From assembly GCA_030447505.1 (NCBI GenBank), contig JAUJOT010000007.1:124001-188000 (forward strand): a DNA stretch of 64,000 bases, in the 5' to 3' direction. The first letter of the stretch is position 1. Every line of letters starts with the position of its first letter. The position numbers and the translations under genes are program-made. The notes below the pieces were generated by a model. That model did not search any database. It worked only from the letters and a program-made list of their open reading frames with translations, and was not told the origin of the DNA. This document shows, in pieces, positions 1-64,000 of this stretch. This stretch comes from Solirubrobacteraceae bacterium. Lineage in GTDB: Bacteria > Actinomycetota > Thermoleophilia > Solirubrobacterales > Solirubrobacteraceae.

Positions 1-353
1 GCCAGCACCGGCTGAACTGCGACGAGCTGACTGCCTCCGGCGGCAATGACGCCGCCCCCTCGCCGCAGGAGCTGCTGGCGGCGAGCCTCGCGTCCTGCAC
101 CGCGGTGACGATGGAGATGTACGCCGCGCGCAAGGGATGGGACCTGCGCGACGTCGAGGTCGAGTGCGAGTACACGCCCGCCGAGCGCGGCTCCCCGACG
201 AAGTTCACGCTGACGCTGCGGCTGCCTTCGAACCTGTCCGACGAGCAGGTCCAGCGCCTCAAGGTCATCGCGACGAAGTGCCCCGTGCACCGCACGCTCG
301 ACGGCGAGGTCATGTTCGACGAGCGTGTCGAGCGCACGCAGCTCGCTGCCTGA
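1..353 (+). CDS. OsmC/Ohr family protein, 5' end missing
   Basis: The reading frame is open from base 3 of the window, so the N-terminus lies outside. The visible part has the OsmC core: a segment reading LLAASLASCTAVTMEMYA, whose Cys is the family's first redox cysteine, and a second conserved Cys in ATKCPVHRTL. Members reduce organic or fatty-acid hydroperoxides, or act as redox proteins of unknown substrate. The last 29 bases overlap the start of the Nudix gene, so the two are probably co-transcribed. Family assignment is firm; the substrate cannot be told. Confidence 0.85.
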   Translation, partial: QHRLNCDELTASGGNDAAPSPQELLAASLASCTAVTMEMYAARKGWDLRDVEVECEYTPAERGSPTKFTLTLRLPSNLSDEQVQRLKVIATKCPVHRTLDGEVMFDERVERTQLAA

Positions 354-924
354 CGCGCTGCGCGCGGTCCTGCTGGACCCCGCCGACGCCGCCGCCGTGG
401 AGGTCCACGGCCGCACGAAGGCCGCGGTGCTGATCGCGCTGTACGTCGACGAGGGCGAGCTGCACGCCGTCTTCACCCGCCGCCGCCACGATCTGCGCAG
501 CCACGCCGGTGAGATCTCCTTTCCCGGCGGGCGCCGCGACCCGGAAGATGCGAGCCTGCTCGAGACGGCCCTGCGCGAGACCGAGGAGGAGATCGGGCTG
601 CCGCGCGCCGCCGTACGGGTCCTCGGCGCGCTGCCGCCGACGCCGACCGTGGCCACGAACTACGGCGTCTATCCGTTCGTCGGGCTGATCGACCCCGGGC
701 AGCTCTGGACGCCGTCCGCCTGCGAGGTCGACGAGGTGCTCGAGCTGCGGCTCAGCGACCTGCGCGCCGCGCGCACCCGCCGCCGGCTGCTGCATCGGGG
801 GATCCCGTTTCGCAGCGACGTCTACGACGTCAGCGAGCAGGCCATCATCTGGGGCGCGACGGCGCGGATCGTCGGCGACCTGCTCGGCCGCGTCGATCCC
901 GTGCTCGACGGAGCGAGCGTCTAG
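325..924 (+). CDS. Nudix hydrolase, CoA pyrophosphatase-like
   Basis: A 199-residue protein starting at GTG inside the end of the OsmC gene. The Nudix box lies at about residues 68-92, ending in RETEEEIGL, and is preceded by EISFPGG. That arrangement is typical of the NudL/CoA-diphosphatase (UPF0035) branch, which splits coenzyme A or its derivatives into phosphopantetheine and 3',5'-ADP. Its stop is followed directly by the GTG of pcm. The Nudix fold is certain; CoA as substrate is inferred from the motif context. Confidence 0.85.
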   Translation: MSSARSSLPDALRAVLLDPADAAAVEVHGRTKAAVLIALYVDEGELHAVFTRRRHDLRSHAGEISFPGGRRDPEDASLLETALRETEEEIGLPRAAVRVLGALPPTPTVATNYGVYPFVGLIDPGQLWTPSACEVDEVLELRLSDLRAARTRRRLLHRGIPFRSDVYDVSEQAIIWGATARIVGDLLGRVDPVLDGASV

Positions 925-1542
925 GTGGAAGGCGGGATCGAGCGCGAGCAGCTGCTTGGCGAGCTGCGCTCGCGCGTCGCCGACGAGCGCGTGATCGCCG
1001 CCGTCGCCGCGGTGCCGCGCGAGCTGTTCATCGCGCCCGCGCTGCAGCGCTTCGCCTACGTCGACCGGCCGCTGCCGATCGGCGGCGGGCAGACGATCTC
1101 CCAGCCGTCGCTCGTGGCGCACATGTGCGAGCTGCTCGAGCTGTCCGCCGACGACGTCGTGCTCGACGTCGGGACCGGATCGGGCTACCACGCGGCGCTG
1201 CTGTCGCGGCTGTGCCGGCACGTGTACGGCGTCGAGCTCGACGTCGAGCTCGCCGAGCAGGCCGCCCGCTCGCTCGAGCTGGCGGGGATCGAGAACGTCA
1301 CCGTGGTGGCGGGCGACGGCGGCGCCGGACTGCCGGAGCACGCGCCGTTCGACGCGATCAACGTCGCCGCGACGGCGACCGGGGAGGTGCCCGCGCCGCT
1401 CGAGGAACAGCTCGCGATCGGCGGCCGGCTGATCGCGCCGGTCGCCCGCGACGGCCAGGAGCAACTCGTGCTCGGGCGTCGCCGGCCGGGTGGCGTCGAG
1501 CGCACGCTGCTGGACCCCGTGCGCTTCGTCCCGCTGCGCTGA
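925..1542 (+). CDS. pcm: protein-L-isoaspartate O-methyltransferase
   Basis: A 205-residue cytosolic protein that methylates L-isoaspartyl residues in aged proteins, starting their repair. The SAM-binding motif DVGTGSGYHA is at residues 81-90, and the family's substrate loop GGGQTISQPSLVAHM is at about 53-67. Length matches the family. The GTG start follows the Nudix stop with no gap, so it forms a small operon with the two upstream genes, all plausibly concerned with damage control. Confidence 0.92.
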   Translation: MEGGIEREQLLGELRSRVADERVIAAVAAVPRELFIAPALQRFAYVDRPLPIGGGQTISQPSLVAHMCELLELSADDVVLDVGTGSGYHAALLSRLCRHVYGVELDVELAEQAARSLELAGIENVTVVAGDGGAGLPEHAPFDAINVAATATGEVPAPLEEQLAIGGRLIAPVARDGQEQLVLGRRRPGGVERTLLDPVRFVPLR

Positions 1543-1621
1543 GCGACGGGCCGACCTTTCTCGATCCGAACCTCGACGTTGGTCGGGGGACAAGCGTCCG
1601 CCGTGAGAGCAAGACTGCCGC

Positions 1622-2140
1622 ATGCACTCGAAGACGCCGTCGGATGCGCAGACGCAGCCCGGGTCGGCCGCCGCGGACTCGCTGGCGCCGGTCATCCGGC
1701 TGCTCCCGATCCGCACGCTCGTCGTCAGCCCCGATCTGACGTATCGCGACCGGGCGCGGACGGTGCTGTGCGAGCTGGGTCCCGTCAGCTTCGCCGTCAC
1801 CTCGCTGTTCCAGCCAGACGACGTCGCGAGCCTGCTGCAGGACGAGGACGCCGACGTCCTGCTGCTCGACGCGACCGGCTGTGAGACCGCCGCGCGGAAG
1901 GTCATCGAGACGCTCGCCGGCTCCGCGCCGCGGACGGGGATCGTCGTCGTGTGCCACCACTGCACCGAGGCCGCGCGCGAGCTGCGCGCGCTGCCGAAGT
2001 GGGGCTGGACGCAGGATCTGCGCGCCGGGGTCGAGCTGGCGTACCGCGAGGGCAATCCGCTGTGCTCGGGCGCGCTCAGGTCGCTGCGCCGCCGGTCGCG
2101 GGGCGAGCGCACGGCGGGGCCGCTACCGGCGAGCCGATAG
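1622..2140 (+). CDS. receiver-like protein of unknown function
   Basis: 172 residues. After a low-complexity start of about 22 residues, the pattern IRTLVVSPDLTYRDRARTVL followed by DADVLLLDATG (Asp83) resembles the first strands and phospho-acceptor position of a CheY-like receiver domain. The C-terminal half does not follow a receiver cleanly and ends in a basic tail. There is no output domain. It could be a degenerate receiver or an unrelated Rossmann-like protein. No partner kinase is nearby. Confidence 0.55.
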   Translation: MHSKTPSDAQTQPGSAAADSLAPVIRLLPIRTLVVSPDLTYRDRARTVLCELGPVSFAVTSLFQPDDVASLLQDEDADVLLLDATGCETAARKVIETLAGSAPRTGIVVVCHHCTEAARELRALPKWGWTQDLRAGVELAYREGNPLCSGALRSLRRRSRGERTAGPLPASR

Positions 2141-2155
2141 CGCGCCGCCGGCGCG
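2141..2155. terminator. GC hairpin between convergent genes
   Basis: CGCGCC-GCC-GGCGCG forms a six-pair stem just after the receiver-like gene stop and before the convergent minus-strand stop. There is no T-run, so intrinsic termination is uncertain. Confidence 0.35.
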
Positions 2156-2159
2156 GATC

Positions 2160-2648
2160 TCAGATCGCGAGGAGCGTGTCGATCGCCGTCCGCGCCGCGA
2201 CGACCCACGCGTCCCGCTCGGCCGGGTCGGCGTCGACGATCGCGCACGGGATCCTGTTGAGCTCGCAGCTGCGCTGCAGCTCCGCGACCGCGCTCTGCAG
2301 CGTCGCGGCGTTCACCGTCCCGGTGGCCTCGTAGACGACCCCGCGGACCGTCGTGTCGATCGTCTTGGAGAGCATCATCTGCAGCCGCGGCCCGTGCAGC
2401 GCGGCGACCTGCTCGGCGCTCCCGGCGGCGGTTGCGAGCGCCCAGACGAGGATCGTGACGTTCTCGAGCGCGTAGCGCAGCGTCCCGACGACGTCCGGGT
2501 CGCCGATCCAGCACTCCGCGCCGACTTCTTCGATCGCGGCGCGATGGCATTCGTCGCGCGTCACCGCGCGCACCGCGTGCCCGTCGGCGACGAGGTTCTC
2601 GGCGAGGGCGAGGCCACGGCAGCCGCCGCCGATCAGGAGCACGCGCAT
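2160..2648 (-). CDS. NAD(P)-binding Rossmann-fold protein
   Basis: 162 residues beginning MRVLLIGGGCRGLALAENL, the dinucleotide-binding motif of short NAD(P)-dependent epimerase or reductase-like proteins. The remainder keeps a Rossmann pattern but is shorter than complete epimerases (about 250-300 residues) and lacks a visible YxxxK active site, so it may bind cofactor without being a classical dehydrogenase. A TAGCGT hexamer eight bases before the ATG suggests its own leaderless promoter. Confidence 0.65.
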   Translation of the reverse strand: MRVLLIGGGCRGLALAENLVADGHAVRAVTRDECHRAAIEEVGAECWIGDPDVVGTLRYALENVTILVWALATAAGSAEQVAALHGPRLQMMLSKTIDTTVRGVVYEATGTVNAATLQSAVAELQRSCELNRIPCAIVDADPAERDAWVVAARTAIDTLLAI

Positions 2649-2656
2649 CGAGGCGC

Positions 2657-2662
2657 ACGCTA
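2657..2662 (-). promoter_or_regulatory. -10-like TAGCGT, near-leaderless
   Basis: The hexamer ends eight bases before the ATG of the Rossmann-fold gene, and no Shine-Dalgarno sequence is seen. Confidence 0.5.
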
Positions 2663-2739
2663 GCGTCCGCCGCGAGCTGGACTTCGACCTCTCGATCCTC
2701 GCGACCTCACGAACCTCAGGCGGCGAGCGTTCTATCCCC

Positions 2740-3243
2740 GTGACAAGCGCCCGCCTACCGCCCTTCCAGCGCTTCCTCGACAGATACCGCGAGGACGTCC
2801 TGCGCTTTCTCGTCGCGTCGGTCGGGCGCGACGACGCCGACGACGCGTTCCAGGAGACGTTCCTCTCCGCGCTGCGCGCCTACCCGCGCCTGCGCGCGGA
2901 CTCCAACCTGCGCGGCTGGGTGCTGACGATCGCTCGCAACAAGGCGCTCGACGTGCACCGCGCACGCGGGCGCAGCCCCGTCCCGGTCGCGGAGATCCAC
3001 GATCGGCCGGCCGCGCGGGCGGCGGCGGCGGCGAACGCCACAGACGCACGCGACCACTGGGAGCGCGTGCGCGCGCTCCCCGGCCGCCAGCGCGAGGTGC
3101 TCACCCTGCGCTACGGCGCGGACCTGACCCACGCCGAGATCGCCGGCGCGCTCGGCTGCAGCGAGCAGGCCGCGCGGCGCGCCGCCGCGGACGGCCTGAA
3201 GACCCTGCGAAAGGAGCTTGACGATGTCCCTGCCAGCGCCTGA
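2740..3243 (+). CDS. ECF-type RNA polymerase sigma factor
   Basis: 167 residues, starting at GTG. Sigma region 2 is seen at about residues 8-70, with DDAFQETFLSALRAYPRL and WVLTIARNKALDVHR. Region 4 is at about 110-160, with LPGRQREVLTLRYGADLTHAEIA followed by a helix-turn-helix. No anti-sigma gene lies beside it. Its last 20 bases overlap the start of the alkylguanine methyltransferase gene, so the pair is transcribed together. An alkylation-stress role is an inference from that coupling only. Confidence 0.85.
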   Translation: MTSARLPPFQRFLDRYREDVLRFLVASVGRDDADDAFQETFLSALRAYPRLRADSNLRGWVLTIARNKALDVHRARGRSPVPVAEIHDRPAARAAAAANATDARDHWERVRALPGRQREVLTLRYGADLTHAEIAGALGCSEQAARRAAADGLKTLRKELDDVPASA

Positions 3244-3817
3244 CCTGCATCCCGGCGAAGCCGCCGCGCTCGCCGCGCGCACCGCCGCCCGCGCCGCCGA
3301 CGAGGGCATCGCGGAGATCGCCTACGCCCGCGTCGACAGCCCGGTCGGCCAGCTCGTCGTCGTCGCCACGCGGCGCGGCCTGGCGCGGATCGCCTACGAG
3401 CTCGAGAACGGCGGCCTGGACGCCATCCTCGACGACGTCGCGCTGCGCCTGTCGCCGGCGATCGTCGAGGCGCCCGCCCGGCTGGACCCGCTCCGCCGCG
3501 AGCTCGACGAGTACTTCGACGGCCGCCGCCGCCACTTCGACGTGCAGCTGGACTGGGCGCTGACGCGCTCGGGCTTCGGTCAGCGCGTGCTGCAGCAGTG
3601 CGCGCAGATCCCGTTCGGCGCGACGAGCACCTACAAGCAGATGGCGATCGCGGCGGGCTCACCGAAGGCGTTTCGCGCCGCCGGCGGAGCGCTCGGCTCC
3701 AACCCGCTCCCGATCGTCGTCCCGTGCCACCGCGTGCTCGCCAGCAGCGGGGCACTGGGCGGCTACACCGGCGGGCTGGAGCGCAAGCGCCTGCTGCTGT
3801 CGATCGAGGGCGTGTGA
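3224..3817 (+). CDS. ogt: methylated-DNA-protein-cysteine methyltransferase
   Basis: 197 residues. Direct-reversal repair enzyme that moves the alkyl group from O6-alkylguanine to its own cysteine. The acceptor motif PCHRV has its Cys at residue 168, with the preceding FGxxxTYKQMA helix-turn-helix segment and the following GGYTGGLERKRLLL tail. The ATG at 3224 is preferred over a TTG six bases earlier because AAGGAG sits seven bases before it. It overlaps the ECF sigma gene by 20 bases. Confidence 0.92.
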   Translation: MSLPAPDLHPGEAAALAARTAARAADEGIAEIAYARVDSPVGQLVVVATRRGLARIAYELENGGLDAILDDVALRLSPAIVEAPARLDPLRRELDEYFDGRRRHFDVQLDWALTRSGFGQRVLQQCAQIPFGATSTYKQMAIAAGSPKAFRAAGGALGSNPLPIVVPCHRVLASSGALGGYTGGLERKRLLLSIEGV

Positions 3818-3858
3818 CGCCGACCGGAGGTCGTCGGCTGCGGCGACCGCAGGGCGAC

Positions 3859-3864
3859 TAGTCT
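3859..3864 (+). promoter_or_regulatory. -10-like TAGTCT, near-leaderless
   Basis: The hexamer ends seven bases before the ATG at 3872, with no Shine-Dalgarno sequence between. Confidence 0.5.
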
Positions 3865-3871
3865 CCGACGC

Positions 3872-4486
3872 ATGACCGTCGACCCGAATCAGCACGACGT
3901 CTTCGTCCTGCGCCAGAAGATCAAGCTCGTCATCAACCAGTACGAGTTCTTCCTGCCCGACGGCGACGGCCCCGGCGAGCCGATCTGCTTCGTCGAGCAG
4001 AAGCGCTTCAAGTTCAAGGAGGACATCCGCTTCTACCTCGACGAGGCCAAGACGACCGAGCTGCTGCGCATCAAGGCCCGCCAGCGCTTCGATCCGCGCG
4101 CGACATACGACATCACCGACGAGGCGGGGACGAAGATCGGCGAGATCTCCAAGGTCTTCGGCGCCAGCCTGCTGCGTTCGACGTTCCGGATCAGCGACGC
4201 GAACGGGCAGGAGCTGTTCATCTCGACCGAGAAGAAGCTCTGGGTCGCGCTGATCCGGCGCGCCATCGGGTTCATCCCCTATGTCGAGAACGTCGCCGAC
4301 TGGCTGCCGATCCCGTACCACTTCGTCTTCAAGCGCGGCGACGAGGTGCTCGGCGAGAACACGCGCCAGCTCGGCAAGCTGCGCGACGTCTACACGATCG
4401 ACGTCAGCGCTGACAGCCCACGCACGATCGACCGGCGCCTCGTCCTCGCGCTGGCCGTCGGGCAGGACGCGCTGCAGGCGCGGTAG
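3872..4486 (+). CDS. LURP-one-related (scramblase-like fold) protein
   Basis: 204 residues. The opening DVFVLRQKIKLVINQYEFF and the alternating pattern of short strands with 'F-R-I-S-D-A-N-G' and 'Y-D-I-T-D-E-A-G' turns match the LURP-one/Tubby-like C-terminal fold. Bacterial members are uncharacterised; plant LOR and phospholipid scramblases share the fold. No signal peptide and no clear membrane helix other than a weak hydrophobic stretch near 125-140. Function unknown. Confidence 0.65.
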   Translation: MTVDPNQHDVFVLRQKIKLVINQYEFFLPDGDGPGEPICFVEQKRFKFKEDIRFYLDEAKTTELLRIKARQRFDPRATYDITDEAGTKIGEISKVFGASLLRSTFRISDANGQELFISTEKKLWVALIRRAIGFIPYVENVADWLPIPYHFVFKRGDEVLGENTRQLGKLRDVYTIDVSADSPRTIDRRLVLALAVGQDALQAR

Positions 4487-4497
4487 CGCGGACTCGC

Positions 4498-4503
4498 TAG
4501 CCT
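4498..4503 (+). promoter_or_regulatory. -10-like TAGCCT, near-leaderless
   Basis: The hexamer ends six bases before the ATG at 4510. Confidence 0.5.
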
Positions 4504-4509
4504 GAGGCG

Positions 4510-4773
4510 ATGGACAACGTCCGTTCTGACGCCTACGGCCGCGTCGTCAACACCCTCGCGCAGAGCGGCTCGGGCGAGCTCAGCGCCGACGAGCAGCAGA
4601 CGATCCGCACCGCCGCCGACGCGCTGCTCTTCGACGGCGACGGCTACGACGAGCTCGCCGCCGTCGAGGATCTCGTCCAGCAGCTCGTCGACGCCGAGCG
4701 CTGGTCGGCCGAGCGTGCGCGCCGGCTCGTAGACGACGTCGCCGCCTGCGGTCCGTCGGCCGGCGTGCGCTGA
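4510..4773 (+). CDS. small acidic protein of unknown function
   Basis: 87 residues, acidic and probably all-helical, containing LSADEQQTIRTAADALLF and two further amphipathic segments. I do not recognise a family. Coding is supported by actinobacterial codon usage (GC-rich third positions) and by the promoter-like TAGCCT six bases before its ATG. It converges with the LuxR-type gene. Confidence 0.6.
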   Translation: MDNVRSDAYGRVVNTLAQSGSGELSADEQQTIRTAADALLFDGDGYDELAAVEDLVQQLVDAERWSAERARRLVDDVAACGPSAGVR

Positions 4774-4798
4774 AGGCGCGGCGCCGGCCAGCCGCCCG

Positions 4799-7678
4799 CT
4801 ACGCCTCTCGCTGTTGCGGACCGAGCGCTGCGGGGAGCTCGTGGCGCGAGCGCACGTCGAGCTTGCGATACGCGTTGCCGAGATGCCACTCGACGGCCTT
4901 GCGCGTGACGAACAGCGCCTCGGCGATCTGGCGGTTGCTGAGGCCCTCGATCGCCAGCGCGACGACGCGCCGCTCGCTCGGGCTCAGCGCGTCCGCGCCG
5001 CGCCGGGCAGCTCGCCGCGCGCGCGTGCCGGCCACCTCGAGCTCCTCGAGCGCGCGCTCCTCGGCCAGCCGCGCGCCGCAGGCGCGCGCCAGCTCGAGCG
5101 CCTCGCCGAGCGCCCGCCCCGCATCCGAGCGGCGGCCCGCTCGGCGCAGCACGGTGCCGAGCTGAAGCTGCGCGCGACAGTGCTCCAAGCGCGCCTCCGA
5201 CGGGGCGACGGTCGCGACGGCGTCCTGCAGATGGGCGATCGGGCGCTCGAGATCGCCCTGCGCCTCGGCGTGCGCCAGCGCGCGCAGCGCGACCGAGATC
5301 GTGCGCGGCGCGCCGTAGGCGCGCGCCAGCTCGAGCTCCTCAGCCGCCAGGGCGAGCGCCTCGTCGGTCCGGCCGAGGCTGACGAGCGCGTAGGCCGACG
5401 CCGAGCGCCAGCCGGCGAAGCAGGCGGGGTTGACGATGCCGGCGACGCTCTCCCGCCAGGCCTCGAAGTGCGCGAGCGCATCGCTCTCGCGACGCTCGAC
5501 GAGCGCCAGGCGGCCGAGCGCCTCGTGCCACGGCGCGAGCGTCGCCCAGTTCGCATCCGCCGGCGGGTCGTGACGTGCGGCGCAGGTCAGCGCAGCGTCG
5601 ATCTCGCCGCGGTCGAGCAGCACGCCGACGAGGACGCCGTGCGCGGCCGACAGAAGCTGGCGCCAGCCGTAGCGCTCGGCGCCGACCGCCTGCTCAGCGT
5701 CGGCGAGGGCTTCTGCGAGGCGACCCTCGTACCAGCGCGACGCGCCGCGGCAGACGCTCGCGGTCGCGAGCGCCACCATCGATCCCTGTACGGGCGACCG
5801 GGTCATCGCCGCGGTCAGCACGCGATCGTTGCAGGCCAGCTCGTCGGCGGACGTCAGCGCGAGGCTGATCCCGAAGAGCACGGCCCCGCCGACGGCCTGG
5901 TCAGACAGCGCGACGTCACCCGCCAGCGCGCGCCGCGCAAGCGCGACGACCTCGTCGCGCGGCGCGCCGCGCATCGCCTCGTGCATGCAGTGCATCGCGA
6001 GCAGCGCCCGCTGCGGCGGGCCCGTCGCGTCCGACTCGTCAGCGGCGACCGACTCGCGAGCGGGCTCCAGCAGCCTCGAGCGGCGCTGCGGGTCGAGCAC
6101 GCCGAGCGCGCCGGCGTCGGCTCGCGCCTGCGCCGTGATGTGCGGCTCGGCCTCGGCGCCGGCGGCCTCGTCGAAGGCCAGCAGGGCCTCTGCGTGTCGG
6201 CCGCAGGCCGCGAGCGTGCGGCCGAGCACGAGCAGCGTCTGCGCGCGGTCGGCGTCGTCGCGAGCGAGCTCGAGCGCCTCCTCGAGGCGCTCGATCGCGC
6301 GCGGCAGGCCGGTCGCGCCCTCGCTGACGCCGAGCTGGCGCAGCAGGGCGCCGCGCGCGGCTGCGCTGGGCGGCTCGTCGAGCGCGCGCCGCAGATAGCT
6401 CGCCGCCGACTCCGGCGCGCCGAGCGTCAGCGCGCGGCTCGCGGCCGCGCTGAGCACCTCGACGATCCAGGCCTCGCCGGTGCGCGTGCTCGGCAGCAGG
6501 TGGGCGGCGATGCGCTCGGGCGCGACGTCCTCGTCGCGCAGGATCTGCGCTGCACGCCGATGCAGCGCGGCGCGCTCGGCAGTGCCGACGTCGGCATAGA
6601 CCGCGGACGCCAGCAGCGGGTGCGCGAAGCGCAGCACGCCGCTGTCGACGGGGCGCAGGATGTCCGACGCAGCGAGCGCGTCGGCGGCGGCCGCGACGCG
6701 GTCGGGCTCGCGAGCGGTCAGCGCGGCGACGCGGCGCAGCTGGGCGTCGTCGCCGAGCACCGCAACCGCGCGCGCGACGCCCGCGGCGTCGTCGGACAGC
6801 CGCATGAGCCGCACCGCGACCGCGCGCAGCACCGCCTCCGGCGCGAGCGTGCCGATTCGCGCCGCGTTCTGGGGCGTCGGCTTCCAGCCCTCCGCCTCGA
6901 CGGCGCCGACGAGCTCGCCGAGCAGGAAGACGTTGCCCTCGGTCATCCGCCAGCAGGCGTCGGCGAACGCCTCGTCGGCGTCGGGCAATGCGGCGAGAAC
7001 CAGCTGCCGCCCGCCGTCGCGCGACAGCGCCGCCGGCCGCACGAGGCGGCTGGAGACATGGGCGGCGACCTGGCCGAGCAGGTCGTCGGGAGCGCCCGGC
7101 TCGCCGAGCCGGCGGGCGACGACGATCGACACCGCCATCTCGTCGAGGCGCTGCAGGAGGTAGAGCACGAGCCGCAGTGACGCGCGGTCGGCCCAATGGC
7201 CGTCGTCGATCGCGATCAGCACCGGCCCGGTCTCGGCGAGGTTCGTCAACAGCCAGAACAGGCCGTGCATCACGGGGTAGGAACGGTCCTCGGCCTCGTC
7301 GCCGCCCCAGCTCGTGGGGCGCTCGAGCAGCGGTCCTGCGAGCGCCGCCGAGCCCGCCAGCAGGCGGTCGCGGGTCTCGTCGTCGGCGCCCGCAAGCAGC
7401 GGCTCGAAGAGCTGCAGCGCGATCCCGAACGCGAAGTCGCTCTCGAGCTCTGAGGCGCGGGCGCGCATGACCGTCATGCCGCCGGCGCGGGCGCGCGCGA
7501 CGGCGGCGTCGAGCAGCGCGGACTTGCCGATCCCGGCGTGGCCCTCGACGAGCAGCAGCCCCCCGGTCGCCGCGCGGGCGGCGGCCAGCAGCTCGTCCAC
7601 CGCACGCAACTCCGCCTCCCGCTCGAGAAGGCCGTCAGACCCCGCTCTTGCTCTGGCGACTGGTGCGGGCTTCGTCAA
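4799..7678 (-). CDS. large ATPase-LuxR transcriptional regulator (LAL/MalT type)
   Basis: 959 residues. The N-terminal AAA-type NTPase has Walker A GHAGIGKS at residues 46-53 and a Walker B-like LIAIDDGHWAD near 150. A long helical-repeat middle follows, of the tetratricopeptide kind. The last 65 residues are a LuxR helix-turn-helix, with LSPSERRVVALAIEGLSNRQI and VTRKAVEWHLGNAYRKL. Members activate sugar-use or secondary-metabolite genes when the ATPase part binds an inducer; the target is unknown. The annotated start is TTG and could lie a few codons away. No target operon is evident beside it. Confidence 0.88.
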   Translation of the reverse strand: MTKPAPVARARAGSDGLLEREAELRAVDELLAAARAATGGLLLVEGHAGIGKSALLDAAVARARAGGMTVMRARASELESDFAFGIALQLFEPLLAGADDETRDRLLAGSAALAGPLLERPTSWGGDEAEDRSYPVMHGLFWLLTNLAETGPVLIAIDDGHWADRASLRLVLYLLQRLDEMAVSIVVARRLGEPGAPDDLLGQVAAHVSSRLVRPAALSRDGGRQLVLAALPDADEAFADACWRMTEGNVFLLGELVGAVEAEGWKPTPQNAARIGTLAPEAVLRAVAVRLMRLSDDAAGVARAVAVLGDDAQLRRVAALTAREPDRVAAAADALAASDILRPVDSGVLRFAHPLLASAVYADVGTAERAALHRRAAQILRDEDVAPERIAAHLLPSTRTGEAWIVEVLSAAASRALTLGAPESAASYLRRALDEPPSAAARGALLRQLGVSEGATGLPRAIERLEEALELARDDADRAQTLLVLGRTLAACGRHAEALLAFDEAAGAEAEPHITAQARADAGALGVLDPQRRSRLLEPARESVAADESDATGPPQRALLAMHCMHEAMRGAPRDEVVALARRALAGDVALSDQAVGGAVLFGISLALTSADELACNDRVLTAAMTRSPVQGSMVALATASVCRGASRWYEGRLAEALADAEQAVGAERYGWRQLLSAAHGVLVGVLLDRGEIDAALTCAARHDPPADANWATLAPWHEALGRLALVERRESDALAHFEAWRESVAGIVNPACFAGWRSASAYALVSLGRTDEALALAAEELELARAYGAPRTISVALRALAHAEAQGDLERPIAHLQDAVATVAPSEARLEHCRAQLQLGTVLRRAGRRSDAGRALGEALELARACGARLAEERALEELEVAGTRARRAARRGADALSPSERRVVALAIEGLSNRQIAEALFVTRKAVEWHLGNAYRKLDVRSRHELPAALGPQQREA

Positions 7679-7823
7679 AAGACTGGGGAGCTGCCCTAGT
7701 GTGCGCGGCCGAGCGACCGACTAAAAAGAGACTAGCGATTGACCCGGAAGGTCGATCGAGGCGCACGACACGGACGTCGACGGAGCGCAGAGCATCGTAC
7801 GCGGACTTGCACGGAGGCTCATT

Positions 7824-7848
7824 GACCCGGGACCGGAGGTCCCGGGTC
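7824..7848. terminator. perfect 10-bp hairpin downstream of trxB
   Basis: GACCCGGGAC and GTCCCGGGTC pair perfectly around a five-base loop, 20 bases beyond the trxB stop on the minus strand. No T-run follows. It may stop trxB transcription or insulate it from the LuxR-type gene, 145 bases further on. Confidence 0.55.
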
Positions 7849-7867
7849 CGCGTGCTTCGAGCGGTCG

Positions 7868-8896
7868 TCACGCCTCCCGGGTGGGGGCCCACTGCGCCTC
7901 GGCGAGGTCGCCGTCGGGCATTCCCTCGGGCACCGGGACTCCGGGCGTGTCGCGCAGGTACCACTCGGCGTCCAGAGCCGCCTGCGTACCCGAGCCCGCC
8001 GCCGTCACCGCCTGGCGGTACGTGTGGTCGACGACGTCGCCGGCGGCGAAGACGCCCGGCTTGCGCGTGCGCGTCGAGCGCCCCTCCGTGATCACGTAGC
8101 CCTCGTCGTCGAGGTCGACCTGCCCCTCGACGAGGTGTGACTGCGGCTCGTGGCCGATCGCGATGAACGCGCCGGCGACCGCCACCTCGCGCTCTTCGTC
8201 GGTCTCGGTGTTGCGCAGCCGCGCGATCTCGAGCCCGCCCTTCTCGCCGGCGTGGAACTGCTCGACCGTGTACGGCGTCAGCCACTCGATGTTCCCGACC
8301 GAGCGGGCGCGCTCGAGCATGATCTTCGACGCGCGGAACTCGTCGCGGCGGTGGACGATCACGACCGTCGAGGCGAACTTCGACAGGAAGATCGCCTCCT
8401 CCATCGCGCTGTCGCCGCCGCCGACGATCATCGTCGGCTTCTGCTTGAAGAACGCGGCGTCGCAGGTTGCGCAGTACGACACGCCGCGACCGCTGAGCTC
8501 TTCCTCGCCGCTCACCTCGAGCTTCTTGTGCTCGGCGCCCATCGCGAGGATGACGGTGCGCGCGCGGTACTCGTCCTTGCCGACGCAGACCTTGTGGACG
8601 CCGCCGCGCTCGTCGGAGAGCTCGACCTTCGTCGCCTGGTCGGTGACGAAGCGCGTCCCGAAGCGCTCGGCCTGGTCGCGGAACCTCTGCATGAGCTCCG
8701 GCCCCTCGATGCCCTCTGGAAAGCCCGGGTAGTTCTCGACGTCCGTCGTCTGCTGCAGCAGCCCGCCCCAGAGGAAGCCCTCGATCACGAGCGGCTCGAG
8801 GTTCGCGCGCGACGTGTACAGCGCCGCGGTGTAGCCGGCCGGGCCGGAGCCGACGATGATGACGTTCTCGATGATGTCAGGGCTGGGACTGGTCAC
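7868..8896 (-). CDS. trxB: thioredoxin-disulfide reductase
   Basis: 342 residues. NADPH-dependent flavoprotein that reduces thioredoxin in the cytosol. FAD-binding GSGPAG is at residues 16-21, the redox pair CATC at 142-145, NADPH-binding GGGDSAMEEA near 159-168 and the C-terminal FAD motif GVFAAGDVVD is present. It has about 25 residues more at the C-terminus than E. coli TrxB. The GTG start is preceded at seven bases by TACAGT. No thioredoxin gene is adjacent. Confidence 0.93.
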   Translation of the reverse strand: MTSPSPDIIENVIIVGSGPAGYTAALYTSRANLEPLVIEGFLWGGLLQQTTDVENYPGFPEGIEGPELMQRFRDQAERFGTRFVTDQATKVELSDERGGVHKVCVGKDEYRARTVILAMGAEHKKLEVSGEEELSGRGVSYCATCDAAFFKQKPTMIVGGGDSAMEEAIFLSKFASTVVIVHRRDEFRASKIMLERARSVGNIEWLTPYTVEQFHAGEKGGLEIARLRNTETDEEREVAVAGAFIAIGHEPQSHLVEGQVDLDDEGYVITEGRSTRTRKPGVFAAGDVVDHTYRQAVTAAGSGTQAALDAEWYLRDTPGVPVPEGMPDGDLAEAQWAPTREA

Positions 8897-8903
8897 TTCA
8901 CAA

Positions 8904-8909
8904 ACTGTA
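8904..8909 (-). promoter_or_regulatory. -10-like TACAGT before trxB
   Basis: The hexamer ends seven bases before the trxB GTG, suggesting a leaderless trxB mRNA. Confidence 0.5.
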
Positions 8910-8926
8910 GTGATAGCCGAAGGGCG

Positions 8927-10066
8927 TCACGCGCCCGCTGCGGCCGGCACCTCGCCGCGCGGACGCTCCTCGCGCCAGCGCGCGACCGTGCGGCGCAGCT
9001 GGAAGTAGGCGATCGCGCCGGGGATCGTCGGCAGCCAGAACGTGAACACCCGATAGGCCAGCACCGCCGGCACGACGAGCGACAGCGGCACGCCGAAGGC
9101 TGCGAACGCGGCGATCATCCCGCCGTCGACGCCGCCGATGCCGCCCGGTAGCGGCAGCAGGTTGCCGAGGAAGCCGACGAAGTAGCCCATGATGACGACG
9201 GCCAGCGGCGGCGCATCGCCGAACGCGTGAAAGCACGCCCACAGGACGGCGACGTTGAAGCCCCAGTAGGCGACCGCGCCCAGCAGCGCCGGGTCGCGCT
9301 CGCGCACATGGGCGAGCGCCTCGCGGATGCCGGCCGAGAAGGCGGCGGGCGCGTTCGCCAAGCGCTGGGCGACACGCGCCAGGCGGCCGCCGCGGGTCGC
9401 GAAGCCCTCCAGGCGCCGCTGCAGGTCCGGCGGCACGCGCCCCAGGCCGAGCGCGAGCATGATCGCGAGCAGGCCGAAGAGCGCCGGGATGACGGTGATC
9501 GCGAACGGGCCGGGCCCCGCCAGCAGGTCGAAGTACAGCCCGAAGCCGCAGACCACGAGCGCCGCCATGTAGACCGCGTAGGTGAGGATCAAGAAGGCGA
9601 GCGTCTTGTCGGCGACCTTGCGGCGCGGCATTCCCGCCCGCCGAAGCGCCCACGCCGTCAGCGCGATGCCGCCGGCGCCGCCCGCCGCGAACAGGCGCGT
9701 GGCCGCCAGCGCCGCCATCGTGATCTGGTAGCTCGCACGCCAGTCGATCCGCGCGCCGGCCCGTGTCCCGCCACGCACGAAGATGCCCTGGAACATCATC
9801 ACATAGCCGCCGAACGACGCGACCGTGAGGACGAACGCGACCGCGAGCCAGCGCCGGTCGCCCTCGCCGACCTGCTCGCTCTGCTCCTTGAGGTTGGCGA
9901 GCTGCGGCAGGACGAAGTACAGAAACGCCGTGGCGAAGATCACGAAGAAGATGCCGAGCACGAGCCGCCGCCGCGTGATCTGCACGCGCGGCATCGCCTC
10001 GTCGAGGTCATCCTCCTCGTCGGGTTCCGGTGGATCGACCTCCGGGGGCTTGACCGTCGTGTCCAT
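8927..10066 (-). CDS. UPF0104 / lysylphosphatidylglycerol-synthase-like membrane protein
   Basis: 379 residues with an acidic, proline-rich cytosolic N-terminus of about 30 residues, then about eight membrane helices. The late motif GFLGNLLPLPGGIGGVDGGMIAAF is the flippase-domain signature shared with MprF and UPF0104 proteins. No aminoacyl-transferase domain is attached, so it is more likely a lipid or lipid-linked-sugar translocator than an LPG synthase. An AACGAGG ribosome site precedes the ATG, and TATACT lies about 30 bases upstream, so this gene has a leader. Confidence 0.8.
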   Translation of the reverse strand: MDTTVKPPEVDPPEPDEEDDLDEAMPRVQITRRRLVLGIFFVIFATAFLYFVLPQLANLKEQSEQVGEGDRRWLAVAFVLTVASFGGYVMMFQGIFVRGGTRAGARIDWRASYQITMAALAATRLFAAGGAGGIALTAWALRRAGMPRRKVADKTLAFLILTYAVYMAALVVCGFGLYFDLLAGPGPFAITVIPALFGLLAIMLALGLGRVPPDLQRRLEGFATRGGRLARVAQRLANAPAAFSAGIREALAHVRERDPALLGAVAYWGFNVAVLWACFHAFGDAPPLAVVIMGYFVGFLGNLLPLPGGIGGVDGGMIAAFAAFGVPLSLVVPAVLAYRVFTFWLPTIPGAIAYFQLRRTVARWREERPRGEVPAAAGA

Positions 10067-10141
10067 CGTCCTCGTTCCGCGCGCGAGCCAGGGCGAGTAT
10101 AGGTAGACGCTCAGACCGAACGGAAGCGTTTCTGGCGTCTG

Positions 10142-10867
10142 CTATGGCACGCGCGCGGCGGCGTGCTCGACGAGTGCCGCGATCAGCCGGCTCGTCTCGT
10201 CGGCCTCCGGATGCCATTGGACGCCGAGCGCGAAGTCGTTGCCGGGCAGCTCGAGCGCCTCCGGCAGCTCGTCGAGGACCGCCCAGCCCGTCACGACGAG
10301 GCCGTCGCCGATGCGGTCGACGCCCTGATGGTGGTGGGACTTCGTCGCGTGCAGCTCCTCTCCGGCGGCGCGGGCGGCAAGCGAGTCCGACGCCAGGCGC
10401 ACGTCGTGGTCGACACCCTCGAAGCTGCCCAGCACGCGGCGGTGCTCATCGTGGCCGAGCAGCTCGGGCAGGTCCTGGTGAAGCGTGCCGCCGCGGGCGA
10501 CGTTCATCACCTGCATGCCGCGGCAGATTCCGAGCACCGGCATGTCGCGGTCCAGCGCGCGGCGCACCAGCGCGACCTCGAAGGCGTCGCGCTCGGGGAC
10601 GCTGCCGATCGTCTTCGGATGCGGCTGCGCGCCGTAGGCCGCCGGGTCGATGTCGGCGCCGCCCGCGAGCATCAGCCCGTCGATGCGGTCAAGCGCCTCG
10701 TCGGGATCCTCGACGATCGCCCGGTCCGGTGCGAGCAGCAGGGCCAGGGCGCCGGCGCGGTTGACGGCATCGACGTAGTTGCGCGGCAGCAGGAACGCGT
10801 CCAGGTCCCAAGCGCCCCAGCGCGCGCGCTCGAGCGGTGTGCAGATGCCGATCGCCGGACGGGCCAC
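10142..10867 (-). CDS. class-I glutamine amidotransferase-like hydrolase (PuuD/peptidase C26)
   Basis: 241 residues. The nucleophile elbow GICRGMQ has Cys115, the catalytic His219-Glu221 lies in QWHPE, and the conserved SHHHQGV is at about 177-183. These are the marks of gamma-glutamyl-GABA hydrolases and related free-standing C26 amidases. No putrescine-pathway genes are nearby, so the substrate is open. TACCTT ends six bases before the GTG start. Confidence 0.82.
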   Translation of the reverse strand: MARPAIGICTPLERARWGAWDLDAFLLPRNYVDAVNRAGALALLLAPDRAIVEDPDEALDRIDGLMLAGGADIDPAAYGAQPHPKTIGSVPERDAFEVALVRRALDRDMPVLGICRGMQVMNVARGGTLHQDLPELLGHDEHRRVLGSFEGVDHDVRLASDSLAARAAGEELHATKSHHHQGVDRIGDGLVVTGWAVLDELPEALELPGNDFALGVQWHPEADETSRLIAALVEHAAARVP

Positions 10868-10873
10868 CCGTGG

Positions 10874-10879
10874 AAGGTA
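10874..10879 (-). promoter_or_regulatory. -10-like TACCTT, near-leaderless
   Basis: The hexamer ends six bases before the GTG of the C26 amidase gene. Confidence 0.45.
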
Positions 10880-10959
10880 GCTTCTGCGCGTGTACGAGAC
10901 CGCCGCGGCGGCGCAGACGTCCCCGCGCGCGATCGGAAAGCAGATCGCAGCCGCATGAA

Positions 10960-10965
10960 TAGAAT
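10960..10965 (+). promoter_or_regulatory. -10-like TAGAAT before the first oxidase operon
   Basis: TAGAAT ends nine bases before the TTG start of the first subunit II gene. It is the best promoter candidate for the 10.9-14.9 kb genes. Confidence 0.45.
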
Positions 10966-10974
10966 GCCCGCCCC

Positions 10975-11916
10975 TTGACTCCCGCAGCTCCCCGAACCCG
11001 TCGCCGCGTCTTCGCGCTCACGCTGCTCGCGGCGCTGACGGCCGCGCTGGTGCTCGCCGCGGGCGCGTCAGCGGACCTCCTGACGCCGGAATCCGGCGGC
11101 GGATCGGTGAACGCGGAGAACGTCGACACGCTCTACAAGCTCGTCCTCGCGGTCGCCGTCGTCGTCTTCGTCGGCGTCGAGGGCGTGCTGCTCTACTCGC
11201 TGATCAGGTTCCGCGCCCGCAAGGACGCCGTGCCAGCGCAGATCCGCGGCAACACGCGCCTGGAGATCGGCTGGACGCTCGGCGCCGCCGGGATCCTCGT
11301 CATCCTCGCCATCGTGACGTTCGTGATGCTCGACGACATCCGCAACCCGCCGAACTCCGACGCCGACGGCTTCCCGACGCAGCGGATCGCCAACGTCGAG
11401 AACGCCACCGCCTACCAGCCGCGCCCGCCGAACGGCAGGGCGTTGAACATCGAGGTCAACGGTCAGCGCTACATCTGGCGCTACACGTATCCCGACGCCG
11501 ACGACAACGTCCTCAACAACGTCTTCAACTACGAGACCCTCGTCGTCCCCACCAAGACGACGATCACGCTGACGATCAAGGCGCAGGACGTCGTGCACTC
11601 GTGGTGGATCCCGGACCTGGGCGGCAAGGCCGATGCCGTGCCGGGCCACACGAACTTCACCTGGTTCAAGGTGCAGCGGCCGGGCTCGTTCCGCGGCCAG
11701 TGCGCGGAGCTGTGCGGGCGCAACCACGCCGACATGGTCGCGACGGTCGTCGCCGTCGAGCCGGCCGAGTTCAAGAGCTGGCTCGCGAGCAAGAAGCGCG
11801 AGATCGACGCGAACAACAAGGCGGCGCAGCAGCGTCGCGAGGAGGAGTCCGAGGAGCTCCGGGAAGGCGCGAACCCGCGCGGAAGCGGCAACGCCGAGAC
11901 CGCCGAGGGCGAGTAG
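10975..11916 (+). CDS. ctaC: cytochrome c oxidase subunit II (first copy)
   Basis: 313 residues from a TTG start. A hydrophobic signal helix (about 12-36) is followed by two membrane helices (about 45-70 and 95-120) and an external cupredoxin domain with the CuA site: Cys243, Glu245, Cys247, His251 and Met254 in CAELCGRNHADM. It receives electrons from cytochrome c and passes them to subunit I. There is no fused cytochrome c; instead the C-terminus is a highly charged tail of about 45 residues. It lies five bases before ctaD and forms an A1-type pair with it. Confidence 0.93.
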   Translation: MTPAAPRTRRRVFALTLLAALTAALVLAAGASADLLTPESGGGSVNAENVDTLYKLVLAVAVVVFVGVEGVLLYSLIRFRARKDAVPAQIRGNTRLEIGWTLGAAGILVILAIVTFVMLDDIRNPPNSDADGFPTQRIANVENATAYQPRPPNGRALNIEVNGQRYIWRYTYPDADDNVLNNVFNYETLVVPTKTTITLTIKAQDVVHSWWIPDLGGKADAVPGHTNFTWFKVQRPGSFRGQCAELCGRNHADMVATVVAVEPAEFKSWLASKKREIDANNKAAQQRREEESEELREGANPRGSGNAETAEGE

Positions 11917-11921
11917 CAGCC

Positions 11922-13616
11922 ATGGCAGCCACAGACAGAGCCCTCGCGGTCCCCGAGATCACCGCACACAGCGTCGACCCGCAGTCGCGCGGGTGGGTCT
12001 CGTGGGTCACGACGACCGACCACAAGCGGATCGGGATCCTCTACCTCGTCACGACGTTCGCCTTCTTCATCCTGGGCGGCGTCGAGGCGCTGCTCATGCG
12101 CGTGCAGCTCGGCACGCCGGACAACACGTTCCTGACGCCGTCGACGTACAACGCGCTCTTCACGCTGCACGGCACGACGATGATCTTCCTGTTCGTCGTG
12201 CCGATCATGGCCGGCTTCGGCAACTACTTCCTGCCGCTGATGATCGGCGCCCGCGACATGGCGTTCCCGAAGCTCAACGCGCTGTCCTACTGGCTGCTGC
12301 TGTTCGGCGGGATCGTCTTCTACGCCTCGCTGTTCTTCTCACCGCCGGAGGCCGGCTGGACGTCCTATGCGCCGCTGTCGCTCGAGGCGTACTCCGAGAG
12401 CGGCGGCATCGACGCCTGGATCTTCCTGATCCACCTGACCGGCATCTCGTCGCTGATCGGCGCGGTCAACTTCTACGCGACGATCGCCAACATGCGCGCG
12501 CCCGGCATGGGCTGGGGCCGCCTGCCGCTGTTCGTCTGGACGCTGCTCGTCTACGCGATCCTGCTGATCCTCGCGCTGCCCGTGATCGCCGGGGCGGTGA
12601 CGCTGCTGCTCACCGACCGCCACTTCGGCACGGGCTTCTTCGACCAGGGCCAGGGCGGTGATCCGCTGCTGTGGCAGCACCTGTTCTGGTTCTTCGGCCA
12701 CCCCGAGGTCTACATCATGATCCTGCCCGGCTTCGGGATCATCTCCGAGGTCCTGCCCGTCTTCGCGCGCAAGCCGATCTTCGGCTACAAGGCGATCGCC
12801 GCTGCGACCGTCGTGATCGCCTTCCTCGCGCTGCTCGTGTGGGCGCATCACATGTTCACGACGCCGAGCGCGACGATCGTGCTCGTCTTCTTCATGATCA
12901 GCTCCTTCTTGATCGCGATCCCGACGGGCGTGAAGATCTTCAACTGGGTCGCGACGCTGTGGCGCGGGACCGTCGAGTTCAAGACGCCGCTGATCTTCAG
13001 CGTCGGCTTCATCTCCGTGTTCCTGATCGGCGGGATCACGGGCGTGTTCCTCGCGGTCTTCCCGGTCGACTGGCAGCTGCACGACACGTACTTCGTCGTC
13101 GCCCACCTGCACTACGTGCTGGTCGGCGGCTCGGTCTTCGCGATCTTCGCCGGGATCTACTACTGGTTTCCGAAGATGACCGGCCGGATGCTGAGCGAGT
13201 CGATCGGCAAGTGGTCGTTTGCCTTCATGTACATCGGGATCAACGTGACGTTCCTGATCCAGCACTCGATCGGCCTGGAGGGCATGCCGCGGCGCGTCTA
13301 CGAGTACCCCGACGTCGGCAACCTCGCGCTCTACAACCTCATCTCGACGATCGGCTCGTTCATGCTGGCGTTCGGCGTCGGGCTGACCGTGTACGCGGTC
13401 ATCCGCGCCCTTCGAAACGGCGTCAAGGCGGGGCCCGACCCGTGGAAGGCGAACACGCTGGAGTGGTTCGTGCCCTCGCCGCCGCCCGTCAACAACTTCG
13501 ACGTCATCCCGCGCGTGCGCTCGGTCGAGCCGATGAAGGACATCCGCCGGCAGGTGGCGCGCCAGTCCGAGCCGGCCGCCGATCTCAGCCCCGTCGCGGC
13601 CGGAACGCGGGACTAG
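11922..13616 (+). CDS. ctaD: cytochrome c oxidase subunit I, A1-like
   Basis: 564 residues, about 12 membrane helices. Catalytic core of the proton-pumping oxidase. Heme and CuB ligands are seen in TLHGTTMIFLF, GHPEVY (residues 259-264, cross-linked His-Tyr), AHHM and HDTYFVVAHLHYV. Glu262 in GHPEV is the D-channel glutamate that defines A1-type heme-copper oxidases, unlike the second copy. IPTGVKIFNW holds the K-channel Lys. Start chosen at the ATG 5 bases after ctaC. Confidence 0.95.
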   Translation: MAATDRALAVPEITAHSVDPQSRGWVSWVTTTDHKRIGILYLVTTFAFFILGGVEALLMRVQLGTPDNTFLTPSTYNALFTLHGTTMIFLFVVPIMAGFGNYFLPLMIGARDMAFPKLNALSYWLLLFGGIVFYASLFFSPPEAGWTSYAPLSLEAYSESGGIDAWIFLIHLTGISSLIGAVNFYATIANMRAPGMGWGRLPLFVWTLLVYAILLILALPVIAGAVTLLLTDRHFGTGFFDQGQGGDPLLWQHLFWFFGHPEVYIMILPGFGIISEVLPVFARKPIFGYKAIAAATVVIAFLALLVWAHHMFTTPSATIVLVFFMISSFLIAIPTGVKIFNWVATLWRGTVEFKTPLIFSVGFISVFLIGGITGVFLAVFPVDWQLHDTYFVVAHLHYVLVGGSVFAIFAGIYYWFPKMTGRMLSESIGKWSFAFMYIGINVTFLIQHSIGLEGMPRRVYEYPDVGNLALYNLISTIGSFMLAFGVGLTVYAVIRALRNGVKAGPDPWKANTLEWFVPSPPPVNNFDVIPRVRSVEPMKDIRRQVARQSEPAADLSPVAAGTRD

Positions 13617-13626
13617 CGGGCACTGG

Positions 13627-14526
13627 ATGGAGGCCTCCCAGGCAGTCGTCGCGCCCGTCCAGGCGCGCTGGCGTCAGGTCGCCGCCGACTACGTCGCGCT
13701 GACGAAGCCGAAGGTGCAGTCGCTGCTGCTGCTCACGACGGTCTGCACGATGGAGATCGCCGGCGATCCGTCGCTGTCCTTGATCGCGCTGACGGTGATC
13801 GGCGGCTACCTGGCGGCCGGCGGCGCCGGCGCCGTCAACCACTGGTACGACCGCGACATCGACAAGCTGATGGCGCGCACCGCCAACCGGCCGGTGCCGG
13901 CGGGGCGGGTGTCACCGCGGGCCGCGCTGATCTACGGCTGCGTGCTCGCGCTGCTGTCGTTCGTGCTGTTGACGGCGACCGTCAACGTCCTGGCCGCCTC
14001 GCTGGCGTTCTCGGGCTTCCTCGGCTACGTCTTCGTCTACACCGTCTGGCTCAAGCGCCGCACGCCGCAGAACATCGTCATCGGCGGCGCGGCAGGTGCC
14101 GTCCCGCCGCTCGTCGGCTGGGCGGCGGTGACCGGCGGCCTCGGCGGCATGCCGCTGTATCTCTTCGCGATCGTCTTCTTCTGGACGCCGCCGCACTTCT
14201 GGGCGCTCTCGCTGCTGATGAAGAAGGAGTACGAGCGCGTCGGCGTTCCGATGCTGCCCGTCGTGCGCGGCGAGCAGGAGACGCGCAAGCAGATCCTGCT
14301 CTACGCCGTGCTGCTGTGGGCGGTCACGCAGCTGCCGTTCTGCGCGGGCGGCCTCGGTGCGGTCTACCTCGTCTCCTCGCTCGTGCTGGGCGGGCTGTTC
14401 ATCGCGGGCGCAGTCCTCCTGTACCGCCGTGCCGACCGCCGCAGCGCGCTGCGGCTGTACCTCTTCTCGCTCGCGTACCTCGCGCTGCTGTTCGGCGCGA
14501 TGGTGCTCGACGTCAAGCTGCAGTGA
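13627..14526 (+). CDS. ctaB: heme O synthase (protoheme IX farnesyltransferase)
   Basis: 299 residues, UbiA-type prenyltransferase with about eight or nine membrane helices. It adds a farnesyl group to heme B, giving heme O for the oxidases on either side. The diphosphate/Mg-binding motif NHWYDRDID is at residues 71-79, with the second aspartate-rich region degenerate as in CtaB. It follows ctaD by ten bases. No ctaA (heme A synthase) is in the window. Confidence 0.94.
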   Translation: MEASQAVVAPVQARWRQVAADYVALTKPKVQSLLLLTTVCTMEIAGDPSLSLIALTVIGGYLAAGGAGAVNHWYDRDIDKLMARTANRPVPAGRVSPRAALIYGCVLALLSFVLLTATVNVLAASLAFSGFLGYVFVYTVWLKRRTPQNIVIGGAAGAVPPLVGWAAVTGGLGGMPLYLFAIVFFWTPPHFWALSLLMKKEYERVGVPMLPVVRGEQETRKQILLYAVLLWAVTQLPFCAGGLGAVYLVSSLVLGGLFIAGAVLLYRRADRRSALRLYLFSLAYLALLFGAMVLDVKLQ

Positions 14527-14531
14527 ACGAC

Positions 14532-14537
14532 TAGGCT
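14532..14537 (+). promoter_or_regulatory. -10-like TAGGCT before the 36-residue gene
   Basis: TAGGCT ends ten bases before the ATG at 14548, just after the ctaB stop. It may be an internal promoter. Confidence 0.3.
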
Positions 14538-14547
14538 CCGGTGCCGG

Positions 14548-14658
14548 ATGGACCAGAAACTCGCCCGCAAGAACCTCCGCTCCGGCCTTCTCGCCGCCGT
14601 CGTCTGCTTCTTCATGTTCGGCATGACGTTCGTCGCCTCCGCGATCTACGTCTCCTAG
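14548..14658 (+). CDS. 36-residue single-helix membrane protein in the oxidase operon
   Basis: The frame encodes a short basic start (MDQKLARKNLRSG) followed by one hydrophobic helix containing CFFMFGMTFVASAIYVS. It lies 21 bases after ctaB and 6 bases before the 77-residue gene. The basic end predicts an N-inside orientation. The position and make-up match the very small accessory subunits or assembly factors often found beside actinobacterial ctaB/ctaE genes. I do not recognise a named family. The ATG is the only plausible start in frame. Confidence 0.65.
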   Translation: MDQKLARKNLRSGLLAAVVCFFMFGMTFVASAIYVS

Positions 14659-14664
14659 CGCCGC

Positions 14665-14898
14665 GTGAGCACGCTCGAGCCCCAGCCGCCGCCGCCCGGA
14701 GAGGAGATCCACCTCCCGGGCGCGAGCCTGCAGCCGGTCCTGCTGGCGTTCGGCATCACGCTGACCCTCGTTGGCGTGACGCTCGGCCGCTTCGTGCTCT
14801 TCTCCGGCCTGATCCTGTCGGTCTGGGTGATCGTCCGCTGGATCGCGGACGCGCGGCGCGAGATGCGCGCGCTGCCCGAAGACCTCAGCGAGCACTAG
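14665..14898 (+). CDS. 77-residue two-helix protein, possible oxidase subunit IV
   Basis: Starts at GTG. A proline-rich segment of about 20 residues precedes two membrane helices (about 24-45 and 46-62), and a charged C-terminus follows. In size, topology and place it resembles the small subunit IV of actinobacterial and caa3 oxidases, although actinobacterial CtaF is usually longer. It is the last gene of the first oxidase run, before the AraC-type gene. Confidence 0.65.
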   Translation: MSTLEPQPPPPGEEIHLPGASLQPVLLAFGITLTLVGVTLGRFVLFSGLILSVWVIVRWIADARREMRALPEDLSEH

Positions 14899-15016
14899 AC
14901 CTCCGGACGGGCTTTGTTGGTGGCGCCTGCCATCGCGAAAGCGTCGTTTGAGCGGCAACGCGCCAGATAGCGCCGCGCGCTCATCCCCTCTCGGGTAGAC
15001 GGACGTACTACTGTCC

Positions 15017-15403
15017 ATGGAGATTCCGATTCAACGTCCTGCCACGGTCCGTCACCGGACGAGCCTGTTCCGCGATGCCGTAGCGATCGTGGAGACGGAA
15101 TACGGCTCCGATCTGTCGCTCGACGAGATCGCCCGACGCGTCGCTTCCTCGCGGCGCCAACTGCAGCGCTCCTACGCCGAGATCGGCAACACGACGTTCC
15201 GCGAGCATCTCACGGCCGTCCGCATGGAGCGCGCAGCAGAGCTGCTCGAGACACGCGGGTTGACCGTGCGTGAGGTGGCGCAGCGGGTGGGCTACCGCCA
15301 GCCCGCGCAGTTCGCCAAGGCGTTTCGCCGCCACCACGGGCTGGCGCCCTCCGCGTTTCGCGACACACGCCGCTTTCGCGGGGCCGCAGCGATCGCCGCC
15401 TGA
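15017..15403 (+). CDS. AraC-family DNA-binding protein, HTH domain only
   Basis: 128 residues, consisting almost wholly of the AraC double helix-turn-helix: LSLDEIARRVASSRRQLQRSY in the first, then TVREVAQRVGYRQPAQFAKAFRRHHGLAPSAFR, the family signature. There is no sensor domain, so it may respond through expression level or a partner. It sits between the two oxidase gene sets in the same orientation and is a candidate regulator of one of them (inference). A GC hairpin follows it. Confidence 0.85.
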   Translation: MEIPIQRPATVRHRTSLFRDAVAIVETEYGSDLSLDEIARRVASSRRQLQRSYAEIGNTTFREHLTAVRMERAAELLETRGLTVREVAQRVGYRQPAQFAKAFRRHHGLAPSAFRDTRRFRGAAAIAA

Positions 15404-15420
15404 GCCTCCCTGCACGCCCT

Positions 15421-15444
15421 GACGGCGGCCTTCGAGCCGCCGTC
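15421..15444 (+). terminator. 9-bp hairpin after the AraC-type gene
   Basis: GACGGCGGC and GCCGCCGTC pair perfectly around a six-base CTTCGA loop, 17 bases after the stop. It would separate the AraC-type gene from the second oxidase operon. There is no T-run. Confidence 0.55.
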
Positions 15445-15516
15445 GAGCGTCGCTGCGCCGGGCGTTGCGGTACCTGATCGCGTTCCTCGTGCGCACCCCA
15501 TAGGATGCCGGGCCGC

Positions 15517-16563
15517 ATGAGGCGGGAACGCAGCCGTGACGAGAAGACGCCGGTCCTGTGGATGGTCATCCACGGCCTGATCGCGTCGGCGATCGGCATC
15601 GGCGTGGGACTGGCGATCGAGTGGTTCCCGGAGCAGGCCTCGACGCAGGCCGATCCGATCGACCACCTCTACGACGTCCTGATCTGGACCTCGGTGCCGG
15701 TGTTCGTGACCGTCACGATCATCGTGCTGTTCAGCGTGCGCAACTTCAAGATGCGCCCCGGCGAGGAGCAGCTCGACGGTCCGCCGATCCACGGCAACAC
15801 GCGCCTGGAGGTCATCTGGACCGCGCTCCCCGCGATCGTCCTCGTCGTCCTGTGCTCGTACGCCTGGATCGTCCTGACCGACATCGAGGAGGCGCAGGCC
15901 AACGAGATGCGGATCAACGTCGTCGGCCAGCAGTTCGCCTGGACGTTCGAGTACCCGCAGGCCGGCGGCAAGCCGATCAAGTCGACGCAGCTGTACCTGC
16001 CCGTGGATCGGCCCGTGCGCTTCTACGTCAAGGCGCTGGACGTCATCCACGACTTCTGGGTTCCGGCATTCCGCATGAAGATCGATGCCGTTCCCGGCAT
16101 CGAGACGAGATACCGGGTGACGCCGAACAGGCTCGGCACCTATCCCGTCGTCTGCGCGGAGCTCTGCGGCCTCGGCCACTCCGTCATGCGCGCGACGACG
16201 CGCGTCGTGACGCCGGCCGAGTTCAACGCGTGGATCGCCGAGCGGAAGGCGCCGGTCGCGGCGACCGCCGACGGCGAGATCGACGGCAAGACGCTCTTCA
16301 CCGAGGGCAACGGCGCCGCCACGGCCTGCAGCGCCTGCCACACGCTCGCCGACGCGGGCTCGCAGAGCCAGACCGGTCCCGATCTCGACGAGGCGCTCGC
16401 GGGCGAGGACGCGGAAGCGATCAGGCAGGGCATCGTCGCGCCCGATGCCGAGATCACGGAGGGCTTCCAGGCGGGGATCATGCCGAAGAACTACGGCGAT
16501 ACGCTCTCCGACAAGGAGCTCGACGCTCTCGTGAAGTACCTCGCCGAGGTCGCCGGCAAGTGA
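15517..16563 (+). CDS. ctaC: cytochrome c oxidase subunit II with fused cytochrome c (caa3 type)
   Basis: 348 residues. Two membrane helices precede the CuA domain, with Cys213, Glu215, Cys217, His221 and Met224. After a linker comes a class I cytochrome c domain with heme motif CSACH at 271-275 and a likely axial Met322. The fusion is the mark of caa3 oxidases, which carry their own electron donor. TAGGAT lies ten bases before the chosen ATG. An ATG four codons earlier overlaps that hexamer, so it is less likely. The gene is 26 bases before its subunit I. Confidence 0.93.
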   Translation: MRRERSRDEKTPVLWMVIHGLIASAIGIGVGLAIEWFPEQASTQADPIDHLYDVLIWTSVPVFVTVTIIVLFSVRNFKMRPGEEQLDGPPIHGNTRLEVIWTALPAIVLVVLCSYAWIVLTDIEEAQANEMRINVVGQQFAWTFEYPQAGGKPIKSTQLYLPVDRPVRFYVKALDVIHDFWVPAFRMKIDAVPGIETRYRVTPNRLGTYPVVCAELCGLGHSVMRATTRVVTPAEFNAWIAERKAPVAATADGEIDGKTLFTEGNGAATACSACHTLADAGSQSQTGPDLDEALAGEDAEAIRQGIVAPDAEITEGFQAGIMPKNYGDTLSDKELDALVKYLAEVAGK

Positions 16564-16589
16564 GCACGACGATGGAAAGGAAGCGCTAG

Positions 16590-18515
16590 ATGGTCGCCAG
16601 GCTGCGCGGACCCGGAATGATCAGGGCCGCTCTGGGCACCGCGCTCGGGATCGCGGTCTCGTACGTGATCATCTTCATCATGCGGTCCTGGTACGACCTG
16701 GACCCGGTGCTCGACGGCTTCGCGGTGCTCGAGCTCTCCCTGTTCCTCGCGCCGATCGGCTTCCTGATCGGGCTTGGCGCGTTCGACTACTGGTTCCACT
16801 ACATGTCGGGGCGTCCGACACGGCCGGAGGATCACTCGGGCCACGGCGCGAAGACGTGGCGCGACTACTTCCGCGTCAATACCGACCACAAGGTCATCGG
16901 CATCCAGTACGTCGTGACCTCGTTCTTCTTCTTCTTCGTCGGCGGGCTGTTCGCGATGCTGATGCGCGCCGAGCTCGCCCAGCCCGGGCGCCAGTTCGTC
17001 GACCCGAACACGTTCAACGGCCTGTTCAGCGTCCACGCGTCGCTGCTGATCTTCCTGTTCATCATCCCGGTCTTCGCCGGCCTGGCGAACTACGTGCTGC
17101 CGCTGATGATCGGCGCGCCGGACATGATCTTCCCGCGCCTGAACGCGCTGTCGTTCTGGATGCTGCCGCTCGCCGGGATCATGATGCTGATGTCGTTCGC
17201 GGCGCCGGGCGGCTCGTTCGCGAGCGGATGGACGGCGTACGCCCCGCTCTCTGTGACAGCGCCCGAAGGGCAGGTCTTCTTCACGATCGGCGTGCAGTTC
17301 GCCGGCGCGTCCTCGATCGCGACGGCGCTGAACTTCCTGGCGACGATCATCACGATGCGCGCGCCCGGGATGAGCTTCTTCCGGATGCCGCTGCTCGTGT
17401 GGGCGAACTTCTCGACGTCGCTGCTCGTCGTCATCGCGACGCCGTTCATCGCCGTCTCGCAGTTCATGGTCCTGTTCGACCGCTCGCTGGGCTTCAACTT
17501 CTTCGATCCCGTCGACGGCGGCGACGTGCTGATGTACCAGCACATCTTCTGGTTCTACTCGCATCCGGCGGTCTACATCATGATGCTGCCCGGGTTCGGG
17601 ATCATCTCGGAGATCATCGCCGTGAAGTCGCGAAAGCCGATCTTCGGCTACCGCATGATGGCCTTCTCCCTGCTGGCGATCGTCGTGCTGGGCTTCACGG
17701 TCTGGGCGCACCACATGTTCGTCTCCGGCATGCAGGACTGGATCCGCGTCCCGATGATGATCACGACGGCGATCATCGCGGTGCCGACCGGGATCAAGAT
17801 CTTCTCCTGGCTGGCCACGCTGTGGCGCGGCGTGCTGCACCTCGACACGCCGATGCTGTTCGCACTGGGCTTCCTGTCGATGTTCACGCTCGGCGGGATC
17901 TCCGGCGTGATGCTCGCGATCATCCCGGTGACGATCCACGTCAGCGACACGTACTTCATCGTCGCCCACATCCACTACGTGCTGTTCGGCGGCTCGCTGC
18001 TGACGATCTTCGCCGGCGTGTACTACTGGTTCCCGAAGATGACGGGCCGGATGTACGACGAGCGCCTGGGCAAGCTGCACTTCTGGACGACGTTCATCTT
18101 CTTCAACGCGACCTTCGCCCCGATGCACATCATCGGCGTCCAGGGCATGCCGCGCCGGGTCGCCGACTACGCCGAGGAGTGGGCGGGCTGGAACCTGGCG
18201 ATCTCGATCATGAGCTTCTTCCTCGGCGTCAGCGCGCTCATCTTCGCCTACAACATGATCGCGTCCTGGCGCGGCGGCCCGCGCGCGGAGTCCAACCCGT
18301 GGCGCGCGCTCACGATCGAGTGGCAGGTCTCCTCGCCGCCGCCGATCTTCAACTTCGACTCGCTGCCGACCGTCGTCGGGGGGCCGTACGAGTACGGCGT
18401 CCCGGGCGCCGTCCACGCCGTGTTCAAGGATGCCGAGGTTCCGCAGCCGGCCGGCGCGACCGCCTCGGGCGCGGGCCGTGGCCACGGCTCCGGTAGCGCC
18501 GAGGACAAGGAGTAG
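16590..18515 (+). CDS. ctaD: cytochrome c oxidase subunit I, A2-like (second copy)
   Basis: 641 residues, about 14 membrane helices. An N-terminal extension of about 90 residues carries two additional helices before the usual core. Heme-copper ligands are present in FSVHASLLIFLF, the HPAVY pair, AHHM and SDTYFIVAHIHYV. The segment at 323-329 is YSHPAVY: the A1 glutamate is Ala327 and Tyr323-Ser324 precede the His, the signature of A2-type oxidases. A tail of about 60 residues rich in Gly, Ala and Pro ends the protein. Shares subunit III and heme O synthase genes with the first pair. Confidence 0.93.
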   Translation: MVARLRGPGMIRAALGTALGIAVSYVIIFIMRSWYDLDPVLDGFAVLELSLFLAPIGFLIGLGAFDYWFHYMSGRPTRPEDHSGHGAKTWRDYFRVNTDHKVIGIQYVVTSFFFFFVGGLFAMLMRAELAQPGRQFVDPNTFNGLFSVHASLLIFLFIIPVFAGLANYVLPLMIGAPDMIFPRLNALSFWMLPLAGIMMLMSFAAPGGSFASGWTAYAPLSVTAPEGQVFFTIGVQFAGASSIATALNFLATIITMRAPGMSFFRMPLLVWANFSTSLLVVIATPFIAVSQFMVLFDRSLGFNFFDPVDGGDVLMYQHIFWFYSHPAVYIMMLPGFGIISEIIAVKSRKPIFGYRMMAFSLLAIVVLGFTVWAHHMFVSGMQDWIRVPMMITTAIIAVPTGIKIFSWLATLWRGVLHLDTPMLFALGFLSMFTLGGISGVMLAIIPVTIHVSDTYFIVAHIHYVLFGGSLLTIFAGVYYWFPKMTGRMYDERLGKLHFWTTFIFFNATFAPMHIIGVQGMPRRVADYAEEWAGWNLAISIMSFFLGVSALIFAYNMIASWRGGPRAESNPWRALTIEWQVSSPPPIFNFDSLPTVVGGPYEYGVPGAVHAVFKDAEVPQPAGATASGAGRGHGSGSAEDKE

Positions 18516-18521
18516 GCGCCG

Positions 18522-19358
18522 ATGTCGAAGCACATCCTCGTGGTCGCCAACGAGACGATCGGCGGAGCAAAGCTGCTCGACGTCGTGCGCGAGCGCGCGC
18601 AGGAGCCCGACACGAGCTTCACCCTCGTCGTGCCGATGACGCGCCCGCGGTCGGGCTACGTGATCTACGACGACGCCGTGCGCGACGCGGCGCAGGTGCG
18701 CCTCGACCTCGCGCTGTCCTACCTGCGCGGTGAGGACATCGTCGCCGGGGGCGAGATCGGCGACGAGGACCCCTACACGGCGACGCTCGACGCGATCAGC
18801 GAGTACCGCCCCGACGAGGTCATCATCTCGACGCTGCCGCTGGCGTCGTCCGGCTGGCTGCGACGCGACCTCGTCGAGCGCATCCAGGACAGCTGCGACG
18901 TGCCGATCACGCACATCGTCTCCGACATCGACGCCGAGGGGCTGCCGTTCGAGGTGACGCTCGTCGTCGCCAACGTCACCGCCGGCCGCGGCACGCTGCG
19001 CGCTCGCATGAAGGAGATCGCGGCCGAGGCCGACGACATGCTCTTCATCGTCGTCGTGCCGCTGCAGGCGCATCGCGACGGGCGGGCGGCAGCGGTCGCG
19101 CGCGCGCGGCTGGGCAACACGCTCGACAGGATGCGCCGCGAGGGGCTGCTCGTCGCGGGGATGATCGGCGACCCCGACCCCTACACCGCGACGATGAACG
19201 CGTTGCAGTTCTACCGCGTCTCGCGGATCGTGATCTCGACGCTGCCGGTCACGCGCTCGGGCTGGATGCGCTCCAATCTCGTCGAGCGCCTGAGCAAGGC
19301 GACCAACATCGAGGTCGAGCACGTCATCGCCGAGCAGCAGGCGGAGGTGTCGGGCTGA
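18522..19358 (+). CDS. tandem-domain protein of unknown function in the oxidase operon (USP-like fold?)
   Basis: 278 residues built from two homologous halves, about 1-140 and 144-278. Each half begins with a strand ending in VVAN, then carries IGDxDPYTAT, a Tyr-Arg pair, IISTLP or VISTLP, and SGWxRxxLVER. The alternating pattern fits a Rossmann-like or universal-stress-protein-like fold, but no ATP-binding GxxGxxxS loop is visible. It starts six bases after ctaD and its TGA overlaps the ATG of ctaE, so it is translated within the operon. Function unknown; oxidase assembly or sensing is a guess from position. Confidence 0.75.
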   Translation: MSKHILVVANETIGGAKLLDVVRERAQEPDTSFTLVVPMTRPRSGYVIYDDAVRDAAQVRLDLALSYLRGEDIVAGGEIGDEDPYTATLDAISEYRPDEVIISTLPLASSGWLRRDLVERIQDSCDVPITHIVSDIDAEGLPFEVTLVVANVTAGRGTLRARMKEIAAEADDMLFIVVVPLQAHRDGRAAAVARARLGNTLDRMRREGLLVAGMIGDPDPYTATMNALQFYRVSRIVISTLPVTRSGWMRSNLVERLSKATNIEVEHVIAEQQAEVSG

Positions 19359-19999
19359 TGGAAGCCGGGAGCATCAGCGCGGGGATCGCGCTCGACCACC
19401 ACGACGACCACCACGACGACCACCACGGGCCGCCGATGGCCAACCGCAGCTCGCGCGTCTCGCACGAGATCCTCGGGATGCTGCTTTTCATCATCTCCGA
19501 GATCATGGTCTTCGGGGCCTTCTTCACGGCGTACTTCTTCATCAGACTGGTCGCGGAAGGTCACCGGTGGTTCCCCTTCGAGGGCTTCGAGCTGCCTGTC
19601 GCGATCGCCGGCATGAACACCGCGATCCTGCTCAGCTCCTCGCTGACGATGCACTGGGCGCAGACGTCGATCAAGAACGGCAACCGCTTCGGACTGAAGG
19701 CCGGGATGCTGCTGACGTCGCTGCTCGGCCTGACGTTCCTCTTCATCCAGATCAACGAGTACGTCCACATCGGGTTCTCGCCGCAGGACCACGCGCAGGG
19801 CACGATCTTCTACGGGCTGACGGGCCTGCACGGCGCGCACGTGTTCGTCGGGCTGACGCTGCTCGTCATGGTCACGGTACGCGCGTTCCGCGGCCACTTC
19901 ACCCCCGAGCACCATCACGGCGTCGAGGTCCCGGGCATCTACTGGCACTTCGTCGACGTGATGTGGATCGTCGTCTACACCGCGATCTACATCGTCTAG
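19358..19999 (+). CDS. ctaE: cytochrome c oxidase subunit III
   Basis: 213 residues, five predicted membrane helices, the short form found in actinobacteria and bacilli. Conserved marks are IMVFGAFFTAYFFIRL near 48-63 and the late FHGLHGxHV-like GLTGLHGAHVFVGL and YWHFVDVMWIVVY. The N-terminus before the first helix has a His/Asp-rich repeat (DHHDDHHDDHHG) that is not part of the usual subunit. It overlaps the preceding gene by one base and is the only subunit III in the window, so both oxidases may share it. Confidence 0.93.
   Translation: MEAGSISAGIALDHHDDHHDDHHGPPMANRSSRVSHEILGMLLFIISEIMVFGAFFTAYFFIRLVAEGHRWFPFEGFELPVAIAGMNTAILLSSSLTMHWAQTSIKNGNRFGLKAGMLLTSLLGLTFLFIQINEYVHIGFSPQDHAQGTIFYGLTGLHGAHVFVGLTLLVMVTVRAFRGHFTPEHHHGVEVPGIYWHFVDVMWIVVYTAIYIV
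19396..19429 (+). repeat. 12-base tandem repeat encoding His/Asp motif
   Basis: CCACCACGACGA occurs twice in tandem and then in part a third time (CCACCACGGG), encoding the His-His-Asp-Asp run at the start of CtaE. Confidence 0.8.
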
Positions 20000-20003
20000 C
20001 CCG

Positions 20004-20111
20004 TTGCGCCCGCCGTGGGAGTCCGAGCAGGCGGCGTTCGCGTTCCTTCTGCGCGTGCTCGCGGTCTGTATCGCGATCGCGCTGCTCGCCGTCGTGCTGA
20101 AAGCGCTCTGA
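20004..20111 (+). CDS. 35-residue single-helix membrane protein after ctaE
   Basis: Starts at TTG four bases after the ctaE stop. It reads RPPWESEQAAFAFLLRV and then a hydrophobic helix rich in Leu, Val, Ala and Ile, ending KAL. A short charged head and one membrane helix fit a small oxidase-associated subunit or assembly peptide. The TTG start and tiny size make this tentative; the placement directly behind ctaE and the lack of an alternative product argue for it. Confidence 0.55.
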   Translation: MRPPWESEQAAFAFLLRVLAVCIAIALLAVVLKAL

Positions 20112-20194
20112 CCAGCCCAACCGCGCTCGCTCCGCGGCCGCCGGGAGCCGGAGGCCGATCGGAGGAGCCCCAGCGGGTCGTCGCGAGCCGCGAG

Positions 20195-20938
20195 CTACTT
20201 GACGGTGAGCGTGCCCTCCATGCCACCCTCGCGATGCCCCGCGACCGTGCAGTAGTACTGGTACTCGCCCGGCTTCAGCGTCACGCTGATCGTCGAGACG
20301 CCGCCATCCTGCACCACCTCGCCCTTCTCGCTGACGCCGTTGCCCTCGAGCGCGATGTCGTGCGGGATCGAGGACGCGTTCTTGGACTCGATCTCGAGCG
20401 CGCCGGTGGGCGCCGTCGCCTGCTTGGTGACGTATGCCAGCTGGCCGTTGGGATCTGCGGGAATCGAGAGCGTGCCGTTCTTCGCCGCGACCGGCTTGCC
20501 GGCCCCGGCTGCCGGGATGGCCGTCGCGAGCTTGCCCGTGTCCTTGCCCGGCCGCGCTGCGACCGCGGCGACATATGCCGCGACATCGCTTGCGAGCTCG
20601 CCGGTGACGAGATCGCCCGGCATGTAGGCAGGGCTGTCCTTCGGCACGTCGGCGGGATAGGCGATCTGGTCGCGGACGACGCCCTGGATCGTGCCGCGCC
20701 CGAAGCCCTCGCTCAGCGCCTGGCGGAAGGACGCGTCCAGGTCCGGTCCCGTGACGCCCTTGGCGTTCGCGCGGGCGAGCACGTGACACGAGCTGCACTT
20801 CTGCGCGAAGGCCTTCTTACCGGCGATCAGGTTGGCGTTCTCGCTCACGCCCTCGCTACCACAGGCGCTCAGGCCGGCGGCCAGCAGCCCGCACGCGGCA
20901 ACGCCCAGAAGTCTCGTCCTGACGGATGCATGGCTCAT
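20195..20938 (-). CDS. lipoprotein with cytochrome c and cupredoxin domains
   Basis: 247 residues. The signal peptide ends in a lipobox (LSAC, Cys at about 26). A class I cytochrome c domain follows with heme motif CSSCH near residue 48, and the C-terminal half is a plastocyanin-like domain with the type 1 copper ligands in SIPHDIA and in CTVAGHREGGM. An extracytoplasmic, membrane-anchored electron carrier; feeding the neighbouring oxidases is likely from context. It faces the oxidase operon from the opposite strand with TAGACT 11 bases before the ATG. Confidence 0.88.
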   Translation of the reverse strand: MSHASVRTRLLGVAACGLLAAGLSACGSEGVSENANLIAGKKAFAQKCSSCHVLARANAKGVTGPDLDASFRQALSEGFGRGTIQGVVRDQIAYPADVPKDSPAYMPGDLVTGELASDVAAYVAAVAARPGKDTGKLATAIPAAGAGKPVAAKNGTLSIPADPNGQLAYVTKQATAPTGALEIESKNASSIPHDIALEGNGVSEKGEVVQDGGVSTISVTLKPGEYQYYCTVAGHREGGMEGTLTVK

Positions 20939-21050
20939 GCGAGCGCGGGAGTCTAATCAAGCCGCCTGGACCGTGTTCCGTACCGCCGCGCGCGCGCAAG
21001 CCCTGCTGGGCGGGCCCTGGCGGCGGCCGCTTGGCAGCGGGTCGGCTTGC

Positions 21051-21056
21051 TAGGGT
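21051..21056 (+). promoter_or_regulatory. -10-like TAGGGT, decides start of zinc-ribbon gene
   Basis: TAGGGT ends seven bases before the GTG at 21064. A competing GTG at 21055 lies inside the hexamer, so the later start is preferred. Confidence 0.5.
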
Positions 21057-21063
21057 GAGCGCC

Positions 21064-21330
21064 GTGGAAGCCCCTCAGCGCTACCGAATGCGCGCGCCCA
21101 AGAGCGGTCGCGAGATCATTCGCGAAGCCGAGCCGGGCCGCATCTACGTCGACAAGGAGACCGGCGAGGAGCTCGAGATCGTCGGCAAGGTGCTGCCGCT
21201 CGCGCCGTCGAAGTCGCGCCTGCCCTGGGCAGTCGAGAACCTGCGCTTCTGTCCCTGGTGCGACCAGCTCGCCCAGCGCGACCTCAACGACTGCCCGAAC
21301 TGCGGGCGACGGATGGACCCGGTCAGCTGA
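21064..21330 (+). CDS. zinc-ribbon domain protein
   Basis: 88 residues. The N-terminal half is polar, and the C-terminal part has two CxxC pairs (FCPWC and DCPNCGRRM) forming a zinc ribbon. Proteins of this kind bind nucleic acid or stabilise complexes; the role is unknown. It lies 13 bases before the lipoprotein gene in the same direction. The start was chosen by the promoter spacing. Confidence 0.65.
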   Translation: MEAPQRYRMRAPKSGREIIREAEPGRIYVDKETGEELEIVGKVLPLAPSKSRLPWAVENLRFCPWCDQLAQRDLNDCPNCGRRMDPVS

Positions 21331-21343
21331 CCGACGGTCCGGG

Positions 21344-21727
21344 ATGCGCCGTCAGCGCCCGCTGATCCTGCTCGCCGTCGTCGCGCTCGCCGGCGGGTCG
21401 AGCGCCTGCGGCTCGGACGACGAGCTGTCGATCGAGGTCCCCAGGACCTCGCCCGACCTCACGATCCCGACCGGTACGACCGACGCCCCGCCGGCCGCCA
21501 CGACGACCGCCACGACCGAGACCACGACGGCGACGGGCCCGACGCCGCCCGTCACACCGCCCGCCGCCGCCGCACCGCCCGCCGCCACGCCGCCGGCGCC
21601 GCCACCGCCAGGATCGCCCAGCACCGGCGGCCAGGCGCCGCCGACGGGGCAGTCGACGACCGGCGGGGCGCAGGCCGGCGGCGGCGAGTTCGAGGACTTC
21701 TGCGCGCAGAACCCCGGCGCCTGCTGA
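21344..21727 (+). CDS. Pro/Thr-rich lipoprotein
   Basis: 127 residues. A signal peptide with a lipobox-like ending (GGSSAC, Cys at about 22) is followed by a long spacer of Thr, Pro, Ala and Gly, and a short C-terminal segment with two Cys (FEDFCAQNPGAC). A cell-surface anchored stalk-like protein without recognisable domain. The terminal Cys pair could form a disulfide. Confidence 0.6.
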   Translation: MRRQRPLILLAVVALAGGSSACGSDDELSIEVPRTSPDLTIPTGTTDAPPAATTTATTETTTATGPTPPVTPPAAAAPPAATPPAPPPPGSPSTGGQAPPTGQSTTGGAQAGGGEFEDFCAQNPGAC

Positions 21728-21739
21728 CCTGCCGAGGTG

Positions 21740-22423
21740 CTACCGCCTGGCGGCGCGTGCTTGCTTCGTCGGGTTCGTGATCAGCGTCGCGCTGTAGGTC
21801 AGGCGCGCCGTCTTGAAGAGGCAGGCGAACGGGACCGCGATGCGCGAGCCGAGAAGCGCCGACTGCGTCGACGTGTCCCCGCAGCTGTCCCTCGCGCGGC
21901 TCGCGCGCCATGACGTGTCAGCGCCCAGTCCGATCTGCAGGGCGGGCGCCCACGTCGGCACGGTGAGCCCGACGTACTGGCCCTTCTTGATCGGCAGCGA
22001 TCGCTCGAGCGGGAATTGGACGACCTGGCCGAAGTAGTCGGTGAGCGTCTGCAGCGGCGCCTTGGCAACGACGCGCCGGACGAGCTTCTTCTGCGGTTCG
22101 AGCACGACGACCGTTGCCTGCGGCGCGCCGCCCAGGCGCTCCATGAAGAAGGCGGTCTGCTTCGGCCCGGGCTTCCCGAGGGCGATCGTCCAGGCGACGA
22201 TGCGCCCGTCCTCGGGCGCTCGGTAGAGCCCACGATCCGGGCCGACCTTCGCCTGATAGCCGGTCGTGCGGCTGACGGCCTGGCAGTTCTCTGGGCAGGC
22301 GCCGCGGACGCGGTCGGCGAGCTGCCCCAGCTCGGCGATCTTCGCCGGGGACGCCGCGGGAAGCGCGAGCGCGGCGGCGACTGCCAGCCCGGCTGAGCGC
22401 AGGAGTACTCGTTGGCGTGTCAT
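21740..22423 (-). CDS. secreted protein of unknown function
   Basis: About 227 residues from the ATG at 22423; a GTG five codons earlier is possible. The N-terminal signal peptide ends near AASPA. The exported part has a Cys pair near the start (GACPENCQAV) and two later Cys, which may form disulfides, and a predicted beta-rich composition. No family recognised. It diverges from the ABC exporter operon. Confidence 0.6.
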   Translation of the reverse strand: MTRQRVLLRSAGLAVAAALALPAASPAKIAELGQLADRVRGACPENCQAVSRTTGYQAKVGPDRGLYRAPEDGRIVAWTIALGKPGPKQTAFFMERLGGAPQATVVVLEPQKKLVRRVVAKAPLQTLTDYFGQVVQFPLERSLPIKKGQYVGLTVPTWAPALQIGLGADTSWRASRARDSCGDTSTQSALLGSRIAVPFACLFKTARLTYSATLITNPTKQARAARR

Positions 22424-22487
22424 GCCCGCATTCAACACGAGCAGACGGTTGTTGTTGCGCGTCCGATCTCCGGCAAAGAAGTTGCGC

Positions 22488-23483
22488 GTGCAATATCATC
22501 GGCAGATCGCGGCGATCGAGGTCATCGGACTGGAGCGGGAGTTCAAGGGCGCCATCAAGGCCGTCGACGGCATCGATCTCGAGGTCGCGCGGGGCGAGGT
22601 CTTCGGCTTCCTGGGACCGAACGGCGCGGGCAAGACGACGACGGTGCGGATGCTCGTCACGCTTCTGCGCCCGACCGGCGGGCACGCGCGCGTCGCGGGC
22701 TTCGACGTCGCCGACCAGCCCGCGGAGGTTCGGCGCAGGATCGGCGTCGCCCTCCAGGATGCCGCCCTCGACCCGCTGATGACCGGCAGTGAGCTCATCG
22801 AGCTGCAGGCGACCTTGCACGGCATCGCGCCGCGCTCGGTCCGCGCGCGCGGCGCCGAGCTGATCGAGCGCGTCGGCCTCAGCCGGGCCGCCGGTCGACG
22901 CGTCGGCACGTACTCAGGCGGCATGCGACGGCGCCTCGACCTCGCGATGGCGCTCATCCACGAGCCCGAGGTGCTCTTCCTCGACGAGCCGACGACGGGC
23001 CTTGACCCGACGTCCCGGCTGACGCTGTGGGACGAGGTGCGCCGGCTGCGCGACGAGGGCACGACCGTCTTTCTCACGACCCAGTACCTCGAGGAGGCCG
23101 ACCAGCTCGCCGACCGCCTGGGGATCATCGCGGCCGGGCGGATCGTCGCCGGCGGTACGCCGGCCGCCTTGAAGGCCGAGGTCGGCAGCCCGCATCTGGA
23201 CCTCGTGCTGGCGGACCGTGCGGACCTCGAGCGAGCGCGCGAGGTCGTCGCGGCCTTCGGCGACCATCGCCCCGCGAGCGATGGCTGCCACCTGTCCGTC
23301 GGCCTCGCCCACGGCGCCGCTGACATCGCCCCGATCCTGCGCGCGCTCGACGACGCGGGCTTCGGCGTCGCAGAGCTCGAGCTCAAGCAGCCGACGCTCG
23401 ACGATGTGTTCCTGGCAAAGACGGGCGAGCACCTCGAGGGCGCCGCGGAATCCGAGCCCGAGGCCGCGCCGGAGCTCGTGTGA
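22488..23483 (+). CDS. ABC transporter ATP-binding protein, DrrA type
   Basis: 331 residues. Walker A GPNGAGKT is at 43-50, the signature is YSGGMRRRLDLAMAL, and Walker B is LFLDEPTTGLDP. The C-terminal extension of about 90 residues is typical of the daunorubicin-resistance DrrA group. It powers export by the two permeases that follow. The GTG at 22488 was chosen because AAAGAAG lies about seven bases upstream. The open frame upstream overlaps the divergent gene. Confidence 0.9.
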   Translation: MQYHRQIAAIEVIGLEREFKGAIKAVDGIDLEVARGEVFGFLGPNGAGKTTTVRMLVTLLRPTGGHARVAGFDVADQPAEVRRRIGVALQDAALDPLMTGSELIELQATLHGIAPRSVRARGAELIERVGLSRAAGRRVGTYSGGMRRRLDLAMALIHEPEVLFLDEPTTGLDPTSRLTLWDEVRRLRDEGTTVFLTTQYLEEADQLADRLGIIAAGRIVAGGTPAALKAEVGSPHLDLVLADRADLERAREVVAAFGDHRPASDGCHLSVGLAHGAADIAPILRALDDAGFGVAELELKQPTLDDVFLAKTGEHLEGAAESEPEAAPELV

Positions 23484-24247
23484 GGGCGGCGTCCGTCGCG
23501 CTCGCCCGGCGCGCGCTGCGCAACTCCCTCCGCCGGCCGCAGTTCCTCGCCCCGCTCGTCCTGTTTCCGACGCTCTTTCTCGCCGTCAACGTCGGCGGCC
23601 TGGAGCAGACGACGTCGCTCGAGGGCTTCCCGCGCGTCGACGGCTTCCTGGACTTCCAGCTTGCCGCCGCGATCACGCAGTCGCTGCTGCTCGGCGGCGT
23701 CAGCGCCGGGATCGCGGCCGCGCTGGACATCGAGGGCGGCTTCTTCGACCGCCTCGTGGCCTGCCCGACGCCGCGCCTGGCGATCGTCCTCGGCCGCGTG
23801 CTCGCGGCGAGCGTCATCGCCGCGCTGCAGGTCGTCTACTTCCTCGTCGTCGGGATGATCTTCGGGGCCTCGATCCAGGGCGGCGTCGTCGGCGTGCTGT
23901 CCGTGCTGGCGATCGGCATCGTCGCCGGCACCGGCTTCGGCGCGCTCGGCGTGATGATCGCGCTGCGCGCCCGCAGTGCGTCGACCGTCCAGGGCATCTT
24001 CCCGCTCGTCTTCGTCATCCTGTTCGTCTCGTCGGCGTTCTTTCCAGCGAACCTGCTCAGCTCGCCGGCCGATGTCGTCGCGGCGTACAACCCGCTCTCC
24101 TACATCGCCGAGGGGATGCGCCAGCCGATCGCCTTCGGCAACGCCCTCCGACCGTTGCTCGAGGGCCTCGCGGCGGCGGCGGCTGTCGCCCTGGCGGCGA
24201 CGGGCCTCGCGGTGCTCTCCCTGCGCGGAAGGCTGCGGCAGGCATGA
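23480..24247 (+). CDS. ABC-2 type permease (DrrB-like), first
   Basis: 255 residues with six predicted membrane helices. DIEGGFFDRLVACPTPRLAI near 90-110 is the conserved ABC-2 loop. Its GTG overlaps the stop of the ATPase gene and its own stop overlaps the ATG of the next permease, so all three are coupled. It would form a heterodimeric export channel with the next product. Substrate unknown; lipids or hydrophobic drugs are usual. Confidence 0.85.
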   Translation: MRAASVALARRALRNSLRRPQFLAPLVLFPTLFLAVNVGGLEQTTSLEGFPRVDGFLDFQLAAAITQSLLLGGVSAGIAAALDIEGGFFDRLVACPTPRLAIVLGRVLAASVIAALQVVYFLVVGMIFGASIQGGVVGVLSVLAIGIVAGTGFGALGVMIALRARSASTVQGIFPLVFVILFVSSAFFPANLLSSPADVVAAYNPLSYIAEGMRQPIAFGNALRPLLEGLAAAAAVALAATGLAVLSLRGRLRQA

Positions 24248-25008
24248 GGGATGACCTGCGCACAATCGGCGCGCTCATGCGGCGCGGCCTCAACGAGATC
24301 CTCCGCGTGCCGGCGGGCGCGATCCCGGGCGTCCTCGCGCCGACGATCTTCATGCTCGGACTGTCGGCGGCATTCGCCGAGGCGGCGCGCCTGCCGGGCT
24401 TCAGCGCCGACGACTTCCGCACCTTCATCGTGCCCGTCGGGATGTTGCAGGGCGCCGGCTTCACGGGCGCGGCGACGGGCATCAACCTCGCCCGCGACAT
24501 CGAGCAGGGCTGGTTCGACCGGCTGATGCTCGCGCCCGCCAAGCGGCCCGTGCTGCTGGCCGGCGTGGTCGGCTCGGCGTGCCTGCGCTGCCTGCTGCCG
24601 GCGAGCTTCCTGCTGATCGTCGCGTTCGGGCTCGGCGTGAGCTGGCCCGGCGTCGGCGCGCTCGCGCTCGCGGCGCTGCTCATCATGGGCCTGGCGGCGG
24701 CGGCCGCCTGCTATGCGACGGTGCTGGCGCTGCGCTTCCGGACGCAGCAGGCGGCGCCGCTGATGCAGGTCGGCACGTTCGTCGCGGTCCTCTTCACGAC
24801 GGCGTACGTGCCGCGCGAGCTGCTCGCCGACTGGCTGCGCGCGATCGCCGACGTCAACCCGGTCACGCACGTGCTCGAGGGCGTGCGCCAGGGCTTCGTC
24901 GGCGACGTGACGTGGGCCGCGACGTGGCCGGCGCTGCTGGCGCTCGCCGGGCTCGTCGCGGTCTTCGGCGCGCTCGCCGTGCGCGGCATGCGCCGGCAGG
25001 GCTTCTGA
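24244..25008 (+). CDS. ABC-2 type permease (DrrB-like), second
   Basis: 254 residues, about six membrane helices, with the ABC-2 loop DIEQGWFDRLMLAPAKRPVLL and the late segment VNPVTHVLEGVRQGFVGD. A paralogue of the preceding permease, suggesting an asymmetric ATPase-permease-permease exporter. It ends 17 bases before the convergent secreted-protein gene. Confidence 0.85.
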   Translation: MRDDLRTIGALMRRGLNEILRVPAGAIPGVLAPTIFMLGLSAAFAEAARLPGFSADDFRTFIVPVGMLQGAGFTGAATGINLARDIEQGWFDRLMLAPAKRPVLLAGVVGSACLRCLLPASFLLIVAFGLGVSWPGVGALALAALLIMGLAAAAACYATVLALRFRTQQAAPLMQVGTFVAVLFTTAYVPRELLADWLRAIADVNPVTHVLEGVRQGFVGDVTWAATWPALLALAGLVAVFGALAVRGMRRQGF

Positions 25009-25025
25009 AGCCGTGGATCGACGGC

Positions 25026-25631
25026 TCAGCGCAGACGGAACGTGCGCACGGCCCCTTGGTCGGGCACCGTGTCGATGCAGCTCGGGCGCGCGCAGCCGGC
25101 GCGCGTCGACTCGCCGGCGAAGCGGATGCGCTGCGGGCGCCCGACCCAGCGCTGGCTGAAGCGGATCACGAAGCTGCGCCCGCTCGCGGTGCGCTTGACC
25201 GACGCGCCCGCGAGGCGCCTGGGCAGCGCGGCCCCCGTCACCTCGTAGATGCCGCCGCGCAGTTCGTCCTGCGAGCGGGCGGTGACGCAGACGAGACGGT
25301 CGGGGCGGGTCGCCTGCGGATCGGCGTCGGCGATGCTCCAGATCCGCAGGCAGGTCGAGCCGGGCGGGCCCGAGCTCGCGAGCAGCGTCGCGGGTCTGAC
25401 CCTGTCGGCGAACGTCACGACGGCGCGCAGGCGCCCGTCCGACGCGCGCTGCAGCGAGACGCGCGTGAGGTCCAGCGGGCCGCTGACGTCGCCCGCGCGG
25501 TCGCGGACGACGATCGTCCTGGACGGCGCCGCGAGCGCAGCCGTCACGACGACGGCGCACGTCGCGGCGACGATTCCCGCCACCGTGAACAGGCGCGCGC
25601 GGACAGTCGGTCGCTCAGCAGCAGGGGGCAT
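25026..25631 (-). CDS. secreted protein of unknown function
   Basis: 201 residues. The N-terminal hydrophobic segment (about 14-34) looks like a signal peptide or anchor. The exported part opens VRDRAGDVSGPLDLTRVSL, a pattern seen in secreted beta-sandwich proteins of this group of bacteria, and has four Cys in two groups. Function unknown. The ATG is preceded by an A/T-rich TCATATTT. Confidence 0.6.
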   Translation of the reverse strand: MPPAAERPTVRARLFTVAGIVAATCAVVVTAALAAPSRTIVVRDRAGDVSGPLDLTRVSLQRASDGRLRAVVTFADRVRPATLLASSGPPGSTCLRIWSIADADPQATRPDRLVCVTARSQDELRGGIYEVTGAALPRRLAGASVKRTASGRSFVIRFSQRWVGRPQRIRFAGESTRAGCARPSCIDTVPDQGAVRTFRLR

Positions 25632-25688
25632 CCGACAAATATGACGGACCGGGCCGGCGGAATCGACCGCGCAACCGCGCGCCCCGCT

Positions 25689-26105
25689 TCAGCGCGCCAG
25701 CTCTGCGCCCGTCGCCGCGATGTCCTGCATGTCGCCTTGCGACGGAACCCACGGCAGCTTCAGCGGGTCGCCCTCGTAGCGCGGGATGACGTGCATGTGG
25801 AAGTGAAAGACCGTCTGCCAGGCGGCCGGGCCGTTTGAGTTGATGAGGTTGACGCCGTCGGCGCCGAGGCGCGCACGCTGACGCGCGGCGAGCTGCTGCG
25901 CCGAGGCGGCGACGGCCTTGAGGTCCTCGCTGTCGATCTCGTGCACGTCGCGTGCGTGCGCGCGCGGGATCACGAGCGCGTGGCCGCGCGTCGCCGGGTT
26001 GATGTCCATGAAGGCGATCGTGCGATCGTCCTCGGCGACGATCGTGGCGGGGATCTCGCCGGCGACGATCTTGCAGAAGAGGCAGTCGGGGTCGCTCGCG
26101 GCCAC
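25689..26105 (-). CDS. HIT-family nucleotide hydrolase
   Basis: 138 residues. The histidine triad is in HFHMHVIPR, with the zinc-type CLFCKI near the start and the family motifs AFMDINPATRGHALVIPRAH. HIT proteins of the HinT branch hydrolyse AMP-lysine-type phosphoramidates or dinucleoside polyphosphates. The GTG at 26105 is preferred over an ATG at 26150 because TAGGCT lies eight bases upstream and the earlier start would overlap the CCA-transferase gene. Confidence 0.88.
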   Translation of the reverse strand: MAASDPDCLFCKIVAGEIPATIVAEDDRTIAFMDINPATRGHALVIPRAHARDVHEIDSEDLKAVAASAQQLAARQRARLGADGVNLINSNGPAAWQTVFHFHMHVIPRYEGDPLKLPWVPSQGDMQDIAATGAELAR

Positions 26106-26113
26106 GGGTGCGA

Positions 26114-26119
26114 AGCCTA
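26114..26119 (-). promoter_or_regulatory. -10-like TAGGCT before the HIT gene
   Basis: The hexamer ends eight bases before the GTG at 26105 and lies after the preceding gene's stop. Confidence 0.5.
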
Positions 26120-26127
26120 ATGTGCCA

Positions 26128-27540
26128 CTACGCCTCGCGCTCGCGCTCACCCGCGCGCAGGCGCGCCGCGAACGCGATCGCCTCGTCGGCCGTGCTGAGC
26201 TCGCCGGCGAAGCGCGCCTCGTCGATCGCGGCCAGCAGCCGCCCGAGCTCGGGGCCGTTCTCGATCTCGAGCGCCGCGGCCAGCGCGTCGCCGCGCACGA
26301 GCGGCGCCGGGCGCCCCTGCGCGCGCCACTCGAGCGCCGCGGGCAGGACCTCGCGTGCGAGGTCGAGGTGGCTGGCGATCGACTCTGCCGCCTTGCGCCC
26401 GCGCGTCGCCAGCCGGTCGGCGACCGACAGCAGCGTGACGTCGGCCTCGACGGGCGCGCATGTCGCCAGGTAGCGATACAGCGCGCGCCGCGACAGTGGC
26501 GTCTCGTGGACGAGGAAGCCGAGCCGCAGATGGTGACGCGTCAGGCCGGCGACGTGCGCCTTGAGCTTCTCGCTCGCCCGCAGCCGGGTGAGGACGTCGC
26601 GCGCCAGGTCCGCTCCGGCGCGGTCGTGGCCCAGGAACGTCGGCGTGCCGTCCTCGCGGCGGCCGAGCGTCGCGGGCTTCGCGGCGTCGTGCAGCAGCGC
26701 GCCGAGGCGCAGCGCGAAGCCACGGTCGACCTCGTCGGCGAGCGGCTCGGCCAGCAGCACGGCGATCGCGTCGGCGTGCTCGGCGCCGAACACCGCGCCC
26801 GCGTCGGCCTGCAGCGCGATCGCCTGCTCGAGCACCTCGATCGTGTGCGCGTGGACGTCGGCGTGGTGGTAGCGGTTCTGCTCGACGCCGTGCAGCGCGT
26901 GCAGCTCGGGCAGGATCGCCTCGGTCACCCCGATCTCGTCCATCAGCGCGAGCGAGCCGATCACGGCGTCGTCGGCGACGATCCGCTTCAGCTCGGCGAA
27001 CACGCGCTCCTGCGCGACGGCGGCGGTGGCGGGCGCGCTCGCGCGGGCCAGCGCCGTCGTCTCGCGCTCGGGCTCGAGCGCGAGCTGCGCCGCCAGCCGC
27101 ACGAGCCGTACGACGCGCAGCGGATCGTCCGCGAGCGCGCGTGGGCCGACGGCGCGCAGCCGCCCGGCGGCGAGGTCGCTCGCGCCGCCATGCGGATCGA
27201 CGCGCTCGCCGCCCTGCAGCGGCTCGGCGATCGCGTTGACGGTGAAGTCGCGCAGCGCGAGATCGCTCTGCAGCGAGCCGCCGCGCAGCGGGCTGAGATC
27301 GATCTGCCACGTTCGGTCGGGCGCCATCAGGCGCCAGGATCCGAACTCGTCGGACAGCTCGAAGGCCGGCCCGCGCGCGGCGACTGCGACCGCCCGCGCG
27401 GCGGCGCCGACATCGCCCTCGACGACGACGTCGAGGTCGGTCGTGGGCCGTTGCAGCAGATCGTCGCGCACCGCGCCGCCGACGACCCAGGCGACGCGGT
27501 CGCGCAGCGCCTCGCGCGCGATCCTGCGCGCCGCCGTCAT
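26128..27540 (-). CDS. CCA-adding tRNA nucleotidyltransferase-like protein with HD domain
   Basis: About 470 residues from ATG 27540; an ATG at 27612 would add 24 basic residues and overlap alr. The polymerase head has GGAVRDDLL and the metal-binding TDLDVVVEG, followed by RDFTVNAIAEP. The C-terminal half has an HD phosphohydrolase segment, LLHDAAKPATLG. Class II enzymes of this plan add or repair the tRNA 3' CCA end; some homologues are poly(A) polymerases. It is downstream of alr on the same strand. Confidence 0.85.
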   Translation of the reverse strand: MTAARRIAREALRDRVAWVVGGAVRDDLLQRPTTDLDVVVEGDVGAAARAVAVAARGPAFELSDEFGSWRLMAPDRTWQIDLSPLRGGSLQSDLALRDFTVNAIAEPLQGGERVDPHGGASDLAAGRLRAVGPRALADDPLRVVRLVRLAAQLALEPERETTALARASAPATAAVAQERVFAELKRIVADDAVIGSLALMDEIGVTEAILPELHALHGVEQNRYHHADVHAHTIEVLEQAIALQADAGAVFGAEHADAIAVLLAEPLADEVDRGFALRLGALLHDAAKPATLGRREDGTPTFLGHDRAGADLARDVLTRLRASEKLKAHVAGLTRHHLRLGFLVHETPLSRRALYRYLATCAPVEADVTLLSVADRLATRGRKAAESIASHLDLAREVLPAALEWRAQGRPAPLVRGDALAAALEIENGPELGRLLAAIDEARFAGELSTADEAIAFAARLRAGEREREA

Positions 27541-27595
27541 CGCGAGCCGTCCCGACCGTGCTCGGCCCGGGCGGCGGGTGCGCCACGACGCGCGC

Positions 27596-28729
27596 TCATG
27601 CCGGCTTGCCATCGCGGTGGTAGACCCGCGGCACGCGCGGCAGCAGCGCGCATGTCACCTCGTAGTTGATCGTCCCGAGCCGCTGCGCGACCTCCTCGGC
27701 GGTGATCCGCTGCTCGCCCTGCGCGCCGATCAGCACCGCCGCGTCACCGACCGCGGCCGCCGCCGGGGTGCCGACGTCGACCGTCACGTTGTCCATGCTC
27801 ACCGTGCCCACGAGCGGCCGCCGCGAGCCGCGCACGAGCACCTCGCCGTTGTTCGTCAGCGCGCGGCGCACGCCGTCGCCGTACCCGATCGGGATCGTCG
27901 CCGTGTGCGTCGGCTGCCGCGCCACGAAGCGGCGCCCGTAGCCGGCGCTCTGCCCCGGCGCGATCGGCTTGACCGCCGCGACGTAGGAGCGCAGCTCGAG
28001 CGCGGGCTCGAGGTCGCGCGCCGCGGGGTCCTCGAGAAACGGATCCAGCCCGTAGATCGCGACGCCCGCGCGCACCATGTCGAAGTGCGCGGCCGGGTCG
28101 CGCAGCGCCGCGGCGCTGTTGGCCGCGTGCAGGATCAGCGACGGGTGCTGGGCCTTCAGCGGCAGCGCCCAGCTCTCGAAGCGCTCGAGCTGCTGACCGA
28201 AGAACGCGTCCCCGCGCTCGTCGGCGGTCGCGAAGTGGGTCATCGCGCCGGCGAGCACGACGCCCTCGGTCGCCGTCGCGGCGATCGCGACGCGCGTCGC
28301 GGCGGCGCTGTCGCGTGTGCCGAGCCGGCCCATCCCGGTGTCGAGCTTGACGTGCACGCAGCCACCGCCACGCGCTGCGACGGCTGCGACGAAGCGCTCG
28401 TCCCAGGCGATGACGTCGGCGTCGGCGCCAAGCGCGACGTCGAGCTCCTGCGCAGACAGCGCGCCCATGACCAGGATCGGGGCGTGGATCTGCGCCGCGC
28501 GCAGCGCCGCCGCCTCCTGCGCGGCGGCGACTCCGAGCCAGCTCGCGCCGCCGTCGAGCGCCGCCCGCGCGGCCGCAACCGCACCGTGGCCGTAGCCGTC
28601 GGCCTTCACGACCGCGCACAGCGCGGCGCCGGCGCCGAGCTCGTGCCGCATCCGTGCGACGTTGCGCTCGATCGCCGTGAGGTTGACGCGGGCGACCGCG
28701 CGAACCGCCACGCCCTGCTGGACCGCCAT
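27596..28729 (-). CDS. alr: alanine racemase
   Basis: 377 residues. PLP-dependent enzyme giving D-alanine for peptidoglycan. The PLP lysine lies in VVKADGYGHGAV near residue 43, and the catalytic Tyr in the second domain is in GQSAGYGRRF. Length matches the family. It starts ten bases after the nnr stop, and the TAGCCT that includes that stop codon ends seven bases before the alr ATG, so it may also have its own leaderless mRNA. Confidence 0.94.
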   Translation of the reverse strand: MAVQQGVAVRAVARVNLTAIERNVARMRHELGAGAALCAVVKADGYGHGAVAAARAALDGGASWLGVAAAQEAAALRAAQIHAPILVMGALSAQELDVALGADADVIAWDERFVAAVAARGGGCVHVKLDTGMGRLGTRDSAAATRVAIAATATEGVVLAGAMTHFATADERGDAFFGQQLERFESWALPLKAQHPSLILHAANSAAALRDPAAHFDMVRAGVAIYGLDPFLEDPAARDLEPALELRSYVAAVKPIAPGQSAGYGRRFVARQPTHTATIPIGYGDGVRRALTNNGEVLVRGSRRPLVGTVSMDNVTVDVGTPAAAAVGDAAVLIGAQGEQRITAEEVAQRLGTINYEVTCALLPRVPRVYHRDGKPA

Positions 28730-28736
28730 CTCGCGC

Positions 28737-28742
28737 AGGCTA
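28737..28742 (-). promoter_or_regulatory. -10-like TAGCCT overlapping the nnr stop
   Basis: The first three bases are the nnr stop codon; the hexamer ends seven bases before the alr ATG. Confidence 0.4.
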
Positions 28743-30266
28743 CTCGGGCTCGCCGCGCACGCCGCGCGGCAGCGCGGCGATCACGTCGCTGGCGATCACG
28801 CCTTCGGCGCCGCGCTCGTCGGCGGCGACGCGTCCCGCCGCCGCGTGGCGGCGCACGCCCGCGCAGGCGGCGGCGAACGGATCCAGGCCCTTCGCCAGGA
28901 ACGCGCCGATCACGCCGCTCAGCACGTCGCCGGTTCCCGCCGTCGCGAGCGCGGGCGCACCGAGGTCGTTGATCGCGGCGCGTCCGTCGGGCAGCGCGAC
29001 GATCGTGTCGTCGCCCTTCAGCACGACGACGGCGTCTGCCCGTCGCGCGGCCTCGCGCGCGCTCTCCAAGCGCCGGCGGCCGACCTCGTCGCTCGACATG
29101 CCCAGCAGGCGGCCGAGCTCCCCGGCGTGCGGCGTCAGGACGGTGGGCGGCGCTCGCCGCGCGAGCGACTCGAGCGCGTCCGCGTGGGCGTTGAGGCCGT
29201 CGGCGTCGAGCAGCAGCGGGACGGTCGCCTGCGCGGCGACCGCGCGCACGAAGCCGAACGCCGCCGCGCTGCGCCCCGCGCCCGGGCCGAGCACGAGCGC
29301 GCCCGCGCGCGCTATCGCCTGCAGCGCGTCGTCGACGCTGTGCGGCGACAACGCGCCGTCATCGTCGGGCAGACCGCGCGTCAGCACCTCCAGCAGCCGC
29401 GTCTCGAAGACGAGCTCGAGCGATGCCGGGACGACCGCCGTCACGTAGCCGGCGCCCGCGCGCATCGCCGCCTCGGCAGCGAGGCAGGCTGCGCCGGTCA
29501 GTCCGCGCGAGCCGCCCGCGACGACGACGTGGCCGGAGCTGAACTTCGTTCCCGCCGTCGCGCGGCCGGGCACGAGCGCGTGGACACGAGCCGTCAGCAG
29601 CCCGGTGTCCGCCGTCAGCGGCGCGCCGGGGGGAATCCCGATGTCGATGATCTGCAGCTCGCCCGTCTGCTGCTTGCCGGGCGCGATCCAGTGCCCCGGC
29701 TTGGCGGCGCCGAACGTCACCGTCGTCTGCGCGACGACGGACACGCGCGCCGCCTCACCGCTCGAGGCGTCGACGCCGCTGGCGATGTCGGCCGCGACGA
29801 CCGGCACGTCGAGCGACGCGATCGCCTCGATCGCCTCCTTCGCCGGCCCGCGCGGCTCGCCGTCGAACCCGGTTCCGAAGATCGCGTCGACGACGACGGC
29901 GACGTCGTCGTCGAAGGCGAGCGGCGCATACGGCTCGTGCGCGCCCTCCAGCCGCGTCAGGTTGACCAGCGCGTCGCCCTCGTACTCCTGCGGCTCGGCA
30001 AGCAGCAGCACGCGAACCCTGCGGCCAAGCTCGCGCAGCAGCCGCGCGGCGACGAACCCGTCGCCGCCGTTGTTGCCCTTGCCGCACACGACCGCGACCG
30101 GGCCGCGCGGCACGGCTCGGTCGACGAGCAGCGCGAGCCCCGCGCCGGCGCGCTCCATGAGATCAAGCGACGGGACCCCGCGCTCGTCGATCGCCCAGCG
30201 ATCGATCGCGCGCATCTGCTCGGCGCCGTACAGGGGGTCGAGCCAGTCGGGAAGCGGCGCGCTCAC
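28740..30266 (-). CDS. nnr: bifunctional NAD(P)HX epimerase / ADP-dependent dehydratase
   Basis: 508 residues. Repairs hydrated NADH and NADPH. The N-terminal YjeF domain (about 1-215) epimerises the damaged cofactor and carries VVCGKGNNGGDGFVAARLL. The C-terminal ribokinase-like domain (about 225-500) dehydrates it using ADP and shows TPHAGELGRLL and the GTGDVLSGVIGAFLA anion hole. It sits between acpS and alr, the common actinobacterial order. Confidence 0.93.
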   Translation of the reverse strand: MSAPLPDWLDPLYGAEQMRAIDRWAIDERGVPSLDLMERAGAGLALLVDRAVPRGPVAVVCGKGNNGGDGFVAARLLRELGRRVRVLLLAEPQEYEGDALVNLTRLEGAHEPYAPLAFDDDVAVVVDAIFGTGFDGEPRGPAKEAIEAIASLDVPVVAADIASGVDASSGEAARVSVVAQTTVTFGAAKPGHWIAPGKQQTGELQIIDIGIPPGAPLTADTGLLTARVHALVPGRATAGTKFSSGHVVVAGGSRGLTGAACLAAEAAMRAGAGYVTAVVPASLELVFETRLLEVLTRGLPDDDGALSPHSVDDALQAIARAGALVLGPGAGRSAAAFGFVRAVAAQATVPLLLDADGLNAHADALESLARRAPPTVLTPHAGELGRLLGMSSDEVGRRRLESAREAARRADAVVVLKGDDTIVALPDGRAAINDLGAPALATAGTGDVLSGVIGAFLAKGLDPFAAACAGVRRHAAAGRVAADERGAEGVIASDVIAALPRGVRGEPE

Positions 30267-30318
30267 GACCGCGCGCCGTCGCTCGTCGGATCGTCACCTC
30301 GAGGCATCCGACGACGTC

Positions 30319-30660
30319 CTACAGCCGCACGACCGCGACGGCGGCCGCGGTCGCCGTGGAGTGCGTCATCGAGACGTCGACCTGCACGCCGAGCTCGCGC
30401 AGAGGACCGTGCAGGGCGACCTGCGTCTGCGCCCCCTCGCCGACGACCTCGATGTCGTGGTGGCTCCAGGCCTCCAGCCGCAGCGCCTTCGCGACCGCCT
30501 CCTTCGCACAGAAGCGCGCGGCGAGGTGCTGTCCCGGTCGCGCGCGGCGAGCGGCGTACGCGCGCTCGCCGTCGGTGAACAGGCGCAGCGCGAGCCCCGG
30601 CCGGCGCTCGAGCGCCTGCTCCATCCGCTCGATCTCCAGCAGGTCGATCCCGACGGACAC
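30319..30660 (-). CDS. acpS: holo-[acyl-carrier-protein] synthase
   Basis: 113 residues. Transfers 4'-phosphopantetheine from CoA to acyl carrier protein. The Mg-binding segment VGIDLLEIERM opens the protein and the second motif FCAKEAVAKAL is near 50-60. Length matches the AcpS group. The GTG start follows TACGAT by six bases, and a repeat region lies just upstream. Confidence 0.93.
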   Translation of the reverse strand: MSVGIDLLEIERMEQALERRPGLALRLFTDGERAYAARRARPGQHLAARFCAKEAVAKALRLEAWSHHDIEVVGEGAQTQVALHGPLRELGVQVDVSMTHSTATAAAVAVVRL

Positions 30661-30666
30661 GGGCCC

Positions 30667-30672
30667 ATCGTA
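30667..30672 (-). promoter_or_regulatory. -10-like TACGAT before acpS
   Basis: The hexamer ends six bases before the acpS GTG. Confidence 0.5.
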
Positions 30673-30678
30673 CGACCA

Positions 30679-30751
30679 GGGCGGTCGGGTGATCTGACGA
30701 GCGCATCAGGCGCCCCGGGGCGGTCGAGTGATCTGACGAGCGCATCCGGCG
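30679..30751. repeat. two 34-base direct repeats upstream of acpS
   Basis: Units at 30679-30712 and 30718-30751 agree at 32 of 34 bases, with a 39-base period. Each contains GTGATCTGACGAGCGCAT. A 12-base perfect palindrome, CGCCCCGGGGCG, spans the junction at 30711-30722. Confidence 0.9.
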
Positions 30752-30839
30752 ATGCCTGAGCTGGTCGGCGGGCCAGGGACAGTGCGCCAGCACGGACCTG
30801 GCTCGCCGACCCGCTCCGGCGCGCCGGGGCGCCGTCAGA

Positions 30840-30850
<11 letters not shown>
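30721..30850. repeat. 18-base inverted repeat joining the repeats to the glmS 3' end
   Basis: CGGTCGAGTGATCTGACG at 30721-30738 recurs as its exact reverse complement at 30833-30850, where it includes the last codons and stop of glmS. The arms are 94 bases apart and could pair in the glmS-acpS transcript. Confidence 0.85.
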
Positions 30851-32738
<1,888 letters not shown>

Positions 32739-32745
32739 GCAGCAC

Positions 32746-32751
32746 AGATTA
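32746..32751 (-). promoter_or_regulatory. -10-like TAATCT before glmS
   Basis: The hexamer ends seven bases before the glmS ATG and lies in the glmM-glmS gap. Confidence 0.5.
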
Positions 32752-32785
32752 GGCGAGGCCCGGAAGATCCCTCCCGCCTGAACGA

Positions 32786-34114
32786 TCAGGTTGCGGCTCG
32801 CGCGGCCTCCGTACGCACGATCGCGACGAGGCGGCCGCAGACGGCATCGGTCTCCTCCTCGGTCGGCGCCTCGACCATCACGCGCACGAGCTGCTCGGTG
32901 CCCGAGGGGCGCACGAGCACGCGCCCGCGGCCCTCGAGCGCCGCCGACTCGGCTGCGGTCGCGGCCGTCAGCTGCGCGCTTGCCATCGCCGCGTCGCGGT
33001 CGGCGACGCGCACGTTGACGAGCTTCTGGGGCAGCTTGTCCATCGCGTCGCGCTCGGCGAGATCGCGCCCGGCGAGCGCCTCGAGCGTCAGCAGCGCCGA
33101 CGCGATCCCGTCGCCCGACGGGACGAAGCCCATGTCGATGATGTGGCCCGACTGCTCGCCGCCCAGTCCCCAGCCGCGCGCGCGCAGCTCTTCGAGGACG
33201 TAGCGGTCGCCGACCGCGGTCGTCGCGACGGCGACCCCGGCCGCCCGCATCGCGGTGTGAAAGCCGTAATTCGTCATCACGGTCACGACGACGCCGTTGC
33301 CCGGCAGGCGGTTCTGCGCGCGCAGGTGCAGCGTCGCCAGCGCGACGAGCTCGTCGCCGTCCACGACCGCGCCGTTGCCGTCGACCGCCAGCAGGCGGTC
33401 GCCGTCCCCGTCAAAGGCGAAGCCGATGTCGTGGCCGCCGTCGCGCATCGCGGCGGCGACCCCGTCGACGTGCGTCGAGCCGCAGCCGTCGTTGATGTTG
33501 CGCCCGTCGGGGGTCTCGGCCAGCACGGTGACGCTTGCGCCGAGGCGGCGGAAGATCTCGGGCGCGGCGCGGTAGGTCGCGCCGTTCGCGCAGTCCAGCA
33601 CGACGTCGAGCCCCTCCAGCGACAGCTCCGCGAAGCGCTCGTGCAGCGCGCGCAGGTAGTCCTCGGTCGTGCCGTGCATGTCGCTGATCGCGCCGATGCG
33701 AGCGGGCGGGCCGAGCGGCGCCTGCTCCAGGCGCTGCTCGATCGCGAGCTCCGTCGCGTCTGAGAGCTTGAAGCCGTCGGCGCCGAAGAACTTGATCCCG
33801 TTGTCCTGAAACGGGTTGTGCGAGGCCGAGATGACCGCCGCGAGGTCGAAGCCGTAGCGGCCGACGAGCAGCGGCGCGGCGGGTGTCGGCAGGACGCCGC
33901 CGAGCAGCACGTCGCCGCCGGCCGACGCGATCCCGGCGGCGAGCGCCGCCTCGAGCATCGGACCGGACTCGCGCGTGTCGCGGATGACGAGCACGCGCGG
34001 GTGGTGTCCGCCGACCTCGCGCGTCGCCGCGGCGCCGAGCGCGAGCGCCAGCTCGGCCGTCAGCACGTCACCAGCGACGCCTCGGACACCATCGGTGCCG
34101 AAGAGCTTGCGCAA
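32786..34114 (-). CDS. glmM: phosphoglucosamine mutase
   Basis: 442 residues. Interconverts glucosamine 6- and 1-phosphate. The phosphoserine loop is ISASHNPFQDNG near 98-109, the Mg-binding DGDGDR is in the middle and the phosphate-binding RPSGTEQLVRVM near the end. Start is TTG, the fourth codon before the usual KLFGTDGVRG, four bases after the rpsI stop, so it is tightly linked to the ribosomal genes. Confidence 0.95.
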   Translation of the reverse strand: MRKLFGTDGVRGVAGDVLTAELALALGAAATREVGGHHPRVLVIRDTRESGPMLEAALAAGIASAGGDVLLGGVLPTPAAPLLVGRYGFDLAAVISASHNPFQDNGIKFFGADGFKLSDATELAIEQRLEQAPLGPPARIGAISDMHGTTEDYLRALHERFAELSLEGLDVVLDCANGATYRAAPEIFRRLGASVTVLAETPDGRNINDGCGSTHVDGVAAAMRDGGHDIGFAFDGDGDRLLAVDGNGAVVDGDELVALATLHLRAQNRLPGNGVVVTVMTNYGFHTAMRAAGVAVATTAVGDRYVLEELRARGWGLGGEQSGHIIDMGFVPSGDGIASALLTLEALAGRDLAERDAMDKLPQKLVNVRVADRDAAMASAQLTAATAAESAALEGRGRVLVRPSGTEQLVRVMVEAPTEEETDAVCGRLVAIVRTEAARAAT

Positions 34115-34118
34115 GCGC

Positions 34119-34835
34119 CTAGCGCTTCGAGAACTGCGGCTTCTTGCGGGCCTTCTTCAGGCCGGCCTTCTTGCGTTCCTTCACGCGCGGGTCACGCGTC
34201 AGGAAGCCGCGGCGCTTGAGCTCGCCGCGCAGGTTGGGGTCGGCCTCGAGCAGCGCGCGGGAGATCCCGTGGCGCAGCGCGCCGGCCTGCGAGCTGACGC
34301 CGCCGCCGTGCACGCGCACGGTGACGTCCATCCGGTCCTCGTAGCCGACGGCCTCGAGCGGCTGACGGATGTTGCGACCAAGCGACGGGCGCGGAAAGTA
34401 CGCGTCGAGCGTCTTGCCGTTGATCGTGTACGCGCCGCTGCCGGGCCGCAGGATCACCCGGGCGACGGCCGTCTTGCGCTTGCCGGTTGCGCGGTAGCGC
34501 GCGCCCGAGCCGAGATCGATGACCGCGGCGACGGGCTGCTCGTCCTGGCAATCCTCCTCGGCTGCGAGGGCCTCGGCGAGCTCGTACGCGTCCATCTCCT
34601 CGCGCGCCAGCGGGTCGGCGCCCTCGGCGACGATGTCGACCTCGAGGTCGGCGCCCGGGATCGCGGGCTTGACGCGCGGCGTCGCCTCCTCGTCGTCGTC
34701 ATCCTCGGGCTCGGGCTCGGGCTCGGGAGCGGCTGCAGCGGGCTCGTCCGCCGGAGTCGAGGCGGAGGAATCAGGCTGCGGAGTCTCGGGCGCGGGCTCT
34801 TCGCCCGCGGGCGGCTCGGCGCTCTCGTCGATCAC
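34119..34835 (-). CDS. rpsI: 30S ribosomal protein S9 with long acidic N-terminal extension
   Basis: 238 residues from a GTG whose first four bases overlap the rplM stop. The last 130 residues are an ordinary S9: [19 protein letters not shown], then [16 protein letters not shown] and the basic [12 protein letters not shown] tail that reaches the ribosomal P site. The first 108 or so are Glu, Asp, Pro and Ala rich, absent from typical S9. An internal start such as the ATG opening [10 protein letters not shown] would shorten it, but coding continues upstream with no ribosome site nearer. Confidence 0.88.
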
Positions 34836-35266
34836 GAGTGCAGCTCCATCGGTTGCGGTTTCTGGGCCTGGTGGGGATGCTCGGGCCCGGCATAGATCTT
34901 GAGCTTCGTGAGCTGCTTGCGGGCGAGGCGGTTGCGCGGCAGCATGCCCTTGACGGCGAGGCGCAGAACCTCCTCGGGGCGGCGCTCGAGCATGTCGTCG
35001 AGCGTCCGCATCTTCAGCCCGCCGGGATAGCCCGAATGGCGGTAGTACATCTTCGCCGAGCGCTTGTTGCCGGTCACCGAGATCTTCTCGGCGTTGACCA
35101 CGACGACGAAGTCGCCGGTGTCGACGTGCGGTGTGTACGTCGGCTTGCGCTTGCCGCGCAGGGCATCGGCGATCTGGGTCGCCAGACGGCCGAGCGTCTG
35201 CCCGGTGGCGTCGACGACGAGCCAGTTGCGCTCGCGGTCGTTGGCGTTGGCGACGTAGGTCTTCAT
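34832..35266 (-). CDS. rplM: 50S ribosomal protein L13
   Basis: 144 residues, starting [20 protein letters not shown]. The family segments [28 protein letters not shown] and [20 protein letters not shown] are intact. The ATG at 35266 is preferred over an upstream in-frame start, since the extra residues are absent from the family. A TATGCT about 45 bases upstream may be the promoter of this ribosomal and cell-wall run. The stop overlaps rpsI. Confidence 0.95.
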
Positions 35267-35425
35267 GCGTGAAAACGCCACGCGGTGGACCGCGCGGCGG
35301 AGACAAGCATAGGACATCGCGATCGGCCGTGGAATCCGTGCATGTGGCGACCGTCTGCCTGCGCAGGATCACGTGCGGTGCGGCGCAGCCGTGTGACCCG
35401 TGGCGTTCCTGGAGCTCCGCCTCGC

Positions 35426-36355
35426 CTACAGCTGACAGCGCCGCTGCGCGCCATCGAAGCCGGCGGCCAGCGCCTGCGTGTTGAAGCGCAGCGAGCCGAT
35501 GTACGTCTCCCCCGCGCTGCCCTCGGCGCCCAGCGTGTCGGCGTACAGCGCCGGCCCGACCTTCGCGCCGGCATCGCGCGCGATCGCGCGCGTCAGCTTG
35601 GCGTTGACGGAGCTCTCGGGGAAGATCGTGCTGACGCCGGCCGCGCGGATCGTGCGCACGAGACGCGAGACCTCGCCGGCGGATGCCTGCGCCTGCGTCG
35701 ACAGGGCCGGGATCACCGTGCCGATGACGTCGATCTCGTAACGCTCGGCGTAGTAGCCGAGCGCGTCGTGGTCGGTGACGAGCTTGCGCCGTGCAGCGGG
35801 GATCGACCGCATGCAGGAGGCGATCGCGCGGTCGAGCGCGCGCAACTTCGCGACGTAGGCAGCGGCGTTGGCGGTGTACGCGGCGCGGCCGGCTGGATCG
35901 GCGGCGATCAGCACGTCACGGATCTTCGCCACCGCCAGGACCGCGTTGCGCGGGTTCTGCCACCAGTGCGGGTCGACCTCGCCCCCGCCGCGGCGCGTCT
36001 TCACGCCCTCGATGAGCGCGACGGCTGTCGCGTCCGAGCCCGCGTTCTCCAGGACGCCGTCGAGCCACTCGTCGAGGTCACCGCCGGAGCGCAGCACGAC
36101 GGCGGCGTCGGCAACCGCCTTGACGTCGCTCGGCCGCGGCTCGTACTCGTGCGGGTCGGAGTTCGGCTGCAGGATCTGGCGCACTGCGGCGCGGTTCCCG
36201 CCGACCGCGCGGGCGAAGTCCGCAACCTGCGACGTCGTCGCGACGACCGTCGTCGCCGCGAAGTCGCCCCTGTCCCGATCGTCGCCGGCGCACGCGCTGA
36301 GCGCCGCGGCGGCGAGGACGGCCCAGCGCACGGCGATCGACGCGTGAGAGATCAT
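35426..36355 (-). CDS. zinc/manganese ABC transporter substrate-binding protein (ZnuA-like)
   Basis: 309 residues, cluster A-I binding protein. A signal peptide ends at a lipobox-like ALSAC. The four metal-ligand sites are present: His in [12 protein letters not shown], His in DPHWWQNP, His in TDHDALGYY and an acidic residue near the end (YADTLG). The His-rich loop of many ZnuA proteins is absent. No permease or ATPase gene adjoins. A Zur-like palindrome lies directly before its -10. Start ATG 36355; an upstream ATG falls inside the operator region. Confidence 0.88.
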
Positions 36356-36363
36356 CTTCGGAG

Positions 36364-36369
36364 ACCGTA
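36364..36369 (-). promoter_or_regulatory. -10-like TACGGT before znuA-like gene
   Basis: The hexamer ends eight bases before the ATG at 36355 and abuts the Zur-like operator. Confidence 0.5.
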
Positions 36370-36370
36370 G

Positions 36371-36385
36371 CAAGAATGATTCTTG
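36371..36385. promoter_or_regulatory. Zur/Fur-type operator
   Basis: CAAGAATGATTCTTG is a perfect 7-1-7 palindrome with the AATGATT core of Zur/Fur boxes. It sits one base upstream of the -10-like TACGGT of the zinc-type binding-protein gene, where a repressor would block polymerase. The matching gene function makes Zur the likeliest binder. Confidence 0.75.
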
Positions 36386-36391
36386 TTTGCG

Positions 36392-37780
36392 TTAGGCGGG
36401 CCTCAGTTGGCGCTTGAGCGGTGCCGCGATCCACAGCAGCGCGGCGAGCAGGGCGAAGGTCCCCAGCAGCGCGGGCAGCGCGCCCCACGCGCCGAGCTCG
36501 CGGACGAGGTTTGCCTGCCACAGCGCGAGGTAGCGCCGGTAGTCGCCCCGCCGCGCGGAGCGGTTCCTCGCGGCGTCGATCGTGCGCTCCGTCAGCTGTG
36601 GCAGCTCGCGGTACTGGCGCACGATCTGCGGCCCGTCGGTGCCCGGCGCGCGGTCGAGCAGCTGCGTGCCGGCCGGCGCGAGCACGGCCGAGAACGACAG
36701 CACGAAGCCCAGCGCGAACAGCGCCGCGGTCACCTTCAGCCGCGCCGCGTTCGTGCCGATCCACGGCCCCAGCGCGACGAGCACGAGCGCGACGCCGGGG
36801 ATCAGCAGCCGCGGCCCCCAGCTCCAGCCGCCCTGCCACGACCACCAGGTCGCGGCGAGCACGAACGTGGCCGCGAAGAGCGCGAGCAGCAGCGCCGTGG
36901 TGGCGCGCTCGCGGCGCCACAGCGCGACGAGCGCGACCGGCACCAGGAGGATCGCGGGCGCGAACAGGACGACGGACTTCTCCGGCGAGAACAGCAGCCC
37001 CCCGGCGCCCTCCAGCAGCGGCGTCGTGAAGCCCGGGTCGGCCGGCGGCCTGTAGCCGAACTCGAGTGCGTCGTGGAAGCGGTGCAGGTTGTAGGCGACG
37101 GTCGCGATCGCGGCGATCACGAGCGGCGCGAGCGTTCGCACGATCGCGGCGATGCCCGCCCCGCGCAGCAGCAGGAAGCCGAACAGCAGCGGCGCGAATG
37201 CGGCCGACTGCGGTCGCGCGAGCACGGCCACCGCGAGCGCCGCGCCCGCCTGCAGCTCGCGGCCCGCGAGCGCGCGCTCGACCATCACGACGAGCCCGAG
37301 CGCGACGAGCGGCTCGCTGAAGAAGTCGCGCCCGTAGGGCAGCAGGTACGTGCCCAGCACGGTGCCGGCCGCGACGAGCGCGGCCGGCGCGCGCGGCGCG
37401 CCGATCCGGCGGCCGAGCAGGTACAGCGCCGCGACGAGCGCGCCGCCGATGAGCGGCATCAGCGTTGCCGCGGCGGCCGCCTCGACGAGGTCGAGGCGGC
37501 CCGTGATCGCGCCGATCGGCTGGGCCAGCGCGACCGGCAGGATCGACAGCAGCGGCAGCAGGAGCCCGTACTTCGAGTAGTGCGTGACGCCGTCATGGCC
37601 CGGCACGCCGAGTTCGGGCGCCACCGACAGCGACCCATGATGGACGACCGACTGCGCCACCGCGAGCATCGAGCTGCCGTCGAGGACCGTCACCTGCGCC
37701 TGTCCGACGAGCAGCAGGAACAGCGCCACAGCGCTGCCCAGACGCACCGCGACGGCGCGGTCGTGGCGGGCAGCATTCAT
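36392..37780 (-). CDS. multi-spanning membrane protein, GT-C glycosyltransferase-like
   Basis: 462 residues with about ten membrane helices and a long exported loop near the C-terminus. An early loop with THYSKYG and FFSEPL resembles the first external loop of the PMT/ArnT type glycosyltransferases, which use lipid-linked sugars, but the catalytic Asp-Asp or Asp-Glu pair is not clear. It diverges from a GT2 glycosyltransferase gene, which supports a surface-glycan role. ATG at 37780 is preferred for the TAGATT seven bases upstream. Confidence 0.55.
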   Translation of the reverse strand: MNAARHDRAVAVRLGSAVALFLLLVGQAQVTVLDGSSMLAVAQSVVHHGSLSVAPELGVPGHDGVTHYSKYGLLLPLLSILPVALAQPIGAITGRLDLVEAAAAATLMPLIGGALVAALYLLGRRIGAPRAPAALVAAGTVLGTYLLPYGRDFFSEPLVALGLVVMVERALAGRELQAGAALAVAVLARPQSAAFAPLLFGFLLLRGAGIAAIVRTLAPLVIAAIATVAYNLHRFHDALEFGYRPPADPGFTTPLLEGAGGLLFSPEKSVVLFAPAILLVPVALVALWRRERATTALLLALFAATFVLAATWWSWQGGWSWGPRLLIPGVALVLVALGPWIGTNAARLKVTAALFALGFVLSFSAVLAPAGTQLLDRAPGTDGPQIVRQYRELPQLTERTIDAARNRSARRGDYRRYLALWQANLVRELGAWGALPALLGTFALLAALLWIAAPLKRQLRPA

Positions 37781-37787
37781 CGCGGCG

Positions 37788-37793
37788 AATCTA
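37788..37793 (-). promoter_or_regulatory. -10-like TAGATT
   Basis: The hexamer ends seven bases before the ATG at 37780, inside the 43-base divergent promoter region. Confidence 0.5.
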
Positions 37794-37823
37794 GCCAAAG
37801 CGGTTGCTCGCCCGCCGCTCCGG

Positions 37824-38525
37824 TTGAATGGAGCGATCGGCGTCTCGTTCCTGATCCCCGCGTTCAACGAGGCGACGACGATCGGCGAGGTGCTGCAGCG
37901 CATCGACGCGCTCGGCCTCGACGCGCAGATCGTCGTCGTCGACGACGGCTCGACCGACGCGACGGCGTCGATCGTCGAGGCCTACGCCGCGACCCGCCCG
38001 CATGTCGAGCTGCTGCGCCAGCCCAACCGCGGCAAGGGCGCGGCGGTGCGGCTTGCCGCGACGCGGATGACCAAGGAGATCGCGGTCATCCAGGACGCCG
38101 ACATGGAGTACGACCCCGCCGACGTCGTCGAGCTGATCGCGCCGATCGAGCGCGGCGTCGCCGACGTCGTCTACGGGTCGCGGCTGAGCGGCGGCGCGCC
38201 GCAGCGCGCGTACCTCTTCTGGCATCTGATCGGCAACCGCTTCCTGTCGCTGCTGACGGGCGTGCTGTTCAACACGACGCTCAGCGACATGGAGACCGGC
38301 TACAAGGCCTTTCGCTCCGACGTGCTGCGCGCACTGCACCTGACCCAGGACGACTTCGCGATCGAGCCCGAGATCACGGGAGAGGTCTGCCGCCGCAAGC
38401 TGCGCGTCTACGAGATGCCGATCGCCTACTACGGGCGCACCTACGCCGAGGGCAAGAACATCACCTGGCGCGACGGCTTCAAGGCGATCCTCGTGCTCGT
38501 CCAGGTCCGGCTACGGCGCGGGTGA
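37824..38525 (+). CDS. family 2 glycosyltransferase, polyprenyl-phosphate sugar transferase-like
   Basis: 233 residues with a GT-A fold: FLIPAFNEATTIGEVL at the start, IVVVDDGSTDAT, and the metal-binding QDADMEYDP. The later FRSDVLRAL and YGSRLSGG segments place it with dolichol-phosphate mannose or glucose synthase-like enzymes, which load a sugar onto a lipid carrier. Start is TTG. Its stop overlaps the GTG of the next gene, a putative flippase. Confidence 0.85.
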   Translation: MNGAIGVSFLIPAFNEATTIGEVLQRIDALGLDAQIVVVDDGSTDATASIVEAYAATRPHVELLRQPNRGKGAAVRLAATRMTKEIAVIQDADMEYDPADVVELIAPIERGVADVVYGSRLSGGAPQRAYLFWHLIGNRFLSLLTGVLFNTTLSDMETGYKAFRSDVLRALHLTQDDFAIEPEITGEVCRRKLRVYEMPIAYYGRTYAEGKNITWRDGFKAILVLVQVRLRRG

Positions 38526-39499
38526 CGAAGCACCGCGGCCTGCCGCCGCTGCTCGTGGCGACGGGCCTCGTCGTCACGGTCGCGTGCATGTACTTCGCCG
38601 TCCGCGGCGTCGCGCTCGACGACGCGCTCGACGCGCTCGCCGACAGCGAGCTGCTGTGGCTCGTTCCGACACTGCCGGTCTTCGCGCTGGCGGTCGCGCT
38701 GCGCGCGCTGCGCTGGTGGTCGCTCTTCGCTGCCTCCCAGCGCCCGCCGCTGCGCGCGATCACGTACGCGCTGCTGATCGGCTACTTCTTCAACAACATC
38801 CTGCCGGCGCGCGCCGGCGAGGCGGCGCGCGTCTTCGCGCTGCACAAGCGCGCCGCGACACCGAAGGCCGAGACGGTCGGGACGGTCGTCGTCGAGCGGC
38901 TGTTCGACGTGCTCGCGCTGCTGATCGTGCTGTTCGCCTCCTATCCCTGGCTGCCGGAGATCACGTGGCTGCGTGCGGCGGCGATCTTCGGAGCCGTCGT
39001 GGTGGCCGTACTGCTCGCGCTCGTCTTCGTCGTCGCTCGCTACGAGGAGCAGGCGGTGCACTGGCTGCTGTCGCCGCTGCGGCGCATCAGGCGCGCCGGC
39101 GTCGCCGAGCGCCTGGAGGCGGCGGCCGTCAATGCGACGCGCGGGCTCGTCGCGCTGCGCAGCCCGCGCATCGCGCTGCGCGGGATGCTCCTGACGATCG
39201 CCTCGTGGACGACGCTCGGCATGTCCTACGCGATCCTCACGAACGCCTTTCATCTCGACCTGCCGCTCGTCGCCGCGATGCTCGTGACGGTCGCGATCAA
39301 CCTCTCGCTCGTGCTGCCCTCCTCGCCCGCGGCGCTCGGCGTGTTCGAGGCCGCGACCGTCGTCGCGCTGAGCGCGTTCGACGTGCCGCAGGCCGAGGCG
39401 CTGTCCTACGCGCTCGTCCTGCACCTGCTCAACCTCGTGCCGTTCCTCGTCATCGGCGCGGCGCTGCTCGGCCCCGCCGCGCTGCGCCGTCGGCGCTGA
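38522..39499 (+). CDS. UPF0104 / flippase-like membrane protein
   Basis: 325 residues with about eight membrane helices and the conserved ALLIGYFFNNILPARAGEAAR segment near 80-100, plus LVLPSSPAALGVFEAATV late. This is the lysylphosphatidylglycerol-synthase transmembrane family. Its four-base overlap with the polyprenyl-sugar transferase suggests it moves the lipid-linked sugar across the membrane (inference). It is a second, divergent member besides the gene at 8.9-10.1 kb. Confidence 0.82.
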   Translation: MTKHRGLPPLLVATGLVVTVACMYFAVRGVALDDALDALADSELLWLVPTLPVFALAVALRALRWWSLFAASQRPPLRAITYALLIGYFFNNILPARAGEAARVFALHKRAATPKAETVGTVVVERLFDVLALLIVLFASYPWLPEITWLRAAAIFGAVVVAVLLALVFVVARYEEQAVHWLLSPLRRIRRAGVAERLEAAAVNATRGLVALRSPRIALRGMLLTIASWTTLGMSYAILTNAFHLDLPLVAAMLVTVAINLSLVLPSSPAALGVFEAATVVALSAFDVPQAEALSYALVLHLLNLVPFLVIGAALLGPAALRRRR

Positions 39500-39537
39500 C
39501 GGCTCGACCGGACGTTGCTCTGCGACATCATCCTGGC

Positions 39538-40176
39538 ATGGCAGAGGAATCCGAGCGCCCGCCCGTCGCGGCGCCGACGAGCATCCAGGAGGCCGTCGGA
39601 GGGCCGCTCGGGATGGCCGAGACGTCGCTGCCCGCGGTCGCGTTCGTCGTCGCCTACACCGCATCGGGCTCGGACACGAACACCGCGGCCACGGTGGCGG
39701 TCGCCCTCGCGCTCGTCCTGTCGATCGCGCGGCTCGTGCGCCGGCAGTCGCCGATGTACGCCCTGTCGGGGCTCGTCGGCGTCGCGTTCGCGGCGTTCGT
39801 CGCCACTCGCAGCGGACGCGCAGAGGACTTCTTCCTGCCCGGGCTGCTGGCCAACGCGGCGTACGCGTCGGCGTTTCTGATCTCGCTCGCCGCGCGCTGG
39901 CCGCTCGTCGGGGTCATCGTCGCGAAGCTCGACGGCGAGGACAACGCGTGGCGCAGCGACCCGCTGCGCATGCGCGCGTTCGTGCGGGCGACGTGGCTCT
40001 GGGCGGGCCTGTTCTCGCTGCGGCTGCTCGTACAGCTGCCGCTCTACGCGGCCGGCGCCGTCGTCGCGCTCGGCGTCGCGAAGACCGCGATGGGCCTGCC
40101 GCTGTTCGCGATCGGGCTGTGGCTCACCTGGCTGCTGGTGCGGCGCCACCGGATCTCGGCGCCGGTCCAGGCCTGA
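39538..40176 (+). CDS. DUF3159-family membrane protein
   Basis: 212 residues, five or six membrane helices. The pattern SIQEAVGGPLGMAETSLPAVAF and later SRWPLVG-like AARWPLVGVI, with FVRATWLWAG, matches the actinobacterial DUF3159 family as I know it. Function unknown; members often lie near RNA or Trk-type genes in other species. Starts 38 bases after the flippase-like gene. Confidence 0.75.
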   Translation: MAEESERPPVAAPTSIQEAVGGPLGMAETSLPAVAFVVAYTASGSDTNTAATVAVALALVLSIARLVRRQSPMYALSGLVGVAFAAFVATRSGRAEDFFLPGLLANAAYASAFLISLAARWPLVGVIVAKLDGEDNAWRSDPLRMRAFVRATWLWAGLFSLRLLVQLPLYAAGAVVALGVAKTAMGLPLFAIGLWLTWLLVRRHRISAPVQA

Positions 40177-40247
40177 TCAGCAAGCGCGGGCCGTCCGCCG
40201 AGGTCTTGACGTTCGCGTCCTCGGGCGCGCCCGATCCTACGCAGCGG

Positions 40248-41864
40248 CTACTCCCACTCGATCGTGCCCGGCGGCTTGGACGTGATGTCCAGCACGACCC
40301 GGTTGACGTCGCGCAGCTCGTTGATCATGCGCGACGCGATCTGCTCGAGCAGGTCGTATGGCAGCCGCGCCCAGTCGGCCGTCATCGCGTCGTCGGACGT
40401 GACCGCGCGGATCACGACGACGCTTCCGTACGTGCGCTCGTCGCCCTGCACGCCGACGGTACGGATGTCGGGCAGCACGCAGAAGGACTGCCATAGATCT
40501 CTATAGAGACCGGCGCTGCGGATCTCGTCCTGCAGGATGTAGTCGCACTCGCGCAGGAGGTCCAGGCGCTGCTTCGTGGCCTCGCCGCCGACGATCCGGA
40601 TTGCGAGCCCGGGACCCGGGAACGGCTGGCGCCAGACGAGCCGCTCGGGCAGACCGAGCTCAGCCCCCACGGCGCGGACCTCGTCCTTGAACAGCGCGCG
40701 CAGCGGCTCGACGAGCTCGAACTGCAGATCCTCGGGGAGGCCGCCGACGTTGTGGTGGGACTTGATCGTCGCGGCGCCCGTGCCGCCTCCGGACTCGATG
40801 ACGTCGGAGTACAGCGTGCCCTGGACGAGGTACTTCACCTCGCCGAGCTTCGCCGCCTCCTCCTCGAAGACGCGGATGAACTCGGCGCCGATCCCCTTGC
40901 GCTTCGTCTCGGGATCGCTGACGCCCCGCAGGCGCTCGAGAAAGCGCTGCTCGGCGTCGACGGCGACGAGCGGCACCTTGAAGTGGTCGCGAAAGGCGCG
41001 GATGACCTGCTCGCCCTCGTTCTTTCGCATCAGCCCGTGGTCGACGAAGACGCACGTCAGCTGATCGCCGATCGCGCGGTGCACGAGCAGCGCGGCGACG
41101 CTCGAGTCGACCCCGCCGCTGAGGCCGCAGATGACCTTGCCGCTGCCGACCTGGGCGCGGATGCGCGCGATCTGCTCGGCGACGATGCTCTCCGGCGACC
41201 ACGAGCGATCTGCCTCGCAGATCTCCGCGAGGAAGCGCTCGAGGATCGTCTGGCCGTAGGGCGTGTGGACGACCTCGGGATGAAACTGGATGCCGTAGAT
41301 CGCGCGTTCGACGGACTCCAGAGCGGCGACCGGCGAGCCCGTCGAGGAGGCGAGCGCCGTGAAGTCAGGCGGCGGCTCGAAGACCGTGTCACGGTGCGAC
41401 ATCCAGCACGTCTGATCGGCCGGCAGGTCGGCGAAGAGCCGCCCCGGCTCGCGCACCGTCAGCTCCGAGCGGCCGAACTCGCCGACCTCTGCGCCCTCGA
41501 CCTTGCCGCCCAGCGCGAGCGCGATCAGCTGCATCCCGTAGCAGATGCCGAGCACCGGTATGCCGAGCTCGAGCAGCTCACGGTCGAGCCGCGGCGCCCC
41601 CGGCGCGTACACCGACGCCGGGCCGCCCGAGAGGATCAGCCCCTTCGGCTCGCGCCGCCGGACCTCCTCGGCCCCGACGTGGTGGGGCAGCAGCTCGCTG
41701 AACACGCCCAGCTCGCGGACGCGGCGGGCGATCAGCTGCGAGTACTGGCCGCCGTAGTCGAGCACGACGACCTCGTCGACGGCGCGCGGCGCGATGATCT
41801 CGAGGACATCCTCGTCGACCAGCTCCGCGGCCGCCGTGGCGCTGGTCACGACGCCGTCGGTCAT
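40248..41864 (-). CDS. guaA: GMP synthase (glutamine-hydrolysing)
   Basis: 538 residues. Converts XMP to GMP. The class-I amidotransferase domain begins [17 protein letters not shown], with the nucleophile Cys in GICYGMQ. The ATP-pyrophosphatase domain has the P-loop [10 protein letters not shown] and the C-terminal dimerisation domain ends in [13 protein letters not shown]. The N-terminus has about 30 extra residues before the amidotransferase fold. It lies 54 bases downstream of guaB3. Confidence 0.95.
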
Positions 41865-41918
41865 CGCGAGATACGCCGCTTCATCTCGAGGCCGACCCCG
41901 ACGAGCAACCCCGCCCTG

Positions 41919-43172
41919 TCATGCGTCGTGGGCGAGGGCCGGCTCCTTGTGGGCGCCGTTGCCGTTCGTCGGCTCGGATGAGGGCAGTGTCGCAGCGGCC
42001 GCGCCGCGCGCGCCCATCCCGATCCCCTGCGCGGTCTGCAGATGCTTGCCCTCCGTCTGCAGCGACGGCGCGATCATCAGCTCGGCGCGGTTGAACTCCG
42101 CGATGTCCTTGTAGCCGCAGGTCGCCATCGAGGTCCGCAGGCCGCCCATCAGGTTGAACGTGCCGTCGTTCTCGTGCGCGGGGCCGGTGAGGATCTCCGC
42201 GAGCGTGCCGTTCTGGACGGTCTTGACGCGCGCGCCCCGGGGCAGCGTGGCGTGAAACGTGGCCATCCCCCAGTGAAAGCCGCGGCCGGGCGCCTCGTGG
42301 GCGCGGGCGAGCGGCGAACCGATCATGACCGCGTCGGCGCCGCAGGCGATCGCCTTGGAGACATCGCCGCCGTTGCGCATCCCGCCGTCGGCGATGACCT
42401 GGCAGTACTCGCCCGTCTCGAGCATGTGCTGCGAGCGCGCGCCCGCGACGTCGGCGATCGCCGTCGCCTGCGGCACCCCGATGCCGAGCACCCCGCGCGT
42501 CGTGCAGGCCGCGCCGGGGCCGACGCCGACGAGCACGGCGGCCGCGCCCGTGCGCATGAGGTGAAGCGCGGTGTGATAGCTCGCGCAGCCGCCGACGACG
42601 ACCGGCAGCGGCACCTCGCGGATGAACTCCTTGAGGTTCAGCGGCGGGCGCGACTCGTCGCTCGAGACGTGCTCGGCGGAGACGACCGTGCCCTGGATGA
42701 CGAGGATGTCGAGGCCCGACTCGAGCGCGAGCTCGTAGTGCGCGCGAACGCGCTGCGGGGTCAGCGAGGCGGCGACGACGACGCCCTGCTGCTTGATCTC
42801 CGAGATCCGCTGGGCCAGCAGCTCGGGAATGATCGGCGCGTCGTAGATCTTCTGCATCTCGCGGGTCGCGGAGTCCTTGGGCAGCTTCGCGATCCGCTCG
42901 AGCTGCTCCTCGGCGTCCTCGTACCGCGTGAAGATCCCCTCGAGGTTGAGCACCGCGAGGCCGCCGAGCTTGCCGATCAGGCCGGCCGTCCGCGGCGACA
43001 CGACGCCGTCCATCGCCGACGCGAGCAGCGGAAGATCGAAGCGATAGTCGCCGAGCTTCCACGAGATGTCGACGTCGTCAGGGTCCCGGGTGCGCCTGGA
43101 CGGCACGATCGCGATGTCGTCGAAGCCGTATGCACGGCGGGCCTTCTTCCCTCGGCCGATCTCAATCTCCAT
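41919..43172 (-). CDS. guaB3: IMP dehydrogenase-related protein, GuaB3 family
   Basis: 417 residues, IMPDH/GMP reductase TIM barrel without CBS domains. The catalytic-cysteine loop is GVGPGAACTTR, and the glycine-rich VIADGGMRNGGDVSKAI follows. The length, MEIEIGRGKKARRAYGFDDI start and lack of a CBS pair match GuaB3, the actinobacterial IMPDH paralogue of debated function. A true guaB would be elsewhere. The tail of about 40 residues is low-complexity. TAGGAT lies six bases before the ATG. Confidence 0.9.
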   Translation of the reverse strand: MEIEIGRGKKARRAYGFDDIAIVPSRRTRDPDDVDISWKLGDYRFDLPLLASAMDGVVSPRTAGLIGKLGGLAVLNLEGIFTRYEDAEEQLERIAKLPKDSATREMQKIYDAPIIPELLAQRISEIKQQGVVVAASLTPQRVRAHYELALESGLDILVIQGTVVSAEHVSSDESRPPLNLKEFIREVPLPVVVGGCASYHTALHLMRTGAAAVLVGVGPGAACTTRGVLGIGVPQATAIADVAGARSQHMLETGEYCQVIADGGMRNGGDVSKAIACGADAVMIGSPLARAHEAPGRGFHWGMATFHATLPRGARVKTVQNGTLAEILTGPAHENDGTFNLMGGLRTSMATCGYKDIAEFNRAELMIAPSLQTEGKHLQTAQGIGMGARGAAAATLPSSEPTNGNGAHKEPALAHDA

Positions 43173-43178
43173 GTGCGA

Positions 43179-43184
43179 ATCCTA
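43179..43184 (-). promoter_or_regulatory. -10-like TAGGAT before guaB3
   Basis: The hexamer ends six bases before the guaB3 ATG. Confidence 0.5.
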
Positions 43185-43324
43185 GGCGTGGGGGCGGACA
43201 AGACGACGCCCGCCGCTTCGCGTCTTGCGGGGTCGGGAAAGACGGATTCCGCTCTTTGCGACCGGTGCCAAGCGGGTCGTTCGAGCTTACCAGCGGGTTC
43301 GTCTGACTTCGCGACGCGCGCGCG

Positions 43325-44524
43325 TCACCCGACGAACTCGATCTCGACGGGCTCGCCCGCGTCGATCCCGTCGCGGTCCTCGGGGACGAGCGCGAGCGCG
43401 TCGACGCCGAGCATCGACGTCAGGATGTGCGAGTCCTGCGACTTCGTCGGGCGCACGTGCCAGCCGTCGTCCTGCAGCGTCGTGCGGCAGCGGATCACCG
43501 TCGTGCGCCCGACGGCGCCCTCGAGCGGCTCGTCCGCCGTTGCCCTGATCGGGTGATGCTCGCCGCTGCGACCGAGCATCGCGTCGAGCGCCGGCACGAC
43601 GAACAGGCGAAACGCCATCAGCGCCGAGACCGGATTTCCGGGCAGCGCGAAGACAAGCGTGCCGTCCTCGCCGACGGCGAACGTCGTCGGGCGACCGGGC
43701 TTGAGCTTGACGCCCGCGAACGCCTCGCGGTAGCCGAGTCGCTCGAGCGCCGGCCGGACGTGGTCGTGGGGGCCGACCGAGACGCCGCCGGTCGTGATCA
43801 GCATGTCGACGTCGCGCAGCGCGGCGCCGAGGACGGAGACGGTCGCCTCGAGGTCGTCGCCGACGCGCACGCGGGCGACGAGCTCGCCCCCGGCGCGATG
43901 CACGGCGCCTCCGAGCGCGGGGCCGTTGGAGTCGCGGATCGCGCCGGGCTTGAGCGGCTTGCCGGGATCGGTCAGCTCGTCGCCGGTGCCGGCGATCGCG
44001 ACGCGGGGGCGGCGCACGACGCTCGGGCGCGGGATGTTCATCGAGGCCAGCACGCCGAGCTCCGCCGGGCCGAGCAGCGACCCCGCCGGGACGACGAGCT
44101 CACCCGCGAGGATGTCCTCGCCGGGCGGGCGGACGTGGTAGCCGATCGCGATCTGGCCGTCGATCTGCACGCTGACCGCGTCGCTCGTCGTCAGCTCCTG
44201 CGGCACGATCGCATCGGCGCCGACCGGGACCGGCGCGCCGGTCGAGATCCGCACGGCCGTGCCGCGCTCGACGGTCACGCCGGCGCCGGCGCCGGCCTTC
44301 GACTCGCCGATCAGCGTCAGGCTCGCGGAGCCGTTGATCGTGTCGGCGGCGCGGATCGCGAAGCCGTCCATCGCCGAGGCGGCGAAGGGCGGCACGTCGT
44401 TGGGAGCGCTTGCGTCGACGGCGAGCGCGCGGCCGAGCGCGTCGTCGAGGAAGACGTCCTCGGAGTCGAGCACCTTGGCGTGCTCGAGCACCGCTGCGCG
44501 CGCTTGCTGGATCGAGACCGCCAT
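43325..44524 (-). CDS. moeA: molybdopterin molybdotransferase
   Basis: 399 residues. Inserts molybdate into adenylylated molybdopterin, the last step of Mo-cofactor synthesis. Domains appear in order: an N-terminal segment with SAMDGFAIRA, the molybdopterin-binding domain with TTGGVSVGPHDHV and ALPGNPVSALMAF, and a C-terminal beta domain. It is needed by the nitrate reductase encoded 4 kb away. The ATG lies seven bases after a 23-codon reading frame that may be its leader. Confidence 0.93.
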   Translation of the reverse strand: MAVSIQQARAAVLEHAKVLDSEDVFLDDALGRALAVDASAPNDVPPFAASAMDGFAIRAADTINGSASLTLIGESKAGAGAGVTVERGTAVRISTGAPVPVGADAIVPQELTTSDAVSVQIDGQIAIGYHVRPPGEDILAGELVVPAGSLLGPAELGVLASMNIPRPSVVRRPRVAIAGTGDELTDPGKPLKPGAIRDSNGPALGGAVHRAGGELVARVRVGDDLEATVSVLGAALRDVDMLITTGGVSVGPHDHVRPALERLGYREAFAGVKLKPGRPTTFAVGEDGTLVFALPGNPVSALMAFRLFVVPALDAMLGRSGEHHPIRATADEPLEGAVGRTTVIRCRTTLQDDGWHVRPTKSQDSHILTSMLGVDALALVPEDRDGIDAGEPVEIEFVG

Positions 44525-44531
44525 CGTCGCT

Positions 44532-44603
44532 TCAGCCGGCCTCGGCCTGCGCGACGACGCCAAGCTGAGCGGCAAAGGCGTCGAGGAACTCCTGCGCGGT
44601 CAT
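44532..44603 (-). CDS. possible 23-residue leader or remnant gene before moeA
   Basis: The frame reads MTAQEFLDAFAAQLGVVAQ and a few more residues, then stops seven bases before moeA. TAGCGT ends seven bases before its ATG, the same spacing as other promoters here, so the moeA mRNA probably begins at this frame. The start of the peptide recalls the N-terminus of DUF6457 proteins found beside moeA elsewhere (from memory), so it could be a truncated copy. Coding is unproven. Confidence 0.4.
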   Translation of the reverse strand: MTAQEFLDAFAAQLGVVAQAEAG

Positions 44604-44610
44604 CGCCGGG

Positions 44611-44616
44611 ACGCTA
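44611..44616 (-). promoter_or_regulatory. -10-like TAGCGT upstream of moeA
   Basis: The hexamer ends seven bases before the ATG of the 23-codon frame and 86 bases before moeA. Confidence 0.5.
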
Positions 44617-44700
44617 GCAGCGCGATCGCGGCGCGCACGACGCCCGAGCGCGCAGCGCGTCAGCTCCGAGACGAGCTGCTGCATCGCCCGCAGAGCACGT

Positions 44701-45759
44701 TCAGCTCGCGAGCAGCGCCTCGAGCGTCGCGGTCGCACGGCCGTCGTCGACGGCCGCCGACGCGAGCGCCGCGCCCGCGCCCGCGCTCTCGCAGCGCCCG
44801 GCGGCGTAGAGCCGCAGGCCGGCGCTGAGGATCGCGGTCTGGGCGGGGACGCCGTGCTCGTCGCCGGAGGCGATCGCGCGGGTGAGGTCGGCGGCGATCT
44901 GCGGATCGGCGTCGCCGCGCAGGATGCTCCCCGGCGTCTCGGCGATGTCGAGCGGACCGTCGGCGTCGGCGGCCGACGGACGGCCGGCGCGCAGGACGTC
45001 GCCGCCCTCGATGCCGCGCACGGCGACCGAGCGCTGCGCGCCGAGCAGCGCGAGCGCGGCGAGGATCCGCTCGCGGTACGAGCTGTGCGTGTGGCCGACG
45101 ACGAAGCGCGTGGCGCCGAGGTGGTCGACGAGCTTCTCGGCCGTGTGCAGCGCGCCGCGCAGCCCGATCTCGTCGCGGATCGCGGCGAGCGCGTCCCAGC
45201 CGGGGATCGCCGCGCCTGCGTGGACGAGCGCGACGTCGGAGCGCTCGAGCATCGCCAGCGACTCGCTCGGCTGCGGGCGCAGCGGGCCGCCGAGCGCGAC
45301 GAGCACGTCGCCGGGCGTCGTGCCGCGCTTGGGTCCGAGCCGCCCGCCGCAGTGCACGACGACCCGGGCGCCGGCGGCGGCCGCCAGCACGGCGGCCGCG
45401 AGCGAGAGCTGCGGCGAGTCGAGCATGCCGTCATAGGCGCCCGCGCAGGCGACGATCGGCCGGCCCGCGGCGGGCGGGTCGGGGGCGACGGAGCGAGCGC
45501 CGTCGCGCAGCGCCTGGGTGATGCCGGCGAGCTCGGCCGCGGTCTCCCCCTTGATCCTCATCGCGACGAGAAACGCGCCTGCCTGGGCGGCGCTCACCTC
45601 GCCGGCGAGCAGCCCGGCGGCGGCGTCGCGCGCCTCGTCGAAGGTCAGCCCGCGGCTGCCGCGCGGCCCGGTCCCGACGGCCTTGATGACGCCGCGAAAG
45701 CCGCCGTACTCGCTGCGCCCGAGGCGGTGGGGCAGCGCGCTGCGTGGCTGCAGGCTCAT
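44701..45759 (-). CDS. TrpD/YbiB-like glycosyltransferase family 3 protein
   Basis: 352 residues with the helical N-terminal domain (LTFDEARDAAAGLLAGEVSAAQ) and alpha/beta body of anthranilate phosphoribosyltransferases. The TrpD motif GTGGD is replaced by CAGAYDG, and the later HCGGRLGPKRG resembles the YbiB group, which binds nucleic acid and has no anthranilate activity. A GGGAGGG ribosome site precedes the ATG, which overlaps the stop of the GlnR-like gene. No tryptophan genes are nearby, so tryptophan synthesis is unlikely. Confidence 0.72.
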   Translation of the reverse strand: MSLQPRSALPHRLGRSEYGGFRGVIKAVGTGPRGSRGLTFDEARDAAAGLLAGEVSAAQAGAFLVAMRIKGETAAELAGITQALRDGARSVAPDPPAAGRPIVACAGAYDGMLDSPQLSLAAAVLAAAAGARVVVHCGGRLGPKRGTTPGDVLVALGGPLRPQPSESLAMLERSDVALVHAGAAIPGWDALAAIRDEIGLRGALHTAEKLVDHLGATRFVVGHTHSSYRERILAALALLGAQRSVAVRGIEGGDVLRAGRPSAADADGPLDIAETPGSILRGDADPQIAADLTRAIASGDEHGVPAQTAILSAGLRLYAAGRCESAGAGAALASAAVDDGRATATLEALLAS

Positions 45760-46430
45760 GTTCCCTCCCAGCGATAGCCGACGCTGCGCACGGTCTTGAT
45801 CCGCGCGGCGTGCTCGCTGCCGAGTTTCGCGCGGACGCGGCGCACATGGACGTCGACGGTCCGTGCGCCGCCGTAGTAGTCGTAGCCCCAGACGCGGTTG
45901 AGCAGCGCCTCGCGCGAGAACACGCGCCTTGGGTGCGTCACGAGGAACTTCAGCAGCTCGTACTCCATGTACGTGAAGTCGACGGGGCGCCCGTCGATCG
46001 CGACCTGGTACGTCGCGAGGTTCATCTCGAGGCCGCCGACGCGGACGACGTCGTCGTGGTCGATGCCGTTGACCGCGCGCCGCGCGCGGGCGATCCGCGC
46101 CTGCAGCTCCCCCGCGCTGAACGGCTCGACGAGCAGCTCGTGGCCCTCCTCGACGCCGATCCCCTCGCCGAGCACGTCGGAGCCGATCGTGACGATGACC
46201 GGCACCTCGCCGAGCTCCTCGTCTGCCGCCAGCCGCGCGCAGAGCTCGGCACACGACGGCTGCTCGAGGCCGCCCGCGAGCACGAGCGCAAGCGCCGGCG
46301 CGCGCGACTCGCCCTCCGGCGGGCGCAGCGTCCCGTTGGCGGCGACGCGATGCGGGCTGAAGCCGAGCTCGGCGAGCAGCCGCGACGTGTCCTCCGAGCC
46401 TGCCGCGCCGTAGATCCACGCGTCGCTCAC
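45756..46430 (-). CDS. glnR: GlnR-like orphan response regulator (OmpR type)
   Basis: 224 residues. The N-terminal half has the size of a receiver but lacks the phospho-acceptor Asp: where receivers read LLDxxLP this has LVLAGGLEQP. The C-terminal winged helix (about 125-222) contains WGYDYYGGARTVDVHVRR and RAKLGSEHAARI, very close to GlnR of streptomycetes. GlnR works without phosphorylation and controls glnA, nitrate and nitrite assimilation. Adjacency to glnA and a GlnR-type box before nirB support the call. GTG start. Confidence 0.78.
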   Translation of the reverse strand: MSDAWIYGAAGSEDTSRLLAELGFSPHRVAANGTLRPPEGESRAPALALVLAGGLEQPSCAELCARLAADEELGEVPVIVTIGSDVLGEGIGVEEGHELLVEPFSAGELQARIARARRAVNGIDHDDVVRVGGLEMNLATYQVAIDGRPVDFTYMEYELLKFLVTHPRRVFSREALLNRVWGYDYYGGARTVDVHVRRVRAKLGSEHAARIKTVRSVGYRWEGT

Positions 46431-46487
46431 GCCAGCGCGCCGTGACTCGTCGGGACGTTCGTGGCACAGATCAACGGCATGTCCTCG

Positions 46488-47795
46488 CTACAGCAGCCTC
46501 AGGTAGCGGGCGCGGTCGAACTCGGTCACGCTGCGGCGCTCGTCGTCGAGCTCGCGGCGCTTGTTGGCGACGAACACGTCGCACAGGCGATCGCCGAGCG
46601 TCTCGCGAGCAAGCTCCGAGGCGTCGAAGAGGTCGGTCGCCTCGCGCAGGTCGAGCGGCAGCCGCGCCGCGCCGCGGCGCTCGTCGTCGATCGACTCGGC
46701 CTGCAGCTCGTAGCCGCGCTCGATGCCGCGCAGGCCGGCGGCGAGCACGAGCGACAGCACCATGTACGGGTTGCAGGCCGGGTCGGGCGAACGCAGCTCG
46801 AAGCGCGTGCTGTCAGCCCGGTTCGGGCGGCGCGACGGGACGCGCACGAGCGCGGCCGCGCCGCGCCGCGTCCAACTGACGTACTCGGGCGCCTCGAAGC
46901 CGGTTGCCAGGCGGCGGTAGGAGTTGATCCACTGGTTCGTCACCGCCGTCAGCTCGCCGGCATGGGCGAGGACGCCCGCGAGGAAGGCGCGGCCGGTCGG
47001 CGACAGCGGCTGCTCGGCCTCGGCCTGGTGGAAGGCGTTACGCGCGCCCTCGAACAGCGAGATGTGCAGGTGCATGCCGCTGCCCGGATGTTCGGCGAGC
47101 GGCTTGGGCATGAACGTCGCGTACGCGCCGAGCTCGTGCGCGGCCTCCTTGACGGCGATGCGAAACGTCGAGATCGAGTCGGCCATCGACAGGCCGTCGG
47201 TGTGCGCGAGCTGGATCTCGTGCTGCGACGGCGCGACCTCGTGGTGCGAGGCCTTGACCGGGATTCCCATCTGCTCGAGGTACTCGATCGTGCGGCGGCG
47301 AAAGTCGCTGCCCACGTCCAGCGGCGTGAGATCGAAGTACGCGCCGTCGTCGAGCGTCGTCGGCAGCGCGCCGTTCGCGCCCAACGGCGCGAAGATGAAG
47401 AACTCGACCTCGCAGCCGACCTGCATCGTGTAGCCGAGCGCGGCGGCCTGCTCGAGGACGCGCCGCAGCGTCGCGCGCGAGTCGCCGCCGAAGACGCCGT
47501 CGTCGGGCTGTCGCACCTCGCAGAACATCCGCGCGACGAGCGAGTCGGGCTTCCACGGCAGGACCTGGAACGTGCGCGGGTCGGGGTGCGCGATCACGTC
47601 GTGCTCGCGCAGCCGCGACGCTCCTTCCAGCGACGACCCGTCCAGGCCCACGCCGTCCTCGAGCGCCGACTCGAGCTCGGACACGGGGATCGACAGGCTC
47701 TTGAGCAGGCCGAGCACGTCGACGAACCAGAGGCGGATGAACTTCACGCCCCGTTCCTCGACCGTGCGCAGCACGAATTCCTCGCGTCCGGTCAC
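46488..47795 (-). CDS. glnA: glutamine synthetase
   Basis: 435 residues. Fixes ammonium onto glutamate. The N-terminal loop has VGLDGSSLEG, the metal and glutamate-binding segments VGCEVEFFIF and SQHEIQLAHTD, then GSGMHLHISL and RFELRSPDPACNPYM. It is shorter than the adenylylated GlnA1 (about 470) and lacks a clear adenylylation Tyr loop, resembling the GlnA-like short class I enzymes, so it may be a secondary enzyme or GSI-alpha. TACGGT ends seven bases before the GTG start. Confidence 0.88.
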   Translation of the reverse strand: MTGREEFVLRTVEERGVKFIRLWFVDVLGLLKSLSIPVSELESALEDGVGLDGSSLEGASRLREHDVIAHPDPRTFQVLPWKPDSLVARMFCEVRQPDDGVFGGDSRATLRRVLEQAAALGYTMQVGCEVEFFIFAPLGANGALPTTLDDGAYFDLTPLDVGSDFRRRTIEYLEQMGIPVKASHHEVAPSQHEIQLAHTDGLSMADSISTFRIAVKEAAHELGAYATFMPKPLAEHPGSGMHLHISLFEGARNAFHQAEAEQPLSPTGRAFLAGVLAHAGELTAVTNQWINSYRRLATGFEAPEYVSWTRRGAAALVRVPSRRPNRADSTRFELRSPDPACNPYMVLSLVLAAGLRGIERGYELQAESIDDERRGAARLPLDLREATDLFDASELARETLGDRLCDVFVANKRRELDDERRSVTEFDRARYLRLL

Positions 47796-47802
47796 GAGCT
47801 GG

Positions 47803-47808
47803 ACCGTA
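47803..47808 (-). promoter_or_regulatory. -10-like TACGGT before glnA
   Basis: The hexamer ends seven bases before the glnA GTG. No convincing GlnR box is seen upstream. Confidence 0.5.
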
Positions 47809-47906
47809 TGTGCCTGCGGGCCGGCTGTCTTTGGCCGCTTGGTCCAGTTGCGCTGCCATCAGGTCGAGTCGGCGCTGTTGCAGACGGCGCACGCCGGGGC
47901 GCCTCG

Positions 47907-47912
47907 TAGGAT
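47907..47912 (+). promoter_or_regulatory. -10-like TAGGAT before the cupin gene
   Basis: The hexamer ends seven bases before the ATG at 47920. Confidence 0.5.
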
Positions 47913-47919
47913 CAGGCCG

Positions 47920-48348
47920 ATGCCCGCGCGCGTCCTCCACGCCGGCGATGCGGACTGGCGCCCGTCCAACCAGATGGGCGTGCTGAACTGCGATCTCGGC
48001 AAGCAGCTCGGCGGCGGTCAGCTCGCCGCGCGATTCTGGCTGCTGGAGCCCGGGCAGGCGTCGACGCGCCACCGCCACGTCGCGCAGACGGAGCTCTACG
48101 TCGTGCTCGAGGGGATCGGCCGGATGCGGATCGACGACGACGAGCCGCTCACGCTGCAGCCGCGCTCGAGCGTGCTCGTCGACCCCGAGACCGTGCGCCA
48201 GGTCTTCAACGACAGCGGCGTCAGCGCGCTGTGGCTCGTCGTCGGTACGCCGCCGGAGCTGGCCAACACGCTCGCGATGACGACCGAGCAGCTCGCGCAG
48301 CTCTATCCGGACGGGCCGCGGGCGCTACCGCCCGAGCTCAGCGGCTAG
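47920..48348 (+). CDS. cupin-domain protein
   Basis: 142 residues. The cupin metal motif is seen in RHRHVAQTELYVVLEG (His, His, Glu) near 50-67, and the second motif is degenerate (no clear second His near VLVDPETVRQVFN). Small single-domain cupins bind a metal or sugar or act as isomerases or sensors; no function can be assigned. It diverges from glnA, sharing a 124-base intergenic region. Confidence 0.75.
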   Translation: MPARVLHAGDADWRPSNQMGVLNCDLGKQLGGGQLAARFWLLEPGQASTRHRHVAQTELYVVLEGIGRMRIDDDEPLTLQPRSSVLVDPETVRQVFNDSGVSALWLVVGTPPELANTLAMTTEQLAQLYPDGPRALPPELSG

Positions 48349-48359
48349 ACCCGCGGGTC
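48348..48359. terminator. palindrome between convergent genes
   Basis: GACCCGCGGGTC is a perfect 12-base palindrome starting at the last base of the cupin stop codon. It could serve as a weak bidirectional hairpin. Confidence 0.25.
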
Positions 48360-48363
48360 CGCC

Positions 48364-48462
48364 TCAGAGGTCCGAGCCGAATCCGATCGTCACGACCATG
48401 ACCAGCAACATGATCGCGATGATCACGAGAATTGCGATGCCGATGTTCGAGATCATCTTCAT
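48364..48462 (-). CDS. 32-residue single-helix membrane protein
   Basis: The frame starts MKMISNIGIAILVIIAI and continues hydrophobic to a short polar end, GFGSDL. AGGGGG lies about ten bases before the ATG, a strong Shine-Dalgarno for this window, and TAGCCT sits about 38 bases further up. One helix and a clear ribosome site make translation plausible. Function unknown; no partner identified. Confidence 0.6.
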   Translation of the reverse strand: MKMISNIGIAILVIIAIMLLVMVVTIGFGSDL

Positions 48463-48558
48463 GACCAACCCCCTGGTTGTGAGCAGCTCTCGACAAGGCT
48501 ACTACGCAGGCAACGCGCCAAGGATGAGAAGGGCGCGCAGGCGCGCCGAGCCGTCGCG

Positions 48559-48596
48559 TTCACAGAGCGTTCATCGATCCGACGTGCTCGGGAAAT
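48559..48596 (+). promoter_or_regulatory. possible degenerate GlnR box before nitrate reductase
   Basis: Elements TTCAC, TTCAT, GACGT and GAAAT follow each other at 11-base intervals (5-base elements, 6-base gaps), 26 bases before the gene. Only the first and last fit GlnR half-sites well. It shares GCGTTCATCG with the nirB region. Confidence 0.35.
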
Positions 48597-48621
48597 CGCA
48601 TGCCCGGACGCTGCCCGAACG

Positions 48622-51600
48622 GTGCAGACCATCCCGACCCAGTGCCCCTACTGCGGCGTCGGCTGTGGCCTGCTTGCCGACGTCGACGACGACGGCCGCC
48701 TGGCGACGGTCCGCGGCGACCCGCTTCATCCCGCCAACCGCGCACGGACGTGCCGCAAGCCGCTCGGGCTGCCGTTCGCCGTCCACGCACCCGACCGCGC
48801 GACGACCCCGCTCTGGCGCGAGGACCGCGACGCGCGCTTCGAGCGCACGGGCTGGGAGGACGTGCTCGGCACGCTGGCGGGGCGTCTTCGGGCGATCGTC
48901 GAAGAGCACGGTCCGAATTCGATCGCCTTCTACATCTCCGGCCAGCTGCTGACCGAGGACTACTACGCGATCAACAAGCTCGCCAAGGGCTTTCTCGGGA
49001 CCAACAACGTCGACTCGAACTCGCGCCTGTGCATGTCCTCGGCGGTCGCCGGCTATACCGGCGCGTTCGGCTTCGACGGTCCGCCGCCGGCCTACGCCGA
49101 CATCGCGCTGGCCGACTGCTTGCTGCTGCTCGGCACGAACACGGCGGCCTGCCACCCGATTCTGTGGCCACGGATCCGCGACCGCCAGGCCGAGGGCGCA
49201 TTCGTCATCTGCGCCGATCCGCGCCTCACGCCGACCGCGAAGGGCTCTGACCTGCACCTGCCGGTGCTCCCGGGCACCGACCTCGCGCTGCTGAGCGCGC
49301 TGCTGCACGTCATCGACCGCGACGGGCTGACCGACGACGCCTTCGTGGCGCGGCACACGAGCGGCTGGGAGGAGACCGTGGCCGTCGCCCGCGAGTGGAC
49401 GCCGCAACGTGCCGCCGAGGTCTGCCGCGTCCCGGCGCCGCTGATCGAGCGGGCCGCGCACCGCTTCGCGGGCGCCGGCGCGGCGATGGCGCTGTGGTCG
49501 ATGGGCGCCAACCAGTCCACCGTCGGCACGCTGAAGAACCGTGCGCTGATCAACCTCTGCCTCGCGACGGGGCAGATCGGCCGCCGCGGCAGCGGTCCGC
49601 TGTCGCTCACCGGTCAGCCCAACGCGATGGGCGGGCGTGAGACCGGCGGCCTGTCGCACCTGCTGCCCGGCTACCGCAAGGTCGCGGAGACGGCCGACCG
49701 CCTCGCCATGGCTGCACATTGGGGGGTGCCCTTCGAGCGCCTGAGCGCGCAGCCGGGACTCCCCGCCGTGGCGCTCTTCGAGGCGCTCGAAGCGGGCCGC
49801 GTGAAGGCCGTCTGGGTGATGGCGACGAACCCGCTCGTCTCGCTGCCCGACGGCGAGCGCGCACGCGCGGCGCTCGAGACGGCCGAGCTCGTCGTCGTGC
49901 AGGACCCGCACCACCCGACCGAGACCTCGTCGCTCGCGCACGCCGTGCTGCCGGCCGCGGCCTGGCCGGAGAAGGAGGGCACGATGACGAGCTCCGAGCG
50001 CCGCATCGGCCTCGTGCGGCGCGCCGTCGCGCCGCCGGGAGAGGCCAAGCCCGACTGGGAGATCGTCGCCGGCCTCGCACGCCACCTCGGCTACGGCGCA
50101 TCGTTCGCCTGGCCCGACAGCGCCGCGGTCTTCGACGAGTTCGCCGCCTGCACGGCGGGGCGGCCGTGTGACATGACCGGCGTCTCGCACGCGCGCATCC
50201 GTCAGGAGGGCGGGCTGCAGTGGCCGTGCCCGGCGCGGGAGGTCGACGCGCACCCCGGCACCGTCCGGCTCTATGAGGACCGCCGCTTTCCGACCCCCGA
50301 CGGACGCGCGCGCTTCGCTCCGACGCCGCACGCCGCGCCCGCCGAGACGCCCGACCCCGGCTTCCCACTGCTGCTGACGACCGGTCGCGTCGCCGACCAG
50401 TGGCACACGATGACCCGCACCGGCCACTCCCCCGCGCTGCGCGCGTCGGCGGGCGAGCCGACGCTGTCCTGCCACCCGCTGGACGCCGTCGCCGCAGGAC
50501 TGGATGACGGCGACCTCGTGCGCGTCGTCTCGCGTCGCGGCGAGTTGCGCGTGGCGGTCGCAGTCGACGAGACGCTGCCGCGCGGCGTGGCGTTCGCAGC
50601 GTTTCACTGGGGCGCGCTGAACGGCGCCGCCGGCGCCGGCACGCTCAACGCGCTGACGATCGCCGCGGTCGACCCGACGTCCGCGCAGCCCGAGCTGAAG
50701 GCCGTCGCCGTTCGCTTGGAGAACGTGCGCCGCCGTGACGAGCCGGTCCGCCGGCGCGCGCCCACGAGGCCCAAGCGGCTCGTCGTCGTCGGCACCGGGA
50801 TGGCCGGTCTCGCCGTCGTCGAGGAGGCGCTGCGCCGCCGACCGGCCGAGGACTGGAAGATCGTGATGCTCGGCGAGGAGCCGGGCCCGTCCTACAACCG
50901 CGTCCTGCTGTCCAAGCTGCTCGCGCGCACGTGCGGCCCCGGCGAGCTCGAGCTGCGCCCGCTCGCCTGGTACGCCGCGCACGGCGTCGACCTGCGCGGC
51001 GGCTGCAGCGCCGCTGCACTCGACCTCGAGGCCCGCGCGGTCGTCGACGAGGCCGGCATCCGCCACCCGTACGACGCGCTCGTGCTCGCCACCGGCTCGC
51101 GCGCGTTCGTTCCTCCCGTGCCCGGCGCCGACCTGCCCCACGTCGACGTGTTCAGAACCTGGCGCGATGCCGAGGCGCTCGCGGCGACGCCGCGCGGCAC
51201 GCGCGCCGTCGTCGTCGGCGGCGGCCTGCTCGGCCTCGAGGCGGCGGCGGGGCTGCGCTCGTGCGGGGTCGAGGTGACGGTCGTCGAGCTCGCCCCGCAG
51301 CTGATGGGCCAGCAACTGGATCCCGGCGCCGCAGCGATGCTCCAGCGCACGCTCACGCGGCAGGCGATCGCCTGCCGCCTCGGACGCAGCGCGGCGCGCA
51401 TCGAAGCCGACCGCGTCGTGCTCGACGACGGCGAGGAGCTGGCGGCCACGCGTGTCGTCGTCGCGGCCGGGGTGCGGCCCGAGGTCTCGCTCGCCCGCGC
51501 GGCCGGGCTGCCCGTGAAGCGCGCGATCGTCGTCGACGACGCGCTGCGGGCCGGCGCGCCGTCGGTCTGGGCGGTCGGCGAGTGCGCCGAGCATCGCGGC

Positions 51601-52161
51601 GTCGTCTACGGGCTGTGGTCGCCGCTCGCTGAGCAGGCGCGCGTCGCGGGCGCAGGCGTCGCGGGCGATCCCGCGGCCTTCCACGGCGCCGTCCCGGCGA
51701 CGACGCTCAAGGTCTCCGGCGTCGACGTCTACGCGGGCGGCAGATCTGCCGGCGCCGCGCCCGACGGGCACGACGAGGTCGTGCTGAGCGACACGCGCAA
51801 GGGGATCTACCGCCGCCTCGTGCTCGACGGCGAGCGCCTGACCGGCGCCGCGCTCGTCGGCGACGTGGGCGCCGCCCGCAGGCTGTCGGAGCTGCTGCGC
51901 AGCGGCGAGCCCGTCCCGTCGGACCTGCTCGCGGCCGGCGGCTGCGCGGCGAGCGCCGAGGCGCTGAGCGCCGATCCCGCGGCGACGCTGTGCTCCTGCA
52001 ACGCGGTCAGCGTCGGCGACGTGCAGGCGGCGATCCGCCGCGACGGGTTGAGCACCGTCACGCAGGTCGGGCTGCGCACGCGCGCGACGACAGGCTGCGG
52101 CGGCTGCAGCGCCGAGGTCCAGTCACTGCTCGAGCGCGAAGCCGCCGCCAGGCGCGCCTGA
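48622..52161 (+). CDS. assimilatory nitrate reductase catalytic subunit fused to a NAD(P)H-type flavoprotein and [2Fe-2S] BFD domain
   Basis: 1179 residues from GTG. The molybdopterin part (about 1-700) opens with a [4Fe-4S] site (Cys8, Cys11, Cys15, Cys44) and has the likely Mo ligand Cys137 in SRLCMSS, then the C-terminal dinucleotide-binding domain. From about 715 a NirB-like FAD reductase begins with VVVGTGMAGLAVV. A BFD-like cluster ends it (Cys1124, Cys1126, Cys1159, Cys1162). The cofactors would take electrons from NAD(P)H to nitrate in one chain. Nitrate is inferred from NarB/NasC-type sequence and the nearby nirBD. Confidence 0.85.
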   Translation: MQTIPTQCPYCGVGCGLLADVDDDGRLATVRGDPLHPANRARTCRKPLGLPFAVHAPDRATTPLWREDRDARFERTGWEDVLGTLAGRLRAIVEEHGPNSIAFYISGQLLTEDYYAINKLAKGFLGTNNVDSNSRLCMSSAVAGYTGAFGFDGPPPAYADIALADCLLLLGTNTAACHPILWPRIRDRQAEGAFVICADPRLTPTAKGSDLHLPVLPGTDLALLSALLHVIDRDGLTDDAFVARHTSGWEETVAVAREWTPQRAAEVCRVPAPLIERAAHRFAGAGAAMALWSMGANQSTVGTLKNRALINLCLATGQIGRRGSGPLSLTGQPNAMGGRETGGLSHLLPGYRKVAETADRLAMAAHWGVPFERLSAQPGLPAVALFEALEAGRVKAVWVMATNPLVSLPDGERARAALETAELVVVQDPHHPTETSSLAHAVLPAAAWPEKEGTMTSSERRIGLVRRAVAPPGEAKPDWEIVAGLARHLGYGASFAWPDSAAVFDEFAACTAGRPCDMTGVSHARIRQEGGLQWPCPAREVDAHPGTVRLYEDRRFPTPDGRARFAPTPHAAPAETPDPGFPLLLTTGRVADQWHTMTRTGHSPALRASAGEPTLSCHPLDAVAAGLDDGDLVRVVSRRGELRVAVAVDETLPRGVAFAAFHWGALNGAAGAGTLNALTIAAVDPTSAQPELKAVAVRLENVRRRDEPVRRRAPTRPKRLVVVGTGMAGLAVVEEALRRRPAEDWKIVMLGEEPGPSYNRVLLSKLLARTCGPGELELRPLAWYAAHGVDLRGGCSAAALDLEARAVVDEAGIRHPYDALVLATGSRAFVPPVPGADLPHVDVFRTWRDAEALAATPRGTRAVVVGGGLLGLEAAAGLRSCGVEVTVVELAPQLMGQQLDPGAAAMLQRTLTRQAIACRLGRSAARIEADRVVLDDGEELAATRVVVAAGVRPEVSLARAAGLPVKRAIVVDDALRAGAPSVWAVGECAEHRGVVYGLWSPLAEQARVAGAGVAGDPAAFHGAVPATTLKVSGVDVYAGGRSAGAAPDGHDEVVLSDTRKGIYRRLVLDGERLTGAALVGDVGAARRLSELLRSGEPVPSDLLAAGGCAASAEALSADPAATLCSCNAVSVGDVQAAIRRDGLSTVTQVGLRTRATTGCGGCSAEVQSLLEREAAARRA

Positions 52162-52255
52162 ATCCGCTCGCCGCCGAGCAGCTCGAGGACGCGCCGAAGC
52201 GCCGGCAGCAGTTCGTCGTCCTGGCCGCAGCCCGCGCAGGACTGAGGCCTGCGCA

Positions 52256-52987
52256 TCAGGCGGCGAGGATGAACGACAAGAAGAAGCCCGCCGCCGTGGC
52301 GAATGCGTTGAACGGGCGACCCTGCTCGAAGGCCTCGGGCATCAGCGTGTCCGCGAGCGACGCGAGCACGGCGCCACCCGCGAAGCCCAGCGCGACCGAC
52401 AGGACCTCGTCGTTGAGCGGCCCCGCCAGCGTCCGACCGGCGACGACCGCCACCGCGAGCAGCGCCGCGCACGCCAGCCAGGTGCCGATCACGGCCTTCG
52501 CCTGACGGCCCTCGCGGCGCATCGCCACCGCGCCGACGAGCGACTCGGGCAGGTTCGAGAAGAAGATCGCGACGAGCAGCGCAAGCGAGGCGCCGTCGAC
52601 GAGCGAGACCCCGAGCGCGAGGTTCTCCGGCACGCCGTCGAGCGTGACGGCGGCAAGCAGCGCCCAGCCGACGGCGCCCTGCGCACCGCTCGCGGCGACC
52701 TCGCGCTGCTCGGGCCCGGCCTTCCCGGTGACGCGGCGGTCGAGCAACGAGTCCGCCACGACGAACGTCGCTGCGCCGGCGAGCAGCGCAAGGCCCGAGC
52801 GCGCCGCGCCGCCGAGCTCGTAGGCCTCGTCGAAGAGCTCGAACGCCAGTGCCGAGATCAGCGCGCCGCTGGCGAACGCGAGCAGGACGCCGGTGACCGC
52901 GCGCGGCGGATCCCAGGACGACCCGACGACGGCGCCGATCACCAGTGCGCTGGACGCGGCGATGCCGAAGAGGATCGCTGTCGTCAC
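52256..52987 (-). CDS. ZIP-family metal permease
   Basis: 243 residues, about eight membrane helices. The helix IV and V motifs read TLDGVPENLALG and SNLPESLVGA; the usual His of HxxPE is replaced by Asp, as in several bacterial ZIP relatives. A small His-poor loop separates helices III and IV. Likely imports zinc or other divalent metal. It runs opposite to the nitrate reductase, with TAGTTC six bases before the GTG. Confidence 0.8.
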   Translation of the reverse strand: MTTAILFGIAASSALVIGAVVGSSWDPPRAVTGVLLAFASGALISALAFELFDEAYELGGAARSGLALLAGAATFVVADSLLDRRVTGKAGPEQREVAASGAQGAVGWALLAAVTLDGVPENLALGVSLVDGASLALLVAIFFSNLPESLVGAVAMRREGRQAKAVIGTWLACAALLAVAVVAGRTLAGPLNDEVLSVALGFAGGAVLASLADTLMPEAFEQGRPFNAFATAAGFFLSFILAA

Positions 52988-52996
52988 GAGCGAGAA

Positions 52997-54031
52997 CTAC
53001 TGCACGAAGACCGGCGTCCCCTTCTCGACCTTCTCGTACAGCTCCTTGACGTCACGCACCGACATCCGGATACAGCCGTGCGAGGCGGCCGTGCCGAGCG
53101 AGGAGATGTCGCTCGTGCCGTGGATTCCCTGGCCGTCGTGGAAGCCCATCCAGCGCGCCTCGAGCGGGTTGCGCGGATCGCCGGCCGGGATCGTCTGGCC
53201 GGCCAGTTCGCCGGCCCAGTCGCTGTTGGGCGCGTGCCAATCCGGGTTGACCGTCTTCTCCTTGATCTCATAGCGCCCGGGCGTCGTCTCGTTGCCGCCC
53301 TTGCCGACCGCGATCTTGTAGCGGTGCTCGAGCTGGAGGTTCCTGTAGAGGCGCAGCTGCTTGCCGTCGCGGTCGATCGCGATGACGGTCGGGTAGCGCT
53401 TGGCGAGATCCTCGAACGTGCGGTCGGGGCGCTCGGTCACCTTCACGGGCACCTTGACCGTGCGCTCGGCGGACGTGTTCGCCACGACGTCGGTGAGCGA
53501 CGAGACGAGCTTCCGCTGCTGGACCTCGACGCCGGGGCGAGCGCGCGTGCGGTCGAGCTTTCCGTCGCGCCAGTCGATGTCGGCGTCGCGGGCGTCGCGG
53601 TTGACGCGCTTTCCGATGCGGGCAGCGAAGTCGTCGATCGCCTCGCGCGCGAACGAAACCCGCGGCGTGACCGTCCCGCGCGCGTCGCTGGGCGCCAGCA
53701 CGCGACTGAACGCGTTGCCCTCGCGGCTGCGCCGCAGGGCCGCGTCGACGCTGCCGTCGGCGTCCAGCCGCGCCTGCGCGACCTCGGGCCTCAGGACGAA
53801 CGTCTTCTTGTCGTAGGTCACCCTGACGCGCTTGCCGACCGAGTCACCCAGCTCGCGCTGCACGAGCGCCCGCGCCTCGTCGCGCTCCATCCCGCCCACG
53901 TCGACGGTGCCGATCCGCACGCCGTCGTCGATGACGTCCTTGCGTGCGCCGTCGATGATCAGGATCGCGACGACGAAGATGAGGATGGCTGCCGCGGCGG
54001 CACCAGAGGCGAAGATCGTTGCACGGTTCAT
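52997..54031 (-). CDS. L,D-transpeptidase (YkuD domain) with N-terminal anchor
   Basis: 344 residues from ATG 54031; an ATG at 54076 would add 15 residues. An N-terminal membrane helix (about 8-28) anchors a cell-wall-facing part with two VanW-like or peptidoglycan-binding domains, in which DVGGMERDEARALV marks the first. The C-terminal YkuD domain (about 215-340) has HGTSDISSLGTAASHGCIRM with catalytic Cys and His. It forms 3-3 crosslinks or attaches proteins to peptidoglycan. Confidence 0.9.
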   Translation of the reverse strand: MNRATIFASGAAAAAILIFVVAILIIDGARKDVIDDGVRIGTVDVGGMERDEARALVQRELGDSVGKRVRVTYDKKTFVLRPEVAQARLDADGSVDAALRRSREGNAFSRVLAPSDARGTVTPRVSFAREAIDDFAARIGKRVNRDARDADIDWRDGKLDRTRARPGVEVQQRKLVSSLTDVVANTSAERTVKVPVKVTERPDRTFEDLAKRYPTVIAIDRDGKQLRLYRNLQLEHRYKIAVGKGGNETTPGRYEIKEKTVNPDWHAPNSDWAGELAGQTIPAGDPRNPLEARWMGFHDGQGIHGTSDISSLGTAASHGCIRMSVRDVKELYEKVEKGTPVFVQ

Positions 54032-54071
54032 GGCCGCGGTGTTACCCAGCAGAAGCGTGCGCCAACGCGCG

Positions 54072-54109
54072 TTCATCGCCTGGAAACACGCCGGGCACGC
54101 CGAGGAAAC
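54072..54109 (+). promoter_or_regulatory. GlnR-type binding box before nirB
   Basis: TTCAT-n6-GAAAC-n6-GGCAC-n6-GAAAC matches the four-element, 11-base-period GlnR site (gTnAC-n6-GaAAC repeated). Both GAAAC elements are exact; the other two match in part. It ends 14 bases before the nirB ATG. Confidence 0.65.
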
Positions 54110-54123
54110 CCGGCTGGCCCACG

Positions 54124-56568
54124 ATGGTCAGCATGAGCTCCGGGGTCGTCGTCGTCGGTGGAGGGATCGCCGGTCAAGCCGTCTGCGAGGCGCTGCGCGA
54201 GCGCGCCCCGGACGTGCCGATCACGCTCGTCTGCGGCGAGAGCAGCGCGCCGTATGACCGCGTGCGCCTGTCGGAGATCCTCGTCTCCGGCGAGGACTCG
54301 CAGACGCTCGGTCTGCGACCGGCCGAGTGGTACACGGACAACGGCGTCGAGCTGCTCGTCGGCCGGATCGTCACCTGGATCGACACCGACCGCGGGGTGC
54401 TGGGACTCGACGACAGCGACGAGCTCGGCTTCGAGCGGCTGGTGATCGCGACCGGCTCACAGCCGCTGATGCCGCCGATCCCCGGAATCACGCTCGAAGG
54501 CGTGCACCCCTTCCGCGACCCCGCCGACTGCGAGACGATCCGCTCCGCCGCGACGAGCGGGATCGAGCGCGCGGCCGTCATCGGCGGCGGGCTGCTCGGC
54601 CTCGAGGCCGCTCGCGGGATCGCCGCCCAGGGCTGCGCGGTGACGGTCGTGCACCTGCTCGACCGCCTGATGGAGCGCCAGCTCGACGCCGGCGCCTCCT
54701 CGCTGTTGGCGCCCGCGCTCGCCGGGCTCGACATCGACGTCGAGTTCGAGCGCAACACGCAGCAGATCATCGGCCCCGATCGCGCCCACGGCCTGCGCTT
54801 CACGGACGGCTCGGAGCTGCTCGCCGACCTCGTCGTCGTCTCGATCGGGATCCGCCCGGAGACCGAGCTCGCGCGGTCGATCGGCCTCGTCTGCGATCGC
54901 GGTGTGATCGTCGACGACGCGATGCGCACGAGCCTGCCGCGCGTGCTCGCCGTCGGCGAGTGCGCCCAGCACCGCGGCATCGTCTACGGCCTCGTCGCGC
55001 CCATCCACGACCAGGCGCGGGTCGCGGCGAAGACGCTGACGAGCGACGTCGCGGGTGGCGCCGGCGCCGACGCGAGCGCGCTCTACCTCGGCTCGGTGCC
55101 GAGCGCAAAGCTCAAGGTCGCAGGCATCGACCTCGTCTGCGCGGGCGAGTCCGGCGGTGACCTCGAGGCGGTCGTCAGCGACGCGGCGACCGGCGTCTAC
55201 CGCAAGCTGTCGGTCCGCGACGGGCGCGTGATCGGCACCGTGCTGCTCGGTGACACGCGCGGCTCGGAGGCGCTCGTCGCCGCCGTGCGCGCCGGCGAAC
55301 CGGTCGACGACCCGCTGCAGGCACTCGCCGACGCCTCGCTCGCCGGCCCCGCCGACCTGCCCGACACGGCACAGATCTGCGACTGCAACGGCGTCTGCAA
55401 GGGCGCGCTGATCGAGGCCGTCACGGCCGGCGGCTGCGCGACGCCGCGCGAGGTCATGGCCGTCACGCGCGCCGGTACGGGCTGCGGCTCCTGCCGGCCG
55501 GCGGTCAAGGAGATCGTCGCGGCGGCCACCGGTGGGCTGAGCGACGAGCCCGCCTACCTGTGCCCCTGCCGCAAGCAGACGAGGGAGCAGCTCGCCCAGC
55601 AGATCCGCGACGACGACCTGCGCTCCGTCAGCGACGTCGCGGCCACCTGCGGGACCGGACGCGAATGCGGGACCTGCAAGCCGGCGCTGGCATACCTCGT
55701 CTCCGAGGTCTGCGCCAACCTGCACCGTGAGGAGCGCGACGCACGCTTCATCAACGACCGAGTGCACGCGAACATCCAGCACGACGGCACGTTCTCCGTC
55801 GTCCCGCGGATGTACGGCGGCGTGACGACGCCCGCCGAGCTGCGCCGGATCGCCGACGTCGCCGAGAAGTACGAGGTGCCGATGGTCAAGGTCACCGGTG
55901 GCCAGCGCCTGGACCTGCTCGGCGTCTCGAAGCAGGACCTGCCCGCGATCTGGCGCGACCTCGGGATGCCCTCCGGACATGCCTACGCAAAGGCCGTGCG
56001 AACCGTGAAGACCTGCGTCGGAACGCGGTTCTGCCGCTTCGGCCTCGGCGACTCGGTCGGTCTCGGTATCGAGATGGAGAAGCTCTGGGAGGGTCTGCAC
56101 ACGCCGCACAAGGTCAAGTCAGGCGTCTCGGGCTGCCCGCGCAACTGCGCCGAGGCGACGGTGAAGGACATCGGCTGCGTCGCCGTCGAGGGCGGCTGGC
56201 AGGTGCGCGCGGGCGGCGCGGCAGGTGGCAACGTCCGCGAGGCCGACATCCTCACGACCGTGACGACGCGCGCCGAGGCGCTGCGCGTCGCGACGGCGTT
56301 CCTGCAGTTCTACCGCGAGAACGCCGACTACAAGGAGCGCACGTACGACTTCATCCCGCGCGTCGGCCTCGAGAAGGTGCGCGAGGTGGTTCTCGGCGAG
56401 CAGAGCGGGGCGGCATTGCGCGAGCGCCTGCGGATCGCCAAGGTTGCGACGCAGGACCCGTGGCTCGAGCGCGACGACCCCTACCACCGCCACCAGTTCG
56501 ACGACCTGGCCGCACCCGAGGCGCCGGAGCCGGCGCTCGTCGGACCGCCCGCGGGCGGCGAGCTGTGA
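54124..56568 (+). CDS. nirB: assimilatory nitrite reductase large subunit
   Basis: 814 residues. Reduces nitrite to ammonium with NAD(P)H. Domains in order: FAD/NAD reductase from VVVGGGIAGQAVCEAL; two BFD [2Fe-2S] sites (Cys419, Cys421, Cys454, Cys457 and Cys480, Cys482, Cys515, Cys518); the nitrite/sulfite reductase ferredoxin-like part; and the siroheme/[4Fe-4S] site Cys631, Cys637, Cys671 and Cys675. ATG 54124 is used; ATG 54133 is equally possible. Its stop overlaps nirD, and a GlnR box lies upstream. Confidence 0.94.
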   Translation: MVSMSSGVVVVGGGIAGQAVCEALRERAPDVPITLVCGESSAPYDRVRLSEILVSGEDSQTLGLRPAEWYTDNGVELLVGRIVTWIDTDRGVLGLDDSDELGFERLVIATGSQPLMPPIPGITLEGVHPFRDPADCETIRSAATSGIERAAVIGGGLLGLEAARGIAAQGCAVTVVHLLDRLMERQLDAGASSLLAPALAGLDIDVEFERNTQQIIGPDRAHGLRFTDGSELLADLVVVSIGIRPETELARSIGLVCDRGVIVDDAMRTSLPRVLAVGECAQHRGIVYGLVAPIHDQARVAAKTLTSDVAGGAGADASALYLGSVPSAKLKVAGIDLVCAGESGGDLEAVVSDAATGVYRKLSVRDGRVIGTVLLGDTRGSEALVAAVRAGEPVDDPLQALADASLAGPADLPDTAQICDCNGVCKGALIEAVTAGGCATPREVMAVTRAGTGCGSCRPAVKEIVAAATGGLSDEPAYLCPCRKQTREQLAQQIRDDDLRSVSDVAATCGTGRECGTCKPALAYLVSEVCANLHREERDARFINDRVHANIQHDGTFSVVPRMYGGVTTPAELRRIADVAEKYEVPMVKVTGGQRLDLLGVSKQDLPAIWRDLGMPSGHAYAKAVRTVKTCVGTRFCRFGLGDSVGLGIEMEKLWEGLHTPHKVKSGVSGCPRNCAEATVKDIGCVAVEGGWQVRAGGAAGGNVREADILTTVTTRAEALRVATAFLQFYRENADYKERTYDFIPRVGLEKVREVVLGEQSGAALRERLRIAKVATQDPWLERDDPYHRHQFDDLAAPEAPEPALVGPPAGGEL

Positions 56569-56900
56569 GCGCCGCGGCGACGACCCACTACGCCTGCAGC
56601 GTCGATGACATCCCGCGCGGCGAAGGCCGCACGATCACGCTCGACGGCCGCCGCATCGCGCTCTTCCGCGCGGCCGGCGGCTGGTACGCGCTCGACGCCG
56701 CCTGTCCGCATCGCGGCGGGCCGCTGGCGGACGGGATCGTCTGCGACCGCGCCGTCATCTGCCCGCTGCACGATCGGCGCTTCGACCTCGCGACGGGTGC
56801 GCCGTTGACGACGGGCGACGGCGTCGCCGCCCACGCCGGCGAGGTTCGCGGCCAGCGCATCTTCGTCACGCTCGCCGCCGCCGAGCGCCGCGCCGCCTGA
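56565..56900 (+). CDS. nirD: nitrite reductase small subunit (Rieske-type)
   Basis: 111 residues. The Rieske [2Fe-2S] ligands are in CPHRGGPL and CPLHDRRFD. In NirD proteins one or more ligands are often lost; here both Cys and both His are kept, so a cluster is likely. It partners NirB. Its GTG overlaps the nirB stop by four bases, so the two are translationally coupled. Confidence 0.92.
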   Translation: MSAAATTHYACSVDDIPRGEGRTITLDGRRIALFRAAGGWYALDAACPHRGGPLADGIVCDRAVICPLHDRRFDLATGAPLTTGDGVAAHAGEVRGQRIFVTLAAAERRAA

Positions 56901-56971
56901 CGGCGGCGACGGCCGCTGCGCCAAACGAGCCGACCCTGGCGCGAGCGTTGGGGGTAAGGTTCCGGCCCACG

Positions 56972-57901
56972 ATGGGCCGTCCGATCATGCTCGGAATCGT
57001 GGGCGACTCGGCGTCTGGCAAGACGACGCTGAGCAAGGGACTCGTGCAGCTGCTCGGCGAGGACGCCGTCAGCGCGATCTGCACCGACGACTACCACAAG
57101 TACGACCGCCGCCAGCGCGCCGAGCGCGGCATCACGCCGCTGAACCCGGAGTGCAACTACCTCGACATCATGGGCCAGCACCTGCAGTGCCTGCGCCTCG
57201 GCGAGGCAATCCTCAAGCCGGTCTACCAGCACGGCGACGGGACGTTCGGCCCGCTCGTGTACAGCGCGCCGAACCGCTTCATGGTCATCGAGGGGCTGCT
57301 CGGCTACCACACGGAGGACATGCGCAGGGCGTACGACGTGCGCGTCTACCTCGACCCGCCGGAGTCGCTGCGGCGCCAGTGGAAGGTCGACCGCGACTGC
57401 TCCAAGCGCGGCTACACGACCGACGAGGTGCTCGCCGACCTCGACCGACGCGAGCCGGACTCGGAGGCGTTCATCCGCCCGCAGCGCCGCCACGCCGACA
57501 TCGTCGTCTGCCGGATGGAGAGCGAGGAGGATCCGTTCATCCTCGACGCTCGGCTGACGCTGCGCGACGGCCTGCCGCACCCCGACCTCACCCCGTTCGT
57601 CGACGAGAGCGCGGGCCAGATCACGCTCGACGAACGTGACGGCGAGAGCGTGCTCTTCATTCCGGGGGCGCTTGCGCGCGAGTGCGCCGCGGCGATCGAG
57701 GAGGTCATCTGGGATCGCATGCACTTCGCCCGCCACCTGCGCTCGGAGAAGCTCGGCGAGTTCACGGTCGGCAACCACGTGCACCGCTCGGAGTCGCTCG
57801 CGCTCGTGCAGCTGCTGATCGTCTATCACCTGACGACGGCACGGGCGCGCGTCGCGCTCGGCGGCGAGCCGACCGTGCAGGACGCGGCGCGGGCGTCATG
57901 A
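56972..57901 (+). CDS. prk: phosphoribulokinase (PRK family)
   Basis: 309 residues. P-loop GDSASGKT is at 11-18, followed by CTDDYHKYDR, GITPLNPECNYLDIM and VIEGLLGY, characteristic of plant/cyanobacterial-type PRK, which makes ribulose 1,5-bisphosphate from ribulose 5-phosphate. The C-terminal 90 residues diverge. No RubisCO gene is in the window, so a Calvin-cycle role cannot be claimed. TAAGGT lies 11 bases before the ATG. It converges with the PfkB-family gene. Confidence 0.82.
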   Translation: MGRPIMLGIVGDSASGKTTLSKGLVQLLGEDAVSAICTDDYHKYDRRQRAERGITPLNPECNYLDIMGQHLQCLRLGEAILKPVYQHGDGTFGPLVYSAPNRFMVIEGLLGYHTEDMRRAYDVRVYLDPPESLRRQWKVDRDCSKRGYTTDEVLADLDRREPDSEAFIRPQRRHADIVVCRMESEEDPFILDARLTLRDGLPHPDLTPFVDESAGQITLDERDGESVLFIPGALARECAAAIEEVIWDRMHFARHLRSEKLGEFTVGNHVHRSESLALVQLLIVYHLTTARARVALGGEPTVQDAARAS

Positions 57902-57920
57902 TCCGCAGCGCCCGGAGCGA

Positions 57921-58880
57921 TCAGCCGACCTCGGCCGGCTCTGCCAGGCGCTCGATCTCGACCTCGCCGACGAGCCGCTCCACCTTGTCCGGATCGACGA
58001 GCCCTGCGCCGAGCCGCTGGACGGACTCGGCACCGCACGCGACGCCGTAGCGCAGGCACTCCGGAGGATGCTTGCCGCCGTAGCGGGCGGCGACGTAGCC
58101 GGCGAGGAACGCATCCCCGGCGCCGACCGTGGCGACCGCCTCGCGCGGCGCGATGCGCACGCGGTAGAGGGACGTCTCGCCGTCGTCTAGGACCGACCCG
58201 AAGCAGCCGTCGGGCGTCGTCATGATCGCTTCCTGCGCGCCGAGCGAGACGATCTCGCGGACGGCGATGATGCGGTCCTCGTCGTCGTTGAACTCGTGGC
58301 CGACGAGCTCCTCGGCCTCGAGCACGTTCGGTGAGACGACGTGCGGCTCCGCGCGCACGGCGTGGCGCAGCGGGTCGCCGTCGGTGTCGATCACGACGAC
58401 CAGGCCGAGCTTGTGCAGGTCCTTGATGAGATCCGCGTAGACGTCGAATTCGACGTTGCGCGGCAGCGAGCCGGCGAAGATGACGATCGCCGCGCCACGC
58501 GCGAGGTACAGCAGCTTGTCGCGGAAGAGCTCGAGCTCGCGCCCGCTGACGGCCGGGCCGCGCTCGTTGATCTCGGTCTGCTCGCCGTTCGTCGGGTCGA
58601 GCACGGCGGTGTTCGTGCGCGACTCCTCGCGGATCCGGACGAAGTCGTTGAGGATCGACTCGTCGGTCAGCGCCTCGACGATCCGCGTGCCGGTCGCGCC
58701 GCCCGCGAAGCCGGTCGCGATCACCGGCTGGCCGAGCGTCTTGAGCGTCCGTGCGACGTTGACGCCCTTGCCGCCCGGCAGCGTCGTCTGCTCGACGGTG
58801 CGGTGACGGCGCCCGAGCCTGAAGTTCGGCACCGAGAGCGACTTGTCGATCGCTGCGTTGAGGGTGACGGTGATGATCAC
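57921..58880 (-). CDS. PfkB-family sugar kinase, 1-phosphofructokinase/tagatose-6-phosphate kinase-like
   Basis: 319 residues. Opens IITVTLNAAIDKSLSVPNF with GGKGVNVARTLKTLG, the first PfkB signature in the 1-phosphofructokinase form, and has the C-terminal TVGAGDAFLAGYV with the catalytic Asp. It phosphorylates a phosphosugar using ATP; fructose 1-phosphate is likeliest. GTG 58880 is chosen for the GGGAGG seven bases upstream; an open frame extends further. Operator-like repeats lie in the same promoter region. Confidence 0.85.
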   Translation of the reverse strand: MIITVTLNAAIDKSLSVPNFRLGRRHRTVEQTTLPGGKGVNVARTLKTLGQPVIATGFAGGATGTRIVEALTDESILNDFVRIREESRTNTAVLDPTNGEQTEINERGPAVSGRELELFRDKLLYLARGAAIVIFAGSLPRNVEFDVYADLIKDLHKLGLVVVIDTDGDPLRHAVRAEPHVVSPNVLEAEELVGHEFNDDEDRIIAVREIVSLGAQEAIMTTPDGCFGSVLDDGETSLYRVRIAPREAVATVGAGDAFLAGYVAARYGGKHPPECLRYGVACGAESVQRLGAGLVDPDKVERLVGEVEIERLAEPAEVG

Positions 58881-58893
58881 TCGTGAGCCTCCC

Positions 58894-58939
58894 GTGAACG
58901 TTCGCCGGGGTTTGACGTGAACGTTTGCGCGAGGTTCAC
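58894..58939. promoter_or_regulatory. operator-like repeats before the PfkB gene
   Basis: GTGAACGTTCGC (58894-58905) and GTGAACGTTTGC (58917-58928) are direct repeats 23 bases apart, about two helix turns, and an inverted GTTCAC follows at 58934-58939. A sugar-responsive repressor is likely; the protein is unknown. Confidence 0.55.
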
Positions 58940-60201
58940 TGGACCGCTGACTCCTCGCGCCGCCGGGCCCGCCGGTGCTCGGCATCAAGGGCCTTTCTGC
59001 GGTTGATCGCCCGTCGGCGCAGCAACAGGAGTGGGAGGCTACAGACCAGCAGCAACACCATCGCCACGATCGTCTGCGAGCGGCTGAGCATGTCGTCCAG
59101 GCGGTCGCCGAGGCCGGCCTCGGCGACCGGCCGCGCGGTCACGACCGGAACGCGCGCGAGCACCTCGTCGCCGCGACGGATCGTCGCCGTGCCCACGCGC
59201 GTGCCGCGCGGCAACGGCCCGTCGACATCGGCCGGCAGGCCGGTGACCGCGACCCGCGTGCGGGCACCCGTGCGCAGCACGCGCGCGACGGTCGCGCCCG
59301 CGACGACGTCCACCGACTCGCCGCCGCGGTAGCGCAGCGGAAGGCGGCCGAGCACCCTGCCCTGCGGCATCACCGTCCGCGCGTCGTAGCGGCTCAGCCC
59401 GTAGCGCAGCAGCGCCAACGAGTCCGAGTCGCGCGTCCGCTCGCTGGGCTCGCCGAGCACGACGCTGATGACCGTCACCCCGCCGCGCGTCGCCGAGCCG
59501 ACGAGCACATAGCCGGCGCGGCGGGTGTGGCCGGTCTTCACGCCGTCGACGACGTCGACCCGGCGAACGAGCGCGTTGCGGTTGATGACGGTCCGCTTGC
59601 GCACCCCGCTGCGCAGCACCGCGCTGGGCAGGTCGACGGTGCGGCGAAAGAACTCGTAGCGACGCAACTGGACCGCGAGCTTCGCCAGGTCCCGGGCGCT
59701 GGAGTAGTTCATCGGGTCGTCGAGGCCGATCGGGTTGGCGAAGCTCGTGTCGCTCAGGCCGAGCGCCTTGGCGCGGCGGTTCATCTCGGCGACGAAGGCC
59801 TCCGTCGAGCCCATCGTCCCGGCCGCGATCGTGGCGGCGGCGTCGTTGGCGCTCGGCAGCAGCGCGGCGCGCAGCAGGTCGCGGACGCTCATCCGCTCCC
59901 CCGGGCGCAACCCGATCTGCGACTCGACCGGCAGTGCGTCGTAGCCCGTGGCGCTGAAGACGTCGTCGAGGTCCGTGTGCTGCAACGCGACGAGCACGGT
60001 CATCAGCTTCGTCGTCGATGCGATCTGACGGCGCTGGCCGGGGTTGCGCGCCAGCAGCACGTCGCCCGTCGAGGCCTCCATCACGATCGCCGCCTTTGCG
60101 CCCTGCAGGCGCGGCGCGCCCGCCGGCGACCGGGCTTGCGCGCAAGGCGTCGCGAGGAGCAGTGCGAGCACCGCCCCGAACAGCACGGGGCGGACCGTCA
60201 C
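58936..60201 (-). CDS. D-alanyl-D-alanine carboxypeptidase (penicillin-binding protein 5/6 type)
   Basis: 421 residues. A signal peptide ends near AQARS. Serine peptidase motifs of the S11 family are present: STTKL (nucleophile Ser), SAND and VKTGHT. A C-terminal domain, then one membrane helix near 375-395 and a basic cytosolic tail, form the anchor. It trims peptidoglycan stem peptides. GTG start overlaps the stop of the small upstream gene. Confidence 0.92.
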   Translation of the reverse strand: MTVRPVLFGAVLALLLATPCAQARSPAGAPRLQGAKAAIVMEASTGDVLLARNPGQRRQIASTTKLMTVLVALQHTDLDDVFSATGYDALPVESQIGLRPGERMSVRDLLRAALLPSANDAAATIAAGTMGSTEAFVAEMNRRAKALGLSDTSFANPIGLDDPMNYSSARDLAKLAVQLRRYEFFRRTVDLPSAVLRSGVRKRTVINRNALVRRVDVVDGVKTGHTRRAGYVLVGSATRGGVTVISVVLGEPSERTRDSDSLALLRYGLSRYDARTVMPQGRVLGRLPLRYRGGESVDVVAGATVARVLRTGARTRVAVTGLPADVDGPLPRGTRVGTATIRRGDEVLARVPVVTARPVAEAGLGDRLDDMLSRSQTIVAMVLLLVCSLPLLLLRRRAINRRKALDAEHRRARRREESAVQ

Positions 60202-60344
60202 GGTGCGAGCTTGAGCGTCTGCCCGATGTTCACGTTGACCGGCTCGTCGTCGCCCGCGCGCGCCGCGAGGCCGACGAACGCGCCCAAGACCAGCAGGGCG
60301 AGCAGCGCTGGAAGAACCAGGCGCTCGAGATCGACCTCGTCCAT
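60198..60344 (-). CDS. 48-residue single-helix membrane protein
   Basis: The frame reads MDEVDLERLVLPALLALLV and then a helix to about residue 30, followed by a short exported tail with DDEPVNVNIG. Its stop overlaps the GTG of the carboxypeptidase gene by four bases, which argues for coupled translation. TATCCT lies nine bases before the ATG. The acidic start and one helix suggest N-in topology. Function unknown. Confidence 0.65.
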   Translation of the reverse strand: MDEVDLERLVLPALLALLVLGAFVGLAARAGDDEPVNVNIGQTLKLAP

Positions 60345-60359
60345 CCTGCGAAGAGGATA

Positions 60360-60376
60360 CGGGCAGCGGGTGCCCG
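60360..60376 (-). terminator. hairpin after pyrF
   Basis: CGGGCA and TGCCCG pair around GCGGG, 11 bases beyond the pyrF stop. No T-run. Confidence 0.35.
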
Positions 60377-60386
60377 CCGGCGCCGT

Positions 60387-61325
60387 CTACAACGACCACG
60401 CGGCCTCTCGCAGCCGCTCGGCCTCTGCGCGGGCGGCGGCGGCGGGCGCCGCGCCTGTCGATTCGTGCGCCGACGCGATCGAGCGCGACGCGCTGACGAG
60501 TCCGCCGGCGCGTCCCGGCGCAAAGGCGGGCGCGATCTCCTCGACACGGCCGCCCTGCGCGCCGATGCCCGGCAGCAGAAACGGTGCGTGCGGCATCAGC
60601 TCGCGCATGCGCGCGACGTGCTCGGGCGCGGTCGCGCCGACGACGGCGCCGACGTCCGACAGGCCGCTCGCCGCGCCCGGCGTCCCGCCGAGCCGCGTGA
60701 CGATCTGCGCGAGGCGCTCCCAGACGGTGCCGCCGCCGTCGCCCGCCAGCCTGAGATCCTCGACGTCGGCGGCACCCGGGTTGGAGGTCCGCACGAGCAC
60801 GAAGACGCCGGCAGCGGCCGCGCGCGCGCCGTCGACGAGCGGCTCGAGCGCGTCGACGCCGAGCAGCGGGTTGGCGGTGAACGCGTCGGCGCCCAGCCCC
60901 TCGACGTCGCCGAACGGCGTCGGCGTGCTGCCGACGAGCGCCTGCGCGTAGGCGGCGGCGGAGACCGCGATGTCGCCGCGCTTGCCGTCGGCGAGCACGA
61001 TCAGGCCGCGCTCGCGGGCGTGGTCGACCGTCGCCTGGAGCGCCGCCCACCCCTCCGCGCCGAGCCGCTCGAAGCAGGCCAGTTGCGGCTTGACCGCGAC
61101 GCACGCGGGCCCGGCGGCGTCGATCAGCGCGGCGCAGTGCGCCCGTACCGCCGCCGCGGCTCGCTGCGCCGCGCTGCCGTCGTGCCCAGCCGCCGCGAGC
61201 GCACTCGGCCACAGCCGCGCCGGATCGGGATCGAGACCCAGGACGATCTGCGACTCGCGCGCTGCGACGAGCTCGGCGAGCCGATCGGCGAACGTCACCG
61301 TCGTGGACTCGGCGAGGCCCTGCAC
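60387..61325 (-). CDS. pyrF: orotidine-5'-phosphate decarboxylase, type 2
   Basis: 312 residues, longer than the E. coli type. Makes UMP from OMP. The catalytic Lys-Asp network is in VLADGKRGDIA near 110-120, with KPQLACFERLG before and the phosphate-binding LLPGIGAQGG later. A tail of about 40 residues after the barrel is Ala-rich. Its GTG start follows the HU stop directly, so the two are one transcript. Confidence 0.92.
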   Translation of the reverse strand: MQGLAESTTVTFADRLAELVAARESQIVLGLDPDPARLWPSALAAAGHDGSAAQRAAAAVRAHCAALIDAAGPACVAVKPQLACFERLGAEGWAALQATVDHARERGLIVLADGKRGDIAVSAAAYAQALVGSTPTPFGDVEGLGADAFTANPLLGVDALEPLVDGARAAAAGVFVLVRTSNPGAADVEDLRLAGDGGGTVWERLAQIVTRLGGTPGAASGLSDVGAVVGATAPEHVARMRELMPHAPFLLPGIGAQGGRVEEIAPAFAPGRAGGLVSASRSIASAHESTGAAPAAAARAEAERLREAAWSL

Positions 61326-61601
61326 CTATGGGCGAACAGCCTGCTTGAGACCGGACGGCGGCGCGAACCTGGGGACGCGGGTGGGCCCGATCTGGATCGG
61401 CTCGCCGGTGCGCGGGTGCTTGCTCGTGCGCCCTGCGCGCTCGGTGACGCTGAACCTCCCGAAGCCCGTCAGCGCGACCTCGCCGCCGCGGCCGAGAACC
61501 TCCTGCACCGTCTCCAGGACGGCTTCGACGGCGTCTGCCGACTGCATGCGGGTCAGACCGGTGCGGGTCTGGACCGAATCGACGAGCTGCGACTTCGTCA
61601 C
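61326..61601 (-). CDS. HU-family DNA-binding protein
   Basis: 91 residues. A dimeric nucleoid protein that bends DNA. The HU pattern is complete: MTKSQLVDSVQTRTGL, a helical middle and GFGRFSVTERAGRTSKHPRTG, the DNA-wrapping arm, ending in the family's PRFAPPSGLK. GTG start with AAGGAG eight bases upstream. Directly upstream of pyrF. Confidence 0.93.
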   Translation of the reverse strand: MTKSQLVDSVQTRTGLTRMQSADAVEAVLETVQEVLGRGGEVALTGFGRFSVTERAGRTSKHPRTGEPIQIGPTRVPRFAPPSGLKQAVRP

Positions 61602-61691
61602 GAGCGGTGCTCCTTGTGCTGCGGGCGGAACTTCGAACACGACGAAGCTACCAGTGGCACCGGACCCTTCCCGATCGGCGAGGATGCCGGC

Positions 61692-61832
61692 GTGGGCTTC
61701 AACAAGATCGCCTGGCTCGTCACGGTCGCAGCCGCCCTGATCACGGCGCTGCTGCTGTTCCTCTCGGGTTACAACGGCTACGGGGCGGTCGCGATCGCGG
61801 TCGGGCTGTCGGCAGCGATCAACCTGCGCTGA
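61692..61832 (+). CDS. 46-residue two-helix membrane protein
   Basis: The frame reads MGFNKIAWLVTVAAALITAL, then a Gly-Tyr-rich turn (SGYNGYGA) and a second helix ending NLR. Two short helices in a hairpin are likely. It starts at GTG and diverges from HU; its last 14 bases overlap the end of the convergent FkbM gene. No family recognised. Confidence 0.55.
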   Translation: MGFNKIAWLVTVAAALITALLLFLSGYNGYGAVAIAVGLSAAINLR

Positions 61833-62676
61833 GGCGCCAGGCCCAGAGCATCCCCTGGCCGTCGCTACGTTCGTGGAGCACCTCGGTCGTGAACCCGGCG
61901 CGGCTGAGCAGGCGGGCAGCGGCTGCGCCGGGCGCACCGGGTGGACTGAGGTGATGGTGGTACTCCAGGACGATTGCCCGTATCGCGGTCGTGGCGAGGC
62001 GCGCGTCGGCGAGTAGCGCCCACTCGCCGCCTTCGACGTCGATCTTCACGAGATCAGCCGCCTGTAGATAGGGCAACACGTCGACGATCGGGATGGCAGT
62101 CGTCTGCTCCTCGTGCGCCGACGGCTCCGCGATCCGCGAGCAGGCGAACAGGCCGGCGCGAAAGCAGACCGTGCCGTCGCGCGTGCCGGCGCACGCCGGC
62201 ACGAGTTGCCACGACGGCTCGCCTCCGCTCGCGCTCATCGCCTGCTCGAGGACGGCGATGTTGGACGGGTCGGGCTCGAAGCCGATGATCCTGCCCGTCG
62301 CGAGCCGGTCCGCGACGAAGAGCGCGAAGAGGCCGATGTTCGCCCCGACGTCGACGACCGTGAGCGGTCGATCCGCCAGCGCGAGCGCCTCCTCGACGGG
62401 CGGCAGGGGTTCATACAGGCGCTTGCGGAACACCTCGTCGAGGATCGCGACGTCCTGCGTCCCATGGCGCAGGAACAGGCGCCGGCCCGACCCGCGCAGC
62501 GAGTATCCAACGGTCCCGGGCGCACCCGCCAGCTCCCGAGCGGCGAACGCTTGGGCCTGCTCGACGACCGTGGCCAGAGCACGCACCTCGCGCTCGCGCT
62601 CCGCGGACGGCGCTGGCGGGGAATCGAAGAAGTTGGACCTCTGCAAGCGGTCCGACGGATAGGCGAAGTGGCTCAT
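61819..62676 (-). CDS. FkbM-family methyltransferase
   Basis: 285 residues. The SAM motif is VVDVGANIGLFALFV near 120-134, followed by IGFEPDPSN and the FkbM mark LVKIDVEGGEWALL. Members methylate sugars or glycan hydroxyls. About 110 residues before the fold contain no recognised domain. The ATG has GGGGAGG directly upstream. It diverges from the sigma-factor gene. Confidence 0.85.
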   Translation of the reverse strand: MSHFAYPSDRLQRSNFFDSPPAPSAEREREVRALATVVEQAQAFAARELAGAPGTVGYSLRGSGRRLFLRHGTQDVAILDEVFRKRLYEPLPPVEEALALADRPLTVVDVGANIGLFALFVADRLATGRIIGFEPDPSNIAVLEQAMSASGGEPSWQLVPACAGTRDGTVCFRAGLFACSRIAEPSAHEEQTTAIPIVDVLPYLQAADLVKIDVEGGEWALLADARLATTAIRAIVLEYHHHLSPPGAPGAAAARLLSRAGFTTEVLHERSDGQGMLWAWRLSAG

Positions 62677-62758
62677 GATCCTCCCCTTCCCTGTGCAAGC
62701 GCTCGCCAGACGTTGCCGAGCGGACGCGGTCGACAGCCTGACGATCTCCGTCCGGCGG

Positions 62759-62784
62759 GTTGTTTTTCGGCGCGGTCCGGGTAG
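62759..62784 (+). promoter_or_regulatory. SigB/SigF-type promoter before the sigma gene
   Basis: GTTGTT-N14-GGGTAG matches the GTTTAA-N14-GGGTAT type of general-stress promoters. It lies 126 bases upstream of the sigma factor ATG, so the sigma factor may activate itself. Confidence 0.55.
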
Positions 62785-62910
62785 CGCTGTAGTCGTCGCG
62801 GGCGGTCGAAGGCGCCGGCGGCAGGTGTGGACCCGTCGGAAGCGTGCCGTCGTGCGGCGGCGCTCGCAGCCCTCGGAAAGCGGATCCCCGAGCCGAGGAA
62901 AGGCAACGCG

Positions 62911-63759
62911 ATGCTTGACCGCGCAGAACGGCCGCGTCAAGCCGGCCCCGTGCCAGCGAGTGCGCGCCGAGCCAAAGCTGCGCGGGAGCGAACCGATCGC
63001 CTGCTGTTCGCTCGCCGCGACAGGGGCGACCGGCACGCCCGCGACGAGCTGATCGAGCGCTTCCTGCCGCTTGCGCGCTCTGTCGCACGGCGCTATGAGC
63101 GTCCCGGGGAGCCGCTCGACGACCTCGTTCAGGTCGCGTCCCTGGCGCTCGTCAAAGCTGTCGACCGCTTCGATCCCGAGCGCGGCTACGCGTTCACGAG
63201 CTTCGCCGTGCCGACGATCGTCGGTGAGCTCAAGCGCTACTTCCGCGATCGCACGTGGACGGTGCGTCCGCCACGCGAGGTGCAGGAACTGACCCTCCGT
63301 GTCGACGCCGCCGCAGTGCGCCTGTCACAGCAGCTCGACCGTCCGCCGACCGTCAGCGAGCTGGCCGCGGCGATCGGCGGCAGCGACGAGCAGGTACTCG
63401 AAGCGATGCAGGCGCGCTCGGGGCGCAGCGGACTGTCCCTGCAGGCATCGGCCGGTCGTCAGGACGATCAACCGGCGCTGCAGGACACGCTCGGCGGCAG
63501 CGACGACGGCTACGAACAGGCGGAGAACCGCGCGGTCCTCGACGGGCTGCTGGCGTTCATCTCGCCACGCGACCGGGAGGTTGTGCGCCTGCGCTTCGAG
63601 CAGGACCTCACACAAGCCGAGATCGGGGCGCTGCTCGGCGTCAGCCAGATGCAGGTCTCACGGATCGTCCGTCACGCGATCGACCAGCTACGCCACATCG
63701 CAGACCAGCAACAACGCGTCGCCGAAGCCCGCGCCGACATCCAGCACGCCTTGATCTGA
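62911..63759 (+). CDS. SigB/SigF-type RNA polymerase sigma factor
   Basis: 282 residues. Region 2 has ERFLPLARSVARRYE and LVQVASLALVKAVDRFD, followed by YAFTSFAVPTIVGELKRYFRD, the hallmark of the SigB/F/G group. Regions 3 and 4 follow, with VRLRFEQDLTQAEIGALLGVS. The first about 30 residues are basic and unstructured. AGGAAAGG lies eight bases before the ATG. It faces an anti-sigma-like gene across a 130-base convergent gap. Confidence 0.92.
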   Translation: MLDRAERPRQAGPVPASARRAKAARERTDRLLFARRDRGDRHARDELIERFLPLARSVARRYERPGEPLDDLVQVASLALVKAVDRFDPERGYAFTSFAVPTIVGELKRYFRDRTWTVRPPREVQELTLRVDAAAVRLSQQLDRPPTVSELAAAIGGSDEQVLEAMQARSGRSGLSLQASAGRQDDQPALQDTLGGSDDGYEQAENRAVLDGLLAFISPRDREVVRLRFEQDLTQAEIGALLGVSQMQVSRIVRHAIDQLRHIADQQQRVAEARADIQHALI

Positions 63760-63889
63760 CCCGCAGCGGTGCACGCGGCGACCCGACGGCACGAGTTCGA
63801 CGTGCGGCCGTAACCCGTGCCGGCGCGCCGTCGGAGGACGGACAGTCTGGCGTCGGTCTGTCGCTGCTCGTCGTCGGGCGCGCTGCTGA

Positions 63890-64000
63890 CTACGCGATCG
63901 CGAAGGTCATGCGCACGCGTGAGCCCGGCGGCGGGTCGACGTCTTCGAGCACAAGCTGCTCGCTCATGCTTCCCATGACACCCAGGCCAAGCCCGAGGCC
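63890..64000 (-). CDS. C-terminal end of an ATPase-type anti-sigma factor (RsbW/SpoIIAB-like), cut by window edge
   Basis: The last 36 residues are visible: GLGLGLGVMGSMSEQLVLED, then PPPGSRVRMTFAIA. That is the end of a GHKL-fold ATP-binding domain (GLGLxxM and a final GTRVRM-like strand) of RsbW-type kinases. The rest lies outside. Such proteins bind SigB-type factors until an anti-anti-sigma releases them, fitting the neighbour. Confidence 0.65.
   Translation of the reverse strand, partial: GLGLGLGVMGSMSEQLVLEDVDPPPGSRVRMTFAIA

What the first reader, a model, noticed from the sequence alone, without database searches (positions are those of the whole stretch)
18522..19358. Tandem-domain protein locked into the oxidase operon between subunits I and III
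The two halves repeat the same motif order: VVAN, IGDxDPYTAT, IISTLP or VISTLP, and SGWxRxxLVER. The stop overlaps ctaE by one base, so its level is tied to the oxidase. I know of no named family with this IGDxDPYTAT motif; a USP-like fold is only a guess. It could be an uncharacterised assembly or regulatory factor.
Basis: partly seen in the sequence, partly recalled or inferred. Interest (0 to 1): 0.75.

Follow-up and report, generated by a model that had tools for sequence, protein, structure and literature searches.

The report
Stress-protein-like domains built into cytochrome oxidase
In one class of soil actinobacteria, a pair of domains shaped like universal stress proteins is encoded between two subunits of the main respiratory oxidase, and in one family it is fused to the oxidase's largest subunit, which points to a previously undescribed cytosolic part, possibly a sensor, of the enzyme that reduces oxygen.

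Summary
Window 18522-19358 encodes 278 aa with two halves that are 39% identical (E 4e-29), lies 6 bases after ctaD, and its stop overlaps the ctaE start by one base. The USP guess is confirmed: a confident AlphaFold2 model (pLDDT 93) matches Thermus TT0030 (2iel, Z 18.7) and universal stress proteins (Z 12-13.5). The classical ATP motif is absent from all 53 tandem proteins aligned. Single-domain relatives are scattered over the phylum, but the tandem form was found only beside this oxidase: 108 loci (some genomes counted twice) have exactly two domains between ctaD and ctaE. New here: in another family of the same class the tandem is fused in frame to the C-terminus of CtaD (21 loci). In a third family a further such domain is fused to the small membrane protein encoded after ctaE. 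Six loci with the oxidase lack it, so it is dispensable. Best reading: a stoichiometric cytosolic accessory/regulatory module of the oxidase; physical association is well supported, ligand sensing is inferred. No paper in the held library describes it.

The parts
18522..19358 (+). tandem USP-like protein (278 aa), the subject
18528..18920 (+). N-terminal USP-like domain (residues 3-133)
   Evidence: AlphaFold2 secondary structure; structural matches to model range 1-140
18951..19331 (+). C-terminal USP-like domain (residues 144-270)
   Evidence: 2iel aligned to 144-270, Z 18.7
18756..18785 (+). IGDEDPYTAT motif of the first half
   Evidence: conservation
19164..19193 (+). IGDPDPYTAT motif of the second half
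   Evidence: conservation
16590..18515 (+). ctaD2, oxidase subunit I; its C-terminus is the fusion point in family f5
19358..19999 (+). ctaE, oxidase subunit III
15505..16563 (+). ctaC2, oxidase subunit II with C-terminal cytochrome c domain (caa3-like)
20004..20111 (+). 35-aa single-membrane-span ORF after ctaE; resembles by eye the membrane part that carries a third USP-like domain in family f7 (the profile found such proteins after ctaE in close relatives)

Best explanation
The protein is a cytosolic accessory module of the caa3-type cytochrome c oxidase of Thermoleophilia: two TT0030-type universal-stress-protein-like domains in one chain, made in step with subunits I and III and docked at the cytosolic C-terminus of subunit I (CtaD). 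Shown here: fold, tandem origin, invariable position, in-frame fusion to CtaD in one family, fusion of a third such domain to the membrane protein encoded after ctaE in another, and a cytosolic CtaD C-terminus by the positive-inside rule. Inferred: that the separate protein also binds the oxidase, and that it uses the conserved pocket at the USP nucleotide site (VVAN, GDxDP, STLP..SGWLR) to sense a small ligand or cell state and so adjusts activity, oligomerisation or stability of the oxidase. I put about 0.8 on a physical, stoichiometric association with the oxidase, and about 0.45 on ligand-responsive regulation as its purpose.
For: Two domains between ctaD2 and ctaE in 108 loci of five families, never one or three there (earlier). 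All full-length hits among relatives lie next to COX3. In family f5, 21 of 21 loci read from ctaD through both domains in one open frame with no stop, in several genera; this is a Rosetta-stone fusion at the CtaD C-terminus. In f7, 16 loci have a third domain downstream of ctaE, in most of them open in frame behind a two-span membrane segment whose stand-alone homologue follows ctaE in other families. Loop charges put the CtaD C-terminus inside (18 against 2 K/R in L092, 15 against 3 in the window). Halves N and C form separate groups in the tree, so the duplication is older than the families. Model pLDDT 92.9, pTM 0.88; 2iel Z 18.7 and USPs Z 12-13.5. Precedents for USP-fold modules acting on membrane proteins: TeaD with TeaABC, KdpD, Rv2623 with Rv1747 (PMC5549992; PDB rows).
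Against: Six loci have the same oxidase without it (L081-L084, L106, L130), so it is not needed for a working enzyme. The AlphaFold2 model of the natural fusion does not fix the placement of the domains (pTM 0.59, linker 588-643 at pLDDT about 30), so no docking surface is shown. The canonical ATP motif is absent (0 of 53 have it), so the ligand, if any, is unknown. In each of two lineages one half has lost the motif (C half in f5, N half in f3). Fusion and gene order are evidence of association, not of function.
Confidence: 0.7

Rival explanations
1. Dedicated assembly or maturation factor: the protein binds nascent CtaD at the cytosolic face and helps cofactor insertion or joining of subunit III, then leaves.
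For: Position between ctaD and ctaE and overlap with the ctaE start in the window; conserved in the large families.
Against: 21 loci fuse it permanently to CtaD and f7 fuses a third copy to a small membrane protein, which does not suit a transient factor; oxidases without it exist.
Confidence: 0.15
2. Structural or oligomerisation scaffold: the USP pseudo-dimer pairs with another tandem and holds two oxidases, or oxidase and complex III, together without sensing anything.
For: Tandem USPs form dimers of tandems (PMC3673472); a degenerate nucleotide motif; one half decays in some lineages while the domain is kept.
Against: The pocket motifs GDxDP and STLP..SGW are strongly conserved in the separate forms and shared with scattered single-domain relatives and 2iel, which suggests that a ligand site is kept.
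Confidence: 0.25
3. Ordinary general stress protein that happens to be co-transcribed with the oxidase, with no physical link.
For: Single-domain relatives are found far from oxidases.
Against: Invariable two-domain insertion at the same point over the class and two different fusions to oxidase-operon membrane proteins.
Confidence: 0.08

Closest known systems
TT0030 of Thermus thermophilus (PDB 2iel), uncharacterised
   Same: Same single-domain fold and motifs (VVA..T, GD..P, STLP...S.WLR.D); profile E 1.1e-14, Z 18.7.
   Different: One domain; no function known; its genome context was not tested here.
Tandem universal stress proteins (UspE, Rv2623, TTHA0350, AF1760)
   Same: Two USP folds in one chain; Z 9-13.5 for single domains.
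   Different: No canonical G-2X-G-9X-G-S/T motif; weak or no PF00582 match; locked to an oxidase operon.
USP-fold modules attached to or acting on membrane proteins (TeaD with TeaABC, KdpD USP domain, C-terminal domains of KCC/NKCC/NCC transporters)
   Same: Cytosolic USP-fold module beside or fused to a membrane protein; all appear in the structural matches.
   Different: None of these is attached to a heme-copper oxidase.

Membership tests
Universal stress protein superfamily (fold) | alpha/beta USP fold | tested here: met
   model; Z 12-13.5 to many USPs over 117-129 residues
Universal stress protein family PF00582 (sequence) | score above Pfam gathering cut-off 24 bits | tested here: not met
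   P0001 no hit, first half 13.7 bits; 9 of 53 relatives match at E up to 0.01, best 7.8e-7; one f7 third copy reaches 24.4 bits
ATP-binding universal stress protein | G-2X-G-9X-G-S/T motif | tested here: not met
   present in 0 of 53 tandem proteins; motif position reads STLP...SGWLRRD. Degenerate motifs do not exclude binding (PMC3673472)
TT0030 (2iel)-like family | sequence homology and fold | tested here: met
   phmmer 7.4e-8, profile 1.1e-14, Z 18.7 with 29% identity
Cytochrome oxidase accessory subunit | gene locked in the oxidase operon or fused to a core subunit | tested here: met
Cytochrome oxidase accessory subunit | present in the purified complex | not testable with these tools
   needs biochemistry

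The most novel reading that the evidence does not exclude
The oxidase of much of a bacterial class carries built-in cytosolic sensor domains of USP fold (two at subunit I, a third on a small membrane subunit in one family), so that a nucleotide or other metabolite directly tunes oxygen reduction and proton pumping: an independently evolved counterpart of the allosteric control described for mitochondrial oxidase.
Probability: 0.4. Interest if true: 0.88.

Novelty: new variant of a known kind. Interest (0 to 1): 0.72.

Why it matters
Bacterial heme-copper oxidases are usually described as a minimal core without the regulatory subunits of the mitochondrial enzyme (general knowledge). A soluble fold with a conserved pocket, fused to the catalytic subunit in nature, gives a concrete, testable case of a bacterial oxidase with its own control domain. 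It also suggests a role for part of an uncharacterised family with a solved structure (2iel). The natural fusions make the test easier, because the domain cannot simply dissociate during purification.

Tried and rejected
Pfam and NCBIfam on the whole protein gave nothing above cut-off; the T2SSL, S-methyl-5'-thioinosine phosphorylase and beta-fructofuranosidase hits are chance level. The long 'open frames' of the genome search (up to about 1,200 aa) looked like fusions in many genomes; in f1, f3 and f7 they proved to be other-frame open stretches of high-GC DNA, so fusion was counted only where ctaD and the domains share one frame with no stop. A tandem hit outside the class (G321) sits in a complete Solirubrobacteraceae-like operon and is best taken as contamination or wholesale transfer. 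Fold of the fusion: domains fold well, mutual placement not resolved. Literature searches for a USP with ctaD/ctaE, caa3 or heme-copper oxidase found nothing relevant; the library lacks most subscription journals.

Full report
What is there. The window belongs to a Solirubrobacteraceae-like genome (closest named loci are Solirubrobacteraceae MAGs). The ORF 18522-19358 encodes 278 aa. It follows ctaD2 after 6 bases, and its stop shares one base with the ctaE start. Upstream lies ctaC2 with a cytochrome c domain, so the oxidase is caa3-like.

What fold it is. Pfam gives no family above cut-off; the first half alone hints at Usp with E 0.093. Across 53 relatives, 9 match PF00582 at E 0.01 or better, the best at 7.8e-7. 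The only solved homologue by sequence is the uncharacterised Thermus protein TT0030, 2iel (7.4e-8 single sequence; 1.1e-14 with a profile). AlphaFold2 with 53 natural relatives gives pLDDT 92.9 and pTM 0.88, two beta-alpha domains. The model matches 2iel at Z 18.7 (126 residues, 2.3 A) and a long list of universal stress proteins at Z 12-13.5. The canonical ATP motif G-2X-G-9X-G-S/T is in none of the 53; the corresponding stretch reads STLP...SGWLRRDL. A degenerate motif does not exclude nucleotide binding: TTHA0350 binds two ATP with one degenerate half (PMC3673472).

Where it occurs. Single-domain relatives are scattered over the phylum (54 of 246 genomes at E 1e-9, which includes tandem carriers of the class). 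Those fetched outside the class (L108-L114) are not near oxidase genes; the genome of the window has one beside a sigma-factor gene. The tandem form is different. In 61 relatives every full-length hit lies next to a COX3 match on the same strand, one of them split between two contigs (searches compared). In the loci fetched, two USP domains lie between ctaD2 and ctaE in 108 loci (some genomes are represented twice because two collections hold them), and no locus has one or three there. The N halves and C halves form separate groups in a tree of 239 domains (support 0.87 for the C group, with a few copies from cut loci), so one duplication predates the families.

Fusions. In one family of the same class (f5; names are withheld) ctaD runs in frame into the two domains without a stop in 21 of 21 loci from several genera; the 13 read out in full give proteins of 890-924 aa. 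A conserved CtaD tail (VVGGPYQYGIPxARHAV) is followed by about 20 residues and then the first domain. In family f7 the tandem is a separate gene at the usual place, and a third domain follows ctaE in 16 loci. In most of these the third domain is open in frame behind a two-span membrane segment (NPFRSEAxAFRFL...), and stand-alone homologues of this segment follow ctaE in many Solirubrobacteraceae loci. In the window a 35-aa ORF at 20004-20111 resembles it. Thus USP-like domains have been attached to oxidase-operon membrane proteins in two different ways. CtaD has 14 long helices in the fusion model, and positive charges in the loops are 18 to 2 (L092) and 15 to 3 (window) in favour of a cytosolic C-terminus, so the domains face the cytosol.

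Absence. G029 (a 1.7-Mb genome of the same family), three members of family f4, one f7 genome and one f10 genome have ctaD2 directly followed by ctaE (L081-L084, L130, L106). The domain is therefore not needed for the basic reaction. In f5 the second domain, and in f3 the first, has lost the STLP/SGW motif, which suggests that one intact site is enough or that the sites are not equivalent.

How it most likely works. Shown: fold, position, fusion, cytosolic side, purifying selection (dN/dS 0.22-0.35). Inferred: binding of the separate protein to the C-terminal part of CtaD, and a regulatory role through a ligand in the USP pocket. A permanent fusion argues for an accessory subunit rather than a transient assembly factor. 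USP-fold modules that act on membrane proteins are known (TeaD with TeaABC, KdpD, Rv2623 with Rv1747), but I found no report for a heme-copper oxidase in the held library. A pure scaffold role remains a real rival.

Limits. The survey is a sample of genomes; family handles are anonymous; the fusion model does not fix the docking (pTM 0.59); no biochemical evidence exists here.

Noticed in passing
window 20004-20111 (+): A 35-aa TTG-start ORF with one membrane span (LRPPWESEQAAFAFLLRVLAVCIAIALLAVVLKAL) right after ctaE; homologues of this kind follow ctaE in many relatives and may be a small oxidase subunit.
   Followed up: partly
window 10975-13616 (+): A second subunit II/I pair (ctaC1, ctaD1) precedes ctaB, yet the whole genome shows only one COX3 match; either ctaE is shared or the first oxidase has no subunit III.
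   Followed up: no
window 20195-20938 (-): A protein with a cytochrome c domain and a C-terminal cupredoxin domain is conserved in opposite orientation after the oxidase operon in most Solirubrobacteraceae loci.
   Followed up: no
window 15017-15403 (+): A stand-alone AraC-type helix-turn-helix protein sits between the two oxidase gene sets and is conserved there in many relatives.
   Followed up: no
L136 384-809 (also L137, L139, L140): Family f8 genomes, with a different oxidase operon, carry a USP beside ctaB/ctaC; in L136 it is canonical with an intact ATP motif (PF00582 7.7e-27), a second USP-oxidase link; the others are weak profile hits only.
   Followed up: partly
L107 (G321): A genome placed in another class holds a complete Solirubrobacteraceae-like oxidase operon with the tandem gene; probably MAG contamination.
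   Followed up: partly
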